Positions 1-50,422 of a DNA stretch of 50,422 nucleotides are shown here, in pieces. The notes beneath the pieces were generated by a model, which was given only the letters and a program-made list of their open reading frames with translations, was not told where the DNA came from and searched no databases. The DNA comes from a virus. The DNA lies in IMG/VR virus record IMGVR_UViG_3300044540_000087, positions 1 to 50,422 of that record; one strand, given 5' to 3'. The first letter of the stretch is position 1, and the number at the start of each line of letters is the position of its first letter. The position numbers and the translations under genes were made by a program.

Positions 1-85
1 AACTTATTTTATCTAATAATTCATTGACATCATCTTTGTCAACAAATTTACTTTCGAATAGCTTATAATTTATTAAATGTTTCAT
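1..85 (-). CDS. Partial N-terminus of a tagged (capsid-targeting-like) protein
   Basis: The ATG lies at 83-85 on the minus strand and the gene runs off the left edge, so only 28 residues are visible. They begin MKHLINYKLFES and continue with a charged stretch rich in Asp, Glu and Lys. The tag has the pattern shared by about twelve other proteins here: Met-Lys, an aromatic residue, then LFE, which fits the (L/I)-x-E cleavage rule of T4-type prohead proteases. An exact TTAATATATA lies 4 bases upstream of the ATG. Capsid targeting is inferred; the function of the rest of the protein cannot be seen. Confidence 0.7.
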   Translation of the reverse strand, partial: MKHLINYKLFESKFVDKDDVNELLDKIS

Positions 86-89
86 AACT

Positions 90-99
90 TATATATTAA
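90..99 (-). promoter_or_regulatory. Late-promoter-like motif TTAATATATA
   Basis: Exact copy reading on the minus strand, 4 bases before the ATG of the partial tagged gene. The promoter role is inferred from its recurrence in the same orientation before late-type genes. Confidence 0.5.
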
Positions 100-100
100 G

Positions 101-403
101 TTATTTTAGCAATTTTTCTATGGTAATATTTCTCTCAAATATAGGTAATTTAAGATTTAATGGATTTGTAGTCATTGAATATCCTTTCTCATCTATTGTA
201 ACAACTCCATAGTGTGAAGTGTATTCAGCATAAGCCGAAATTTCAATTTCAGTCATAGTGTTTTTAAAATAGCCTGATTCTCCAACCGGATACCATTTTT
301 CTAATATAGCTAATTGTATATTCTTAGGGGATGCGACAAATCTATGTTTGTCTTTATAATCATAATCCCATACTTCTAATGCTTTCTTTCCAAATGTGCT
401 CAT
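101..403 (-). CDS. Hypothetical protein, 100 aa
   Basis: I do not recognise this family. The protein is soluble, with no signal peptide or membrane segment, and has many aromatic residues (a WDYDYKDKHRF stretch near the start). The ATG at 401-403 is preceded by a TTTATATATA variant of the late motif. It lies downstream of the NAD-salvage operon but is separated from it by a strong hairpin, so it is probably transcribed on its own and together with the tagged gene at the window edge. Confidence 0.65.
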   Translation of the reverse strand: MSTFGKKALEVWDYDYKDKHRFVASPKNIQLAILEKWYPVGESGYFKNTMTEIEISAYAEYTSHYGVVTIDEKGYSMTTNPLNLKLPIFERNITIEKLLK

Positions 404-418
404 ATTTTGTTATATATA

Positions 419-446
419 AAAAGAGAGTGATTTCTCACTCTCTTTT
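419..446. terminator. Bidirectional intrinsic terminator
   Basis: A perfect 12-bp stem (419-430 with 435-446) with a TTTC loop; the stem ends in A-runs and T-runs that give a U-tract in either direction. It closes the MazG-like gene on the minus strand. Confidence 0.8.
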
Positions 447-449
447 GGG

Positions 450-755
450 TTATACTTCTTCGTCAGGAAGTCTAGTAGCATCGATTATTCGCTCTTTCAA
501 TCTATTGATTTTGAATGCTTTCATTGGATCTACTTTTTCTTGAATTCCAGGAAACATTAGTTTCAATTGTTCAATCATTATTTCCACATCTGCAATCTCA
601 CCAATCATATCATCAAACTTTTCATCATTTTGTTGTCTGATGAATTTTCTAATCGCTAAAGCTAATTCAGTGCTTTCTTCCTGTGCCATTTCTAGTTGGG
701 AGCGAATCCCCCATACTTCAATAGCTTTTTCAAAAATTTCTTCCTTACTATCCAT
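450..755 (-). CDS. MazG-like nucleotide pyrophosphohydrolase
   Basis: A 101-residue all-alpha protein with the MazG/dUTPase-like NTP-pyrophosphatase pattern: an EESTELALAIRKF helix at about residues 26-38 (E-E-x-x-E metal ligands) and a second helix, GEIADVEIMIEQL, supplying E and D. Family members hydrolyse NTPs or modified nucleotides to NMP and pyrophosphate, and some act on ppGpp. The ATG (753-755) directly abuts the stop codon of the nicotinamide phosphoribosyltransferase gene, so the two are probably translationally coupled and the enzyme belongs to the NAD/nucleotide operon. Substrate unknown. It is a single-domain form, shorter than the two-domain bacterial MazG. Confidence 0.75.
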   Translation of the reverse strand: MDSKEEIFEKAIEVWGIRSQLEMAQEESTELALAIRKFIRQQNDEKFDDMIGEIADVEIMIEQLKLMFPGIQEKVDPMKAFKINRLKERIIDATRLPDEEV

Positions 756-2366
756 TTATATGGTTTCGTTTAATAACTCTCTAACACGAGTTAGAGTAGT
801 TTGGTTATAAAAATTACCATCTTCGAAGATAACTTGGAGTAAACCTTGTCCTTCTTCTTCCCAGGTACATTGATCTTTCAATTTGATAATACCATCTTCT
901 TCATAAACCATTAACAATCCTTTTGCTGATTTTTTAATACCGCTATCAGTTGCAGGGTCTTTAAAGATTTCAATTCCTTTATCAAAAACTTCGATGTAAG
1001 TTGCTTTTTGAGCAGAACCGTGTGTATCTCTAGTTACGAATTGTAAACTATAAGAACCGATTCCTAAAACAACGTTAGTAGAAGCAAATCCTTTTTCAGC
1101 TAATCTTTCGAAAATCTGTTTAGCTCTTTGGTAATTGATACTATCACCGTAGATAACGCCAATATGAGAATCTAATACTTTGTAACCCGTAGATGAAATA
1201 GTTCCACCAAACACTTCCCAAAGCAATTCAACTACACCTTTATACTCATTTACTCCAACAGTTTTACCTTCGTTGTAATCAAGTTTACCGTAGTAATCAA
1301 CTACATATTTACCATCTTCGTTGATAGTTTCTTTGTAATCTTCTCTGAACCAAGAATCACCTCTATCACCACAAATGATGTCAACAGGATCGCCAGAGTC
1401 AGGACGAATTACTAATTTACCATCACGAGCCATAATAATATCTTTAGCTCTTGCACAATAGTCCGTTACAGCTCTGAATAAGTCAAATGTATCCATTACT
1501 AATGATAAGATACCGCTATTGAATTTTTTTAGTAAGTGAACAAACATTTCATATTCAAAGTCAGCTACTTTACTCCAATTTCCATCAGAATTCATCATAA
1601 AGAATCCTGTTAATGAACACATAATAGCGTGTTCAGATGCAATTACTGAGTTGATACAAGGTTCAACTTCATCGTAATACATTCTAGCGGCAGGGATAAC
1701 AGGTAATGTATCAGAACCTCTTGATCCGGTTGCGAATCCTAATCCAGAGTTTACGATAGAAGATTTACCACCCATACCTCTCATAGAGAAATCGTGAAAT
1801 TGGAAGTCTAAGAAACCAATTGCTTCTGGATTAGTTTTCATAATCCATTCTTTACCCAATTTTCTCAAAGATCTTACAAATGTAGCTGATGTTTGAGCTT
1901 GCCAAAACTCTGCTGATAAGATAGTTTCTAAATAGTTAACAATCCAATCTGCTACATAACCATTGATAGGTTTAGTATTTACAATTGTAAAAGATGGGAT
2001 TTTGTAAGGTGTTACAGTTCCTTCTTTAAGAGCTTTAATTCTAACCGGTAAGTAACCAAGTTTATGAAGTTCGATAAAGTGAGTTACGTCATAAGGTTCT
2101 GATAACCCCAACATAAAAGTCATATCTTCTCCAAATTTGTAAATTTCTTCGATTGGTCTTTTGAAGAAGTTGTTATCCCAATCAGTTTTCATTTGTCTTG
2201 TTAACTTTTGTTGCCCAAACTGAACAACTTCACCAAGATTCGGACAGTTGCTATATTTACCACTTCTAGGAGTGTTGTTAGAGTACATAAGTGTGCTTCC
2301 CTCAGGGAGCATTGGTTTGTGACCTGTTTTATAAACATCAGTCCAATAAATTTCTAAAAAGTTCAT
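756..2366 (-). CDS. nadV: Nicotinamide phosphoribosyltransferase (NadV/NAMPT family)
   Basis: A 536-residue enzyme of the NAMPT family, which makes nicotinamide mononucleotide from nicotinamide and PRPP. Visible family motifs: YWTDVYKTGHKPMLP at the N-terminus; FLDFQFHDFSMRG; GFATGSRGSDT; the active-site His in ASEHAIMC; the phosphate-binding VIRPDSGDP with the Arg and Asp ligands; GIGSYSLQFVTRDT; and FKDPATDSGIKKSAKG. All catalytic residues I know of appear present. It follows the PRPP-synthetase-like gene after 5 bases and abuts a MazG-like gene, so the three look like one transcript. The pairing suggests NAD+ rebuilding during infection. In phage NARP1 anti-defence systems a similar-looking pair uses ADP-ribose pyrophosphate instead; sequence alone does not decide which applies here. 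Confidence 0.92.
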   Translation of the reverse strand: MNFLEIYWTDVYKTGHKPMLPEGSTLMYSNNTPRSGKYSNCPNLGEVVQFGQQKLTRQMKTDWDNNFFKRPIEEIYKFGEDMTFMLGLSEPYDVTHFIELHKLGYLPVRIKALKEGTVTPYKIPSFTIVNTKPINGYVADWIVNYLETILSAEFWQAQTSATFVRSLRKLGKEWIMKTNPEAIGFLDFQFHDFSMRGMGGKSSIVNSGLGFATGSRGSDTLPVIPAARMYYDEVEPCINSVIASEHAIMCSLTGFFMMNSDGNWSKVADFEYEMFVHLLKKFNSGILSLVMDTFDLFRAVTDYCARAKDIIMARDGKLVIRPDSGDPVDIICGDRGDSWFREDYKETINEDGKYVVDYYGKLDYNEGKTVGVNEYKGVVELLWEVFGGTISSTGYKVLDSHIGVIYGDSINYQRAKQIFERLAEKGFASTNVVLGIGSYSLQFVTRDTHGSAQKATYIEVFDKGIEIFKDPATDSGIKKSAKGLLMVYEEDGIIKLKDQCTWEEEGQGLLQVIFEDGNFYNQTTLTRVRELLNETI

Positions 2367-2371
2367 ATATA

Positions 2372-3145
2372 TTATATGTTAAATTGTTTGATTATTTGTA
2401 AATTCTCTAAATTATAAGATTCAAACTTACTGTTTGTGCAGTAGATTTTATCATAAAGATTAGATAATTCTTTATTTGGATTCTCAACTGTGATGTGGCT
2501 TACTGCTAAATATAATTTACCAACATTTCGCTCTTTTAACATCTTAGCAAGTCCAAGGAAAGTTCCACCGAATACACATAAATCATCTAAGATAAGAATA
2601 TCTTTTCCTTGAAAATCTTGTCTGTCGATAACTTGAACAAGTTTATGTGTTTGAGGGTCTCTTGATTTACTAGCACCATAAACTTCGCTTTCGTAGTCTA
2701 ATTTATCTGCTAATTTATTGATCCATTTATATGAACCACCATCAGTTGATAATAGAATTGGTTTAGAACCGATGTCTTCTAATACTTTAGATACGAAATC
2801 ACTATTATCAATAATACGTGCTCTTTTTAGAGAACCTTGTGTTACATCAGAGTGTGGATGAAAAACGTGTACTTTTGAAAAATTGCAAGAATTTATAAAT
2901 TCAGACACGATTTGTAGTTCGAAAGATTCATTTTCATTAAATCTTCTATCGTGTTGTTGCTGAAACATACAAGGTATAACCAATTCTACGTTTTCAACTA
3001 AATTGTGATCACAAGCTTCTTTTAGTGATTTGATAAAAAATAAATCCTCATAGGTATTTATTCTCTCTGTGATAACTGGATTGGTGAAATCATCGATTTG
3101 AGCATAAATTCCACCATCTGGGTATTTTAATCTTTTGTAAATCAT
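2372..3145 (-). CDS. prs: Ribose-phosphate pyrophosphokinase-like enzyme (PRPP synthetase family)
   Basis: A 257-residue protein that looks like PRPP synthetase: VIPCMFQQQHDRR matches the catalytic flexible-loop region, HPHSDVT follows, ILLSTDGGSYKW fits the ribose-phosphate loop, and DDLCVFGGT is the PRPP-binding loop. It is about 55 residues shorter than typical bacterial Prs (about 315), and the usual TGGT is FGGT. I chose the ATG at 3143-3145 because the longer reading would start at a TTG lying inside a promoter -7 box. It is directly upstream of nadV (5 bases) and should feed it PRPP. A short Prs-like protein next to a NAMPT-like protein is also the layout of the phage NARP1 pair, in which the enzyme makes ADP-ribose pyrophosphate. 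Confidence 0.85.
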   Translation of the reverse strand: MIYKRLKYPDGGIYAQIDDFTNPVITERINTYEDLFFIKSLKEACDHNLVENVELVIPCMFQQQHDRRFNENESFELQIVSEFINSCNFSKVHVFHPHSDVTQGSLKRARIIDNSDFVSKVLEDIGSKPILLSTDGGSYKWINKLADKLDYESEVYGASKSRDPQTHKLVQVIDRQDFQGKDILILDDLCVFGGTFLGLAKMLKERNVGKLYLAVSHITVENPNKELSNLYDKIYCTNSKFESYNLENLQIIKQFNI

Positions 3146-3169
3146 TTTATTTGTTTTATTATTACTGTG

Positions 3170-3177
3170 CAAAGGTA
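3170..3177 (-). promoter_or_regulatory. Flavobacterial-type -7 box TACCTTTG for the NAD operon
   Basis: Matches TAnnTTTG on the minus strand, 24 bases before the prs ATG. No clear TTG -33 box is present; TTTAG lies about where it would be expected. Confidence 0.5.
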
Positions 3178-3198
3178 CGACATATTATTCGTCGTACC
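3174..3198. promoter_or_regulatory. Inverted repeat overlapping the NAD-operon promoter
   Basis: GGTACGAC (3174-3181) and GTCGTACC (3191-3198) are perfect 8-bp inverted repeats separated by 9 bases, and one arm overlaps the TACCTTTG box. It lacks the U-tract of the phage terminators, so an operator or a 5'-UTR hairpin is more likely. Confidence 0.5.
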
Positions 3199-3207
3199 TA
3201 AACATTT

Positions 3208-3360
3208 TTATTTAAATATAAAAAAAGCTATTAAGCCAATTATCATACCAATAACACAACCAAGTTGTGTTACCGGTCTAGCTTGTTTAACACCATCGAT
3301 GTACCAAGGATCTGGTGCGATACTGTCTATACGTTTTAATAATCTTTCAAATTTATTCAT
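3208..3360 (-). CDS. Small single-pass membrane protein, 50 aa
   Basis: The reading frame begins MNKFERLLKRIDSIAPDPWY and ends with a hydrophobic helix of about 17 residues (LGCVIGMIIGLIAFFIF) and a Lys. The ATG shares one base with the stop codon of the preceding gene (TAATG), typical of translational coupling. The short amphipathic N-terminus followed by a C-terminal membrane anchor suggests a tail-anchored membrane protein. No family recognised. Confidence 0.65.
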   Translation of the reverse strand: MNKFERLLKRIDSIAPDPWYIDGVKQARPVTQLGCVIGMIIGLIAFFIFK

Positions 3361-3650
3361 TATGCTAAAGTGTTTATATATTTCCACATAGCAGAAGTAT
3401 CTTTAAGATTAAGTACAGACATACCCATCTCATAGAACCAATTGTGATTATCATCATTATCGAAGCCGGTATCTTCCATCTCTTTAACAACATTTTCTGA
3501 CATTTTATATAGAGCATCGAAAAAATCAATTTTCTGTTCATCTGTATAATCTTCTAATGGAGTAATTGCGGATTTAACATTATCCAATTTCTCCAACTCT
3601 AATTTAATTCTTTCTTGTTCTGCTAATAGCTGTTCTCTTTTACTTAACAT
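3360..3650 (-). CDS. Hypothetical protein with N-terminal coiled coil, 96 aa
   Basis: Residues 1-28 form a charged heptad-like helix (REQLLAEQERIKLELEKL), followed by an acidic region and a short aromatic C-terminal segment. The family is not recognised. It has its own TTG-N17-TATCTTTG promoter just upstream and overlaps the following 50-residue membrane protein gene by one base, so the two are probably made together, from an early or constitutive host-type promoter. Confidence 0.65.
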   Translation of the reverse strand: MLSKREQLLAEQERIKLELEKLDNVKSAITPLEDYTDEQKIDFFDALYKMSENVVKEMEDTGFDNDDNHNWFYEMGMSVLNLKDTSAMWKYINTLA

Positions 3651-3664
3651 AGTTTAATTTTTTA

Positions 3665-3692
3665 CAAAGATATATAATTTTTATTTACTCAA
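3665..3692 (-). promoter_or_regulatory. Flavobacterial-type promoter TTG-N17-TATCTTTG
   Basis: On the minus strand the -7 box is at 3665-3672 and a TTG at 3690-3692, 17 bases apart, inside the 17-23 base spacing of Flavobacterium promoters. The ATG of the 96-aa gene is about 15 bases downstream. Confidence 0.55.
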
Positions 3693-4082
3693 TAGTTTAT
3701 TTAAAGTTAATTCTCTATTCCAATTTTTTATTAAATCCAATTCATAATCAGAAAATTCATCCAAGTCACCTTGCATAGTTTTATCATAATCAAATAAGTA
3801 ATATGTTGGATCAAGTTCTTCTAATATCAAAAATTCTAACTCACCTGGACATAACTCGCTAAAATTATTATCCAAGTCTTCAAAGTCGCTAAATAATGAA
3901 AGCTTAAATAAATGACATATACCAATATAGATGTTATTCTGATAAGCAAATAAGAACATTGGTGAAGACTCTTGGAATGCTAGTGTATCCGTTTTAGTTA
4001 CGTATATCATATCTACTTCATCGATATTTATATTCGGTAGACTTTTCTCAACACCTTTGTATTTTTGTTTATTTAATGTCAT
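3681..4082 (-). CDS. Hypothetical acidic protein, 133 aa
   Basis: I do not recognise this protein. It is acidic, especially over residues 70-120 (Asp/Glu-rich), with no membrane segment or signal peptide. The ATG is at 4080-4082. The region between it and the divergent 512-aa gene is only 23 bases and holds AT-rich late-like motifs facing both ways, so the two genes may be expressed at the same time. Confidence 0.6.
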   Translation of the reverse strand: MTLNKQKYKGVEKSLPNINIDEVDMIYVTKTDTLAFQESSPMFLFAYQNNIYIGICHLFKLSLFSDFEDLDNNFSELCPGELEFLILEELDPTYYLFDYDKTMQGDLDEFSDYELDLIKNWNRELTLNKLLSK

Positions 4083-4091
4083 AATTAAAAT

Positions 4092-4101
4092 TTAATATAT
4101 A
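4092..4101 (+). promoter_or_regulatory. Late-promoter-like motif TTAATATATA
   Basis: Exact copy 4 bases before the ATG of the 512-aa tagged gene. If it is a -10 box, transcription would start at or near the start codon. Confidence 0.5.
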
Positions 4102-4105
4102 TTTT

Positions 4106-5644
4106 ATGAAAAAGGTTAATAGATATACAGACTTTCTGAACGAAAGTCAATTCGAGTTATTATTAGAGGCAAATATACAATATTTACCTCGATTTAAAAA
4201 AGTTTTATCAAAAATAGATACGAAAATAAGTTCTGAGCTACTTAAATTAGTGGATACTGAAGTTGATATTAATACAAATTATATTGATATTGATGATAAT
4301 AAGAACTTTATTAAGTTTGTACCGGATGATAGAGTAAAAGATATTAAATACATTATTAATGAAAATGAGGAAAATCAAAGTCTTTATTACTGTGTTAATA
4401 GTAGTGTTAAATTTAGTAGAGAAATACCTAATAATAGATTACCATCAGCGGGAACAATATGTACAATTGTTAAAACATTGAGTGAGTTAGAAGCTAAACA
4501 ACTTTTCGAAGGATCAAATAGATATTATAATTATCTATTAACATCTGGAAGTGTTTTTTATCAAGTAAAATTTAAGTATTCTGATCATAGTGATGATGAT
4601 GAGGGAGAAGAGTGTAATGCAATTGTACTTAAAAGTACATTATCTCCTTATGTTGGTGATTATAAAGCAATGGAATTTAAAATAGGTAAATTCGCTAGTT
4701 CTATGTTAAGAAAAGCTGGTGTTGATTTTAACAATGTTGAGTTAGAAGATTTTGTTAATAAGTATAAAGCTCAGATAGAGGTTAGACAGGGGTTATTTGA
4801 TAAGTTTGAAGTTGTTAAAGGTGAAGAGATTAGAAAATATTATTTACATACTCAATATAACTCTCAAAGCGGAAGTCTTGGTAGCTCTTGTATGAAATAT
4901 ACAAGATGTCAAGAATATTTGGATATTTATGTTCAGAATACTAATATATCGATGCTTATATTACACGGTAATTATGGTATAATTGGAAGAGCAATCTTAT
5001 GGTTTGATGATAAGAACAGAAATATAATGGATAGGATATACACGAATAATTCTGCTGATGAAGAATTGTTTAAAGAATATGCTAAGAAAAATAATTTTTA
5101 TTATAAAGCATCTCAGGATTATGTTGCTATGGGTAATCTTATGTTAGGTGATACTGTTATTACAAATCGTGATGACATTCTTATTACGGTTCAATTGGAT
5201 GAAACAGGAGTTGATTATAGATTCTATCCTTTTGTGGATACTGTTAAGTTTATTAATATCCGTTTAGGTGTTCTTTGTAATGATCCTGATGGTGAATATG
5301 ATTATGAATTAGAAAGTACCGTGGGTTATCATGATTGTGATACTTGTGGTGGTAGAGGTAATATAGACTGTGAAGAATGTAATGGTAGAGGTAATATAGA
5401 CTGTGAAGAATGTACTAATGGGTATGTTGAGTGTGAATTTTGTGAAGGAGAGCCAGTTACTTGCCCTGAATGTGATGGTAATAATCCAGAATGCGAATTT
5501 TGTGAAGGAGAGCCGGTTAGTTGTCCAGAATGTGATGGTGATAAAATACCTTGTGATAATTGTGATGGTGATGGTAGACTAGATTGTTATTCTTGTGATG
5601 GTAATGGAGAAGAACAGTGTCCTGTGTGTACACTAGATGATTAA
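4106..5644 (+). CDS. Tagged protein with a cysteine-centred domain and ten CxxC motifs
   Basis: A 512-residue protein in three parts. Residues 1-14 (MKKVNRYTDFLNES) match the shared capsid-targeting-like tag, with LNE as a possible prohead-protease site. The middle has a conserved-looking core at about residues 255-310 with GSLGSSCMKYTRCQEY and GRAILWF, a pattern I associate with uncharacterised proteins of large phages and which recalls the WCS core of the pair at 10905-12445. Residues 411-510 hold ten CxxC pairs spaced by Gly/Asp/Asn, resembling stacked DnaJ-type zinc-binding repeats without a J domain. It probably binds several zinc ions. Function unknown; possibly packaged in the head. 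Gene end is set by a terminator. Confidence 0.8.
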   Translation: MKKVNRYTDFLNESQFELLLEANIQYLPRFKKVLSKIDTKISSELLKLVDTEVDINTNYIDIDDNKNFIKFVPDDRVKDIKYIINENEENQSLYYCVNSSVKFSREIPNNRLPSAGTICTIVKTLSELEAKQLFEGSNRYYNYLLTSGSVFYQVKFKYSDHSDDDEGEECNAIVLKSTLSPYVGDYKAMEFKIGKFASSMLRKAGVDFNNVELEDFVNKYKAQIEVRQGLFDKFEVVKGEEIRKYYLHTQYNSQSGSLGSSCMKYTRCQEYLDIYVQNTNISMLILHGNYGIIGRAILWFDDKNRNIMDRIYTNNSADEELFKEYAKKNNFYYKASQDYVAMGNLMLGDTVITNRDDILITVQLDETGVDYRFYPFVDTVKFINIRLGVLCNDPDGEYDYELESTVGYHDCDTCGGRGNIDCEECNGRGNIDCEECTNGYVECEFCEGEPVTCPECDGNNPECEFCEGEPVSCPECDGDKIPCDNCDGDGRLDCYSCDGNGEEQCPVCTLDD

Positions 5645-5646
5645 TA

Positions 5647-5677
5647 AAAAACCCACTCTAATTTAGAGTGGGTTTTT
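5647..5677. terminator. Bidirectional intrinsic terminator
   Basis: A 14-bp stem (5647-5660 with 5664-5677), loop ATT, T-run on each strand; it sits between the convergent 512-aa gene and clpP. Confidence 0.85.
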
Positions 5678-5681
5678 ATTT

Positions 5682-6413
5682 TTATCTTATTTCTTTCTCA
5701 TAGTATTCATCATAACCTTCCATAAGAGTAGTTATTGATGTTGCTTTGTCTTCATCGATATAAATCTCATCTATGAATCCGAAGTCTAATGATTCTTTAG
5801 AGTTTAACCAATTATCACGTCTTGCACTTTCCAAAACTTCTTGAAAGTCTCTTCCGGAGTTCTGTGCTAACATTTTGAAAAGTATATAATTATATTTTTC
5901 AGATTCTTTTTGTGAGATACGGTTATCTGCAACGTGTCCTGATGCACCTGAACTAACTTGGTGAATCATAACTCTTGAAAAGTTAAGTGCCGCTCTTTTA
6001 CCTTTTGTTCCAGATGATAAAAGGATAGAACCCATACTAGCGCAAAGCCCAGTGTTTACAGTTTCTACATCTGACTTAATATGTCTCATTACATCGACAA
6101 TTCCTAATCCATGTAATACAGAACCACCCGGTGTATTAAGTTGCATTTTAATATCTTTTTTCTCAATAGAATCAAGATACATTAATTGCGCTTGTACAAT
6201 ATCACACATATTCTCATTTACTACACCAGTTACCCATAACATTCTTTCTCTCATAAGTCGGCTAAAAACGTCCATTTGAGTAACATTTAAACTTCTTTCT
6301 TCAAGAATGTACGGTGTTAAAGAATTTTCTAAATTCTTTTCAAAATAGTGCATATTCATTCCTGAGATGCCTTCGCTCATAGCGTACTTTCTAAAATCTT
6401 TTCCTAAATTCAT
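5682..6413 (-). CDS. clpP: ClpP-type ATP-dependent protease proteolytic subunit
   Basis: A 243-residue serine protease of the ClpP family. The catalytic triad is visible: Ser in GLCASMGS, His in VMIHQ, and Asp in the RRDNWL region. The substrate-groove motif NTPGGSV and the GFIDEI ending are also present. The N-terminal 70 residues (SLTPYILEERSLNVTQMD) closely match Bacteroidota ClpP as I remember it, which argues for a gene taken from a host rather than a phage head-maturation protease. ClpP rings need an ATPase such as ClpX or ClpA, so it probably mixes with or replaces the host ring. A ClpS adaptor gene lies 12 kb away. No clear promoter motif of either class is seen upstream. Confidence 0.93.
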   Translation of the reverse strand: MNLGKDFRKYAMSEGISGMNMHYFEKNLENSLTPYILEERSLNVTQMDVFSRLMRERMLWVTGVVNENMCDIVQAQLMYLDSIEKKDIKMQLNTPGGSVLHGLGIVDVMRHIKSDVETVNTGLCASMGSILLSSGTKGKRAALNFSRVMIHQVSSGASGHVADNRISQKESEKYNYILFKMLAQNSGRDFQEVLESARRDNWLNSKESLDFGFIDEIYIDEDKATSITTLMEGYDEYYEKEIR

Positions 6414-6521
6414 TTTTTTAATTTTTAATGTTCAATTGATATTCTCGATTTTTAATAAAGTTTGAAAAAAGAATTAAAAATAATTCTCTGAGAATATTAG
6501 GTATCATCTAATTATTATGAT

Positions 6522-6529
6522 TACATTTG
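6522..6529 (+). promoter_or_regulatory. Flavobacterial-type -7 box TACATTTG
   Basis: Matches TAnnTTTG, 15 bases before the ATG of the membrane protease gene. No convincing -33 TTG at the usual spacing. Confidence 0.4.
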
Positions 6530-6544
6530 CAAAAAAATTTTTAT

Positions 6545-7141
6545 ATGAAAAACGCTTTTAAGTTATTTGATTTTATGGGTACACCAGTATATTTAAAATA
6601 TTGGTTCTTTATCTTTTTGTTAGCAGGACCCGCTACATTTATCGCTATTTTTATATCTGTGTTAGTACACGAATTAGCACACGCTCATGTAGCTACTAAA
6701 CGTGGTTATAAAGTGGATCACGTATTTATCGACTTTCTTGTAGGTGGTGCTAGTATTGAAATGGATCGTCTATCATATAAGGATACTATTCTTATTTCTG
6801 TTGTTGGACCATTATCGAATCTTGTGTTATCATTATTGGGTTATGCATATGGATTATATGTTGGTAGTTCTGATTTCATTGTGTTGTTTACAACTATGAA
6901 CTTCTACTTCTTCGTATTCAATATGTTACCTATATTTCCTATGGATGGTGGTAGAATTTCGAAAGCAATTATTCAGAGTTTAACAAAGCCAACTATTGGT
7001 AGAAAGATAAACGGTGTTTTGAGTATCGTTGCTAGTATTGGTTTGATGGTGTTTTCCTTTATGAATGCTTTTTATATCTTAGCAATCTTCTCATTCTTAT
7101 TCATCTATGTTGGATATACTGAGATTAAACAAAAGTACTAA
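6545..7141 (+). CDS. M50 (site-2) family intramembrane zinc metalloprotease
   Basis: A 198-residue multi-pass membrane protein with both site-2 protease signatures: HELAHAHVA (HExxH zinc ligands and catalytic Glu, in an early membrane helix) and NMLPIFPMDGGR (the third ligand, Asp, in a later helix). About five or six hydrophobic segments are visible. This is the short SpoIVFB-like core without a PDZ or CBS domain. Such enzymes cleave membrane-anchored regulators, for example anti-sigma factors. The start is ATG 6545; an upstream TTG lies inside the promoter box. The stop overlaps the next ATG (TAATG), coupling it to the 174-aa gene. Substrate unknown, possibly a host membrane regulator. Confidence 0.9.
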   Translation: MKNAFKLFDFMGTPVYLKYWFFIFLLAGPATFIAIFISVLVHELAHAHVATKRGYKVDHVFIDFLVGGASIEMDRLSYKDTILISVVGPLSNLVLSLLGYAYGLYVGSSDFIVLFTTMNFYFFVFNMLPIFPMDGGRISKAIIQSLTKPTIGRKINGVLSIVASIGLMVFSFMNAFYILAIFSFLFIYVGYTEIKQKY

Positions 7142-7665
7142 TGATAGATTTCGGTAAAAATACCCTATTTGTTGCTAAAAGCACCCAACCATCTATGTCA
7201 GATGGTTGGGGTACTATAGCTAAAATCATTGATTACTATGATATAATGGGTTATAATTGCTTAGTAATTAAACGAGGTAATTTATACTGTTCGGTTAAGA
7301 CACATGAATGTTTTTTATATAAAGATATACCTGAGTTAATAACTGAAAATATATTCAGAGTCAATTTAATTATAGTTGAGGTTGATAAGAATTATGGACA
7401 TTTGTTATCATATATAAGAGAAGTAACAGATTTACCAGTTATATTTGTAGGTAAGTGTGTTGAAGATTGTTACAACACAGAGCATTTTGAATATATTTAT
7501 AAGTTTCGTATTGGGCGAACTTCTGTAGGTAACTTTTTTGATGATAATAAATATTATGTTGAGGATGTTAAAAACAATTGGATATCTACAATAGAAGAAC
7601 TTAAAACGCAATATATTAGAAATGAGAAAATTAATAATATTTTCGATGATAAAAAAGATGCTTAG
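7141..7665 (+). CDS. Hypothetical protein, 174 aa, coupled to the M50 protease
   Basis: No family recognised. The fold appears alpha/beta: alternating hydrophobic strands (NLIIVEVDK, LPVIFVGKC) with helices between, and three Cys in a GKCVEDCYN context and nearby. No membrane segment. The ATG shares a base with the protease stop codon, so production is probably coupled and the protein may regulate or serve the protease. The stop codon TAG lies in the loop of the terminator hairpin. Confidence 0.7.
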   Translation: MIDFGKNTLFVAKSTQPSMSDGWGTIAKIIDYYDIMGYNCLVIKRGNLYCSVKTHECFLYKDIPELITENIFRVNLIIVEVDKNYGHLLSYIREVTDLPVIFVGKCVEDCYNTEHFEYIYKFRIGRTSVGNFFDDNKYYVEDVKNNWISTIEELKTQYIRNEKINNIFDDKKDA

Positions 7666-7677
7666 TGCATCTTTTTT
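7651..7677. terminator. Intrinsic terminator containing a stop codon in its loop
   Basis: An 11-bp stem (7651-7661 with 7667-7677) ending in T6; the loop TTAGT holds the TAG of the 174-aa gene. Confidence 0.8.
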
Positions 7678-7727
7678 ATTTTATACAACTTTTTTATAAT
7701 TATTAATAAAAACTAATAAAAACTATT

Positions 7728-8960
7728 ATGGATAATATAAATTTAATAGAATCTTTTTCTGAGTTAAAAGATGTTAAAAACATTGACAAGGAAACTATGG
7801 GTAAGGTAATGCAGGATGTTTTTAAAACTATTATTGTTAAAAAATACGGTAGTTTTGATAACTTTCATATCATTGTTAATCCAAATAAAGGAGATTTAGA
7901 AATATGGCGAAATAGAGTTATCGTTGATGATGCTGATGCAGAATTTGATGATAATTTACATATAAAACTTTCAGAAGCACTTAAAATAGAGTCTGACTTT
8001 ACGGTAGGTGAAGAATTTTCTGATGAAATAAAAATATCGGATTTTGGTAGACGTTCTATATCATCATTGCGACAAGTATTAAAATCCAAAATTTTAGATA
8101 TTAGTAAAGAAAGTTTATTTGATAAGTATAAAGATCGTAAGAATACTATTATTGTTGGTGAAGTTTACCAAGTTCTTAGAAAAGAAGTAATTGTATTAGA
8201 TGAAGATGGTACTGAAATGGTATTACCTAGAACTGAGCAATTAGGTTCTGATTACTTTAGAAAAGGTGATACAGTTAGAGCTGTTGTATCTGATGTTGTT
8301 ATGAGAAATAACAACATCTCAATTGTCTTATCTAGAACATCTAACACATTCTTAGAAAGATTATTCGAAGAAGAAATTCCTGAAATCTTCGATGGTTTAA
8401 TTGTTATTAAATCTATTACTAGAGAACCTGGTGTTAGATCAAAGGTAGCAGTTGAGTCATATGATGATAGATTGGATGTTGTAGGTGTTTGTGTTGGTTC
8501 AAGAGGTTCTAAAATACGTGATATTGTTAAAGAATTGGGTAATGAGGGAATTGATATTATCAACTATACAACAAATACAAACTTGTATATACTAAGAGCA
8601 TTGGGACAAGCTAAAGCGAGTATCGATATTAATGAAGATAAGAAAGTAGCTAACGTATTTTTACCACCTAGTGAGCTTTCTAAAGCGATTGGTAGAAACG
8701 GATTAAATATCAAACAAGCTAGTAAATTGACAGGTTATAAGATTAATGTTTTCGCTGATAATGTTGATGTCGATGATGTGTTAATTGACGACTTCTCGGA
8801 TGAGATTGATGGTTGGATCATTGATATACTTAAAGGTATAGGATGTGATACTGCTAAGAGCGTTCTTAGTATCGGTTTCGATGATTTAGTAAGACGAACA
8901 GATTTAGAGGATGAAACAATAAAGGAAATTATTAAAGTACTTGAAACTGAATTTAAATAA
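7728..8960 (+). CDS. nusA: Transcription elongation/termination factor NusA, full length
   Basis: A 410-residue NusA. The N-terminal RNA-polymerase-binding domain (about 1-125, with GDLEIWRNR), an S1 RNA-binding domain (about 135-205, ending in IVLSRTSNTFLERLF), the first KH domain (GVCVGSRGSKIRDIV, with the GxxG loop) and the second KH domain (AIGRNGLNIKQA) are all present, followed by a helical C-terminus of about 55 residues. The opening MDNINLIESFSELKD and the length match Bacteroidota NusA closely from memory, so this is probably a captured host gene. A phage NusA could redirect host RNA polymerase pausing, termination or antitermination. It stands alone between two terminators; no clear promoter box was found. 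Confidence 0.95.
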   Translation: MDNINLIESFSELKDVKNIDKETMGKVMQDVFKTIIVKKYGSFDNFHIIVNPNKGDLEIWRNRVIVDDADAEFDDNLHIKLSEALKIESDFTVGEEFSDEIKISDFGRRSISSLRQVLKSKILDISKESLFDKYKDRKNTIIVGEVYQVLRKEVIVLDEDGTEMVLPRTEQLGSDYFRKGDTVRAVVSDVVMRNNNISIVLSRTSNTFLERLFEEEIPEIFDGLIVIKSITREPGVRSKVAVESYDDRLDVVGVCVGSRGSKIRDIVKELGNEGIDIINYTTNTNLYILRALGQAKASIDINEDKKVANVFLPPSELSKAIGRNGLNIKQASKLTGYKINVFADNVDVDDVLIDDFSDEIDGWIIDILKGIGCDTAKSVLSIGFDDLVRRTDLEDETIKEIIKVLETEFK

Positions 8961-8990
8961 AAAAAAGAGAGCTGTGCGCTCTCTTTTTTT
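8960..8990. terminator. Intrinsic terminator after nusA
   Basis: A 13-bp stem (8960-8972 with 8978-8990) ending in T7, starting at the last base of the nusA stop codon. Confidence 0.85.
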
Positions 8991-9001
8991 ATATATAGAT
9001 T

Positions 9002-9181
9002 ATGAAGAGAAATATAAGAATACTGGGCATAATACTAATGGCTTCTAGCCTTTCGTTGGGTACTTTAATTGATTGTAATTATTTTAAAGGTGACGATGTT
9101 GAAATGCCGGTTGTGACAGCATTCGCTACTTTTATAATAGCGTGTTTTTGCCTTTGTTACAGCGATAATCTACCTAAATAA
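9002..9181 (+). CDS. Small membrane protein, 59 aa
   Basis: The reading frame begins MKRNIRILGIILMASSLSLG and has two hydrophobic segments: residues 6-22 and about 39-52 (VVTAFATFIIACFCLC), separated by a short acidic loop. The first could also be a signal anchor. A TTTATATATA late-motif variant ends 5 bases before the ATG. Its last 8 bases overlap the end of the convergent 56-aa gene. No family recognised. Confidence 0.5.
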   Translation: MKRNIRILGIILMASSLSLGTLIDCNYFKGDDVEMPVVTAFATFIIACFCLCYSDNLPK

Positions 9182-9344
9182 TAACATATATCAAAACCAT
9201 ACTATGCTCCTTGATGAATTTAAGTTCACCAAGGCATCCTTGTGCTTTTGCTTTTTCAGAATACCTCTCATATAATGAGTCGAAGTTTTTATCTAAAACC
9301 TTGACTTTTTCTGTTCCTAACTTTCTCATTAAAACCTTTTCCAT
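9174..9344 (-). CDS. Small hypothetical protein, 56 aa
   Basis: The minus-strand frame begins MEKVLMRKLGTEKVKVLDKN, continues through a charged region and ends in a short hydrophobic tail. It has both promoter types upstream: an exact TTAATATATA 4 bases before the ATG and TATATTTG further up. Two independent signals pointing into such a short frame support it as real. Function unknown. Confidence 0.5.
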   Translation of the reverse strand: MEKVLMRKLGTEKVKVLDKNFDSLYERYSEKAKAQGCLGELKFIKEHSMVLIYVII

Positions 9345-9348
9345 TTCT

Positions 9349-9358
9349 TATATATTAA
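9349..9358 (-). promoter_or_regulatory. Late-promoter-like motif TTAATATATA
   Basis: Exact copy on the minus strand, 4 bases before the ATG of the 56-aa gene. Confidence 0.45.
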
Positions 9359-9365
9359 AGATGTG

Positions 9366-9373
9366 CAAATATA
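9366..9373 (-). promoter_or_regulatory. Flavobacterial-type -7 box TATATTTG
   Basis: Matches TAnnTTTG on the minus strand, reading toward the 56-aa gene; a TTG lies 23 bases upstream of it (9397-9399). It abuts the AATATATA motif serving the divergent gene at 9385. Confidence 0.45.
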
Positions 9374-9384
9374 ATATATAGTAT

Positions 9385-10248
9385 ATGAAAAAAATACAAT
9401 ATTTTAAATTATTTGAAAGCAGAACTGCTGAATTAAATAAGGATGAGTTTAATAAGATTTTAAAAGAAAAATGTACTAATTGGCTTGCTAATCCTATTTA
9501 TTTACAAAGAGCCAAGAATACATTTGATGGTAATTATACATACATTAATCCAAAGTTACATATAAGAGAGCCATTTAAAGATGAAATTAGCGGTGTTTCA
9601 TCCAAACATCATTCGTTGTTAATGGATAATTTACCATCTTGGGAAGGCTTCTGTAAAAGAGCGGAGTCTATCATATTTATATCTAAACCTATTTTAACAA
9701 GTTCATTTGGTGATTATTATTATTATGTAATACCATATGATAATGCTAAGTTTAGTGTAGCACCGTGTATGGATTTATGGGCTAGTATTGCTGATGTTTC
9801 TAGTAAATATGAAAGCGAAAAATATAAATTCGATTCTCTTTTTTCGGAATATATGGTTGATTATAATATTTCAGATAGTTCTTATGTTGATATGATTTCT
9901 GATTTAAATAAAGCATTCGATGATTATAAAGAAAGTAACAATGCTAAAAAATTCTTTAGAGTTATTTTTGATAAAATGATAGAAGATAACTATTCTGATG
10001 TTGGTGAAGCATTGAGTGATTATTTCGCACCTGATAAATTCTCATCACGTTCAGGTGAGAAGGGATTTAAAAATATGGCTTATGATGAGATGAGTAAAGA
10101 ATTAGGTGATAGTATTGCATATTTCAATACGCATAAGCCAAGAGAAGTCTGGACTGATTCGGAATGTTTACTAGTGTTTTGTGATAAATATACTAATATC
10201 TCTATACTTGTTGATAAATTTAAAGAAATGATTGAAAGTTTATCTTAA
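9385..10248 (+). CDS. Tagged (capsid-targeting-like) protein, 287 aa
   Basis: The protein begins MKKIQYFKLFES, the shared tag, with LFE as a possible prohead-protease site. The body is soluble and mixed alpha/beta; a central segment, PSWEGFCKRAESIIFIS, followed by DYYYYVIPYDNAKFSVAP looks like a conserved enzymatic or binding core, but I cannot name the family. The C-terminal half is helical and charged. An AATATATA motif ends 4 bases before the ATG, as at other tagged genes. The last 9 bases overlap the 3' end of the convergent 221-aa gene, with no terminator hairpin between. Probably an internal head protein, by inference. Confidence 0.75.
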   Translation: MKKIQYFKLFESRTAELNKDEFNKILKEKCTNWLANPIYLQRAKNTFDGNYTYINPKLHIREPFKDEISGVSSKHHSLLMDNLPSWEGFCKRAESIIFISKPILTSSFGDYYYYVIPYDNAKFSVAPCMDLWASIADVSSKYESEKYKFDSLFSEYMVDYNISDSSYVDMISDLNKAFDDYKESNNAKKFFRVIFDKMIEDNYSDVGEALSDYFAPDKFSSRSGEKGFKNMAYDEMSKELGDSIAYFNTHKPREVWTDSECLLVFCDKYTNISILVDKFKEMIESLS

Positions 10249-10905
10249 TGGTATTTTAGGATTTACATTAAAATTATTATTTAGATATTCTTTTAACTCG
10301 TTTTCAATATAATGAAGAGGTACATCAGTGTTATCATCTTCATTATTCATTTTATCCACAACGAAGTCAGTAAACTCATTGATTACTTCAGGTTTCAATG
10401 CATCTATAAGTCTATCAGAAACTACGAAAGCTCTTGAAAATCTATCTTTTAAATTAACACTACCCTCTGGAAGTTTCATATATGTATCAACTGTTTTCTT
10501 TAAGAAGTCCGTATATTTAGAATGTGGGTTTATGTAATCAAATACAATATCAAATACTTTATGAGCAAGTCTTGATGATCCAAATATAGTACCTAGAATA
10601 GCAAGTGTAGGAAAGAATGGTATTAATGCTAATGGTAATACTCTTGGTATTATTGAGAAAATACCTTTCTTTAAATTAGTTCTTTTTTTAGCAACAATAG
10701 CATCTTGAAAAATAGCTTTTAATATACCAAAAGTAAACCTCTCACCTTTATCGTGTAAGTAGTTTGCTAAATATCCTTTCTTAGATATTGCTATTTGGTT
10801 TTCCAATTCTTCTTTATCAGTAACACCCATATCTATAAGAGTTTGTCTTATATTTTTATCGTATTTTTCTAATAAAAGAAATTGATCATATTTCTTAACT
10901 ATCAT
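10240..10905 (-). CDS. Tagged protein with hydrophobic central segment, 221 aa
   Basis: Begins MIVKKYDQFLLLEKYD; LLE fits the (L/I)-x-E cleavage pattern. Residues 85-120 hold two adjacent hydrophobic stretches (IIPRVLPLALIPFFPTLAIL and a following helix) that could form a membrane hairpin; the rest is charged and helical. The ATG shares one base with the stop of the upstream gene (TAATG), so it is the last of three coupled tagged genes on the minus strand. A packaged protein able to insert in a membrane could act at DNA entry; this is inference only. Confidence 0.7.
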   Translation of the reverse strand: MIVKKYDQFLLLEKYDKNIRQTLIDMGVTDKEELENQIAISKKGYLANYLHDKGERFTFGILKAIFQDAIVAKKRTNLKKGIFSIIPRVLPLALIPFFPTLAILGTIFGSSRLAHKVFDIVFDYINPHSKYTDFLKKTVDTYMKLPEGSVNLKDRFSRAFVVSDRLIDALKPEVINEFTDFVVDKMNNEDDNTDVPLHYIENELKEYLNNNFNVNPKIPLR

Positions 10906-11654
10906 TATAAATTAATATTATTTTTCTTAATGAATTCTTTTGTTTTATCTATTAAATATTTACTTAGTGTTTCATCACTACCGAAAATAGCTGTTGGGTT
11001 TTTAAAGTCATTAGATAATTCGCCATAACTTCTTACTTTGAATATATTACCCATTTTATACATCTTTACATCATAATCGTTAAATTTATATTTAACACTT
11101 ACTTTTAACACTTCAATAGAACTATCTTCTTTCATTTTAACACCCGTAACTTTAATCTTACTAATTTCATTATACATTGTATTCATATTAGCCGATTTAT
11201 CAATAGAATGTTTAGATTGATAGTCGTGTACTATATCTATTATATTTTGTGGTATAGATTCTATTCGCTTTACTAATGATTTCTTATCATCTAATGTATA
11301 ATCGAATAAAAATGGCTCGTCAGAATCTCTAGGGAATATATAAACATAGGATTGTCTATCACCATCTACAACACCACCTTGTCCCCAATGTGTACCAGCA
11401 TCATTTACATAATCCCAAGTAAGTCTTAGTTTATAACCATCCTTGAAATTAAATCTATACATATTAGCAGTTTTGCTATGTCTGTAATATCCGCTTTTAT
11501 CATTCGAACACCACTCGGTATTTTTACCTTGTTCAGCACAGGCATCAAAAGTTTTAACGACTTTAACTTCTATGTTATCGTCCTTATATAAAACTGGAGT
11601 ATTTTTCTCAGTTTCCTTGAATTCTAATATGAAATCACCGAATCTTTTAATCAT
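10905..11654 (-). CDS. Tagged WCS-domain protein, paralogue A (249 aa)
   Basis: Starts MIKRFGDFILEFKETEKN (tag; ILE as possible cleavage site). Residues 30-105 form the most conserved region, shared almost word for word with its upstream neighbour: KVVKTFDACAEQGK, then WCSN, a GYYRHS step, NFKDGYKLRLTWDYV and GTHWGQGG. The conserved Cys, His, Trp and Gly residues suggest an enzyme core or metal site, but I do not know the fold. The C-terminal 110 residues are less conserved between the two. The start overlaps the upstream stop by 4 bases (ATGA). Probably a head-packaged protein expressed late. Confidence 0.75.
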   Translation of the reverse strand: MIKRFGDFILEFKETEKNTPVLYKDDNIEVKVVKTFDACAEQGKNTEWCSNDKSGYYRHSKTANMYRFNFKDGYKLRLTWDYVNDAGTHWGQGGVVDGDRQSYVYIFPRDSDEPFLFDYTLDDKKSLVKRIESIPQNIIDIVHDYQSKHSIDKSANMNTMYNEISKIKVTGVKMKEDSSIEVLKVSVKYKFNDYDVKMYKMGNIFKVRSYGELSNDFKNPTAIFGSDETLSKYLIDKTKEFIKKNNINL

Positions 11655-12445
11655 AAACTTATATTATTTCTTTTAGCGAATTCTTTTGTTTTATCACTTA
11701 GATAAACTTCTAAAATTTCATTATTAAGAGCCATATCATTTTTAAAATCACGTTTAAATTCCTTACTGTGTCGGAAGTTATCAAATGTGTATTTATCCGT
11801 TTCGTAATCTTTTTCGTAGGTACATTTTACTTTGTAATTTTTACCCAAATACTTGATAGTTATGATATATTTCACTTCGTTATCTTCAAGAAAATATTCC
11901 AAAGTTTCTTCCACTTTTTCTAAACCAATTACTTCAATTTTAGAAACTTCATCATACATCTTATTTAAATTAGCAGACTTTTCAACTGAATGTGTTTCTT
12001 GATATTTATGTACTATATCTATTACTTCTTGTGGTATAGTTTCTATTCTATCAACCATTTCTTGTAGGTTATCACCTTTCTTATAATCAAATAAAAAAGG
12101 TTCCGATGCATCTTTTGGGAAAATGTAATCATATCTTTTTAAAACACCATTTACGATTCCACCTTGTCCCCAGTGTGTTCCACTATCACGAACATAATCC
12201 CAAGTAAGTCTCAATTTATATCCATCTTTGAAATTAAATCGGAACATATTAGCTGTGCCAGAATGCATATAATAACCACTTTTATAATTTGAGCACCAAT
12301 TAGTACCCTTACCTTGTTCAGCACAAGCATCAAACGTCTTTACAACTTTAACTTCTAAGTTATCATCCTTGAATAATATAGGTGTGTTTTTCTCAGTTTC
12401 CTTGAATTCTAATATGAAATTTTCAAATTTTTTTATGATTTTCAT
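11651..12445 (-). CDS. Tagged WCS-domain protein, paralogue B (264 aa)
   Basis: Begins MKIIKKFENFILEFKETEKN and is clearly a tandem duplicate of the downstream gene: the first 150 residues align without gaps except near the tag, keeping DACAEQGK, NWCSN, KSGYY and THWGQGG. The C-terminal half has diverged and carries an extra stretch of about 15 residues. It ends in a TGA that overlaps the next ATG; most other genes here end in TAA or TAG. The start faces the gp52-like gene across a shared AT-rich region (12446-12480) with TATATATATA-type sequence that reads as a late motif on both strands. Confidence 0.75.
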   Translation of the reverse strand: MKIIKKFENFILEFKETEKNTPILFKDDNLEVKVVKTFDACAEQGKGTNWCSNYKSGYYMHSGTANMFRFNFKDGYKLRLTWDYVRDSGTHWGQGGIVNGVLKRYDYIFPKDASEPFLFDYKKGDNLQEMVDRIETIPQEVIDIVHKYQETHSVEKSANLNKMYDEVSKIEVIGLEKVEETLEYFLEDNEVKYIITIKYLGKNYKVKCTYEKDYETDKYTFDNFRHSKEFKRDFKNDMALNNEILEVYLSDKTKEFAKRNNISL

Positions 12446-12480
12446 TTAACCAACGCCAATTTTTCTTATATATATAAAAT

Positions 12481-13824
12481 ATGAAAACAGAAAAAACGAT
12501 AACGGATTTTTTATCCAATGAGTATAAGGGTTTTGCTATGTATGTAATAGAAAATAGAGCAATTCCTTCAGTTATAGATGGGTTTAAAGCAGGACAAAGG
12601 AAGATAGTTCAAGCATCAAGTCAAGTTTGGAAAACAGGAAATGAAAAAGCACTTAAAATATTCCAATTATCGGGTATAGTAGCATCAAATATGATGTATC
12701 ATCACGGTAGTAGCTCATTAGATTCAACCATTATAACAATGGCGCAAAAATTTAAAAACAACGCTCCTTTATTTTTAGAAGATGGACAATTCGGATCACT
12801 TAGATCAACAGAACCAGGAGCAGCTAGATATATCGGTACTAAATTAACTGATAATTTTAGACTAATATACAAAGACTTCGACCTTCTTACTTACAAAGAA
12901 GAAGAAGGTGAAACAATCGAACCAAATTATTTTTTACCAATCATTCCAATGGTTCTAGTAAACGGATCATCTGGTATTGCAGTTGGATTCTCTTCAAACA
13001 TTTTAAACAGAGATGCTAAAAGCATTATCGACTCTTGTGTTAAAGTATTAAACGGTAAAAAAATAAGTGGTGTTAAGCCATCATTAAACGAATTTACTGG
13101 TGAATTTATTCAAGATGAATCCAATAACAAAAGATGGATTATAAGAGGTAAATTCCAAAGAGTAAATACATCAACTATTAAGATTACTGAGTTACCACCG
13201 TCTTTAACATATGAAAGATATGAGGAATTATTAGACAAATTGGTTGATAATAAAGATATAGTATCTTATGATGATAATTGTAAAGATAACATTGATTACA
13301 CTATTAAACTTAATAGAGCCGTATTAGAGGGAATGGATGATTCTAAGATAATTAAAATGTTTAAATTAGAAGAATCATCAACCGAAATATTCTCTACATT
13401 AGATGAGTTCGGTAAACTAAAAATATTTGAATCAGTAGAGGATATAATAAGATACTTCATAGATTTCAGACTTAAATTCTATGATGTTAGAAAAGAATTT
13501 CAATTGAAGAAGTTGAATAGAGAATTGGTTTCTTTAAGCAACAGAGGTAAGTTTATTAAAGCAATACTTGATAATAAATTGAAAGTAAATAATGTTCCTA
13601 AACAAGAAATTGTCTTATCAATTGAGAAGTTAAAATTCGATAAGATAGATGATTCTTATGATTATTTATTGAGAATGCCTATCTACTCATTAACTAAAGA
13701 AGTTTTTCTTAAACTTAAAGAAGATTTCGGTAAAAAGAAAGAAGAGATTAAGATATTGGAAGATACAGATGTTAAAGATATGTATTTAGAAGATTTATCT
13801 GAGTTGAAGAAAAAATTCAAGTAG
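12481..13824 (+). CDS. Type II DNA topoisomerase, GyrA/ParC-like subunit (T4 gp52-like)
   Basis: A 447-residue topoisomerase A subunit, close to the 442 residues of T4 gp52. Visible: AIPSVIDGFKAGQRKI (the GyrA N-terminal signature), HHGSSSLDSTIITMAQ, GQFGSLRSTEPGAARYIGTK with the active-site Tyr in AARY, and the LPIIPMVLVNGSSGIAVGFS tower region. The C-terminal DNA-wrapping domain of GyrA is absent, as in gp52. It breaks and rejoins DNA; the ATPase partner (gp39-like) is not in this window. It is divergent from the tagged-gene cluster, and the short shared upstream region may drive both. Confidence 0.92.
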   Translation: MKTEKTITDFLSNEYKGFAMYVIENRAIPSVIDGFKAGQRKIVQASSQVWKTGNEKALKIFQLSGIVASNMMYHHGSSSLDSTIITMAQKFKNNAPLFLEDGQFGSLRSTEPGAARYIGTKLTDNFRLIYKDFDLLTYKEEEGETIEPNYFLPIIPMVLVNGSSGIAVGFSSNILNRDAKSIIDSCVKVLNGKKISGVKPSLNEFTGEFIQDESNNKRWIIRGKFQRVNTSTIKITELPPSLTYERYEELLDKLVDNKDIVSYDDNCKDNIDYTIKLNRAVLEGMDDSKIIKMFKLEESSTEIFSTLDEFGKLKIFESVEDIIRYFIDFRLKFYDVRKEFQLKKLNRELVSLSNRGKFIKAILDNKLKVNNVPKQEIVLSIEKLKFDKIDDSYDYLLRMPIYSLTKEVFLKLKEDFGKKKEEIKILEDTDVKDMYLEDLSELKKKFK

Positions 13825-13863
13825 TTTTTATACAACCATGGTGTTTTTACAAACTTTTTTTAT

Positions 13864-13871
13864 TACTTTTG
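13864..13871 (+). promoter_or_regulatory. Flavobacterial-type -7 box TACTTTTG
   Basis: Matches TAnnTTTG, 8 bases before the first possible ATG of the nucleotidyltransferase gene. No TTG at the usual -33 spacing. Confidence 0.4.
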
Positions 13872-13879
13872 TATAAATT

Positions 13880-15097
13880 ATGAATATGAAAGAAGAGTTA
13901 TTAAATTTAATAGAAAGTAAGGCACCTGGTTCTAAACCATTGTATCTTGTTATAAGGGGTTCCCATTCTTATGGGACAAATATTGAAACCTCTGATATGG
14001 ATTTTGGTGGTGTGTTTATTCAACCACTCGAAGATATATTAGGGAATAAATATGTAGAGCAAATAAATGATGATAAAAATGATATCGTTATTTATGAAAT
14101 TAGAAGATTCCTAGAAATGTGTGGTATTAATAACCCTAATATTTTAGAACTTCTTAACACACCGGAAGACTGTATCGTTTACAAGGATCCAGCTTTCGAT
14201 GAAATCTTAGCTAACAGAGATAAATTCTTAACTAAACAATGTGGTAATACATTAGGTGGTTATGCTAAAACTCAAATCGGTAAAGCAGAAGGTTTAGATA
14301 AAAAACAAAACTGGGAGAACGATAGAATTGTAAGAAAAGACATTCTTGATTTCTGTTATGTAATTAAAGGTGAAAAATCAATTCCTTGGAGAAAATGGAA
14401 TAATGGTTTATATGATGAAAAATTTATTGGTGCTGTTAACGTACCAAATGCTAAAGATGTGTATGCTTTGTATTACGACTCTGGTGCTTATAACTGCTTC
14501 GGTGGTGAATTGGTTACAGAAGAACAAATTTTTCATGCTAATTCCGCTAAAACTATTTTGCTTGCCGCTGGTTTACCACTTGGATTTGGATATAAAGGAC
14601 TTGTAAAAGTTGGTGATGCTGATGATTCAGGTAAAGTAAACTATGGTGTTTCTAATCAATTAAGATTATCATCTATTCCGAAAGATCAGGAATCAATTTG
14701 TATTATTACTTATAACAAAGATGGTTATTCACAACATTGTAAAGACTTTGCGGAATATGAGGAATGGTTAGAGAAGAGAAATACACAAAGATATGTTGAT
14801 GTTAAAAATCACAATCAAAAAATTGATGGTAAAAACTTAATGCACTGTTTCAGATTGGTTGGTATGTCAAGAGAGATTGCTGAGGGTAAAGGTGTTATTG
14901 TTAGACGAGATAATGCCGAAGAATTATTAGCTATTAGACGTGGTGAGGTTGATTTACGTACATTGATTGAACATGTTGAGAGTGAGTTGGTTATAATCAA
15001 CGGATTGTATAAAAACTCTAACTTACCAGAAAAAGTAGATAAAGAATTAATAAATAGTTTAATTATTAAAATTAGAAAAGAAGTATATGGTTTATAA
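13880..15097 (+). CDS. Polymerase-beta-fold nucleotidyltransferase, RNA-repair (RlaP-like) type
   Basis: A 405-residue protein whose N-terminal RGSHSYGT and SDMDFGGVF segments (about residues 27-50) give the GS and DxD signature of the nucleotidyltransferase fold, in the arrangement I associate with the YcgL/RlaP family (PF10127) linked to RNA-repair loci. A following helical region (EIRRFLEMCGINNPNILELL) is typical of the family. The metal-binding Asp residues are present, so it is probably active, adding nucleotides to RNA or another acceptor; the substrate is unknown. The start could be ATG 13880 or 13886. The downstream gene overlaps its end by 11 bases. Confidence 0.8.
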   Translation: MNMKEELLNLIESKAPGSKPLYLVIRGSHSYGTNIETSDMDFGGVFIQPLEDILGNKYVEQINDDKNDIVIYEIRRFLEMCGINNPNILELLNTPEDCIVYKDPAFDEILANRDKFLTKQCGNTLGGYAKTQIGKAEGLDKKQNWENDRIVRKDILDFCYVIKGEKSIPWRKWNNGLYDEKFIGAVNVPNAKDVYALYYDSGAYNCFGGELVTEEQIFHANSAKTILLAAGLPLGFGYKGLVKVGDADDSGKVNYGVSNQLRLSSIPKDQESICIITYNKDGYSQHCKDFAEYEEWLEKRNTQRYVDVKNHNQKIDGKNLMHCFRLVGMSREIAEGKGVIVRRDNAEELLAIRRGEVDLRTLIEHVESELVIINGLYKNSNLPEKVDKELINSLIIKIRKEVYGL

Positions 15098-15710
15098 TAT
15101 TGTTTTGATTTGTGTTGCAGCTTTGGCATTCTATATGGGTTTTATGCTATGTCATTTCTTAACAGTAAGAAATAGTAGGAAAGAAAGAGAAGAATATATA
15201 AATCTTGTAAACTCGGTATTTGAGGATATATTAGATGATATTAAAAACTCTACTTTCTTGAATAGAATAAATAATACCGTTACGCTAAACACTTATTATG
15301 ACGGGGAAGTCGTTACAGTAATGTATATGATTGATAAAAAAGATATAGCAGTTTTTAAAGATGAAAGATGTATTTATACATCAGAGTCTGTTGATGAGAG
15401 TATTATTAAGCAATTAATTAATGCTATTAAAGCATATCATGGTGAAGGTATAAATGACACTGTTAATGTTATGGGTTTCTTGTTCTCTCGTGAGTATTTT
15501 GAAACTACTTTTAAGATTAAAACAGAGGATTTGAAAAGAGGTATGTATGGACCACAAGAAGTATCAGAAGTTGATAAGATTAAAACTGAGAATAATACAA
15601 AGCTAGATATAGACGAAGTATTGGATAGAATATTGGAAGTTGGAGTTGATAAACTTAGTGTTGAAGAATCTAAATTCCTAGAGAATTATAACAAGAAAAA
15701 CCCATCATAA
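15087..15710 (+). CDS. Membrane-anchored hypothetical protein, 207 aa
   Basis: One N-terminal membrane helix (about residues 3-26: NIVLICVAALAFYMGFMLCHF) followed by RNSRKERE, which suggests the body is in the cytoplasm. The remaining 175 residues are soluble and acidic with a middle beta-rich portion (NTYYDGEVVTVMYMID). No family recognised. The start lies inside the end of the nucleotidyltransferase gene, so the two are probably coupled. The TAA stop is in the loop of a terminator. Confidence 0.7.
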   Translation: MVYNIVLICVAALAFYMGFMLCHFLTVRNSRKEREEYINLVNSVFEDILDDIKNSTFLNRINNTVTLNTYYDGEVVTVMYMIDKKDIAVFKDERCIYTSESVDESIIKQLINAIKAYHGEGINDTVNVMGFLFSREYFETTFKIKTEDLKRGMYGPQEVSEVDKIKTENNTKLDIDEVLDRILEVGVDKLSVEESKFLENYNKKNPS

Positions 15711-15721
15711 GATGGGTTTTT
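15696..15721. terminator. Bidirectional intrinsic terminator
   Basis: An 11-bp stem (15696-15706 with 15711-15721), loop ATAA containing the stop codon of the 207-aa gene, followed by more T on the plus strand. Confidence 0.8.
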
Positions 15722-15728
15722 TTATTTA

Positions 15729-16214
15729 TTATAGAGGTAATTCTTCCTCTTCTTCCTCTTCACCTTGTGCTGGAGCTTGTCCCTGAGCTTGTGGCTCTTC
15801 GAATTCGCTTTGTCCATCAACTTGTACTTGAACTTGTGGTTGAGCCTCTGGTTGTGCTTGTGTTTGAGCCTGAGGTTCCGGTTGAGCCTGTACTTGTGGT
15901 TGTGCTTGTGGTTCAGCTTGAGCTTGTGTTTGTCCACCCATTAATGCACCACCTGGAATTTTATCAACATCGATGAAATTCATAGTAACCCATTTAACGA
16001 TTTCCTCTGCAATATCAACATCTCCAAAGAAAGTTTTAAGATTTTTTCCAGTTGTGTCTTTAACCTTTTTAACGTATTGGTTAATTATAGATTGTGGAAT
16101 ATCAATCATAGCTTTTACTTTGTAAATATCATTAACTTGTAAAACTGATTCTTTTATGATGTCCTCTCTATTTTTCTTAACACGAAACTTTTCGTAATTT
16201 CTAACATGTTTCAT
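15729..16214 (-). CDS. Tagged protein with Gln/Ala/Pro repeat tail, 161 aa
   Basis: Begins MKHVRNYEKF, a weaker form of the shared tag (no clear L-x-E just after it; IIKES follows at about residue 20). Residues 25-95 are a folded helical domain. Residues 95-146 are low-complexity Gln-Ala-Pro-Val repeats with almost no charge, and the end is a run of Glu. Such tails can be flexible linkers or phage scaffold/core-like segments. An exact late motif lies upstream. The Gln-rich region also opens long frames on other strands, which are artefacts. Function unknown. Confidence 0.75.
   Translation of the reverse strand: MKHVRNYEKFRVKKNREDIIKESVLQVNDIYKVKAMIDIPQSIINQYVKKVKDTTGKNLKTFFGDVDIAEEIVKWVTMNFIDVDKIPGGALMGGQTQAQAEPQAQPQVQAQPEPQAQTQAQPEAQPQVQVQVDGQSEFEEPQAQGQAPAQGEEEEEEELPL
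15777..15937 (-). repeat. Gln/Ala/Pro-coding low-complexity repeat
   Basis: Short degenerate units encoding QAQ, PQA, QPQ and EPQA inside the 161-aa gene; visible as recurring CTTGTG/GAGCTTG on the plus strand. Length variation by slippage is likely. Confidence 0.75.
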
Positions 16215-16237
16215 TTTCTAAATGTTTATTTTATTTT

Positions 16238-16247
16238 TATATATTAA
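16238..16247 (-). promoter_or_regulatory. Late-promoter-like motif TTAATATATA
   Basis: Exact copy on the minus strand, 23 bases before the ATG of the Gln/Ala-rich tagged gene. Confidence 0.5.
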
Positions 16248-16274
16248 TATTATAATCTACTTTTTATACCTATT

Positions 16275-16778
16275 TTAATGTAGTACCGATGCTAATACTA
16301 ATGCAACGATAAGAGCGCCACCGCCTATACCTCCAATAATCATTTTAGTCTTTAATTTACTCATTTGCTTATCCATTGTCTTTATAACTTCATCACGATT
16401 AGCTAATTGTTCATCTGATAATTTTAATTTAGCTACTAATGCTAGTATTTCATTTTGTAGTATCTTTATTTTATCATCTTTAACAGTTATATCCTTTTCT
16501 AGCTTAGAAATTTGAATAGTCATTTTAGATATGACAACATCTTTTTCATTTATAACTTTTATACAAATATCCTCGTATTCATTCATTTCAAGAACTTGTT
16601 TCTTTAAAAGAATTAATAAGTCACTATTATTATCTAATATCATTGCTTGTCGTACTGTCATAACAACAACTTTTTGTCCAAGTGAATCCACTTCATATCT
16701 AGGATAGTCAATTTCTTTTTGTTGTGAGAATGCTAATGTGCTAAACATTAACATTACAAGTGCTAATAACTTTCTCAT
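16275..16778 (-). CDS. Exported coiled-coil protein with C-terminal membrane anchor (spanin-like candidate)
   Basis: A 167-residue protein with a clear signal peptide (RKLLALVMLMFSTLAFS, cut before QQKE), a short region VVVMTVRQAMILD, a long coiled coil (about residues 60-140) and a Gly-rich membrane helix at the C-terminus (GGIGGGALIVALVLASV). The coiled coil would cross the periplasm with the inner-membrane anchor at the far end, as in a one-protein spanin or a partner of the preceding gene. It begins 1 base after that gene's stop. There is no lipobox Cys, so a classical lipoprotein o-spanin is unlikely. Lysis role is inferred. Confidence 0.7.
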   Translation of the reverse strand: MRKLLALVMLMFSTLAFSQQKEIDYPRYEVDSLGQKVVVMTVRQAMILDNNSDLLILLKKQVLEMNEYEDICIKVINEKDVVISKMTIQISKLEKDITVKDDKIKILQNEILALVAKLKLSDEQLANRDEVIKTMDKQMSKLKTKMIIGGIGGGALIVALVLASVLH

Positions 16779-16779
16779 A

Positions 16780-17190
16780 TTATTTTGTGTGATTTTTTAT
16801 AGATATTAAAAGCGCATCACCTTCTCTATTAGGTGGGTTCTTTTCGAACGCTTCTATTTCTTTTTTAGTCTTCGTTAAACTTACTTTTAACTTATCAAGT
16901 TGAGCTTTAGATTCGTTGGCTGTTTTAATAGCTTTAGCAGTTTCGTTTTTAGCAATTAAGATTTCTGCTTGAAGTTTTTTATCCAATGCATCTTTCTCAT
17001 CAAAACTCTTTTTCAATCTAGCAATTTCTAAGTCTTTTACCTTCTTTTCTTCTTCTAATTTAGAATACTTTTCGTTCAATTCTTTTATTTCTTTCTTACC
17101 ACCGTTATCTCCAAAATACCACATGTATCCGAATAAAATAGTGCCAACAAGAAATACAAGAACTAAAATAGTTTTTATATCATACTTCAT
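16780..17190 (-). CDS. Membrane-anchored coiled-coil protein (i-spanin/Rz-like candidate)
   Basis: A 136-residue protein with an N-terminal membrane helix (residues 7-26: TILVLVFLVGTILFGYMWYF) and a long charged coiled coil (about 32-118), ending in a short polar tail. This is the layout of phage inner-membrane spanins, which act with an outer-membrane partner to fuse the two membranes at lysis. The next gene begins 1 base after it and has a signal peptide. A TTTATATATA late-motif variant lies upstream. No endolysin or holin is recognisable nearby, so the call rests on architecture only. Confidence 0.65.
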   Translation of the reverse strand: MKYDIKTILVLVFLVGTILFGYMWYFGDNGGKKEIKELNEKYSKLEEEKKVKDLEIARLKKSFDEKDALDKKLQAEILIAKNETAKAIKTANESKAQLDKLKVSLTKTKKEIEAFEKNPPNREGDALLISIKNHTK

Positions 17191-17226
17191 AACAATAATC
17201 TTTTTTTGATATATATAAACTTTGGG

Positions 17227-17258
17227 TTTGCTATTTTCATTTAATAGTTATATATTTG
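17227..17258 (+). promoter_or_regulatory. Flavobacterial-type promoter TTTG-N20-TATATTTG
   Basis: The best-formed host-type promoter in the window: TTTG at 17227-17230 and TATATTTG at 17251-17258. The first ATG is only 4 bases downstream of the -7 box, so the transcript may be leaderless or the gene may start at 17275 or 17281. Confidence 0.65.
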
Positions 17259-17262
17259 CAGT

Positions 17263-17799
17263 ATGAAAGAAGATATGAATATGAGAAAGCTAGTTAGTTT
17301 TGATTTTGATGATACACTTTTCGATACACCAAAACCAGAAGATGGTAAGGATGTTTGGAAAGAAAAAACAGGTACCGAATGGCCACATAAAGGATGGTGG
17401 GGTAAAGCTGAAACATTGGATATGAATATATTCGATATTAAGCTTAATGGATTTGTACACGATGAATACTTAAAATACTTTGGTGCTGATAACCACGTTA
17501 TCTTAGCAACCGGAAGACTTGATAGCAGAAAAGTTTCACTTAAAAATGAAGTTAATGCTATATTAGATGCTAACAAACTATCTTTTGATGGTGTTTACTT
17601 AAATACAGGTATTGATACATTTGATTTTAAATCAAGATTATTTGAAAAATTAATCGATGAAGTTAAGCCAACTGAATTCATTATGTTTGATGATAGAGAA
17701 GAACACATTGATAGATTTGCTGAATGGGCAAAGGGTCAAAAATGTGATGTTTTAATATATGATGTTAGACGAATGATAACTATTCCAGTTAAAAACTAA
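17263..17799 (+). CDS. HAD-superfamily phosphatase, RNA-repair (SAK) type
   Basis: A 178-residue HAD hydrolase. Motif I is FDFDDTLFDTP, with both catalytic Asp; motif II is ILATGR; a Lys follows (about residue 122) and motif IV is MFDDREEH. The stretch FDTPKPEDGKDVW with a later KGWWGKAE resembles the HAD_SAK_1 family described in multidomain RNA-repair proteins. The likely role is removal of phosphate from RNA ends or nucleotides. Three in-frame ATGs (17263, 17275, 17281) occur before motif I; the position of the promoter favours the later ones. It is first in a run with the zinc protein (TAATG overlap) and clpS. Confidence 0.82.
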   Translation: MKEDMNMRKLVSFDFDDTLFDTPKPEDGKDVWKEKTGTEWPHKGWWGKAETLDMNIFDIKLNGFVHDEYLKYFGADNHVILATGRLDSRKVSLKNEVNAILDANKLSFDGVYLNTGIDTFDFKSRLFEKLIDEVKPTEFIMFDDREEHIDRFAEWAKGQKCDVLIYDVRRMITIPVKN

Positions 17800-18020
17800 T
17801 GGAGAAAAGAATGGTATTAACAAAGTGTCGTGTAGGTACTTGCACAGAAATAATTGAAGTTGATAGAAAAGATTATGATGATGAAGCTTTAATTAGATTA
17901 AGTAATGCACTTCCACTACCATATTACACTATAACAAAAAAACTTTATTGCGCTTCTTGTAAAAGAGAAGCGTTATTAAAAGAGTTAATTGGTAAGAAGT
18001 GGTATCAATTTTGGAAATAG
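17799..18020 (+). CDS. Small cysteine-rich (zinc-binding) protein, 73 aa
   Basis: Has Cys pairs CRVGTC near the start and CASC near residue 52, consistent with one four-Cys zinc site. The C-terminus KKWYQFWK is basic and aromatic. No family recognised. Its ATG overlaps the stop of the HAD gene by one base and clpS follows 54 bases later, so all three probably share the well-formed host-type promoter at 17227-17258. Confidence 0.7.
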   Translation: MEKRMVLTKCRVGTCTEIIEVDRKDYDDEALIRLSNALPLPYYTITKKLYCASCKREALLKELIGKKWYQFWK

Positions 18021-18074
18021 ATATATAGGAAGAGTTATAAAAGAAATAAATAAATAAAAAAATTTTTAAAAATA

Positions 18075-18359
18075 ATGGCAACAATTACAAGGGAACAAAC
18101 AGAGAGTCAAGTAGATGCAATTTTAGCAAAACCTTATAGACTCTTATTACACAATGATGATCATAATTCATTTGATCATGTTATCAATTGCTTAGTATCA
18201 GTTTGCGGACACGATTCGAATCAGGCTGAGCAATGCGCTCAAATTGTTCATAACAATGGAGTTTGTGATGTTAAGTATGGTGATTTAGAAACTATTACTG
18301 AAATGAAAGAAAAGTTACAAGGTGCTGGATTATCAGTTACAATGGAAGTTAATGAATAA
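18075..18359 (+). CDS. clpS: ClpS, N-degron adaptor for Clp protease
   Basis: A 94-residue protein matching ClpS over residues 20-90. The N-degron-binding residues are visible: HNDDHNSFDHVI contains the Asn-Asp-Asp cluster, and the pocket His lies in CAQIVHNNG. The series VCGHDSNQAEQCAQIVH closely follows Bacteroidota ClpS as I remember it. ClpS delivers proteins with destabilising N-terminal residues to the Clp ATPase. The phage also encodes ClpP (5682-6413). Together they could redirect host proteolysis, or protect phage proteins by competing with host ClpS. Ends in a strong terminator. Confidence 0.92.
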   Translation: MATITREQTESQVDAILAKPYRLLLHNDDHNSFDHVINCLVSVCGHDSNQAEQCAQIVHNNGVCDVKYGDLETITEMKEKLQGAGLSVTMEVNE

Positions 18360-18387
18360 AAAAATCCCTCAATTGAGGGATTTTTTT
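18358..18387. terminator. Bidirectional intrinsic terminator
   Basis: A perfect palindrome with 15-base arms (A7 on one side, T7 on the other) between the convergent clpS and terminase genes. Confidence 0.85.
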
Positions 18388-20538
18388 TTATCTATTATTA
18401 TTACTGTTGAACCAATTTATATTGCTTTCAGGATTATATGCCTTTTGTCTGTTTAAATGATCCCTTCTTATTCTAAGTAATTGACCATAATCAACACCTT
18501 CGACATAATCCATTCTATTTAAACACTCATTAACATAGTTTTTAAATTCTGTGCTACAAAATCTCTCAAAGTGTTCAGTAACCATTTCTTTAAATTCGTG
18601 TTTTTCAAAGATAGAAGATAGGTTGACAATTGACATAACACAATCATCATTAGCGTTACCATCACCTGCGTATCTTGTATTACCAGCAGTAGTTGTGTGT
18701 TTAACAAATGTTGTTATTTCTCTAATTGTATCTTCATTGTTTACTAAGAATCCTTTGCTCAACATTAAATCTTGATAGTCTTTAACCAATAAGTTTTTAT
18801 TCTCACCAACTTTAAGTCCAACTTTTTCCTCTGGTGCATCAACTCTATGTTTGTATCTAAAGAAAACAGATGATCCATAGTCATTATTACCATCTAATAC
18901 GTGTGGTAATTCAGCTAATAATGTGTTACCATAGTTATTTAACTCCAATACAATTTTAACGTTATCTGGATTGAAATATTCAAAGGCTATCATATATAAT
19001 AGTTCAGCCAATTGTTTAACAGATACTAAATTACTCCTAAATAGTCCTATCTGTTCTAGTTTAAAGAAATCGACAATCGATTTATATTTAACTTTTTGTA
19101 CTTCAATAAGTTCTCTAGGCTTTTCACTAATCCTAAACATATTAATAATTGAATAATCCTGTCCCAATCCCTCTGCTATATCGACTGACATTAATATCTT
19201 GAAATCATTTCGATTTATTGGTGAGAATACATCCGGATCATCAACCCATTTCAAATCATTGTAACTAAATTTAATTTTATTTTCAAATTCGGATATTTCT
19301 TCGAAGACATAATTCTTCTTACTATTTAATAATTCTTCTATTATACTTTCATTCAATAACGATTTACTAGAGTTAATAAATCTTAAACCATATTCTTGGT
19401 TAAATGCATCTTCACCTCCAATATCCTTTACCGCTTCTTCTTTCCAAGTTGTTAATTCACCTAATGCTCTTAATGGAACTTCGTGTCCTTTACTATCAAT
19501 GAACGTTAATTGTTTAACATCTTCATCAGTGCATTGTGCATTGTTAAACACTGAGATTATATTCTTTTGGAAATCCTGATTATAATACATTGTTGTTTTT
19601 GTTACACTTTCAGGATAGAATTCTCTTACTCTATCAAATATTTGTTCTTTCGTAACACCATATTCAAATAGTTTATTATCATTTAATCTAAGATAAGTAA
19701 CAAACCTACCCGGAACCTGGTGCCAATAAACACGCATTGCTTTGTAGTTATTCTTTAGTGGATCTCCCTCTGGTCTTTCCGCTTCTGAAAGAATTTTATG
19801 AAATAAGTTCATACCATTCGGTGTAGAAGTTATTATAATCTTTGAGTTTTGTACAGCCGATGTAACCGGGAATGCAGCTGTATAGTAAGGTTCGATAATG
19901 TTTGATGGGATATGTGCGAACTCATCTAAGTAAAGTAAATCAATCGTAAAACCAATTGCTGGAGTCTTACTACGTGCTGATGTTTTAATTCTACATCCGT
20001 TTTCGAATGTTAATGATTTTTGATTCCATACTTTAATACCTGGTTTTAAAAAGAAAGGTACTAATGTATAGATAGATTTTATTTTATCAACAATCTCGGT
20101 TGCTGTATCTCCTTTATTCGCTACTATCATCGCATTTTTATCATTGTTAAATAATATCGTATGTAATATAAATATTGCTGATGAAATCGTTTTACCAACC
20201 TGCCTACTCGCCATTAATATGTTAAACCTACTATTAACGAAGTTATCAAGTATTTCTTTTTGATAATCCCTAAGTGTTATACTACCAACACTACCGTCCT
20301 CTCTCTTTGTTTTACAATACTGTTCAGTAAAGTAATGTATATCTAATGCGCATCTAATATACTCTTGTTGTTCTGCCGGTGACATCTTAAATGTAACACC
20401 TGACCTTCTAATACCAACTTCTCCTTTTAACCAAGGGTTCTGATATCTCTTGACTACAACACCGTCATTAATCTTATCCGTAGCATCGTCCACTAATTTT
20501 GTAGTGAATACCATCTGCTTTTCTTTTGCTTCTGCCAT
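18388..20538 (-). CDS. Terminase large subunit (T4 gp17-like)
   Basis: A 716-residue DNA-packaging motor, longer than T4 gp17 (610). The ATPase half has Walker A as MASRQVGKT (about residue 112), Walker B with catalytic Glu as LLYLDEFAH, and the coupling motif ITSTPNG. The nuclease half shows the metal-binding Asp residues in ILMSVDIAEGLGQDYS, VLELNNYG, and near the end in GNANDDCVM. It binds the portal, translocates DNA into the prohead and cuts concatemers. A late-like AAAATATATA motif lies before the ATG. The divergent genes at 20602 and 20801 may be partners. Confidence 0.95.
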   Translation of the reverse strand: MAEAKEKQMVFTTKLVDDATDKINDGVVVKRYQNPWLKGEVGIRRSGVTFKMSPAEQQEYIRCALDIHYFTEQYCKTKREDGSVGSITLRDYQKEILDNFVNSRFNILMASRQVGKTISSAIFILHTILFNNDKNAMIVANKGDTATEIVDKIKSIYTLVPFFLKPGIKVWNQKSLTFENGCRIKTSARSKTPAIGFTIDLLYLDEFAHIPSNIIEPYYTAAFPVTSAVQNSKIIITSTPNGMNLFHKILSEAERPEGDPLKNNYKAMRVYWHQVPGRFVTYLRLNDNKLFEYGVTKEQIFDRVREFYPESVTKTTMYYNQDFQKNIISVFNNAQCTDEDVKQLTFIDSKGHEVPLRALGELTTWKEEAVKDIGGEDAFNQEYGLRFINSSKSLLNESIIEELLNSKKNYVFEEISEFENKIKFSYNDLKWVDDPDVFSPINRNDFKILMSVDIAEGLGQDYSIINMFRISEKPRELIEVQKVKYKSIVDFFKLEQIGLFRSNLVSVKQLAELLYMIAFEYFNPDNVKIVLELNNYGNTLLAELPHVLDGNNDYGSSVFFRYKHRVDAPEEKVGLKVGENKNLLVKDYQDLMLSKGFLVNNEDTIREITTFVKHTTTAGNTRYAGDGNANDDCVMSIVNLSSIFEKHEFKEMVTEHFERFCSTEFKNYVNECLNRMDYVEGVDYGQLLRIRRDHLNRQKAYNPESNINWFNSNNNR

Positions 20539-20601
20539 AATTTATATATTTTTAATTAAAAGTGGAAAAAATTCATATTTTAAACATAATATATATGTAT
20601 T

Positions 20602-20799
20602 ATGGGAAGGAAATTAGGTATTAATAAAGTGAAGGCTGGGTTCTCAGTTGATATAGATTTATACAATGATTTAAATGATTATTGTGATTCTAAGATGGTG
20701 AATAAGTCGAAACTGGTTAATAACCTTATTCGTAAATTCCTTAGAGAGAATAAAAGAGTTAGTGAAGTAACTTCTAATATAGAAAAAATAACAGAATAA
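20602..20799 (+). CDS. Ribbon-helix-helix (CopG/Arc-like) DNA-binding protein, 65 aa
   Basis: Pattern: a short beta strand (KAGFSVDIDLYNDLND) followed by two helices (about 22-48, with NKSKLVNNLIRKFLRE), the arrangement of ribbon-helix-helix repressors, which bind DNA as dimers through the strand. It could regulate its own transcript or the divergent terminase gene. A AATATATA-type motif is just upstream. The next gene starts 1 base after its stop codon. Confidence 0.65.
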   Translation: MGRKLGINKVKAGFSVDIDLYNDLNDYCDSKMVNKSKLVNNLIRKFLRENKRVSEVTSNIEKITE

Positions 20800-20800
20800 C

Positions 20801-21403
20801 ATGTCTAAGGCTGAAAATGAAAAGATTAGATTAAAAGATGAGTTTGATCTAATTCAAGCAGAAAATAATAATGATTTTAATATAGCGAATCATTTAGCGA
20901 AACCTGAGGATTTACCGGATCTTGGTGAAATTGAATTATATGACTACGATAGCGATATAACTGTATCGGTTAATCAATCTATGGATGTATTGGAATCGCT
21001 TGTTGATTTATATTTAAGTGATGTTCCGCAATTAAAGGATCATCCATATATTCAAAATAAGATGAAAGAGGATGCCAATGTTTATGCTGAAGCAGTATTT
21101 TTATCTAAAATGACAAGAAAGAATTTCTTATCACAGTTAAGACAAGTTGATAACGGTGATAACTCTGCTAGAATGCACGAGGTTGTCAATCAAACAATTG
21201 GGCAAATACGTGAGAATGGTAAATTTTTATCTAATCAAAGAACTGAGTTAGAGAAGTTTTACAAAACTCTTAGAAATGATATGGGTTATACTGAGATTGA
21301 GAATGTTAAAGAAGAAGTACCTGAGGATAAAGAAGAAGGTGCTATTATGAATAACAAACAACTTAATGATATGATTAAGAATGCAATGAATGCTAAAAAA
21401 TAA
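20801..21403 (+). CDS. Hypothetical helical protein beside terminase (small-terminase candidate)
   Basis: A 200-residue acidic, mainly helical protein. Residues 60-150 form several amphipathic helices (SMDVLESLVDLYLSD; ARMHEVVNQTIGQI); the C-terminus is highly charged and ends in a short basic helix. The position divergent to the large terminase, and the length (T4 gp16 is 164), make small terminase possible, but I see no motif that proves it. It is coupled to the small DNA-binding protein upstream, which fits a DNA-recognition unit. Confidence 0.6.
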   Translation: MSKAENEKIRLKDEFDLIQAENNNDFNIANHLAKPEDLPDLGEIELYDYDSDITVSVNQSMDVLESLVDLYLSDVPQLKDHPYIQNKMKEDANVYAEAVFLSKMTRKNFLSQLRQVDNGDNSARMHEVVNQTIGQIRENGKFLSNQRTELEKFYKTLRNDMGYTEIENVKEEVPEDKEEGAIMNNKQLNDMIKNAMNAKK

Positions 21404-21428
21404 AAAAGGACTCTTAGAGTCCTTTTTT
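21402..21428. terminator. Bidirectional terminator with stop codons of both flanking genes
   Basis: A 12-bp stem (21402-21413 with 21417-21428). The plus-strand TAA overlaps its base and the minus-strand TAA is the loop, so two convergent genes end inside one hairpin. Confidence 0.85.
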
Positions 21429-22289
21429 GTATTTGAAACTTTCGAATGTTTTTATTATATTTTGCCATTCGAGTTTTACTTTAGTTGTTAAAAATGGATT
21501 TAACTTATTGAAAGTTACTTTGTTTACGTAAAGCTCACAATCATTATTTCTAACAATTTCTTTTACTCTATCTTTTACCATATCTTCCGAATTAGAAACT
21601 AAATATTCAAGTACATTATTAGCGTTCTTTGCTAGTTCTATAACACGATCCTCATCATCATAGTAATAAATTGTATCATATCTTTTTAATTCTGTATGAG
21701 TGAATTTATTATCTTCTGTTTTAAATCCTATTAAGTGTTGTACTAATATCTTAGCTTTGGTATTAACTATATCATCTTCATCCCTATTAAAGAATGTTTC
21801 GGATATAAAATAAAATGATTCAACATTCAATCCAAGTTCAGCTAGTTTATCTTCTAATTTAGAAATTATGTTTTCATAGTTCGCTTTAGTATTCTTAGAG
21901 CATAGAACATAAATGTCACCATTGTTATTTTTGATGTGTCTGATGTTATCTAAATGTATTGTAAAGTCATTGTTATCAACAATATCTTTGTTCATAAACT
22001 CTTGTAAAGAAAATGCTAGATTCGATACATTCAAATCATTATTTTTACATTTAATCTTAATTTTCTCCATTAAATCTTTACTTAACCAGTATGTTACACC
22101 AGATAATGTTAAGTTTATATCATCTCTTCTATAAACACCTTTCTTAATTAGGTTGAACTCTGATTTAGCAATTTTTAATATTGGTTCATTTGGTTTTAAC
22201 TTGTCTATAATCCACACTTTACTATTTGTAGTTATAAGTGCGTTTATATCAAAGAAGTAACCGTTTAAATTTGATTCTATTATATCCAT
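21414..22289 (-). CDS. HAD-like hypothetical protein without motif I, 291 aa
   Basis: Residues 125-215 resemble the second half of a HAD fold: DIYVLCSKNTKANYENI (motif II place), a Lys in a KAKILVQHL helix, and DTIYYYDDEDRVIEL (acidic motif IV). The N-terminal half has YFFDINALIT where motif I would stand but lacks the DxD nucleophile pair, so it may be inactive as a phosphatase. Phage proteins of this kind are common and uncharacterised. The TTTATATATA motif lies 7 bases upstream of the ATG. Confidence 0.6.
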   Translation of the reverse strand: MDIIESNLNGYFFDINALITTNSKVWIIDKLKPNEPILKIAKSEFNLIKKGVYRRDDINLTLSGVTYWLSKDLMEKIKIKCKNNDLNVSNLAFSLQEFMNKDIVDNNDFTIHLDNIRHIKNNNGDIYVLCSKNTKANYENIISKLEDKLAELGLNVESFYFISETFFNRDEDDIVNTKAKILVQHLIGFKTEDNKFTHTELKRYDTIYYYDDEDRVIELAKNANNVLEYLVSNSEDMVKDRVKEIVRNNDCELYVNKVTFNKLNPFLTTKVKLEWQNIIKTFESFKYKKGL

Positions 22290-22303
22290 AAACTATATAT
22301 AAA

Positions 22304-22329
22304 AAAACCACATCAAATGATGTGGTTTT
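22304..22329. terminator. Intrinsic terminator
   Basis: A 12-bp stem (22304-22315 with 22318-22329) with T-runs. It closes the 151-aa gene on the minus strand. Confidence 0.8.
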
Positions 22330-22334
22330 AATTT

Positions 22335-22790
22335 TTATTTTAGTAAATTATTATTTAATGCAAATTCATACAAGATTGGTAAGTTCAAATTCTTAACAAA
22401 TTGATCTCTTACATCACCAATCGTCTTAGACTTCCCAACTATATTTATAATAGACATCCCGAATCCCTCTATATATTCCAAATATGATTCACACCAAGGA
22501 TTTCTATAATTAGGTAATGATTTCCACTCTGTATCACCACCTGTAAGCCAATATAAGCTCTTCTTAGGTGATATCTCTTCTGTGTTGACACCTTTTATTT
22601 CAATCTCCCAAACAAATGATTCCTTGCTACATATTCTCATCATTAATGCCGTTGCTTCTGCTATGTCTGTTGTTAACTCGTTATTAATTTCAAAAACCCA
22701 TTGATTGCCTTCCTGGCTTATTTTAACTTTATCATCATTAAATATTATTTTGTCTCCAATTTTCTCTAATAAATCTTTCTTGCGTTTCAT
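22335..22790 (-). CDS. Hypothetical protein, 151 aa
   Basis: No family recognised. The protein is soluble, with a beta-rich first half (KIIFNDDKVKISQEGNQWVF) and a Trp-rich middle (SLYWLTGGDTEWKSLPNYRN). I chose the ATG at 22788-22790; a TTG two codons upstream is less likely. A short GTCGG/CCGAC inverted repeat lies between it and the gene at 22839, too weak to call a terminator, so read-through from that gene is possible. Confidence 0.6.
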   Translation of the reverse strand: MKRKKDLLEKIGDKIIFNDDKVKISQEGNQWVFEINNELTTDIAEATALMMRICSKESFVWEIEIKGVNTEEISPKKSLYWLTGGDTEWKSLPNYRNPWCESYLEYIEGFGMSIINIVGKSKTIGDVRDQFVKNLNLPILYEFALNNNLLK

Positions 22791-22838
22791 AATCAATAAA
22801 TTATTTTTATGTCGGGACTTTCAACCGACTAGTAGTGG

Positions 22839-23120
22839 TTATTTAACACCACTCTCCCATTTACCTTTAAAGGTTCCATCTTCCCATATACCATTTTCCC
22901 AGGTTCCATAAAAACCTCCTTTTTTGAAAATGCCATATTTCCAATTACCAAACTTATAGATACCCTCATGCCATATCAAAGTATGGTTTTTGATTTCTAT
23001 AATAGCAGAATCCAATTCAGAGTCTATTAACCAATAGAATTTCTCTTCCTTTAATATTTTAAGAATTGCTGATTGTGTAGTAAGTGTTTTATTGTTATAT
23101 TTGAGTTCTAAAATTCCCAT
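22839..23120 (-). CDS. Trp/Gly repeat (MORN-like) protein, 93 aa
   Basis: Residues 45-92 contain a repeating pattern of about 8-12 residues, with GIYKFGNWKYG, GGFYGTWENGIW and GTFKGKWESG, which recalls MORN or other beta-hairpin repeats (aromatic then Gly). The first 45 residues are a small mixed region. Such repeats mediate protein or membrane contact; the partner is unknown. An AAATATATATA stretch lies upstream of the ATG as a late-motif variant. Confidence 0.6.
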   Translation of the reverse strand: MGILELKYNNKTLTTQSAILKILKEEKFYWLIDSELDSAIIEIKNHTLIWHEGIYKFGNWKYGIFKKGGFYGTWENGIWEDGTFKGKWESGVK

Positions 23121-23182
23121 TCTAAATTATTAATTTATACTATATATATTTTATAATAATAGTTAGTAATTGGTAAAAAATG

Positions 23183-23219
23183 AAATTTCGACACCTATTG
23201 ATGTTTGGTGTCGAAATTT
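23183..23219. terminator. Intrinsic terminator
   Basis: A 13-bp stem (23183-23195 with 23207-23219) and 11-base loop, with T-rich flanks; it closes the 199-aa gene on the minus strand. Confidence 0.8.
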
Positions 23220-23221
23220 TT

Positions 23222-23821
23222 TTAATTATTATCATTTAAGAATTTTTGCTCGTCTTTTGTTAATGAATTGATACCATACAAGCTAATTTTATCCAAGATT
23301 GTATCAATATCATAATAAGAAATATTTCTTTTTATTTTGTTATCCTTTACAGTTATCGTAATACCTCTTTGCTTCTCTTCTTCGAATGGTGTGATACCAT
23401 TGATACCGAACTCCGTTAAGATAGAATCAATATTAACATCATCAACAGAGTTGATAACTTTATCAAATTTATCGATTCTTAAACAACCCTTGTCGTTAAG
23501 TTCTTTGTATAGTTTAATTGAAGCTTCGTTAACTTTCAATTTTGGTACTTTAATCGGTTTAATAGCTAAAAATGAATCATATTCTCTTTTAGTTAAACCA
23601 CCATAATAGATATTATCTGTTGTTAAGAATGTGATGTTATCATTATTAGATGTAGCGACAACTTTTTTAAGATTGTTATCGATATACAATTGTAGTTTGG
23701 TGTTTTTACAAGTAACCAATGTTTCGAATATAAGGTTGTATTCAACACAGATAGAAAAAATCTCTCTCTCGTTCAAGTTGTCTAACTTAATAAATATAGT
23801 ATTATTGATGTTAAAGTTCAT
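23222..23821 (-). CDS. Hypothetical protein, 199 aa
   Basis: No family recognised. The first 90 residues look alpha/beta; residues 95-150 are helical (ASIKLYKELNDKG). The C-terminal 35 residues (YDIDTILDKISLYGINSLTKDEQKFL) match a short motif seen again at the end of the 207-aa protein at 15087 (DIDEVLDRILEVGVDKLSVEESKFLE). This I-D-x-(I/V)-L-D-(K/R)-I pattern is also common at the C-terminus of Bacteroidota rhomboid-like proteins. It has a host-type TATATTTG box upstream. Confidence 0.65.
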   Translation of the reverse strand: MNFNINNTIFIKLDNLNEREIFSICVEYNLIFETLVTCKNTKLQLYIDNNLKKVVATSNNDNITFLTTDNIYYGGLTKREYDSFLAIKPIKVPKLKVNEASIKLYKELNDKGCLRIDKFDKVINSVDDVNIDSILTEFGINGITPFEEEKQRGITITVKDNKIKRNISYYDIDTILDKISLYGINSLTKDEQKFLNDNN

Positions 23822-23837
23822 ATCTGTTTATTTTATA

Positions 23838-23845
23838 CAAATATA
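23838..23845 (-). promoter_or_regulatory. Flavobacterial-type -7 box TATATTTG
   Basis: Matches TAnnTTTG on the minus strand, 16 bases before the ATG of the 199-aa gene; the -33 box is not clear. Confidence 0.45.
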
Positions 23846-23855
23846 AGTATAATTT

Positions 23856-23865
23856 TTAATATATA
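23856..23865 (+). promoter_or_regulatory. Late-promoter-like motif TTAATATATA
   Basis: Exact copy reading toward the 818-aa tagged gene, 25 bases before its ATG. Confidence 0.5.
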
Positions 23866-23890
23866 CACTATAAAAATATTAAAATAAATT

Positions 23891-26347
23891 ATGAGGTATC
23901 TTAATAACAGATATGACTTCTTGGATAGATATAATAAAGTAAATGAAGGTACTAGATCAGGACCTTTTGAAAATGATATTCCTTGGGGTGACTCTTTAGT
24001 AGGTAGATTAATAATGGCAACTATTAGAAAATCTAGTATTGCTATTAATGTTACGAGAATTGATAAATTAACCGAAAGACTTAAAGAACAATTCAGCTAT
24101 ATGGTTGATGGTTGTACTGTTGATTTATCCAATGATAAAGTTGCTGCTGATTTAAGCAAGACTACAATATTTGCATTGCTTAAAGAATTAAAGGATGCTG
24201 TTGATGCTGGTAAAGATAATGATACTTTAATATCATTGACTGATAGTACAATTGTTGAAGTTGAAAAGGCTGAGATTGATGAAGCCAAAAAAACCAAGTT
24301 AGTTGATCAACTTAATAAATTTAAAGAGTTTTTAAAGAGTCAACCAAAAGAAGAAGGTACTGATAAAGTAGATGAAAAGTCAAAATACCCATTAATGATT
24401 AAAAATCTAAAAGCACTTTCTCTTATTTTAAGTAATTATAATAAAGTTAAATTAGGTGTTGAATTAAAAACTCAACCAACAAAACCGGGTGCTACTGAAA
24501 CAACTACAACTAAACCAGAAGCTAAGCCAGAAGCTAAACCTGCATCAGCACCTGCCGAAACTGCAAAACCAGCACCTGTTAAAACAGAAGCTAAGCCAGT
24601 TACTAGTGGACCTCACGCTGGATTTTTTAATAAGAGCGAGAAGATACAAAGCTTTGGTGACTTTGCTAAAATACTTGAAGCTGATAGAACTAATCCACTT
24701 GGTAATAAGCCGGGTGCTAATATAGATAGAAATAATGTTACAAGCGGTGAAGATCACTTAACACAATCTTTTAATAAATTGAAAAAGGCTATTGAAGTTC
24801 TTATTTCCCCAAAAGAGAAAGGTATTGCTGTTGATGTTGCTTTTGTAAATGATTTAGTAGAAAAATCTGTTAATAGTGATAGTAAAGAATTAATAAAATC
24901 ACTTTATGCTGAAATTAATAGATATTTAGTAGGTGATAAAAAAGCAACACTTCAAGATAAAGAAGCTTTATACAAAGAAGGAATTGAAGTATTATCTGAT
25001 AAAAATAAATTAGTAATTGTAGCTGAGAAAATTGCTAGATTCACTAAGAGAGCATTGCAGTTTGATGGAGAGAACTTGTACGGTGGTATCGGTGATTTAA
25101 AAGTTCCATTGAAAGATTATGTTGATTCAATGAAACAATTGATGAATGTAAAAACTGCTAGTACAGAAGAAGGAGAAGCAGGTAAAACTGGTGATAGTGT
25201 TAAAGATTACTTCTATGCTAATGTTGATTATGAGCCATTCGCAGTTGATGAAGCTGAACTAAAAAGAATCGAAGAAGAAGTTGTTGCCGGTGATACAGCA
25301 GCTATTGAGTATGATAGTGTTATAGAAATTCTTAAATTGTTTAACAGAGCATATAAGTTACACACAACTGCTACAATACCAGGTGGTAGAAGCGGTGGAG
25401 CTGTTTCGAGAAGTGTTTATAATGAATATACTGCATTCGGTGGAAATAGTGGAAATAGTGGAACAAGTGACGGACCTTATAGAAATAATAAAATATTTGA
25501 TAAATGGGAAGATGCAGTTTTGGATATTCTTAAAACTAAAAGCTATCAAGTATTATTCTTAAAAACTACTAAGCTAAGAGTTGGTGGTGAACTTAGAGAA
25601 AATGGTGGTGCTATTTTCAGAAAACTTATTACAGATTTATTGGATGGTGAGAAGTTATATAAGCAAGGTGCGCAAGAGAAATTCTTAAAAGAATATTTCG
25701 GTGGTGATTCTGATGGTAAATCATTAGGAACTTTGAATAATGAAGATAAAAAAGCTAACGCAGAAGTAGCTGAAGAAATAAAAGAAGTTAAGTTAGCATT
25801 CGTAGAAAACGCTACTATTGCTGAAAATGAAGATATTAAGAATAAGAAATTTGATCACAAATTCTTACAATTAAAAGGAGAAGATGGTAAAGTAATATAT
25901 GTATATGTTGATACCGTTGGGCAGAATAGTGTCGGATTTTCATATTGCACATCGATATATTATTTCAAGAAATATGTTGAAGAAGGTGTATCTGCTTCAA
26001 TAAAAGGCTATTCCGGAATGATTAAAACTATGAAAGGTGAGAAGGATAATTACAGAGTTAGATATACGAGAATGTCTATTGATGATTTCGCTAAACTAGT
26101 AAACAAATCACCTATTATATTGAATAGCTCTACTATTGATTTCAAAATCGAAGAGAATAGAGATGTTAAACTAACATCAGTTAGTTGGTTATGTGACGAA
26201 GCTAATAACAATGAATTATTTGTTGTTGATGATGCTAAAGTTAAGAAAAGTAAGTTAAGATATCCGTCCGAATGTTCTACCGATTTGAATAAGATTTTTG
26301 GTAATAAATTCGAGAATGATTTCAAACCGGTATCGAAAATAGGTTAA
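23891..26347 (+). CDS. Large tagged protein with Pro/Ala/Lys linker, 818 aa
   Basis: Begins MRYLNNRYDFLDRYNKVNEG, an elongated version of the tag with VNE as a possible cleavage point. Residues 30-190 are helical, 195-240 are a Pro/Ala/Lys/Thr-rich linker (KPEAKPEAKPASAPAETAKP), and the remainder is mixed; a Gly/Ser-rich stretch (GGNSGNSGTSDG) lies near 525. After the linker, KIQSFGDFAKILEA looks like a second internal copy of the tag, so the protein may be a fusion or be cut there. It lies before the sheath operon and has a late motif. Probable internal head or structural component; exact role unknown. Confidence 0.75.
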   Translation: MRYLNNRYDFLDRYNKVNEGTRSGPFENDIPWGDSLVGRLIMATIRKSSIAINVTRIDKLTERLKEQFSYMVDGCTVDLSNDKVAADLSKTTIFALLKELKDAVDAGKDNDTLISLTDSTIVEVEKAEIDEAKKTKLVDQLNKFKEFLKSQPKEEGTDKVDEKSKYPLMIKNLKALSLILSNYNKVKLGVELKTQPTKPGATETTTTKPEAKPEAKPASAPAETAKPAPVKTEAKPVTSGPHAGFFNKSEKIQSFGDFAKILEADRTNPLGNKPGANIDRNNVTSGEDHLTQSFNKLKKAIEVLISPKEKGIAVDVAFVNDLVEKSVNSDSKELIKSLYAEINRYLVGDKKATLQDKEALYKEGIEVLSDKNKLVIVAEKIARFTKRALQFDGENLYGGIGDLKVPLKDYVDSMKQLMNVKTASTEEGEAGKTGDSVKDYFYANVDYEPFAVDEAELKRIEEEVVAGDTAAIEYDSVIEILKLFNRAYKLHTTATIPGGRSGGAVSRSVYNEYTAFGGNSGNSGTSDGPYRNNKIFDKWEDAVLDILKTKSYQVLFLKTTKLRVGGELRENGGAIFRKLITDLLDGEKLYKQGAQEKFLKEYFGGDSDGKSLGTLNNEDKKANAEVAEEIKEVKLAFVENATIAENEDIKNKKFDHKFLQLKGEDGKVIYVYVDTVGQNSVGFSYCTSIYYFKKYVEEGVSASIKGYSGMIKTMKGEKDNYRVRYTRMSIDDFAKLVNKSPIILNSSTIDFKIEENRDVKLTSVSWLCDEANNNELFVVDDAKVKKSKLRYPSECSTDLNKIFGNKFENDFKPVSKIG
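24474..24603 (+). repeat. Pro/Ala/Lys/Thr-coding low-complexity linker
   Basis: Repeated GAAGCTAAGCCA-type units inside the 818-aa gene, giving EAKPEAKP repeats between two folded parts. Confidence 0.7.
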
Positions 26348-26372
26348 AAAAAGAGGCAATTGCCTCTTTTTT
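26347..26372. terminator. Intrinsic terminator
   Basis: Perfect inverted repeat of 13-base arms ending in T6, immediately after the 818-aa gene. Confidence 0.8.
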
Positions 26373-26375
26373 CTT

Positions 26376-26385
26376 TTAATATATA
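26376..26385 (+). promoter_or_regulatory. Late-promoter-like motif TTAATATATA
   Basis: Exact copy 4 bases before the ATG of the 194-aa tagged gene, directly after a terminator, so the gene needs its own promoter; this is the clearest leaderless candidate. Confidence 0.6.
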
Positions 26386-26389
26386 GAGT

Positions 26390-26974
26390 ATGAAATACTT
26401 AAAAAAATATAAAATGTTTTTAGAGGAAGTTGATGCGGTTGGGACTTCGGGTGCTTTTGACATCAGTAATGATGATGCACCGGATCTTAAGATGGCTAAA
26501 CAGAAGATGGAAACTACACAAGCACAAGTAAAAGAGTACAATGCGGATAAGCCTAAAATCGATGCTCTTTATGATCCAGATACCGATAATGACAATGCTA
26601 CTATAAACACTCAATTGGAAACCTTATTAGGTAAAGACGATGTTCAGAAAGGTGTTGATAGAAATCCTTTTTTAGTTGAGTATGCTAATTTAGCTAGAAT
26701 AAAAAAGCAAATTGCAGATTACCAAAGAGATAATGTTGGTGATAAAATAAAATTAGATGATTTTCAACGTGAGTTAAAAGAAACTAATGAAGAAACAACT
26801 GCAAATGCTTTAAAGATAAAAATTGCAGAAATAACTAAAAGAATGACTGATAGAATAACTAGTATTAATCAAATACAAGCTGATCTATTAAAATCTCAAA
26901 AGGAACATACTGATAAAATGTCCAAAATCGAGAAGGATATGAAGGATTATATCACAAAAATATCTAATGGGTAA
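26390..26974 (+). CDS. Tagged coiled-coil protein, 194 aa
   Basis: Begins MKYLKKYKMFLEEVD (tag; FLE/LEE near the cleavage position). The rest is acidic and helical, with a long coiled coil from about residue 95 to the end (KIAEITKRMTDRITSINQIQ). Shape and charge resemble phage scaffold or prohead-core proteins, but the sequence gives no proof. A terminator lies just upstream and the late motif 4 bases before the ATG. The sheath gene follows after 64 bases with its own motif. Confidence 0.7.
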   Translation: MKYLKKYKMFLEEVDAVGTSGAFDISNDDAPDLKMAKQKMETTQAQVKEYNADKPKIDALYDPDTDNDNATINTQLETLLGKDDVQKGVDRNPFLVEYANLARIKKQIADYQRDNVGDKIKLDDFQRELKETNEETTANALKIKIAEITKRMTDRITSINQIQADLLKSQKEHTDKMSKIEKDMKDYITKISNG

Positions 26975-27001
26975 AAATTAATAAAAAAATCATTTTTTTT
27001 A

Positions 27002-27011
27002 TTAATATATA
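27002..27011 (+). promoter_or_regulatory. Late-promoter-like motif TTAATATATA
   Basis: Exact copy 27 bases before the sheath ATG, followed by an A-rich leader (AAAATTAAAATTAAAAT) without a Shine-Dalgarno sequence. Confidence 0.55.
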
Positions 27012-27038
27012 CATTAAAATAAAAATTAAAATTAAAAT

Positions 27039-30000
27039 ATGGCAATTCAAATTGGAAAATACAAAAGACCTGGGATATTCATAGAAGAGATCGACAAGTC
27101 AGTGTTTAGTACACCAACTACTGATGGAATAACCAATCTTGTTATTGGTGTCTCAAAGAAAGGACCAGTTAATACCCCGATTAGATTAACAACTTCTGGT
27201 GAGCTAGAAGCTGTTTTTGGTCAATTAGATAGAAACCTTGAAAGAAATGGTTCATTCTTTCACAGAACAGTATCAAAAATGTTAGAATCTACACCGGTTT
27301 ATGCAATGAACTTGCTATTGACTGATGATAATTTAGACAAAATAGAATACAGATCACTATCAACATCAGCAGGATACTCTAACGGTATCAAAGAAACTGC
27401 ACCATATAGAAGATTTTTTGATACTACTGGTTTTTGGACTAGAGATTCTGAATCTTTCTTAAATATTACAAAAGGTAAGCCTGGATATGACACACAAGTT
27501 TTAGGATTCACGAATATGTCTGATAGATATATAACAGTTTTCGCTGTTAAATCATCAGTAACTGGATTTGATAGAACTTTGCTAGAGTGGTACGGTTCTG
27601 CTGAGAAAATGCCACCTTACGTAAATACTACTGATTATGCTTCTGACTATATGGTTGATGTTGTTGTAGTTGGTGGTGATTGGTCTAACTATGCTGAGTT
27701 ATCAGTTGATGTTAGATGGTCACAATACTTTACAGCGGAAGGTTTGAAAAAAGATCAATTAAGAAATTTTGCAAATGATAGAAATATCACTTTGTTGAAC
27801 TATTATGAAGGACTTTCTTTAATCCCATATTTCAGAGATTTAAATGGTAGAAATATATTTATTGAAACAACCCTAAACAGAGATACTGATACTACTGGTT
27901 TATTTTGCTACTTCAATTCTGATTTAGTTGAGACTGACGAGTATAGCGGATTAATCGATTTAGTAGGACACACTATTACAGGAACTACTAGCAATACTGC
28001 TATAAACTTCCTTTCTTATAGTGAAAATTTATTAGAAAATGTAGAATATACAAACAAGCCTTTAGATTTACCAGGTAACGTTTATGCTTTATTGGGTGGA
28101 GATATTATTGCATATGATGATCAAGAAGAGCACGCTTATGGACCTACTTTCTCAGAAGATGGTACTGTTATCAATGGTAACAGAACAGCTTACTATGCAG
28201 AAGGATCTGTTGGTAATGTATATAGAGATTATCCTTATGTATCTGCAGCCAATATCAGTACATCATATTATAATGATGGTGGTTATGCTATAATCGGTGG
28301 TAAATATATTCCGGTTTTTGGAGTTACTGGTTCTACACTTGTTATAAATGCATCATCTTATCCGCTTACTGCATCTGCTTCGTATATAGTAACATTCGTT
28401 CTTAATACAGAAGGTGTTATTGTTATGAAAGATACAGTAGCTCCGAATACACGTCCTTCTGTTGATGCAACTGATATTGTATTGGGTTATGTGAATTTCC
28501 GTATTGAGGATGGTGAGATAAACACAGATTCATTTAACATTTATGATGTTGCGGTTAATGATTCTGGATTTAATGATTTACAAGTTGGTAACGACTTCAC
28601 AATAACTTCGGTTTCTGCACCTGCTGGAACAACATTCAGTAACGTATTCGAATTCGAATTCATTGGAACAAATACTAATGGACATACTGATGTTAAAAAC
28701 TATGAGCAATACAGAAAGCTTAAAATGTATAATGGTTTAATTGATATATTTGGTGCTAACATAGAGAAAGTTTCTATGGTGTTAGATACTAATACATATA
28801 CAAAATATAGCTTAGCCGGTGCTAAATTAATAAGCACTAGATCTAATGTTACTGGTAACTCAAAATTCGTTTTAGGAACTAATATACCTACTGGAACAGA
28901 TTTAAGTAATTTACTAAACGGTTTCGCTACATTCTATATCGATGATAATGAATTCATTATGGGTGTGAATGGTTTAACTTCTGGAGATGCAAAGGCTGAT
29001 GTTGAAAATGTTGGTATTGTTGGTAAATATTCAGATTTCTATACTGATTTCTATAATGGAGATATTAACAATGGTGATTACTTTATTGGACTTGGTACTG
29101 ATGAGAATGAGAAATTCTATCTTAAAATGTTCTTCGATGAAAACGATTTACTTACTGTATATTATGTAGATGAAACTGGATCAGTTCTTGAATTAGATGA
29201 TACAGAAGCAAATAATACTATAACAATTGTATCTTCTAAAGCTAACTTAAAAGAAACAGTTGACGTTAATGATATCTTATCACCTAATAAAATATTAATC
29301 AATGGTGAGAGATATGCTAACATTAAAGTTGGTGATTTCTTCGAAGCTGAAACTGAAGGTTTGAGAAAACTTACAAGAATTTTGAGCAAAAGACAATATT
29401 CTGGTGATGTGACTTTAACAGAAATTTCTTGTGACACTGCTATAAGAATAACTGACGGGCAAGCAACTAAATATTCATCAGTTGACCAATATGCTGATAC
29501 ATACAAAGCTATAACATTAGCTGGATTTAAAATTAGACAAGATTCTATGCCTGATGGTACTGAGTCTAAGCAAAATCAAATTCTTAACTTGGTTTCTAAA
29601 GGTACGCCTTTATTCAAATCACTTATTAATAAAGAAGCTTTTGACTTTAGATACTTAGTGGATTCATTCGGATTAGGTTTAACTGAAAGATCTAAACAAC
29701 AATTAGTTGATATTTGTGGTGCTAGATTAGAAGCATTTGGATTCATAAACATGCCTTCTATCAAATCATTCAAAAACTCTTCTTCACCTAGCTTCGTTGA
29801 TTCGGAAGGTGTTTTACAAGTAGAGTATATTGCTAAAGGAGGAGATCCTGAAAGTAACCCTGCGTTCTTATACTCATTCGGTGATGGTGCCGGTACAACT
29901 TGTACAGGATATTTCACACCTTATGTTACAGTTAATGACAATGGTAGACCTCTTAATTTCCCACCTGCATCATATGTAGCAACTACTTACGTTAGAAAAC

Positions 30001-30548
30001 ATATTTCTAATATTAGCTCTGTTACTCCTTGGACGATAGCAGCTGGTGTTACGAATGGTAAAGTGACTAATATCGCTGGACTTGAAATAGATTATACTCC
30101 AGAAGATATTGAGTTCTTAAATCAAGCGCAAATGAACCCAATTGTGTTAAAAAGAAATAGAGGTTATATTATAGAAACTGAGAATACCGCTCAAACTCTA
30201 TATAAATCAGCACTTTCTTACATACACTCTAGAGAGGTATTGATAGAACTTGAAAGAGAATTATCAAGAATGTTGCTTGACTACCAATGGAAGTTTAATA
30301 CTCCAGATGTTAGAGCTGAAATCAAATTAAGAGCTGACGTTATCTGTGAAACATTCGTTAGTAAAAATGGTTTATACAACTACTTTAATAAAATGGATGA
30401 TGAGAACAATACCGCTGAGGTTATTGATAATCAAATGGGTATCTTAGATACATATATTGAGATAATCAAAGGAATGGGTATCATTGTTAATAACATAACA
30501 ATATTAAGTACTGGAACAATTGCTTCTGGTGGATTTATAAATGCATAA
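27039..30548 (+). CDS. Tail sheath protein (T4 gp18-like), 1169 aa
   Basis: The N-terminus (KYKRPGIFIEEIDKS, then NLVIGVSKKGPVNTPIRL) and the C-terminus (helices with HSREVLIELERELSRMLLDY, then GIIVNNITIL) are the conserved ends of contractile sheath proteins, which contract to drive the tube through the host envelope. It is much longer than T4 gp18 (659); the extra length lies in the middle (about residues 200-830), rich in Thr, Asn, Gly and Asp, probably forming added surface domains. Late motif upstream, terminator downstream. Confidence 0.92.
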   Translation: MAIQIGKYKRPGIFIEEIDKSVFSTPTTDGITNLVIGVSKKGPVNTPIRLTTSGELEAVFGQLDRNLERNGSFFHRTVSKMLESTPVYAMNLLLTDDNLDKIEYRSLSTSAGYSNGIKETAPYRRFFDTTGFWTRDSESFLNITKGKPGYDTQVLGFTNMSDRYITVFAVKSSVTGFDRTLLEWYGSAEKMPPYVNTTDYASDYMVDVVVVGGDWSNYAELSVDVRWSQYFTAEGLKKDQLRNFANDRNITLLNYYEGLSLIPYFRDLNGRNIFIETTLNRDTDTTGLFCYFNSDLVETDEYSGLIDLVGHTITGTTSNTAINFLSYSENLLENVEYTNKPLDLPGNVYALLGGDIIAYDDQEEHAYGPTFSEDGTVINGNRTAYYAEGSVGNVYRDYPYVSAANISTSYYNDGGYAIIGGKYIPVFGVTGSTLVINASSYPLTASASYIVTFVLNTEGVIVMKDTVAPNTRPSVDATDIVLGYVNFRIEDGEINTDSFNIYDVAVNDSGFNDLQVGNDFTITSVSAPAGTTFSNVFEFEFIGTNTNGHTDVKNYEQYRKLKMYNGLIDIFGANIEKVSMVLDTNTYTKYSLAGAKLISTRSNVTGNSKFVLGTNIPTGTDLSNLLNGFATFYIDDNEFIMGVNGLTSGDAKADVENVGIVGKYSDFYTDFYNGDINNGDYFIGLGTDENEKFYLKMFFDENDLLTVYYVDETGSVLELDDTEANNTITIVSSKANLKETVDVNDILSPNKILINGERYANIKVGDFFEAETEGLRKLTRILSKRQYSGDVTLTEISCDTAIRITDGQATKYSSVDQYADTYKAITLAGFKIRQDSMPDGTESKQNQILNLVSKGTPLFKSLINKEAFDFRYLVDSFGLGLTERSKQQLVDICGARLEAFGFINMPSIKSFKNSSSPSFVDSEGVLQVEYIAKGGDPESNPAFLYSFGDGAGTTCTGYFTPYVTVNDNGRPLNFPPASYVATTYVRKHISNISSVTPWTIAAGVTNGKVTNIAGLEIDYTPEDIEFLNQAQMNPIVLKRNRGYIIETENTAQTLYKSALSYIHSREVLIELERELSRMLLDYQWKFNTPDVRAEIKLRADVICETFVSKNGLYNYFNKMDDENNTAEVIDNQMGILDTYIEIIKGMGIIVNNITILSTGTIASGGFINA

Positions 30549-30564
30549 TTAGAATAAATAATTG

Positions 30565-30598
30565 AAAAAAGAGGTAGACGAAAGTTTACCTCTTTTTT
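30565..30598. terminator. Intrinsic terminator after tail sheath
   Basis: A 12-bp stem (30565-30576 with 30587-30598), 10-base loop, T-run at the end. Confidence 0.8.
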
Positions 30599-30652
30599 TA
30601 TCTAGGAACGGAAGTATATAGAATATATATGTTATAAAAAATATTAAAAATT

Positions 30653-31609
30653 ATGTCGGATAATAAAAAAGAAGAATTAACTGAACAAGACTATCTTATG
30701 AGACACCTTGGAGATGTTGATTCGAATAAAGGTTCAAATTCAAACGTATTTGCATCAGACATTCCTTTCGCACAAGAAACATCTCAGCAATCTCTTAAAG
30801 TTGATGAGTTGCAATTCTTTAATTGTGATGTTAGAGAATTACCTTGCGGTAGATTCTACCCACAAGGAACACTATTTCAGGTTAGACCTGCTAAAGTTAA
30901 AGAGATTCAAGCATATTCTATGGTTGATGATAATAACTTTTATGATATTGTTGAGAAGATGAATTATATGTTACAGGAATGTGTTAGAGTTAAATATCCT
31001 GATGGTAGAATGGGTTCATTTTTAGAAGTTAAGGATCAAGATAGATTATTTCTTATTTTCTTAATAAGAGAATTAACTTTCCAACAAGGAAATTCATTGA
31101 CTGTTAATGCTAAATGTACTTGTGGATTAGATAATTCATTAGAGCTTAATAGAAAGAACTTTAGCTTTCACGTTATCGATTCTAAATTAGAGAAGTATTT
31201 CAATGCTTCTACTAAGTCATATAGCTTCGAAACTAAAAATGGTAATAAGTTTGATATAACACCACCAAACATTGGTTTACAAAAAGCTTTTACAGACTAC
31301 ATTATTAAAGAGAATAATGATAAGGTTTCGCCAAATTTATCATTCTTAAAAATAATTCCATTTATGTTAGGTGGTAGATCAAGCATTACTTACGATGGTA
31401 TAAAAGCTAAACTTGCAGAGTTTGAACAAATTGATGATCAATCATTCCAATTTTTAAATGCTGCTGTTGGTATGATGACCTTCGGTATTAAAGAATTAAG
31501 AAAATCATGTCAGTGCGGTGAGGAGGTTCACGCAGAAATGCAGTTTCCCAACGGAGCGTCAAGTATTTTCGTTATTCATGATGCCTTTGAAGCATATATC
31601 AAAAAATAA
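30653..31609 (+). CDS. Baseplate protein (T4 gp26-like) with four-Cys zinc site
   Basis: A 318-residue protein resembling the T4 gp26 baseplate-hub family: an extended N-terminus, a helical central domain (DRLFLIFLIRELTFQQGNSL) and two Cys pairs, KCTCG (about residue 160) and CQCGEE (about 286), likely forming one zinc site. The C-terminal half is helical. In T4, gp26 helps assemble the central hub. The gene lies between sheath and tube and its end overlaps a second reading frame at 31578-31823 in the +1 frame. An AATATATATG-type motif is upstream. Confidence 0.72.
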   Translation: MSDNKKEELTEQDYLMRHLGDVDSNKGSNSNVFASDIPFAQETSQQSLKVDELQFFNCDVRELPCGRFYPQGTLFQVRPAKVKEIQAYSMVDDNNFYDIVEKMNYMLQECVRVKYPDGRMGSFLEVKDQDRLFLIFLIRELTFQQGNSLTVNAKCTCGLDNSLELNRKNFSFHVIDSKLEKYFNASTKSYSFETKNGNKFDITPPNIGLQKAFTDYIIKENNDKVSPNLSFLKIIPFMLGGRSSITYDGIKAKLAEFEQIDDQSFQFLNAAVGMMTFGIKELRKSCQCGEEVHAEMQFPNGASSIFVIHDAFEAYIKK

Positions 31610-31823
31610 GCTTCTTTTACAGAAACATTTTCATACACAAGAAATTTCTATGGATGAATGGCCGTATTGGATGTTAGAAGAAAACATTAATATTGTTAAT
31701 GAAATCCTTGAAGATGAAGAGAAACAGCGTAAGACAGATGAGGATCAACAAAAATCTTCAATGCCGAATATGGACACTGGTTCTATGATGAAAAATATGA
31801 CGAATAGTATGCCTAAATTTTAA
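31578..31823 (+). CDS. Small baseplate/tail chaperone-like protein overlapping the gp26-like gene
   Basis: About 81 residues, in the +1 frame relative to the gp26-like gene and overlapping its last 32 bases. NKLLLQKHFHTQEISMDEWPYWMLEE has the F-x-x-x-E-I-x-x-(W/M)-P-Y-W pattern of small tail-assembly proteins encoded just after a structural gene in many phages. The pattern begins before the internal ATG at 31650, so the start is probably ATG 31578 or 31581, or the frame is reached by ribosomal shifting near the A6 at 31600-31606. The Met/Ser/Asn-rich tail appears disordered. Confidence 0.6.
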   Translation: MMPLKHISKNKLLLQKHFHTQEISMDEWPYWMLEENINIVNEILEDEEKQRKTDEDQQKSSMPNMDTGSMMKNMTNSMPKF

Positions 31824-31824
31824 C

Positions 31825-31851
31825 AAAAAGCAACCTTAATGGTTGCTTTTT
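31825..31851. terminator. Bidirectional intrinsic terminator
   Basis: An 11-bp stem (31825-31835 with 31841-31851), loop TTAAT, between convergent genes. Its GCAACC stem is the same as that at 43790-43818. Confidence 0.8.
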
Positions 31852-31853
31852 AT

Positions 31854-32066
31854 TTATACGTTCTGATATGTTTGACTTGCTGTATATCGTCTAACCTTGT
31901 TATTAGCTAGATAAACTACAATAGAGTCACCAGACCATAATGCGTTTTGAATACCACCTTCATTGATGTAAATAGAATCGTATTGCTGTGCTCCACTATG
32001 AACTCGAACATTATTCTTTTCGATTTTCAATACACCATAATCTCTAAATCTCTTTTCCCAAGCCAT
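31854..32066 (-). CDS. Small basic protein, 70 aa
   Basis: Compact beta-rich sequence (DYGVLKIEKNNVRVHSG; SGDSIVVYLANNKVRRYT), perhaps a small barrel. No family recognised. It is the only minus-strand gene within the structural block and has its own host-type TATCTTTG box and a terminator shared with the plus strand, which suggests an independently added early gene. Confidence 0.55.
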   Translation of the reverse strand: MAWEKRFRDYGVLKIEKNNVRVHSGAQQYDSIYINEGGIQNALWSGDSIVVYLANNKVRRYTASQTYQNV

Positions 32067-32098
32067 ATCTGTTGTTTTTATATGTTATTTTTCATAGA

Positions 32099-32106
32099 CA
32101 AAGATA
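32099..32106 (-). promoter_or_regulatory. Flavobacterial-type -7 box TATCTTTG
   Basis: Matches TAnnTTTG on the minus strand, about 32 bases before the ATG of the 70-aa gene. No clear -33 TTG. Confidence 0.4.
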
Positions 32107-32150
32107 TAAAAAATACTTTATAAAATGGGTAGAAAAACCGGTATTTTTAT

Positions 32151-32160
32151 TTAATATATA
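32151..32160 (+). promoter_or_regulatory. Late-promoter-like motif TTAATATATA
   Basis: Exact copy 24 bases before the ATG of the 110-aa tagged gene. Confidence 0.5.
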
Positions 32161-32184
32161 ATAAAAAATAAAATACTATAAATT

Positions 32185-32517
32185 ATGAAACATTTAAAAA
32201 CTTTCGAATCTTATTCAATCAATGAAGAAGAAGGTATATTAGGGAATATTAGAAAAAAGTTTACAGGACACGAATCAGGTGATGCTAAGGCGAGTGCTGA
32301 GAAACGTATCAATGACAAATTAGCTGAACTTGAAGAGAAAGCTAAAGATGGTAAATTGGTATTCAACAAAGAATTTTTGTTAAAGAAAGCTAAAGAAAAC
32401 AATTTCTTAGGTGATTTTGAAGAGCGTGCTAGTGCTAAAGATGGTAAAATTAACGTTGTTTATGTTAAGAAAAACACTCCAATTGAAGATTTCGCACGTC
32501 AACACAAAACTTTGTAA
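32185..32517 (+). CDS. Tagged basic protein, 110 aa
   Basis: Begins MKHLKTFESYSINEEEG (tag; INE fits the cleavage pattern). The rest is Lys-rich and largely helical (KASAEKRINDKLAELEEKAK), with an ending that looks like a small strand-turn-helix (INVVYVKKNTPIEDFARQH). A small, basic protein carrying the tag fits the profile of T4 internal proteins packed around DNA. Not assigned to a named family. It lies between the baseplate and tube genes with an exact late motif. Confidence 0.7.
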   Translation: MKHLKTFESYSINEEEGILGNIRKKFTGHESGDAKASAEKRINDKLAELEEKAKDGKLVFNKEFLLKKAKENNFLGDFEERASAKDGKINVVYVKKNTPIEDFARQHKTL

Positions 32518-32571
32518 TAAGTTAAATTAATTCTTATACTATATGTTATTAAAAAAGCAGTTTTTTATTAT

Positions 32572-32608
32572 AATATATAGTATAAAGAAATAATTAATTT
32601 AATATATA
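32572..32608 (+). promoter_or_regulatory. Two late-promoter-like motifs before the tail tube gene
   Basis: AATATATA at 32572-32579 and an exact TTAATATATA at 32599-32608, 27 bases apart, both reading toward the tube gene. A doubled motif before a protein needed in many copies supports a promoter role. Confidence 0.5.
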
Positions 32609-32648
32609 AATTATTAAACTTTTAAATAAAAATTAATAAAAAGAAATT

Positions 32649-33269
32649 ATGCCATTACCACATTATACACAGGTTCAAGGCGTGGGTAGTCCAGGAGGTC
32701 CTGGAACGCTTCCGGATGAGGTTGTTTACTTAAATTTATTTGAGATAACATTTATCTTACCTGTTCTTTTACAGGCGCAAGGTAGAGATCCTATTCTATT
32801 GCTACAAAATGCTACAAAGGTTACTATGAATGCTACCGAATTTGACGTAGCTCAAAAAGTACAAAGATTCAAGTATTCTACAAGAGTTTTTAATACAACT
32901 CCAACCAAAACTGACGGAACGTTATCTATTCCTATTCAAGTGAATGTTAACCAACAAGGTTCTATGGAGAATTGGAATACTATGAAAGCTTGGTACGATT
33001 TAGTTTTCAACTCACAAAATGGTGCATTGCATTATAAGAGTGATCAAATTGGTACTATTATTGTTAATCAACACGACAAGAAAGGTGTTGTATTAAGAAG
33101 AATGACATATCAAAACGTTCAAATGACTAAACTAAGTGGTTATGCTATGGACTGGAGTTCAAATGACATCGTTAATGATGTAACTGCTGATTTCGTATAT
33201 GATTATTTCATCGATGAATACATTGATAATAACTTTACGATTACACCACCATTGGTTTCTGGTTACTAA
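32649..33269 (+). CDS. Tail tube protein (T4 gp19-like), 206 aa
   Basis: Length and pattern fit contractile-tail tube proteins: a strand-rich body (LFEITFILPVLL; DGTLSIPIQVNVNQQG), a conserved MENWNTMKAWYDLVF helix and a late loop VLRRMTYQNVQMTKLSGYAMDW typical of tube subunits. It forms the inner tube inside the sheath. The N-terminus has a Gly/Pro-rich extension (GVGSPGGPGTLP) of about 20 residues. It has two late motifs upstream and a terminator after it. Confidence 0.82.
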   Translation: MPLPHYTQVQGVGSPGGPGTLPDEVVYLNLFEITFILPVLLQAQGRDPILLLQNATKVTMNATEFDVAQKVQRFKYSTRVFNTTPTKTDGTLSIPIQVNVNQQGSMENWNTMKAWYDLVFNSQNGALHYKSDQIGTIIVNQHDKKGVVLRRMTYQNVQMTKLSGYAMDWSSNDIVNDVTADFVYDYFIDEYIDNNFTITPPLVSGY

Positions 33270-33285
33270 TCATTTAACAAAAAAT

Positions 33286-33314
33286 AAAAAATCCCTCTAT
33301 ATGAGGGATTTTTT
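33286..33314. terminator. Intrinsic terminator
   Basis: A 12-bp stem (33286-33297 with 33303-33314), loop TATAT, then T-rich. Confidence 0.8.
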
Positions 33315-33367
33315 TATTATACAAACAATTCTATTAAAATCCTATATAATTAGAAAATAGTTTTTAA

Positions 33368-34495
33368 ATGAGTAAAATTTTCCTTATTGGTGATGTACAT
33401 TTAGGTATGGGATATCCCAATAATTATGATAAATGGTTTAAAGTAGCCAAAGAATACTTTGAGAAATTTCTAATACCATTAGCAAAAGAACAACTTACGA
33501 AAGACGATATTATAGTTCAGTTGGGAGATCTATTTGATAATAGAAGTTTTATTCCAATTGATGTTTTAAATTATGGACAATTTCTTTTAGAAGAGTTATC
33601 CAAAATATGCCCTGTTCACGTTATAGTTGGTAATCACGATATGTACACTAAAAGTACTGGTGATATAAATAGCTTAAAACAGTTTAATCACATCCCAGGT
33701 GTTCGTATATATGAGAATACCGAGAAGATAGAATATAATAACAAAGGTATATTAATGATGCCTTTTTATGAAAAGAGGAAAGAGCAAGTGGATGAGTTAA
33801 AAAGACACTCCGGTTGTGATTACTTATTCTGTCACTCTGATTTAAATGGTGCTAAAATGCACTTAACTTCTGTTGCTCATAGAAACAATGATAAAATAGA
33901 CGAAAGTGATTTCTCTGGTTATAAAAATGTTAAGACAGGACATATTCACATACAACAAAGTATAGGTAATATAACATTCGTTGGTTCTATATTTCAAATG
34001 GATAGAAACGATTATAATAATCAAAAGGGTATATTCATTATAGACACCGATACTGATGATGAGGTATTCATACCTAACAATGTTTCGCCAGTATTTAGAA
34101 AACATAGAGTTATAAGTGAATCGGATATTGATGAATTAGAGTTATTAAAAAATACAAAGGATTATATTGATATCGCAATATCAAATAACCTATTAATTAG
34201 TAATAGAAAGTTAAGAAGAAAACTGGAAATGGTTTTAGAGAAGAGTTCCTTCGCATCTATTGAATACATCGATGATATTGTCTTAACAAATGAAGAAGAT
34301 GTTGAAGAAGATATTATAGAAATCGATCTTGATAACTCATTAGATATATCAAGTAAGATGGATTACACAGATTTTATAAAAGAGTATATTTCAAAACAAA
34401 AATATGATAGCGATAAATTCAAAGATGGTATGGTTGCCGAGTTCGACGATATTATTAAAATTTATGAGGATAATTATAGAGGTAAAAAAGATTAA
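33368..34495 (+). CDS. Mre11/SbcD-like nuclease subunit (T4 gp47-like)
   Basis: A 375-residue metallophosphoesterase with all five motifs: GDVHLG, GDLFDNR, VGNHDMY, FCHSDLNG and TGHIH, which coordinate two Mn ions. T4 gp47 has 339 residues. With gp46 (a Rad50-like ATPase, not in this window) it resects DNA ends in recombination-dependent replication. The C-terminal 120 residues are acidic and helical, probably for partner binding. A 66-aa gene follows 2 bases after its stop. Neither promoter motif is clear upstream. Confidence 0.88.
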   Translation: MSKIFLIGDVHLGMGYPNNYDKWFKVAKEYFEKFLIPLAKEQLTKDDIIVQLGDLFDNRSFIPIDVLNYGQFLLEELSKICPVHVIVGNHDMYTKSTGDINSLKQFNHIPGVRIYENTEKIEYNNKGILMMPFYEKRKEQVDELKRHSGCDYLFCHSDLNGAKMHLTSVAHRNNDKIDESDFSGYKNVKTGHIHIQQSIGNITFVGSIFQMDRNDYNNQKGIFIIDTDTDDEVFIPNNVSPVFRKHRVISESDIDELELLKNTKDYIDIAISNNLLISNRKLRRKLEMVLEKSSFASIEYIDDIVLTNEEDVEEDIIEIDLDNSLDISSKMDYTDFIKEYISKQKYDSDKFKDGMVAEFDDIIKIYEDNYRGKKD

Positions 34496-34497
34496 AT

Positions 34498-34698
34498 ATG
34501 GAAAGTTTATTAATATTTAATAGGATAATGTCTGGTAAGCCTTATGGTAAGTCTTTAAAATTGTATTCCAAAAAATATATGATGAATGTAGTTAAACTAC
34601 TTGAAGAGGATGAGGAATATGAGAAGTGTAAAGTATTATTAGAATATATCAACAATCGATTCGACCATGAATTAAATTACAAAACCCCTATTTTTTAG
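34498..34698 (+). CDS. Small helical hypothetical protein, 66 aa
   Basis: Mostly helical (KKYMMNVVKLLEEDEEYEKC; LLEYINNRFDHE). No family recognised. It starts 2 bases after the nuclease gene, so it may be a partner or regulator of it. The end overlaps the 3' end of the convergent tagged gene by 11 bases, within a terminator. Confidence 0.6.
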   Translation: MESLLIFNRIMSGKPYGKSLKLYSKKYMMNVVKLLEEDEEYEKCKVLLEYINNRFDHELNYKTPIF

Positions 34699-34705
34699 GG
34701 GTTTT
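34681..34705. terminator. Terminator embedded in two overlapping convergent genes
   Basis: A 10-bp stem (34681-34690 with 34696-34705), loop T5. The hairpin encodes the last residues of the 66-aa gene and the last residues of the minus-strand tagged gene at the same time. Confidence 0.75.
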
Positions 34706-34903
34706 TGCAATTTTCTTATTAAGTATATCCAATACATAATCTTTAGCATCTTGGAATCCTTGATACTCAGCATTATTTCCCATACATTTCAATTTCTTAA
34801 CTTCCTTAATTAATTCCTTAATTAGATCTTTTTCTGTCTTTTTTATCAATTCATCGACACCTGCAGAACCTTCATTGAATTTATCAAATTTATCCAAACC
34901 CAT
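34688..34903 (-). CDS. Tagged helical protein, 71 aa
   Basis: Begins MGLDKFDKFNEGSAG, a variant of the shared tag in which FNE takes the place of (L/I)-x-E. The rest is Lys/Glu-rich and helical (DELIKKTEKDLIKELIKEVK). An exact late motif lies on the minus strand 18 bases upstream of the ATG. It faces the giant tail gene across 76 bases. A small, packaged, basic/acidic helical protein is the best guess. Confidence 0.65.
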   Translation of the reverse strand: MGLDKFDKFNEGSAGVDELIKKTEKDLIKELIKEVKKLKCMGNNAEYQGFQDAKDYVLDILNKKIAKTPKK

Positions 34904-34921
34904 ATTATTACCTTTTTTATT

Positions 34922-34931
34922 TATATATTAA
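34922..34931 (-). promoter_or_regulatory. Late-promoter-like motif TTAATATATA
   Basis: Exact copy on the minus strand for the 71-aa tagged gene; divergent from a second copy at 34949-34958. Confidence 0.5.
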
Positions 34932-34948
34932 TACTGAGAAGTCATTTA

Positions 34949-34958
34949 TTAATATATA
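34949..34958 (+). promoter_or_regulatory. Late-promoter-like motif TTAATATATA
   Basis: Exact copy 21 bases before the ATG of the giant tail gene; it forms a divergent pair with the minus-strand copy. Confidence 0.55.
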
Positions 34959-34979
34959 CATAAAACTTAATAAAATATA

Positions 34980-37900
34980 ATGTCAAGTCAAAAACAATTA
35001 GCATTTTTTAACAAATCAGGAGATAGTTTAAATTTAAATTACAACGAAAGCACAAAACTTATTGAAGGTAATCTACTTTTTGATGAGAATTCAACTGATA
35101 CATTTAAAACATATGCTCTTTATACTTTAGAGAAGGTACCATCTTTTACATTTGAAGCAGGTAACAATCTTGGTACAAATAAATTCCAATTATTCAATGA
35201 ATATGGTTTTAACTTTTATGGTTCCAAGACGAATGTTTCAGCTCAAATAACTAAAATCGAACCAGTTAATAATGATGCTGGTTTTTATTCTAAATGGATA
35301 TATGGTATTGAATTCGATACTAAATTTCCTAAAGGATCATTATTGTTATTTAGAGAATCTATGATGGAATTCACTAATCCGAATCAATCATATGTTGTAA
35401 TATCTACTAAAAAGAATGCTGTTATGATAATTACATCTGTTGATAATTCATCATTTGAATTAATGTACTATAACTATTACAGCGACTTAACCAATTTCAG
35501 TGATAAATACATTGATAGTATTGATACTATTGGTGTTAACAACTATATAAACACCGAATATCAAAATAAAATATCTACTTGGTCAGAGCCTAACTTCTAT
35601 GATAAAATTTATGTTAACAAAAAGTTAAATGTTATCAATAGTTCTATTAATGATGGTATCTATACAGTAGCCAATTCGGAAATAACTGATATTATCCATT
35701 TTTCATATTTATTAAACAGTTATGATTTACCAGAGAATACAAATATTAACATTGAGTTAATTTTAGGTACTGATTTACCTAAAATTTATGATGGTTCTTT
35801 GAACATAAGCGATAATATGTTGTTTGTGAGTTCATATCCAACAATTTTAAAATCTCAACAAGTATTCAAAATTGTAGGTTCTATAAATACTAACTTTTTA
35901 ACAGTTAAAGATATAGTTGAATTTAATAATAACAATAATATAACACATTATAGTTTATATGATCAAGTAATTTACAATAATAAAATATATGAGTGCATAA
36001 ACTCATATACACATAGTCACGCATCACAAGATACGATGTTCATAACACCAAATGTTGATAAAACACATTGGGGTAAACCAACGCATATAAAAGTTAACGA
36101 AACTGTTAATGACGAAGACTTATTATATGCTCAATTATACTTAACTACAAACCATTTCTACTATGAATATGAATGGACTGAATCTGCTGATATTACATTA
36201 GCATCGATTGCTGATAAATATGCAGATGAATTTAAAACATTTGATATTGACTTATCATTTGATAGCGGTTTACTTAAATGTAACTTGATATATCCTAGTC
36301 AATATTCGGTAGTTAAATATTACCATTCAAGTATAGAAGAAGTTAACCTTATTGGTTCAATGGATAAGACATTTGAAAGACTTATTTCAACTAAAGAGGT
36401 TTTAAAAGATGAGAAAAATAGTGATATTTCAGAAAGATATAAATATAGTATAGTGTTTACCGATCTTGATGAATTTGGTATTAAGGTTACTATCAATAAA
36501 ATGGTATATGATATAGAAACTGAGTTTATATACACTAGTGGACAAATCGATATGAAAAGAACTATCGATAAAACACTTAGAAACTGGTTAAAAGAGAATT
36601 ACTTACTTCTTAATAAACTAGGTATAAATGTCGAACTTAGATATAGCGGTAATTATACATCTTATTACTATAACTCTATCTTAGTTAGAACAGAATATCC
36701 TAACGTACCAGTTGTTATAAACGAAGTTCTTGTTGGTTCTACTGCTAATTCTTACATTGAGCATTCTAGCGTTGTATTTAGCGACTTAGGACCTAATTTA
36801 AATATTAGAATAAATAATAGAGATTACTCGGTTACTACTGAGATTTCATCTTTATCAACATCTACACATTCGGTACCAGATATTGAAGCAACTCTTTTTA
36901 AATGGGTTGATGTATATAGTATTGGCTTATTAGATTATGGAATAATAGTAAGTAATGTTAATAACTTGCTTTCATTTAGTATAATGCAAACTGAAAATAG
37001 ATTAGATTATACTATAAACACTTCTAAAATAGAATTACCAGGTATCCATGATTATATAATCACAGATAAAATACAAGGTAATCTTGGTGTTCTAATAGCA
37101 TCTAATGAAATTATACTTTTTAACGCAGCAACTGGTGGAACTGGTTCTACGGGTAGTTCTGCTAGTTATAATCCAACCGATACTTATCAACATTTTGAAA
37201 ACTCTGGTTTCTCGACAGGTATGGTATTTTCAATAAACAACACATATTACACTTGGGTTAATCAAGAGTTTAATGTTGAATATTTAGAGCCTAATCTTAT
37301 GAACCTTAGTTATGAGGGTCCTTTCTGGGACGTTAATAACTTATTGTGTAATGTATCACCATTCGTAACGATTGCGTTCGATTCTGGGTTTGGTCAAAGA
37401 GATTGTGATAAGCTTAATAGAGAGTTATCCGGTGAATTTGATAAACAAGAATTCGATGCAGGGATGTTTAATATGGAATTTACATCAAATACATATAATA
37501 CATATGAGTTTGATGGTGTTTCCAATATGGTTGATATAAAATATGTGCAATTATCAAACTCTATCTATGTATTAGGTGATTCTATGAACGTATATAATTC
37601 AGTTACAAGAGATTTTATTAAAACAATAAATCTAGTAGGTAACTCGAATAGTATTAAAATGGAATACAATAGCTATAATAACTATATCTATTCATTATCT
37701 AAAAATTTCATCTTTATTATAAATCCATTAAACAATGGTGTTGTTAAGAAATTTGTGTTAACATCAGATGCTTATGATATTTTAATTAACTCTGTTAATG
37801 GTGATGTTTATGTTTCATATAACTCTGATAACAGAGTTGAAATATATGATTTCAATTTAACATTGAAAGTTACATTTGGTATAACATCCGCTGGTAAAAT

Positions 37901-40900
37901 GGCTTATAATGATTATGAGAGAAATGTGTATGTATTATCAAATTCTGGTGTAAGTTACATAAATGCTATAACAAGAACACTGTCTGGTGATTATGTTATT
38001 TCTGGTATAAGAGAATTTATATACTACGAACCAATAAACCAAAACATATTGGTAGATGTTTTAGATGGTGGTGTAAATTACTTATATTCAATTGGTAACA
38101 ATATTGTTACACCAACGGATATAACAGCATCATCAGATTTTTCTGATATTATCTATAATAATATGACAAATGAGCTGAATATATCAGACTCTAGTAATAT
38201 GTTTTTAAGAGCTGATGTTGGATATAACATTACAAGTCAAACAGATGTTAATAACTTCGGTTATATAGCATTGAATCAGACTGATGGTAGTATTTATTTA
38301 TCATCTACTACTAATAACGTTGTTATTATAAATCCATTGCTTAATACTTACCGTTTTAATGTGCAAACTGCTATTACAACAAAGATAGTTTATAATCCTG
38401 AGAGAAAGTCTATGTGGACAATACAACCATCTACTAGTAAAGTATTGGAAATCGAGGTTGTGTTGAGTAATAAGCTTACTATAAACGGTACACACAGCGA
38501 TATTAATAAATCTGATGTTGAGGGAGATTTTGCATATGGTAATTTGGATCCAAATTATGTCGAATCTGATTATATGTGGTTAAAAAGTAGAGATTTCTTT
38601 AGAAGACCTAGAGAGAACTTTAATGATGATGTACACGTTAAATACTATTGGAAGTGGTTCTCTGACAACGTTCCGGAATTCTTCTTATATGACTACTCTG
38701 GAGAACAATTAGCTCTTAAAGAGAATGTATTCAAGCAGTCTGCATCATATTCATATATTGGTGAAACACCATTACCAACTGTTGTTCTAAATAAAGAACC
38801 AAATGCTGATGTTAACAGAATTTCCGATTCTATCTATCAAAAGACTATATTTGATAAAATTGAATATACGCTTAGTCATATAGATGATGAAAATGATATT
38901 TCAAGTAAAGCTGAGCCACTTCAATTATTTGTTGGATTCCAATCAAAGAATGAAGGTGCGTTACGTTCTATATTACAGTTGTACAAAAAAGAGGAAATAA
39001 ATGTTGATATTGTATCTGATACAACACAGTTTGTAACACTTAGAACAATAGAAGGATCTGATAGAAGAGCTGAAATAAATTTAAGCCCTAACTCGATAGA
39101 TTTATTCACTAATATGGGTTTAAAATCTGAACAGCATATAGCAATCTATTTAAAAGATAAAACTAATAAAAAGAATCAATACATATCACATAATAATTCA
39201 TCTATCTTTATAATAAGAGATGTTTATCCTAGAACTATTGTATTGGATTTCTTTGATGTTGAAACTGATATACTTGAAGACGAGTCAACTATTGTATTGG
39301 ATTACCCAATTCAAGGAAGTACTACATATCTTGATTTAAATATAGAAGTTATTGATAAAGAAATTGGTAGATTCCTTACTTATGGACAAACAGAAGAAGA
39401 GGATATAAGGTTTAAAATCGAATTAGGTAATGTAGGTAAATTAATAAACACTGATGATGTATTTATATTCAAACAATATGATATATTAGAGGGTGGTATT
39501 GACTGGACATTTCTTAATAAGAAGAGAAAGGAAATGATGATGATGAAGAACTTGATATACCCGTATATTGGTTCATACAAGTCTATAATTAATGCTATTA
39601 ATTTCTTCGGATATAATGATTTAGAATTAAATGAGTATTACAAAAACGTAGATGCTTCATCTGCTAATTTTGGTAAGTTATTCAAGGTTGAAATACCTGA
39701 TATTTTTGATAATAGTGTAGAGGGATGGACCGAAAACGACTTCATCAAACACACTATGCCTAATGAGAACTTTGAAGTTACTAATTTGTTCAATTTAACA
39801 TATTATATTACTGATAAAGAAGGAACTAATGTATTAACATATTCATTAGATGAAGTTATTATAAAGTTACAAGGGTTGAAATATTGGTTGAAGAAAAATA
39901 TAATACCACTAACTCATAAAATATTGGATATTACTGGTAGAGCTTACTTAAATAGTGGTACTTATATACAACATAAATTAAGTGATGTTTCTATATTGAA
40001 TATACATGATAATATGACACCGGTATCTGTTAAATTAAATGAGGCTTATTTAATGCCTGTTAATAGCGGATCAACTGTGTATAATTGTGTATTAGATTTC
40101 TATTCTATAATTCCTGGTTTAGGTGCTGATAAAGATCCAACCGGATTGAAAGATGTTGTGCTACCATACAATGGCGTTATTATAACACCACCCGATTATT
40201 TTAGTGTTAAAGTAAGAACATATAAAACTTATAAAGAGTGGGATCCATTTATCAATTATACTATTGGTGATAAGGTTACATATTATGATAAATTGTATGA
40301 ATCTGTTATAAATAATAATAAAGTTAACACACCTAGAAAATATGAAAGTGTTGAAACTTGGAAAGCTGATCAATTATACGTTCAGTCTAATATTGTTGAA
40401 TATAAGAGAGATTTCTTTACTTTAGTATCACTATCATCAACATCTTCTGTTGGTAATCCTTTAGTAGATTATAACTACACAACTAGTAACAATTTAAATA
40501 CTAATTGGGATAAAATAACTGAATGGAAAGTAATAGATTTAGAGCCTGTTCAAACAATTAATGAATTCAGATTGGGAAATAATCTATTACCATTTAACTT
40601 TACTGTTGATTCTAATTTGGATCCATATATAACTATTGATGTTATCTCTGATAATGGATATGGTTGTGTTTACAATGATAAAAAGAATTACGAAATAAGA
40701 GGTATTAAAGATTTAGCAAATACTGGGCAACAATATGATAAGATTGGACCATTCGTTCCAATTCCACCGTTCATTGTGAATAAGCCACCTGGGGTATTTA
40801 CAATAACACCGAGTAGCAGTACAACAACTAGTAACTTATTTACTTGGTCAACTAGTATTGATGATATTGCTGTTATTTCTTATGAGATATACAGAAACGG

Positions 40901-43364
40901 TGCTATAATCGGAAATGTTAGCGCAACAACTAACGCATTTAATGATCAGGGATTATCATCCGATACTGAATATTTATATTTTGTTAAAGCAGTAGATGGT
41001 AGTGGATTGAAAACTCAATCTAATACTATTACTATGAAGACACTTATTCCAAATCAAGCTCCAAATCCATTTGTAGCAACTGCTGGTGCTAGAACAACAA
41101 CTAGTAACGCATTCACTTGGACTAATACTGGTGATGATGTAGAAGTTATTAATTATGAAGTGTTTAGAGATGGTGTATCAGTTGCTTTGCTTGGTGTTAC
41201 AAATACATACACTGATTATAGCTTAAATACAAATACAACGTATGCTTATTATGTGTATGCAATTGACGGTGGTGGCTTAAGAACTAAGTCGAATACTATT
41301 AGCATGACAACATTGATAGATAATCAAGCACCTAATGCGTTTATATTAACAGCAGGTACAACAACGTTAACAAGTAATTCATTCACTTGGACACCAAGCG
41401 GAGATGATATTGGTATTGTTTCATATGAAGTTTATAGAAATAATACATTAATTAACACAGTATCACCTTCCTTTACAGCATATAACGATACAGGATTAGC
41501 TTCAGCAACCCAATATACATATTATATTAAAGCAGTAGATGGTGGTGGATTGAAAACTCAGTCAAATGTTATAACGATGAAAACTCTTACGCCTAATGTA
41601 GCGCCTAATCCATTTGTTTTATCACCTGGTTCTAATACAATAAACAGTAATTCATTTACTTGGACTAATACCGGAGATGACGTTGCGGTTGTTGGATATG
41701 AAATATACAGAAATGGTGTATTAGTTACTACAACTGCCGGAACTGCTAATTCATATAATGATTCTGGATTGGCTTCTAGCACAACATATACATATTATGT
41801 TAAAGCAGTAGATGGAGAAGGATTGAAAACTCAATCTAATACGATTAGTATGTTGACATCTTTACCGAATCAAGCACCTAATGCATTTACATTAACTGCT
41901 GGAGCAAGCACAATAAATAGTAATGCATTTACTTGGACTAATACAGGGGATGATATTGGAGTAGCTTCATATGAGATTTATAGAAATGGATCGCTTATTG
42001 GAACTACTACCGGAACTGGTAATGCGTATAACGATGCGGGATTATCTTCTTCAACTGGTTATTCATACTATGTTAAGGCAGTAGATGGAGCAGGATTGAA
42101 AACACAGTCGAATACTATTAATATGACTACTGCTAATCAAGCACCTAATGCATTTAATGTAACTGCTGGAGCAAATACAGTGAATAGTAACTCATTTACT
42201 TGGACTAATACAGGTGATGATGTTGGTGTAGCTTCTTATGAAATTTATAGAAATGGTGCATTTATTGGTTCTACTAATGGAACAGCCAATTCATATACTG
42301 ATTCAGGGTTAGCTTCTTCAACAGCGTATTCATATTATGTTAAAGCAGTTGATGGTCCTGGATTGAAAACACAGTCGAATACTATTAATATGACTACTGC
42401 TAATCAAGCACCTAATGCATTTACAGTTAGTCCAGTTTCAAGTACCACAACAAGTAATCTATTTAATTGGACTAATACTGGGGATGACGTTGGTGTAACA
42501 TCATACGAAGTTTATAGAAACGGTTCATTAATTGCTACTACTGCCGGAACTGCTAATTCATACAATGATTCCGGATTAGCTTCTAGTACAAGTTATTCTT
42601 ATTATATTAAAGCAGTTGATGGTGCAGGATTGAAAACTCAATCAAATTCTACAAATATGACAACAGCAGCGGCTAATCAACCACCTAATCCGTTTACAGT
42701 AAGTGCCGGAACAAGTACATTGAATAGCAATATAATAAATTGGACTAATACAGGAGATGATAATGGTGTTGCTGGATATGAGATATTTAGAAATGGTGTT
42801 TTGATTGGGACTAGAGGTTCTTCTGGTAATACTTACACTGATACAGGATTAGCTTCTGGTACCGCATATTCATATTATGTTAAAGCCTTTGACACACCAG
42901 GATTAAGAACTCAGTCGAATACGATTAGTATTACAACACTTGCAATGACAATAAGTAATACATCAACTGGATTCGAAAGAGCTGAAGCTTATACATTCCA
43001 AGCACCGTGTCAACCATCTGGAGGTATTTATACCGGTGGTTATTGGTCACCAACAAATTACATACAAGCATACTCATATAATGCGTGTGATGGTGATTGT
43101 TATGATGAGCAGTTATTAGCAGCGGATCCAAAATGTTTTAGAGCAATAGCAGGAACAACATATAATTTTGGAAGTGTTCATAATTATCCATATACTGTTG
43201 TATCTAATACAAATAAGATAACAGTAGGATCTATAATAACACCACCGAATAATGCTTTCTCTGTTATTACAGCACCATCAACATTTACAGTGCTTTCATT
43301 AGGTGTTTATTATCACGTAACTATTAATGCATCATATGTTGTAACTAATGTAGTTTTAAGATAA
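34980..43364 (+). CDS. Giant tail/fibre protein with gpI-like, beta-propeller-like and fibronectin-III-like parts
   Basis: A 2,794-residue protein. Residues 1-320: unrecognised beta-rich start. About 319-365 and 1752-1797: two short segments with the Y-x-x-G/D-x-V-x-Y-x-x-x-(I/L)-Y-E pattern of carbohydrate-binding (CBM5/12-like) modules. About 843-1160: repeating strands that read like a beta-propeller (IYVLGDSMNVYNSVTRDFIK and similar). About 1500-1660: KNLIYPYIGSYKSIINAINF and following, like the P2 gpI/tail-wedge domain that joins a fibre to the baseplate. About 1932-2655: eight fibronectin-III-like repeats. 2656-2794: a Cys-containing tip, a candidate receptor-binding domain. It probably attaches to the baseplate and contacts host glycans. 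Divergent late motif upstream. Confidence 0.75.
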   Translation: MSSQKQLAFFNKSGDSLNLNYNESTKLIEGNLLFDENSTDTFKTYALYTLEKVPSFTFEAGNNLGTNKFQLFNEYGFNFYGSKTNVSAQITKIEPVNNDAGFYSKWIYGIEFDTKFPKGSLLLFRESMMEFTNPNQSYVVISTKKNAVMIITSVDNSSFELMYYNYYSDLTNFSDKYIDSIDTIGVNNYINTEYQNKISTWSEPNFYDKIYVNKKLNVINSSINDGIYTVANSEITDIIHFSYLLNSYDLPENTNINIELILGTDLPKIYDGSLNISDNMLFVSSYPTILKSQQVFKIVGSINTNFLTVKDIVEFNNNNNITHYSLYDQVIYNNKIYECINSYTHSHASQDTMFITPNVDKTHWGKPTHIKVNETVNDEDLLYAQLYLTTNHFYYEYEWTESADITLASIADKYADEFKTFDIDLSFDSGLLKCNLIYPSQYSVVKYYHSSIEEVNLIGSMDKTFERLISTKEVLKDEKNSDISERYKYSIVFTDLDEFGIKVTINKMVYDIETEFIYTSGQIDMKRTIDKTLRNWLKENYLLLNKLGINVELRYSGNYTSYYYNSILVRTEYPNVPVVINEVLVGSTANSYIEHSSVVFSDLGPNLNIRINNRDYSVTTEISSLSTSTHSVPDIEATLFKWVDVYSIGLLDYGIIVSNVNNLLSFSIMQTENRLDYTINTSKIELPGIHDYIITDKIQGNLGVLIASNEIILFNAATGGTGSTGSSASYNPTDTYQHFENSGFSTGMVFSINNTYYTWVNQEFNVEYLEPNLMNLSYEGPFWDVNNLLCNVSPFVTIAFDSGFGQRDCDKLNRELSGEFDKQEFDAGMFNMEFTSNTYNTYEFDGVSNMVDIKYVQLSNSIYVLGDSMNVYNSVTRDFIKTINLVGNSNSIKMEYNSYNNYIYSLSKNFIFIINPLNNGVVKKFVLTSDAYDILINSVNGDVYVSYNSDNRVEIYDFNLTLKVTFGITSAGKMAYNDYERNVYVLSNSGVSYINAITRTLSGDYVISGIREFIYYEPINQNILVDVLDGGVNYLYSIGNNIVTPTDITASSDFSDIIYNNMTNELNISDSSNMFLRADVGYNITSQTDVNNFGYIALNQTDGSIYLSSTTNNVVIINPLLNTYRFNVQTAITTKIVYNPERKSMWTIQPSTSKVLEIEVVLSNKLTINGTHSDINKSDVEGDFAYGNLDPNYVESDYMWLKSRDFFRRPRENFNDDVHVKYYWKWFSDNVPEFFLYDYSGEQLALKENVFKQSASYSYIGETPLPTVVLNKEPNADVNRISDSIYQKTIFDKIEYTLSHIDDENDISSKAEPLQLFVGFQSKNEGALRSILQLYKKEEINVDIVSDTTQFVTLRTIEGSDRRAEINLSPNSIDLFTNMGLKSEQHIAIYLKDKTNKKNQYISHNNSSIFIIRDVYPRTIVLDFFDVETDILEDESTIVLDYPIQGSTTYLDLNIEVIDKEIGRFLTYGQTEEEDIRFKIELGNVGKLINTDDVFIFKQYDILEGGIDWTFLNKKRKEMMMMKNLIYPYIGSYKSIINAINFFGYNDLELNEYYKNVDASSANFGKLFKVEIPDIFDNSVEGWTENDFIKHTMPNENFEVTNLFNLTYYITDKEGTNVLTYSLDEVIIKLQGLKYWLKKNIIPLTHKILDITGRAYLNSGTYIQHKLSDVSILNIHDNMTPVSVKLNEAYLMPVNSGSTVYNCVLDFYSIIPGLGADKDPTGLKDVVLPYNGVIITPPDYFSVKVRTYKTYKEWDPFINYTIGDKVTYYDKLYESVINNNKVNTPRKYESVETWKADQLYVQSNIVEYKRDFFTLVSLSSTSSVGNPLVDYNYTTSNNLNTNWDKITEWKVIDLEPVQTINEFRLGNNLLPFNFTVDSNLDPYITIDVISDNGYGCVYNDKKNYEIRGIKDLANTGQQYDKIGPFVPIPPFIVNKPPGVFTITPSSSTTTSNLFTWSTSIDDIAVISYEIYRNGAIIGNVSATTNAFNDQGLSSDTEYLYFVKAVDGSGLKTQSNTITMKTLIPNQAPNPFVATAGARTTTSNAFTWTNTGDDVEVINYEVFRDGVSVALLGVTNTYTDYSLNTNTTYAYYVYAIDGGGLRTKSNTISMTTLIDNQAPNAFILTAGTTTLTSNSFTWTPSGDDIGIVSYEVYRNNTLINTVSPSFTAYNDTGLASATQYTYYIKAVDGGGLKTQSNVITMKTLTPNVAPNPFVLSPGSNTINSNSFTWTNTGDDVAVVGYEIYRNGVLVTTTAGTANSYNDSGLASSTTYTYYVKAVDGEGLKTQSNTISMLTSLPNQAPNAFTLTAGASTINSNAFTWTNTGDDIGVASYEIYRNGSLIGTTTGTGNAYNDAGLSSSTGYSYYVKAVDGAGLKTQSNTINMTTANQAPNAFNVTAGANTVNSNSFTWTNTGDDVGVASYEIYRNGAFIGSTNGTANSYTDSGLASSTAYSYYVKAVDGPGLKTQSNTINMTTANQAPNAFTVSPVSSTTTSNLFNWTNTGDDVGVTSYEVYRNGSLIATTAGTANSYNDSGLASSTSYSYYIKAVDGAGLKTQSNSTNMTTAAANQPPNPFTVSAGTSTLNSNIINWTNTGDDNGVAGYEIFRNGVLIGTRGSSGNTYTDTGLASGTAYSYYVKAFDTPGLRTQSNTISITTLAMTISNTSTGFERAEAYTFQAPCQPSGGIYTGGYWSPTNYIQAYSYNACDGDCYDEQLLAADPKCFRAIAGTTYNFGSVHNYPYTVVSNTNKITVGSIITPPNNAFSVITAPSTFTVLSLGVYYHVTINASYVVTNVVLR
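40784..42943 (+). repeat. Array of eight fibronectin-III-like coding repeats
   Basis: About 267-270 bases each. Every unit has the marks (A/P)PN-x-F near the start, TSN/NSN, FTWTNTGDD, YE(I/V)(Y/F)RNG, a Y-x-D-x-GL-S turn, YYVKAVDG and LKTQSNTI. Units 2 and later are the most alike. Confidence 0.9.
42093..42423 (+). repeat. Identical 64-base direct repeat within the fibronectin array
   Basis: 42093-42156 and 42360-42423 are identical in every base, 267 bases apart, spanning the end of one unit and the start of the next. Other units differ at many silent positions here, so this copy is recent. Confidence 0.85.
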
Positions 43365-43804
43365 TGAATAAGTTATATAATACTTTATCAATCATTTCGA
43401 AAGAGATGATTGATTATTATATAGTTGGCTCAACCGCTTTGATGTTGCACGGAATTGATGTTAGTCCGAATGATATTGATATAGTTGTTAAAGATTCTAA
43501 TCAACTGTTAATATTTAATGAGTTTCATAATAAGGATAGACTCGCAGGTAGTGTTTATAAATGTGTGAGAGAATGTGTTACTACAAACGAAGATATTGTA
43601 ATTGATATCTTTGAGTTTGATTATCCGGATTCTATTAAAATAATAGAAATTGATGGTGTGAAAGTTATTTCATTAGATTGTATAAAAGAGTCAGAAGAAT
43701 TAATATTAAATGATTTTGATATTAAATATAATAAGTTCTATGAAAAGTTAAATTCTAATATAGAATTGATAGATAAACATATATTAAATAAAAAAGCAAC
43801 CTAA
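43364..43804 (+). CDS. Nucleotidyltransferase-fold protein, 146 aa
   Basis: Shows YYIVGSTALMLHGI then SPNDIDIVV at residues 18-41, the GS-x-A and D-x-D signature of small nucleotidyltransferases (MNT or aminoglycoside-adenylyltransferase type), and IDIFEF as the third acidic strand. No clear C-terminal partner domain. The ATG shares a base with the stop codon of the giant tail gene, so it is translated from the same late transcript, which is an unusual place for such an enzyme. Targets could be a nucleotide, tRNA or host protein (AMPylation); unknown. Confidence 0.72.
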   Translation: MNKLYNTLSIISKEMIDYYIVGSTALMLHGIDVSPNDIDIVVKDSNQLLIFNEFHNKDRLAGSVYKCVRECVTTNEDIVIDIFEFDYPDSIKIIEIDGVKVISLDCIKESEELILNDFDIKYNKFYEKLNSNIELIDKHILNKKAT

Positions 43805-43818
43805 ATGGTTGCTTTTTT
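43790..43818. terminator. Bidirectional intrinsic terminator
   Basis: A 12-bp stem (43790-43801 with 43807-43818), loop TAAAT, with T6. Confidence 0.8.
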
Positions 43819-43819
43819 A

Positions 43820-44488
43820 TTATTTAACTTCTTCAAATTCGATTGATAATTGCTCATCAGCCGGTTCGATTTGTTTTGTTTCACGAATAACACCATCTTC
43901 AAAAGCGGCTACCCAGTCTTGAACATCAGCGGCAAGATTTTTACCAGATGTTTCGTAGAAATTGAATACTTTACTAACATCACCGATTTTTCTCAAAATC
44001 TCTGCAAACGTTCTAGTATCTTTAGTGATACCTGTAACTTTATGAGTTGCAATTAAGTGATAGATATATGTAATCTCTGTCGCATTTGCTTGAATTGGTA
44101 CTAATTGATAATCATCCGCAAATTTGTAAGTATCAAGTAACAAATTCTCCAATTCAAGAGCAATGAATACTGTGTTTACGTCATATTGCATTTTACTAAC
44201 TAAAAGTTGTTTAAGGAATTTAAACTGATTTTTATTTAAGTTAAAGTTATACTTTGTATCTTGTAACAAATCAGAGTACTCTTGCCAAATTTTTTGTGCG
44301 TAAAGGTAAAGTGAATCTTTCTCATCATCAGTTTTACCTTTACCATCATTAGTATTAATGTAGTTTTCGATTTCTTCTAATTTAGCATCTAATGCATTTT
44401 CAGATTCACTTGCAATAAGTGTATATTCTTGTAAATTTTCTGTGAAATTTAATTGTGGTTTAACCACATTAGTTTCTATTTTTGACAT
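43820..44488 (-). CDS. Hypothetical helical protein, 222 aa
   Basis: Acidic and almost entirely helical (FKFLKQLLVSKMQYDVNTVF), with no membrane segment. No family recognised. It is the last of four minus-strand genes starting with the probable tape measure; its position suggests a tail-assembly or virion role. The upstream region is T-rich on the plus strand, without an exact copy of either promoter motif. Confidence 0.65.
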   Translation of the reverse strand: MSKIETNVVKPQLNFTENLQEYTLIASESENALDAKLEEIENYINTNDGKGKTDDEKDSLYLYAQKIWQEYSDLLQDTKYNFNLNKNQFKFLKQLLVSKMQYDVNTVFIALELENLLLDTYKFADDYQLVPIQANATEITYIYHLIATHKVTGITKDTRTFAEILRKIGDVSKVFNFYETSGKNLAADVQDWVAAFEDGVIRETKQIEPADEQLSIEFEEVK

Positions 44489-44519
44489 TTTTTATTTTTA
44501 TTTTTATTTTTTAGTATTA

Positions 44520-44963
44520 TTATACTATAAAGTCTGAATCCATATCTTGTTTTTGCTCAATCGCTAAAAACTCAATACCGTTTGCTTTCGCAACTTCATC
44601 TAGTCCATATTTTTGAACCAATCCAGTCGATGCTTCGAATTTAACTTCAAGAGGTAACAATTTAATTTTACCTGTTTTTAAATCTATTCCGATTTTATCA
44701 ATTTCTTGCTCTATTAAGATAGTTCTTATCTTTTCATCAAAAGAATCCATCAACGCCTCATTAATAGAAACTTTAACATCTTTCTCATAAAGAAAGTTAT
44801 TTTCTTCTGCAATTTTTGATACTACTATCAATTTTTTTTGTTTTGAATTTCCAATGAATTCGAATTTAACATCTACGGGAAATGACTTCGTGTTAAAAAC
44901 ATCCATGAAATCATTAATTGTATCTTCTGATAAGATATAAAATTTTTCCGGTTTATCGCTCAT
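44520..44963 (-). CDS. Hypothetical protein, 147 aa
   Basis: Begins KFYILSEDTINDFMDVFNTK, then a strand-rich stretch (FEFIGNSKQKKLIVVSK) and an acidic helix. ILIEQEIDKIGIDLKTGKIK with a following KYG gives a compact core I have seen in phage and bacterial hypotheticals but cannot name. It lies between two other unknown genes in the tape-measure cluster. A TATAAATATAA stretch upstream could be a variant late motif. Confidence 0.65.
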   Translation of the reverse strand: MSDKPEKFYILSEDTINDFMDVFNTKSFPVDVKFEFIGNSKQKKLIVVSKIAEENNFLYEKDVKVSINEALMDSFDEKIRTILIEQEIDKIGIDLKTGKIKLLPLEVKFEASTGLVQKYGLDEVAKANGIEFLAIEQKQDMDSDFIV

Positions 44964-45014
44964 AATATTTTATTTATTTGTTATATTTATAATGTAAATT
45001 TGTGAAAAGTTTAC

Positions 45015-45446
45015 TTAGAAAATAAAATAGATTATTGAAAGTAGTAGTAAAATGGTTGTTATTGGAACTACTCTATAATAGAATCTATCATATAATTTTT
45101 CACTTTGTAATAGTGAATATCCAATTACGATTAAATAAGAATACTTATCAACTTTCTTTATATCATAAGTTGAGTATAATTCATTCAATCCATTATTATT
45201 CAAATATTTAGAAAGAGTAAGTGTATATTCTTTTATATACGCTTGTGCAATGACATCTCTATCAGACTTTTTTAAGATATAGGAGTCACCTATTATATTT
45301 TCTGGTATGTTTAAAACTGTGTACATTCGGTACGCATCATCTAATCTAATATTTAGATTTCTCTCTAAGTCTTCTCTCTGTTTTTTTAGAACTTTCTTAT
45401 AAAAGAAGAAGAGTTTTAGTTTCTTATAAAATGATATTCTTTTCAT
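45015..45446 (-). CDS. Tail-anchored membrane protein, 143 aa
   Basis: Basic start (KRISFYKKLKLFFFYKKVLKK), a helical middle and a C-terminal membrane helix (VVPITTILLLLSIIYFIF) ending almost at the last residue. The body would face the cytoplasm. No family recognised. It is downstream of the tape-measure gene, separated from it by a hairpin at 45486-45510. Confidence 0.65.
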   Translation of the reverse strand: MKRISFYKKLKLFFFYKKVLKKQREDLERNLNIRLDDAYRMYTVLNIPENIIGDSYILKKSDRDVIAQAYIKEYTLTLSKYLNNNGLNELYSTYDIKKVDKYSYLIVIGYSLLQSEKLYDRFYYRVVPITTILLLLSIIYFIF

Positions 45447-45485
45447 AGTGAATTATATACAATTTATATTTAAAAGTTTAAATAA

Positions 45486-45510
45486 AAAAACGGGAATAAA
45501 TCCCGTTTTT
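45486..45510. terminator. Intrinsic terminator at the end of the tape-measure gene
   Basis: A 10-bp stem (45486-45495 with 45501-45510), loop ATAAA, with T-runs; overlaps the gene's stop codon. Confidence 0.75.
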
Positions 45511-48500
45511 ATTTCATATTCAAATCTATTGGTCTATCGTGATCATAAACTCCTTTAGTTGCAATATATTCATCTACTGATGATGTTGATTTGTTAACGT
45601 GTATCATCAATTCAATTAATAAATCTAATTGCTGTGATGTTGTTCCATATTTAGATTGTTTAACCGGTGTTTCAATTGTCGATCCTTTCTTAGTTTTTGA
45701 AACTCCAACAGTTGGTGAATTATCACCACTAGAATCCAATAATTTACTAAACACACTAGACTTTTCTTCAAGTGTAGTCATCATACTAGCAAAGGCTTGT
45801 TCATTCATAGATGCCAATACAGCCAAGTTACCTGTTAATCGTCTTATTATATTAACTTTATCACCATCGATACTTTGTAAAGCACCACCGAAACTTTTTA
45901 ATGAAATAGCAAGTCTATCATAAGCATTTGCTAATTTAACCATAGAGTTAGCAGTTTGTGACATAGGATCTTGTCCTAGTAATGACTTCATTGTACTGCT
46001 ACCTTTATTAATTTCGGTTATCTTCTTAGCTAAGTTTGCAAACCCTACTATATTAGATGATAAATTCTTCATATAGTTTGGATCAATTGGTCTAGAAAAT
46101 ACAGCGTGCCCATTGTGTAATATAGTTGCGGTTTCTACCATTTTATTAGCTATGCTAGAAATTGCATCCTTGCTCATAAAATTAATACCACTAAGAGATT
46201 TTATAATACCCAAGAAACCATTTATACTATTCTTAACATTTGTAGTCCATTCTGCTGGAGGTGTACCCCAAACTTTATTTTGTTGAAAGATATGAGCAAC
46301 TTTAACAATTGCTTGCGCTGTAAAAGTTATTCCTCTATAAATAGATTGTGCCGCATCTTCTCCCCAAGATTGCTCACTCATTAATTTAACAACTGGAGCG
46401 AAAGCACCTATTGATATACCAACTCCTTTAGCCCAAGCTTCTGATGGACCATTTACAAACGCTCCTTTATACTTACTGAATACAAGTGCTGATGTTACAA
46501 TACCTTTAGTAACTGTTAAAATAGCATTACTGAATTCCTCAGGTGTAGGACCACCCGTTATCAATCCAATAATACCTTTATTCATTAACATTGCATATAC
46601 AGGAGCAAATGCACCTATTGCGATACCAACACCTTCTGCCCATTCTTTTGTAGGACCACCTGTGTAGGTTCCTTCTGTTAACTTTTTAGAAACATCTACG
46701 ATAGATTGAGCAACCATAAGAACTGCTCCGGCTCCAGCAGATAATGCCAAAGCACCTATACCTAATGTAGCTGTTATAAAAGTACCTAATGTAACCATAG
46801 AAATACCAAATGTTAATAAACTAAGTCCTACACCCATTGACCAATCTAAATTAGGATATTTTCCATAAGTACCTTTTGATAATATCATAGAAGTACCTAC
46901 TATAACCGCGGCTACACCTAAAACTGCAACAGCACCTAATGCTAAAGCACCTGCACCGATTCCCGATGCCATAACAGCACCTAATGCTACTGCTGCTACT
47001 CCAAATATAAGTAATGATAAACCTACACTAAGTGACCATTCCCAACCAGGGTAAGCACCTGAGTAATCACCAAGTGCTAATATTTGTGATGAAAGTGCGA
47101 TTGCACCTGCAATAACTAATATAGATAAAGCACCCATTGCATAATCTTTAAGAGTACCTAATTTATTAACTAACCAAAACGCTATCGACATAACAGCGAT
47201 AGATAATGCTAAAATTATACTGAACTTTAATATAGTGAAAACTGAATCTGATATAGAATCTATTTCTTTTTGATAATTTGAGAATATAGCAGCAGACACA
47301 GCGATTGCCAATGCTAATAAGCTAAATAATACCGGTATTAAAACAACTTTTGGTAAAGTAAGATCTGCTAAATTCTTAACAGCATATGATATTATAAGAG
47401 TTACAATACTCATTGTAAATCCGATTATAATTGCGTTCATTAAAGTTTCAAATTTCAAATGGAAGTACTTCTCTGATAATGAGAACACCATAGCGGATGC
47501 CGCAATAGCAGTTGACATTAAGAAAAAGAATACTGGTATTTTAGCAACACTACTCCACTCCATTTTAGCAACTCCCTCAGCTATCTTAGCAATACCATAT
47601 GATAAAACAACAAACAAAGCACCAATTAATATAGCGGTTACTGCTTGCCAAAGTGAAATAGGCATAATAAATTGCAACGCCCAAGATGACATTGCTATTG
47701 AAATCGCCATCATTGGTAATATAAGAGGTAATAATAAAATTGTTCCTATATTCTTAATCTTACCGGTAGCTGTTATTATTTTTTCCAAGCCATAAGCCAT
47801 AACACTAAACATACCAGCGATTAATATTGCGGTAATTGCTTGTGAGAATGATACTGGAACAACAAGTGTAAGAACCCAAGACGATACAGCGATCGCAAGT
47901 GCCATAGCAGGTAGTATAAGAGGTAACCAAAGAATACTTTTACCTAGATTAGCTACACCAATATCATCAAGTGAGTGTATTAAATTTTTAAGTCCAAATG
48001 CGATTACACTAAACATACCAGCAATTAATATGGATGTAATTGCTTGCCCAAATGATATAGGCATAACCAATTTAAGAACCCAAGAAGATATAGTTATAGC
48101 TATTGCCATTATAACCATAGCACCAGCAGCTATTTTAACTTTATCTATGGGTAAGTCGAGCTTGGCTATCTTCTCAAAGGCGACGGACATCAAAACAATT
48201 GCGAGTGATAGTCCAACTACTGATAAGAAATCAATAGCTCCGACTAGTTTAAATGCCATACCAATAGCTAATACAGCTATCGCTATCATTAATATAGTAC
48301 CAACTCCTTTCTTGATATCATTCTCAGCTTTCTTATCACCACCGATTTCCTCCATTGGAGTTTTATTCTTACTTTTAGAAAGTTCTAATATAGTCTTTTG
48401 GTTTTTAAGTATTTCTTTGGTATCGGATTTGATAGATTTAACACCTGCATCAATAGCTTTTAATTGTTTCGAAAAATCTCCACTTTGTAAAACATTAGCT

Positions 48501-48598
48501 GTCGTTGTATTACTATTACCCTTTTTACCAAGAGCATCTGCTATCATAACCAATGCTTCTGACAAGTTATCCAGTGCATTTAACAATTGTTTATCCAT
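45509..48598 (-). CDS. Large hydrophobic repeat protein, probable tail tape measure
   Basis: A 1,029-residue protein from ATG 48598 (chosen because an exact late motif lies 5 bases upstream; a longer frame begins 48 bases earlier). Residues 1-85 are helical coiled coil; then five or more hydrophobic repeats of about 65-75 residues, each with a pattern like SSWVLTLVVPVSFSQAITAI followed by LIAGMFSV and GL(E/K)KI; then a second repeat type with WAKGVGISIGAFAPV. Many membrane-like helices in a long virion gene are typical of tape-measure proteins, which set tail length and may cross the host membrane. If fully helical it would span roughly 150 nm. A many-pass membrane protein is the alternative. 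Confidence 0.65.
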   Translation of the reverse strand: MDKQLLNALDNLSEALVMIADALGKKGNSNTTTANVLQSGDFSKQLKAIDAGVKSIKSDTKEILKNQKTILELSKSKNKTPMEEIGGDKKAENDIKKGVGTILMIAIAVLAIGMAFKLVGAIDFLSVVGLSLAIVLMSVAFEKIAKLDLPIDKVKIAAGAMVIMAIAITISSWVLKLVMPISFGQAITSILIAGMFSVIAFGLKNLIHSLDDIGVANLGKSILWLPLILPAMALAIAVSSWVLTLVVPVSFSQAITAILIAGMFSVMAYGLEKIITATGKIKNIGTILLLPLILPMMAISIAMSSWALQFIMPISLWQAVTAILIGALFVVLSYGIAKIAEGVAKMEWSSVAKIPVFFFLMSTAIAASAMVFSLSEKYFHLKFETLMNAIIIGFTMSIVTLIISYAVKNLADLTLPKVVLIPVLFSLLALAIAVSAAIFSNYQKEIDSISDSVFTILKFSIILALSIAVMSIAFWLVNKLGTLKDYAMGALSILVIAGAIALSSQILALGDYSGAYPGWEWSLSVGLSLLIFGVAAVALGAVMASGIGAGALALGAVAVLGVAAVIVGTSMILSKGTYGKYPNLDWSMGVGLSLLTFGISMVTLGTFITATLGIGALALSAGAGAVLMVAQSIVDVSKKLTEGTYTGGPTKEWAEGVGIAIGAFAPVYAMLMNKGIIGLITGGPTPEEFSNAILTVTKGIVTSALVFSKYKGAFVNGPSEAWAKGVGISIGAFAPVVKLMSEQSWGEDAAQSIYRGITFTAQAIVKVAHIFQQNKVWGTPPAEWTTNVKNSINGFLGIIKSLSGINFMSKDAISSIANKMVETATILHNGHAVFSRPIDPNYMKNLSSNIVGFANLAKKITEINKGSSTMKSLLGQDPMSQTANSMVKLANAYDRLAISLKSFGGALQSIDGDKVNIIRRLTGNLAVLASMNEQAFASMMTTLEEKSSVFSKLLDSSGDNSPTVGVSKTKKGSTIETPVKQSKYGTTSQQLDLLIELMIHVNKSTSSVDEYIATKGVYDHDRPIDLNMK

Positions 48599-48603
48599 AA
48601 TAC

Positions 48604-48613
48604 TATATATTAA
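48604..48613 (-). promoter_or_regulatory. Late-promoter-like motif TTAATATATA
   Basis: Exact copy on the minus strand, 5 bases before the ATG of the probable tape-measure gene. Confidence 0.55.
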
Positions 48614-48655
48614 AAAATTAAATCCTTTAAGATAAAGAATATACAAATAATAGTG

Positions 48656-48663
48656 TATATTTG
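48656..48663 (+). promoter_or_regulatory. Flavobacterial-type -7 box TATATTTG
   Basis: Matches TAnnTTTG and reads toward the 123-aa gene. A late motif (48674-48683) follows 10 bases later, so this gene may be read both early and late. Confidence 0.45.
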
Positions 48664-48673
48664 CTTTGGAGAA

Positions 48674-48683
48674 TTAATATATA
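48674..48683 (+). promoter_or_regulatory. Late-promoter-like motif TTAATATATA
   Basis: Exact copy 23 bases before the ATG at 48707, just downstream of a host-type -7 box. Confidence 0.45.
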
Positions 48684-48706
48684 AATTATAAAATAATATT
48701 TTGGAT

Positions 48707-49078
48707 ATGAGACTAACTAAGGATATTAATATGAAGGGGATTTTTGAAGTTTTAGAAGAAATTGCAAAAAGACAACGGTTTGATGATAGAGATTATATGC
48801 TGTTATCCAAAAATGTAACATATGAAAAGGTTAGACAGTTATTAGATAATAATAAAAAAGTAGTTTGTGATATTCACGACAGAGACGGATTGATAGGGTT
48901 ATTGATACAAGATGTAACGAATAATATAGCGAAAGATGAGTGTAAAGTTATTATGCGTGATATGACTATTCTATTAAATGAAAGATTTCTGTATAATATT
49001 ATTTATAATGTTGATAAGAACAGATATTCGCTACAAGAGCAAGCAGAATATATGGGTAAATTGCTCATAAGAAAATAA
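48707..49078 (+). CDS. Hypothetical protein, 123 aa
   Basis: A charged, mainly helical protein (KGIFEVLEEIAKRQRFDDRD; KVIMRDMTILLNERFLYNII). No family recognised. I chose ATG 48707; a TTG two codons earlier is less likely. Both promoter classes lie upstream, an arrangement seen otherwise only at the 56-aa gene. The next gene (GTG start) follows after 9 bases. Confidence 0.6.
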   Translation: MRLTKDINMKGIFEVLEEIAKRQRFDDRDYMLLSKNVTYEKVRQLLDNNKKVVCDIHDRDGLIGLLIQDVTNNIAKDECKVIMRDMTILLNERFLYNIIYNVDKNRYSLQEQAEYMGKLLIRK

Positions 49079-49087
49079 TATATTAAA

Positions 49088-49363
49088 GTGATTAAAAGGT
49101 ATATACAATTTATAAATGAAATAAGTGGAACTGAATTAGTTGGTCCCGTTGGACCAGCTTATGGTGAAACAAGATTACAGAATAAAACAATAAGCGTAAA
49201 TGACACTGATGTAATATACAGTGAAATAGGTGGTAGAATCTACACAATGGATGAATATAACCAATTATATCAAGACTATTTAAAGATGGGCGGACCTCCT
49301 TTGATTGATTATAATAAAGAAAACTTGGAGAAAGTATTATTCTTTATGCAAGAAGAAGGTTAA
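49088..49363 (+). CDS. Tagged protein with GTG start, 91 aa
   Basis: Starts with GTG at 49088 and reads MIKRYIQFINEISG, a full version of the shared tag with INE as cleavage site; the tag is the reason for accepting GTG. It is followed by a Gly/Pro-rich segment (ELVGPVGPAYGE) and a short mixed body. AATATATT, close to the late motif, lies 5 bases upstream. Internal head protein by inference. Confidence 0.65.
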   Translation: MIKRYIQFINEISGTELVGPVGPAYGETRLQNKTISVNDTDVIYSEIGGRIYTMDEYNQLYQDYLKMGGPPLIDYNKENLEKVLFFMQEEG

Positions 49364-49402
49364 AAACAATATATACTTTTGATAAAAATAGAAATCAAAA
49401 AT

Positions 49403-50422
49403 ATGAGTAAGTTAATAACACTAAATGATATAAGCGACAAAAATCTACTAGATGAATTATTTAGTGATGATATTTGTGTACTTGAAGACATACAAGGATC
49501 TAAAATATGGGTTAATTGGAATGGAACAGAGTTTGTAATAAAACCTAAGACACTTTCGAGCGAACCTATCAACTTGATAGATCTTGCTATGCAAAAATAC
49601 TACAACCCGGCTATAAACTATCTGAATTCTTTAGATGTTAGAGTTAAAGCACTTTTAAATAAGAAATGGTTCTTCTGTTTCGAATACTTCCCTGATTTAT
49701 CACCTGGTAACATAGAGTATAATAGAATGCCAAAAAATGGATTAGTATTAACAGCTATCTATAAAAATGGTAAATATGATTTTGTTCTTGATGAATTGGA
49801 TGAGTATTCTAGATTATTTAATGTTGATATGATTCCTGTTATTTACCAAGGTAAGTTTACCGATAAAATGGTAGAAGCTATTAAATACTTTATCAATACG
49901 AGCGAAGATGATTTAGATTATATTTTTGGTGAGAGTTCTTTTACATATTTCTTTTACAAAATTTTAAATCCTTATTTAGAGAATTCATTCTTAATGGAAG
50001 ATGAGTTTCAAAAGAACATAGAAAAGCTTATTATCAGAAGCAAAACCAAAGATATTTCATTCGAGCTTTTAAATCCAATGTATAAAAGACTTAGTGAGAG
50101 TAATAGTACTGAGTTCGTTGAAATATACACATTAATTTTAATCAATTTCTTGAATTTCTGTCAATCAGTTGATTTAAGAGAGATTAAATTAAAAGGTAAT
50201 AAGAAAGATGAGATTTATATTTACCTTATATGTAAGCTATATAACATATACATATCAGAGGTTAAACAAGACCTATTAGATTTTGATTTTGTAATACCTG
50301 AATTCTATGATAAAGATAAATTCAAAATAAATACTGAGCTTATTCAAAATAAATTAACTAAAGAGTATATTGAATTAGATGGTAAATTAGAATATATCTT
50401 TAAGATTATATTATCAAGCTTT
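49403..50422 (+). CDS. Partial gene, nucleotidyltransferase/ligase-like protein
   Basis: ATG at 49403; 340 residues are visible and the gene runs off the right edge. DIQGSKIWVNWNGTEFVIKP at residues 29-48 sits where RNA/DNA-ligase family proteins have motif I (K-x-D-G), and WFFCFEYFPD (about residue 92) resembles motif III. However, the Lys that carries the nucleotide in motif I is not present (EDIQG). A later LVLTAIYKNG fits the same fold. So it may be an inactive or divergent ligase, or an unrelated protein. It continues with a long helical C-terminal half. AATATATA precedes it by about 25 bases. Confidence 0.5.
   Translation, partial: MSKLITLNDISDKNLLDELFSDDICVLEDIQGSKIWVNWNGTEFVIKPKTLSSEPINLIDLAMQKYYNPAINYLNSLDVRVKALLNKKWFFCFEYFPDLSPGNIEYNRMPKNGLVLTAIYKNGKYDFVLDELDEYSRLFNVDMIPVIYQGKFTDKMVEAIKYFINTSEDDLDYIFGESSFTYFFYKILNPYLENSFLMEDEFQKNIEKLIIRSKTKDISFELLNPMYKRLSESNSTEFVEIYTLILINFLNFCQSVDLREIKLKGNKKDEIYIYLICKLYNIYISEVKQDLLDFDFVIPEFYDKDKFKINTELIQNKLTKEYIELDGKLEYIFKIILSSF

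Follow-up and report, generated by a model that had tools for sequence, protein, structure and literature searches.

A divergent NARP1-type gene pair predicted in a relative of huge phages

The window analyzed here, a viral record of 50,422 bases, is a fragment in which no tRNA genes were found. Three closely packed genes lie on its minus strand: an Adps-like gene of Prs fold (2372..3145; 257 aa), predicted to encode an ADP-ribose pyrophosphate synthetase; a Namat-like gene of NAMPT fold (756..2366; 536 aa), predicted to encode a nicotinamide ADP-ribose transferase; and a gene for a MazG-superfamily nucleotide pyrophosphohydrolase (450..755; 101 aa). Five bases separate the stop of the first from the second, and the third abuts the second with a gap of 0. 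An earlier note had described this layout as a Prs-like gene followed by NAMPT-like and MazG-like genes, and both the coordinates and the family matches agreed with it. The open frame of the Prs-like gene opens at TTG 3172, a codon that sits within a promoter-like box upstream of the gene, while ATG 3145 gives the 257-aa protein; since the placement of the −7 box and of an inverted repeat supports ATG 3145, this codon was preferred as the start.

The candidate promoter of the operon is a Bacteroidota-type −7 box, TACCTTTG (3170..3177, minus strand), located 24 bases upstream of ATG 3145, at which a clear −33 TTG is absent. It is overlapped by a perfect 9-bp inverted repeat, AGGTACGAC-9-GTCGTACCT (3173..3199, unstranded), a candidate for an operator-like element. 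The repeat matched once in the window, shuffled sequence (100 rounds) gave no match even when 3 mismatches were allowed, and its reading as a terminator was ruled out by the lack of a T run after it. The box and the overlapping repeat together suggest a regulated operon promoter. TAnnTTTG is the consensus of the Bacteroidota-type −7 box, and it was found upstream of 13 of the 51 gene starts in the window (expected, 3.4). Because of this enrichment, the host is probably a Bacteroidota bacterium.

Two metagenomic huge phages, of 634,780 and 642,428 bases, have terminases 74% and 73% identical to the T4-type terminase of the window; for phages of 636–735 kb the identity is 40–45%. Judged by this protein, the window phage is related to huge phages of 630–735 kb. 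Other genes in the window encode NusA, topoisomerase IV/gyrase subunit A, ClpP, ClpS, an M50 peptidase, the RNA-repair polymerase RlaP and a protein with a weak tail-sheath match. Genes of RNA-repair type, for the RlaP nucleotidyltransferase and a Swiss-army-knife HAD phosphatase, are present at 13880–15097 and 17263–17799. True Prs genes occur in the huge-phage relatives, two of which encode a canonical Nampt as well, at a distance; in contrast to the window, no NARP1 pair was found in those examined.

The Prs-like protein matched TIGR01251 with E=5e-23 at 81–82 bits, under the curated cut-off of 113 bits, and phrog_619 with E=2e-47. With 257 aa against 313 aa in Bacteroidota Prs, it is indeed about 55 residues short, as the earlier note had it, and the FGGT that the note saw in place of the TGGT of true Prs was confirmed. 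Instead of the ribose-5-phosphate loop of Prs (DTGGT or DTAGT), the window protein reads DLCVFGGTF; the full loop is DDLCVFGGTF, compared with DDLSSFGGTF in the Adps of SPbetaL1 and DDICDGGRTF in that of Bas63, whereas the Prs of E. coli, of all six Bacteroidota examined and of most huge phages have a D-T-G/A-G-T/S-L loop. The note took FGGT to leave a NARP1-like reaction open, which understated the case: the Adps of SPbetaL1, an enzyme tested biochemically, itself has the FGGTF loop. Likewise, the ribose-binding DLHxxxIxG of Prs is replaced by PHSDVT in both the window and SPbetaL1, and the catalytic K-x-R pair is kept (K-S-R in the window). In an unrooted tree of 62 rows, 11 of 11 true Prs fell into one clade (support 100/100), with the window, SPbetaL1 and Bas63 proteins on the opposite side. 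The protein is predicted with confidence to adopt a Prs fold (pLDDT 91.9; TM 0.8 to Prs, on the query); alignments for structure prediction consisted of window and viral-contig proteins only.

The NAMPT-like protein matched NF006629 above its cut-off in a profile search (E=1e-126) and phrog_448 with E=5e-157. Its closest PDB entries, by sequence and by fold, are those of SPbetaL1 Namat (9w5w/9w5x); the second-best PDB match was HdNadV, in which Q and R stand in place of the two aromatic residues. The published helix signature of Namat is GSX-phi-X-phi-X-phi-TRD with aromatic residues 3 and 7, and the window protein reads GSYSLQFVTRD, with Y at 3 and F at 7. Clamp position 5, usually aromatic, is Leu, and close relatives differ at position 7 (L002 has H, L018 has M). 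In the published clamp loop the third residue is R, K or Y, where K or Y needs a stacking fourth residue; the window has S-G-K-Y (Bas63, K-W). The catalytic core is complete (D13, Y15, F189, R192, D215, A242, R306, D308, G360, D361, R399 and D400), the catalytic-His motif SEH is present, and the NAD-contacting residues equal those published for SPbetaL1 Namat apart from A362 to S and the clamp substitutions. In the tree, the canonical Nampts formed one clade (100/99) and the window protein stood on the Namat side. The phage Nampts paired with an NMN adenylyltransferase and those of two huge-phage relatives are without the aromatic pair and belong to this separate clade; Nampts of NARP2-type or Prs-less phages are likewise canonical and without the aromatic pair at the clamp. 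In one relative, about 720 bases interrupt the Namat gene (L005:5831–6551), possibly an intron or intein.

Comparison with known systems placed the window pair nearest to NARP1. With the SPbetaL1 system (Adps WIT26982 and Namat WIT26983) it has in common the Adps-then-Namat order, the FGGTF loop, PHSDVT and the clamp motif, at identities of 26–30% (Adps) and 43–44% (Namat); the differences are Lys then Tyr, as in the Bas63 type, in place of clamp Arg40, the Leu at clamp position 5, and the MazG gene downstream of the pair. Escherichia phage Bas63 (JohannRWettstein) shares the gene order, a clamp-loop Lys followed by an aromatic residue and a tyrosine at clamp position 3, but its Adps loop is DGGRTF rather than FGGTF, and the identities are 26% (Adps) and 36% (Namat). 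Chromosomal Bacteroidota pairs of NARP1-like type (Flavobacterium, Pedobacter, Maribacter; L044–L123) carry the clamp signature of the window, with an Adps-like gene near Namat in most; their Namat is about 41–48% identical, their Adps loop is mostly DGGRTF or DGGGTF, and order and spacing vary. The best 80 bacterial matches, which make up these loci, were all from Bacteroidota as judged by record title, and the NAMPT-like protein carries the Namat clamp in all of them. NARP2 and canonical Nampts (Ccr34, BONAISHI, Ruegeria V10, HdNadV) share the NAMPT fold and catalytic core with the window protein, but have no aromatic clamp; those of Ccr34, BONAISHI and Ruegeria V10 have an NMN adenylyltransferase as partner and lie in a separate clade. 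The window protein has the clamp, and no NMN adenylyltransferase was found among the neighboring genes. Prs of E. coli, Bacteroidota and huge phages resemble the window protein in fold, the catalytic K-x-R pair and the DD of the PRPP loop, and differ in the TGGTL/TAGTL loop, DLHxxxIxG and a length of about 313 aa or more.

We consider it highly probable that the first two genes constitute a NARP1 pathway of Adps and Namat, a reading that draws on gene order, family membership, catalytic and specificity residues, trees and predicted folds; the two genes are neighbors on the same strand, 5 bases apart. The enzyme reactions and the anti-defence effect are inferred from tested relatives, namely SPbetaL1, Bas63, Paenibacillus and DyoEdafos. 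The pathway itself is established (Osterman et al., 2024, as cited in PMC11984713; PMC12774641; PMC13232231), and a 2026 review (PMC13292451) does not mention it. According to the proposed mechanism, host immune effectors of TIR, SIR2 or SEFIR type would cleave NAD to ADP-ribose debris, Adps would spend ATP to add pyrophosphate to ADP-ribose, and Namat would couple the resulting ADPR-PP with nicotinamide to NAD+; through this two-step rebuilding, the phage would survive NAD-depleting abortive defences. The pair could instead serve ordinary salvage, in which a phage Prs makes PRPP, a NadV-type NAMPT makes NMN and host enzymes complete NAD. The folds are identical in kind, and family models label the genes Prs and NadV-like. 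In vitro, SPbetaL1 Namat can produce NMN from PRPP as well, so ordinary salvage is possible as a side activity. As the main function it appears very improbable and was rejected on residues and trees: FGGTF and PHSDVT replace the TGGT loop and DLHxxxIxG, in both trees the pair falls with the Adps and Namat proteins that have been tested and off the canonical enzymes, and the neighboring genes examined include no NMN adenylyltransferase.

Specificity residues, the structure search and both trees thus bore out the NARP-type pair of the earlier note, but its suggestion that the linked MazG-like enzyme may be a third component found no support in conservation. If the MazG protein worked with the pair, it might, for example, break down a nucleotide that signals immunity, such as dITP, ahead of an NADase. 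The gene abuts the pair, and its product, which matched phrog_2245 (E=2e-26), has an intact ExxE(12-28)ExxD motif (E27xxE30-22-E53xxD56 in P0003); moreover, RyDEP, an accessory enzyme inserted in a mycobacteriophage NARP1 operon, feeds the pathway, and L020/L021 have another kind of MazG close to NARP1. Yet none of 80 MazG relatives in viral contigs lay within 5 kb of a gene resembling Adps or Namat, the 197 NARP1-type loci contained at most one member of the window MazG family, a weak one, and the gene is absent from the syntenic relative L002; six NARP1 phage records also held no MazG, an empty result that shows little alone. A conserved third component was rejected on this lack of a consistent link, and joint action of all three enzymes seems unlikely. 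The MazG gene is most likely a passenger of the operon, which, co-transcribed with the NARP1 pair, would most likely clean nucleotide pools; because RyDEP feeds NARP1 from within its operon, MazG may still have a lineage-specific role.

Between 7665 and 756, each gene of the window has its counterpart in the syntenic relative L002, with ClpP 76% and Namat 81% identical, but the Adps of L002 (L002:4136–4999) is only 32% identical to that of the window and has a DGGRTF loop. The Namat tree grouped the window with L002 and L003 (100/99), whereas the Adps tree grouped it with L004, L011 and L012 (97/94) and put L002 and L003 in another clade (100/100). Because the two trees place the window with different relatives, they indicate that Adps was replaced here in either the window lineage or that of L002. 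The presence of so distant an Adps in syntenic surroundings points to exchangeable NARP1 partners.

In several relatives, a HAD-type protein of 130–150 aa with a DxDxT motif is encoded between Adps and Namat (e.g., L003:4576–4974 and L011:1962–2405). A search with the HAD protein only yielded 80 loci (L237–L315 among them), 75 of which had Namat or Adps within about 6 kb and 67 both, with the search seeds taken from NARP1 loci and the loci related by descent; grouped at 70% identity, they formed 46 clusters, 42 of them NARP1-linked. The order Adps-HAD-Namat was seen in 55 of the 80, gene ends usually overlapped or nearly touched, and a median of 3 bases separated the HAD gene from its nearest NARP1 neighbor. 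A linked copy lies at L316:3962–4387, and the gene also adjoins NARP1 genes in 5 of 80 bacterial loci (L058–L060, L102, L121), in a crAss-like phage and in Tenacibaculum phage PTm1. Residues D33, D35, T37 and K109, of the catalytic site, are invariant or nearly so; by our reading, the DxDxT motif does not support the PHROG name of the family, phosphoheptose isomerase. In the window, the linked HAD gene is not beside the operon. We regard the HAD-type phosphatase as a rather likely third NARP1 enzyme in these related phages, on the strength of its gene linkage. That Bacteroidota-type phages carry a modular NARP1 cassette, with an exchangeable Adps and a dedicated third enzyme, mostly HAD and MazG in the window, both clearing phosphorylated side products or nucleotide signals, is a speculative extension that we hold to be improbable, above all in its MazG half.

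At two loci (L304:622–2090 and L305:591–2059), the gene immediately before HAD is Prs-like and has a DTAGTL loop of canonical type, and no Namat was found in the examined stretch. Elsewhere (L022:5815–8704 and L019:5771–6286), NADAR, macro-like (phrog_335) and nucleoside-deoxyribosyltransferase-like (DUF1937) genes lie beside Adps; no Pfam match was found for the macro-like genes, which are so named from our own reading of the sequence. The NADAR, macro-like and DUF1937 genes possibly form an ADP-ribose salvage cluster with Adps, and the NADAR and macro-like genes near Adps fit a report that NADAR genes adjoin phage NAD-salvage genes (PMC9503650).

The window pair is therefore well supported, at the level of sequence, as a divergent new member of NARP1 in a huge-phage relative, of a pathway type already known in other phages. 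A complete NARP1 pair is now placed in a phage related to the largest ones known, on a branch unlike the tested examples. Residue tests tell NARP1 from the ordinary NAD salvage with which annotation pipelines confuse it, given family models named for Prs and NadV. Adps can apparently be exchanged with Namat and the genes around it left in place, and the linked HAD gene of the relatives offers a concrete new candidate component.
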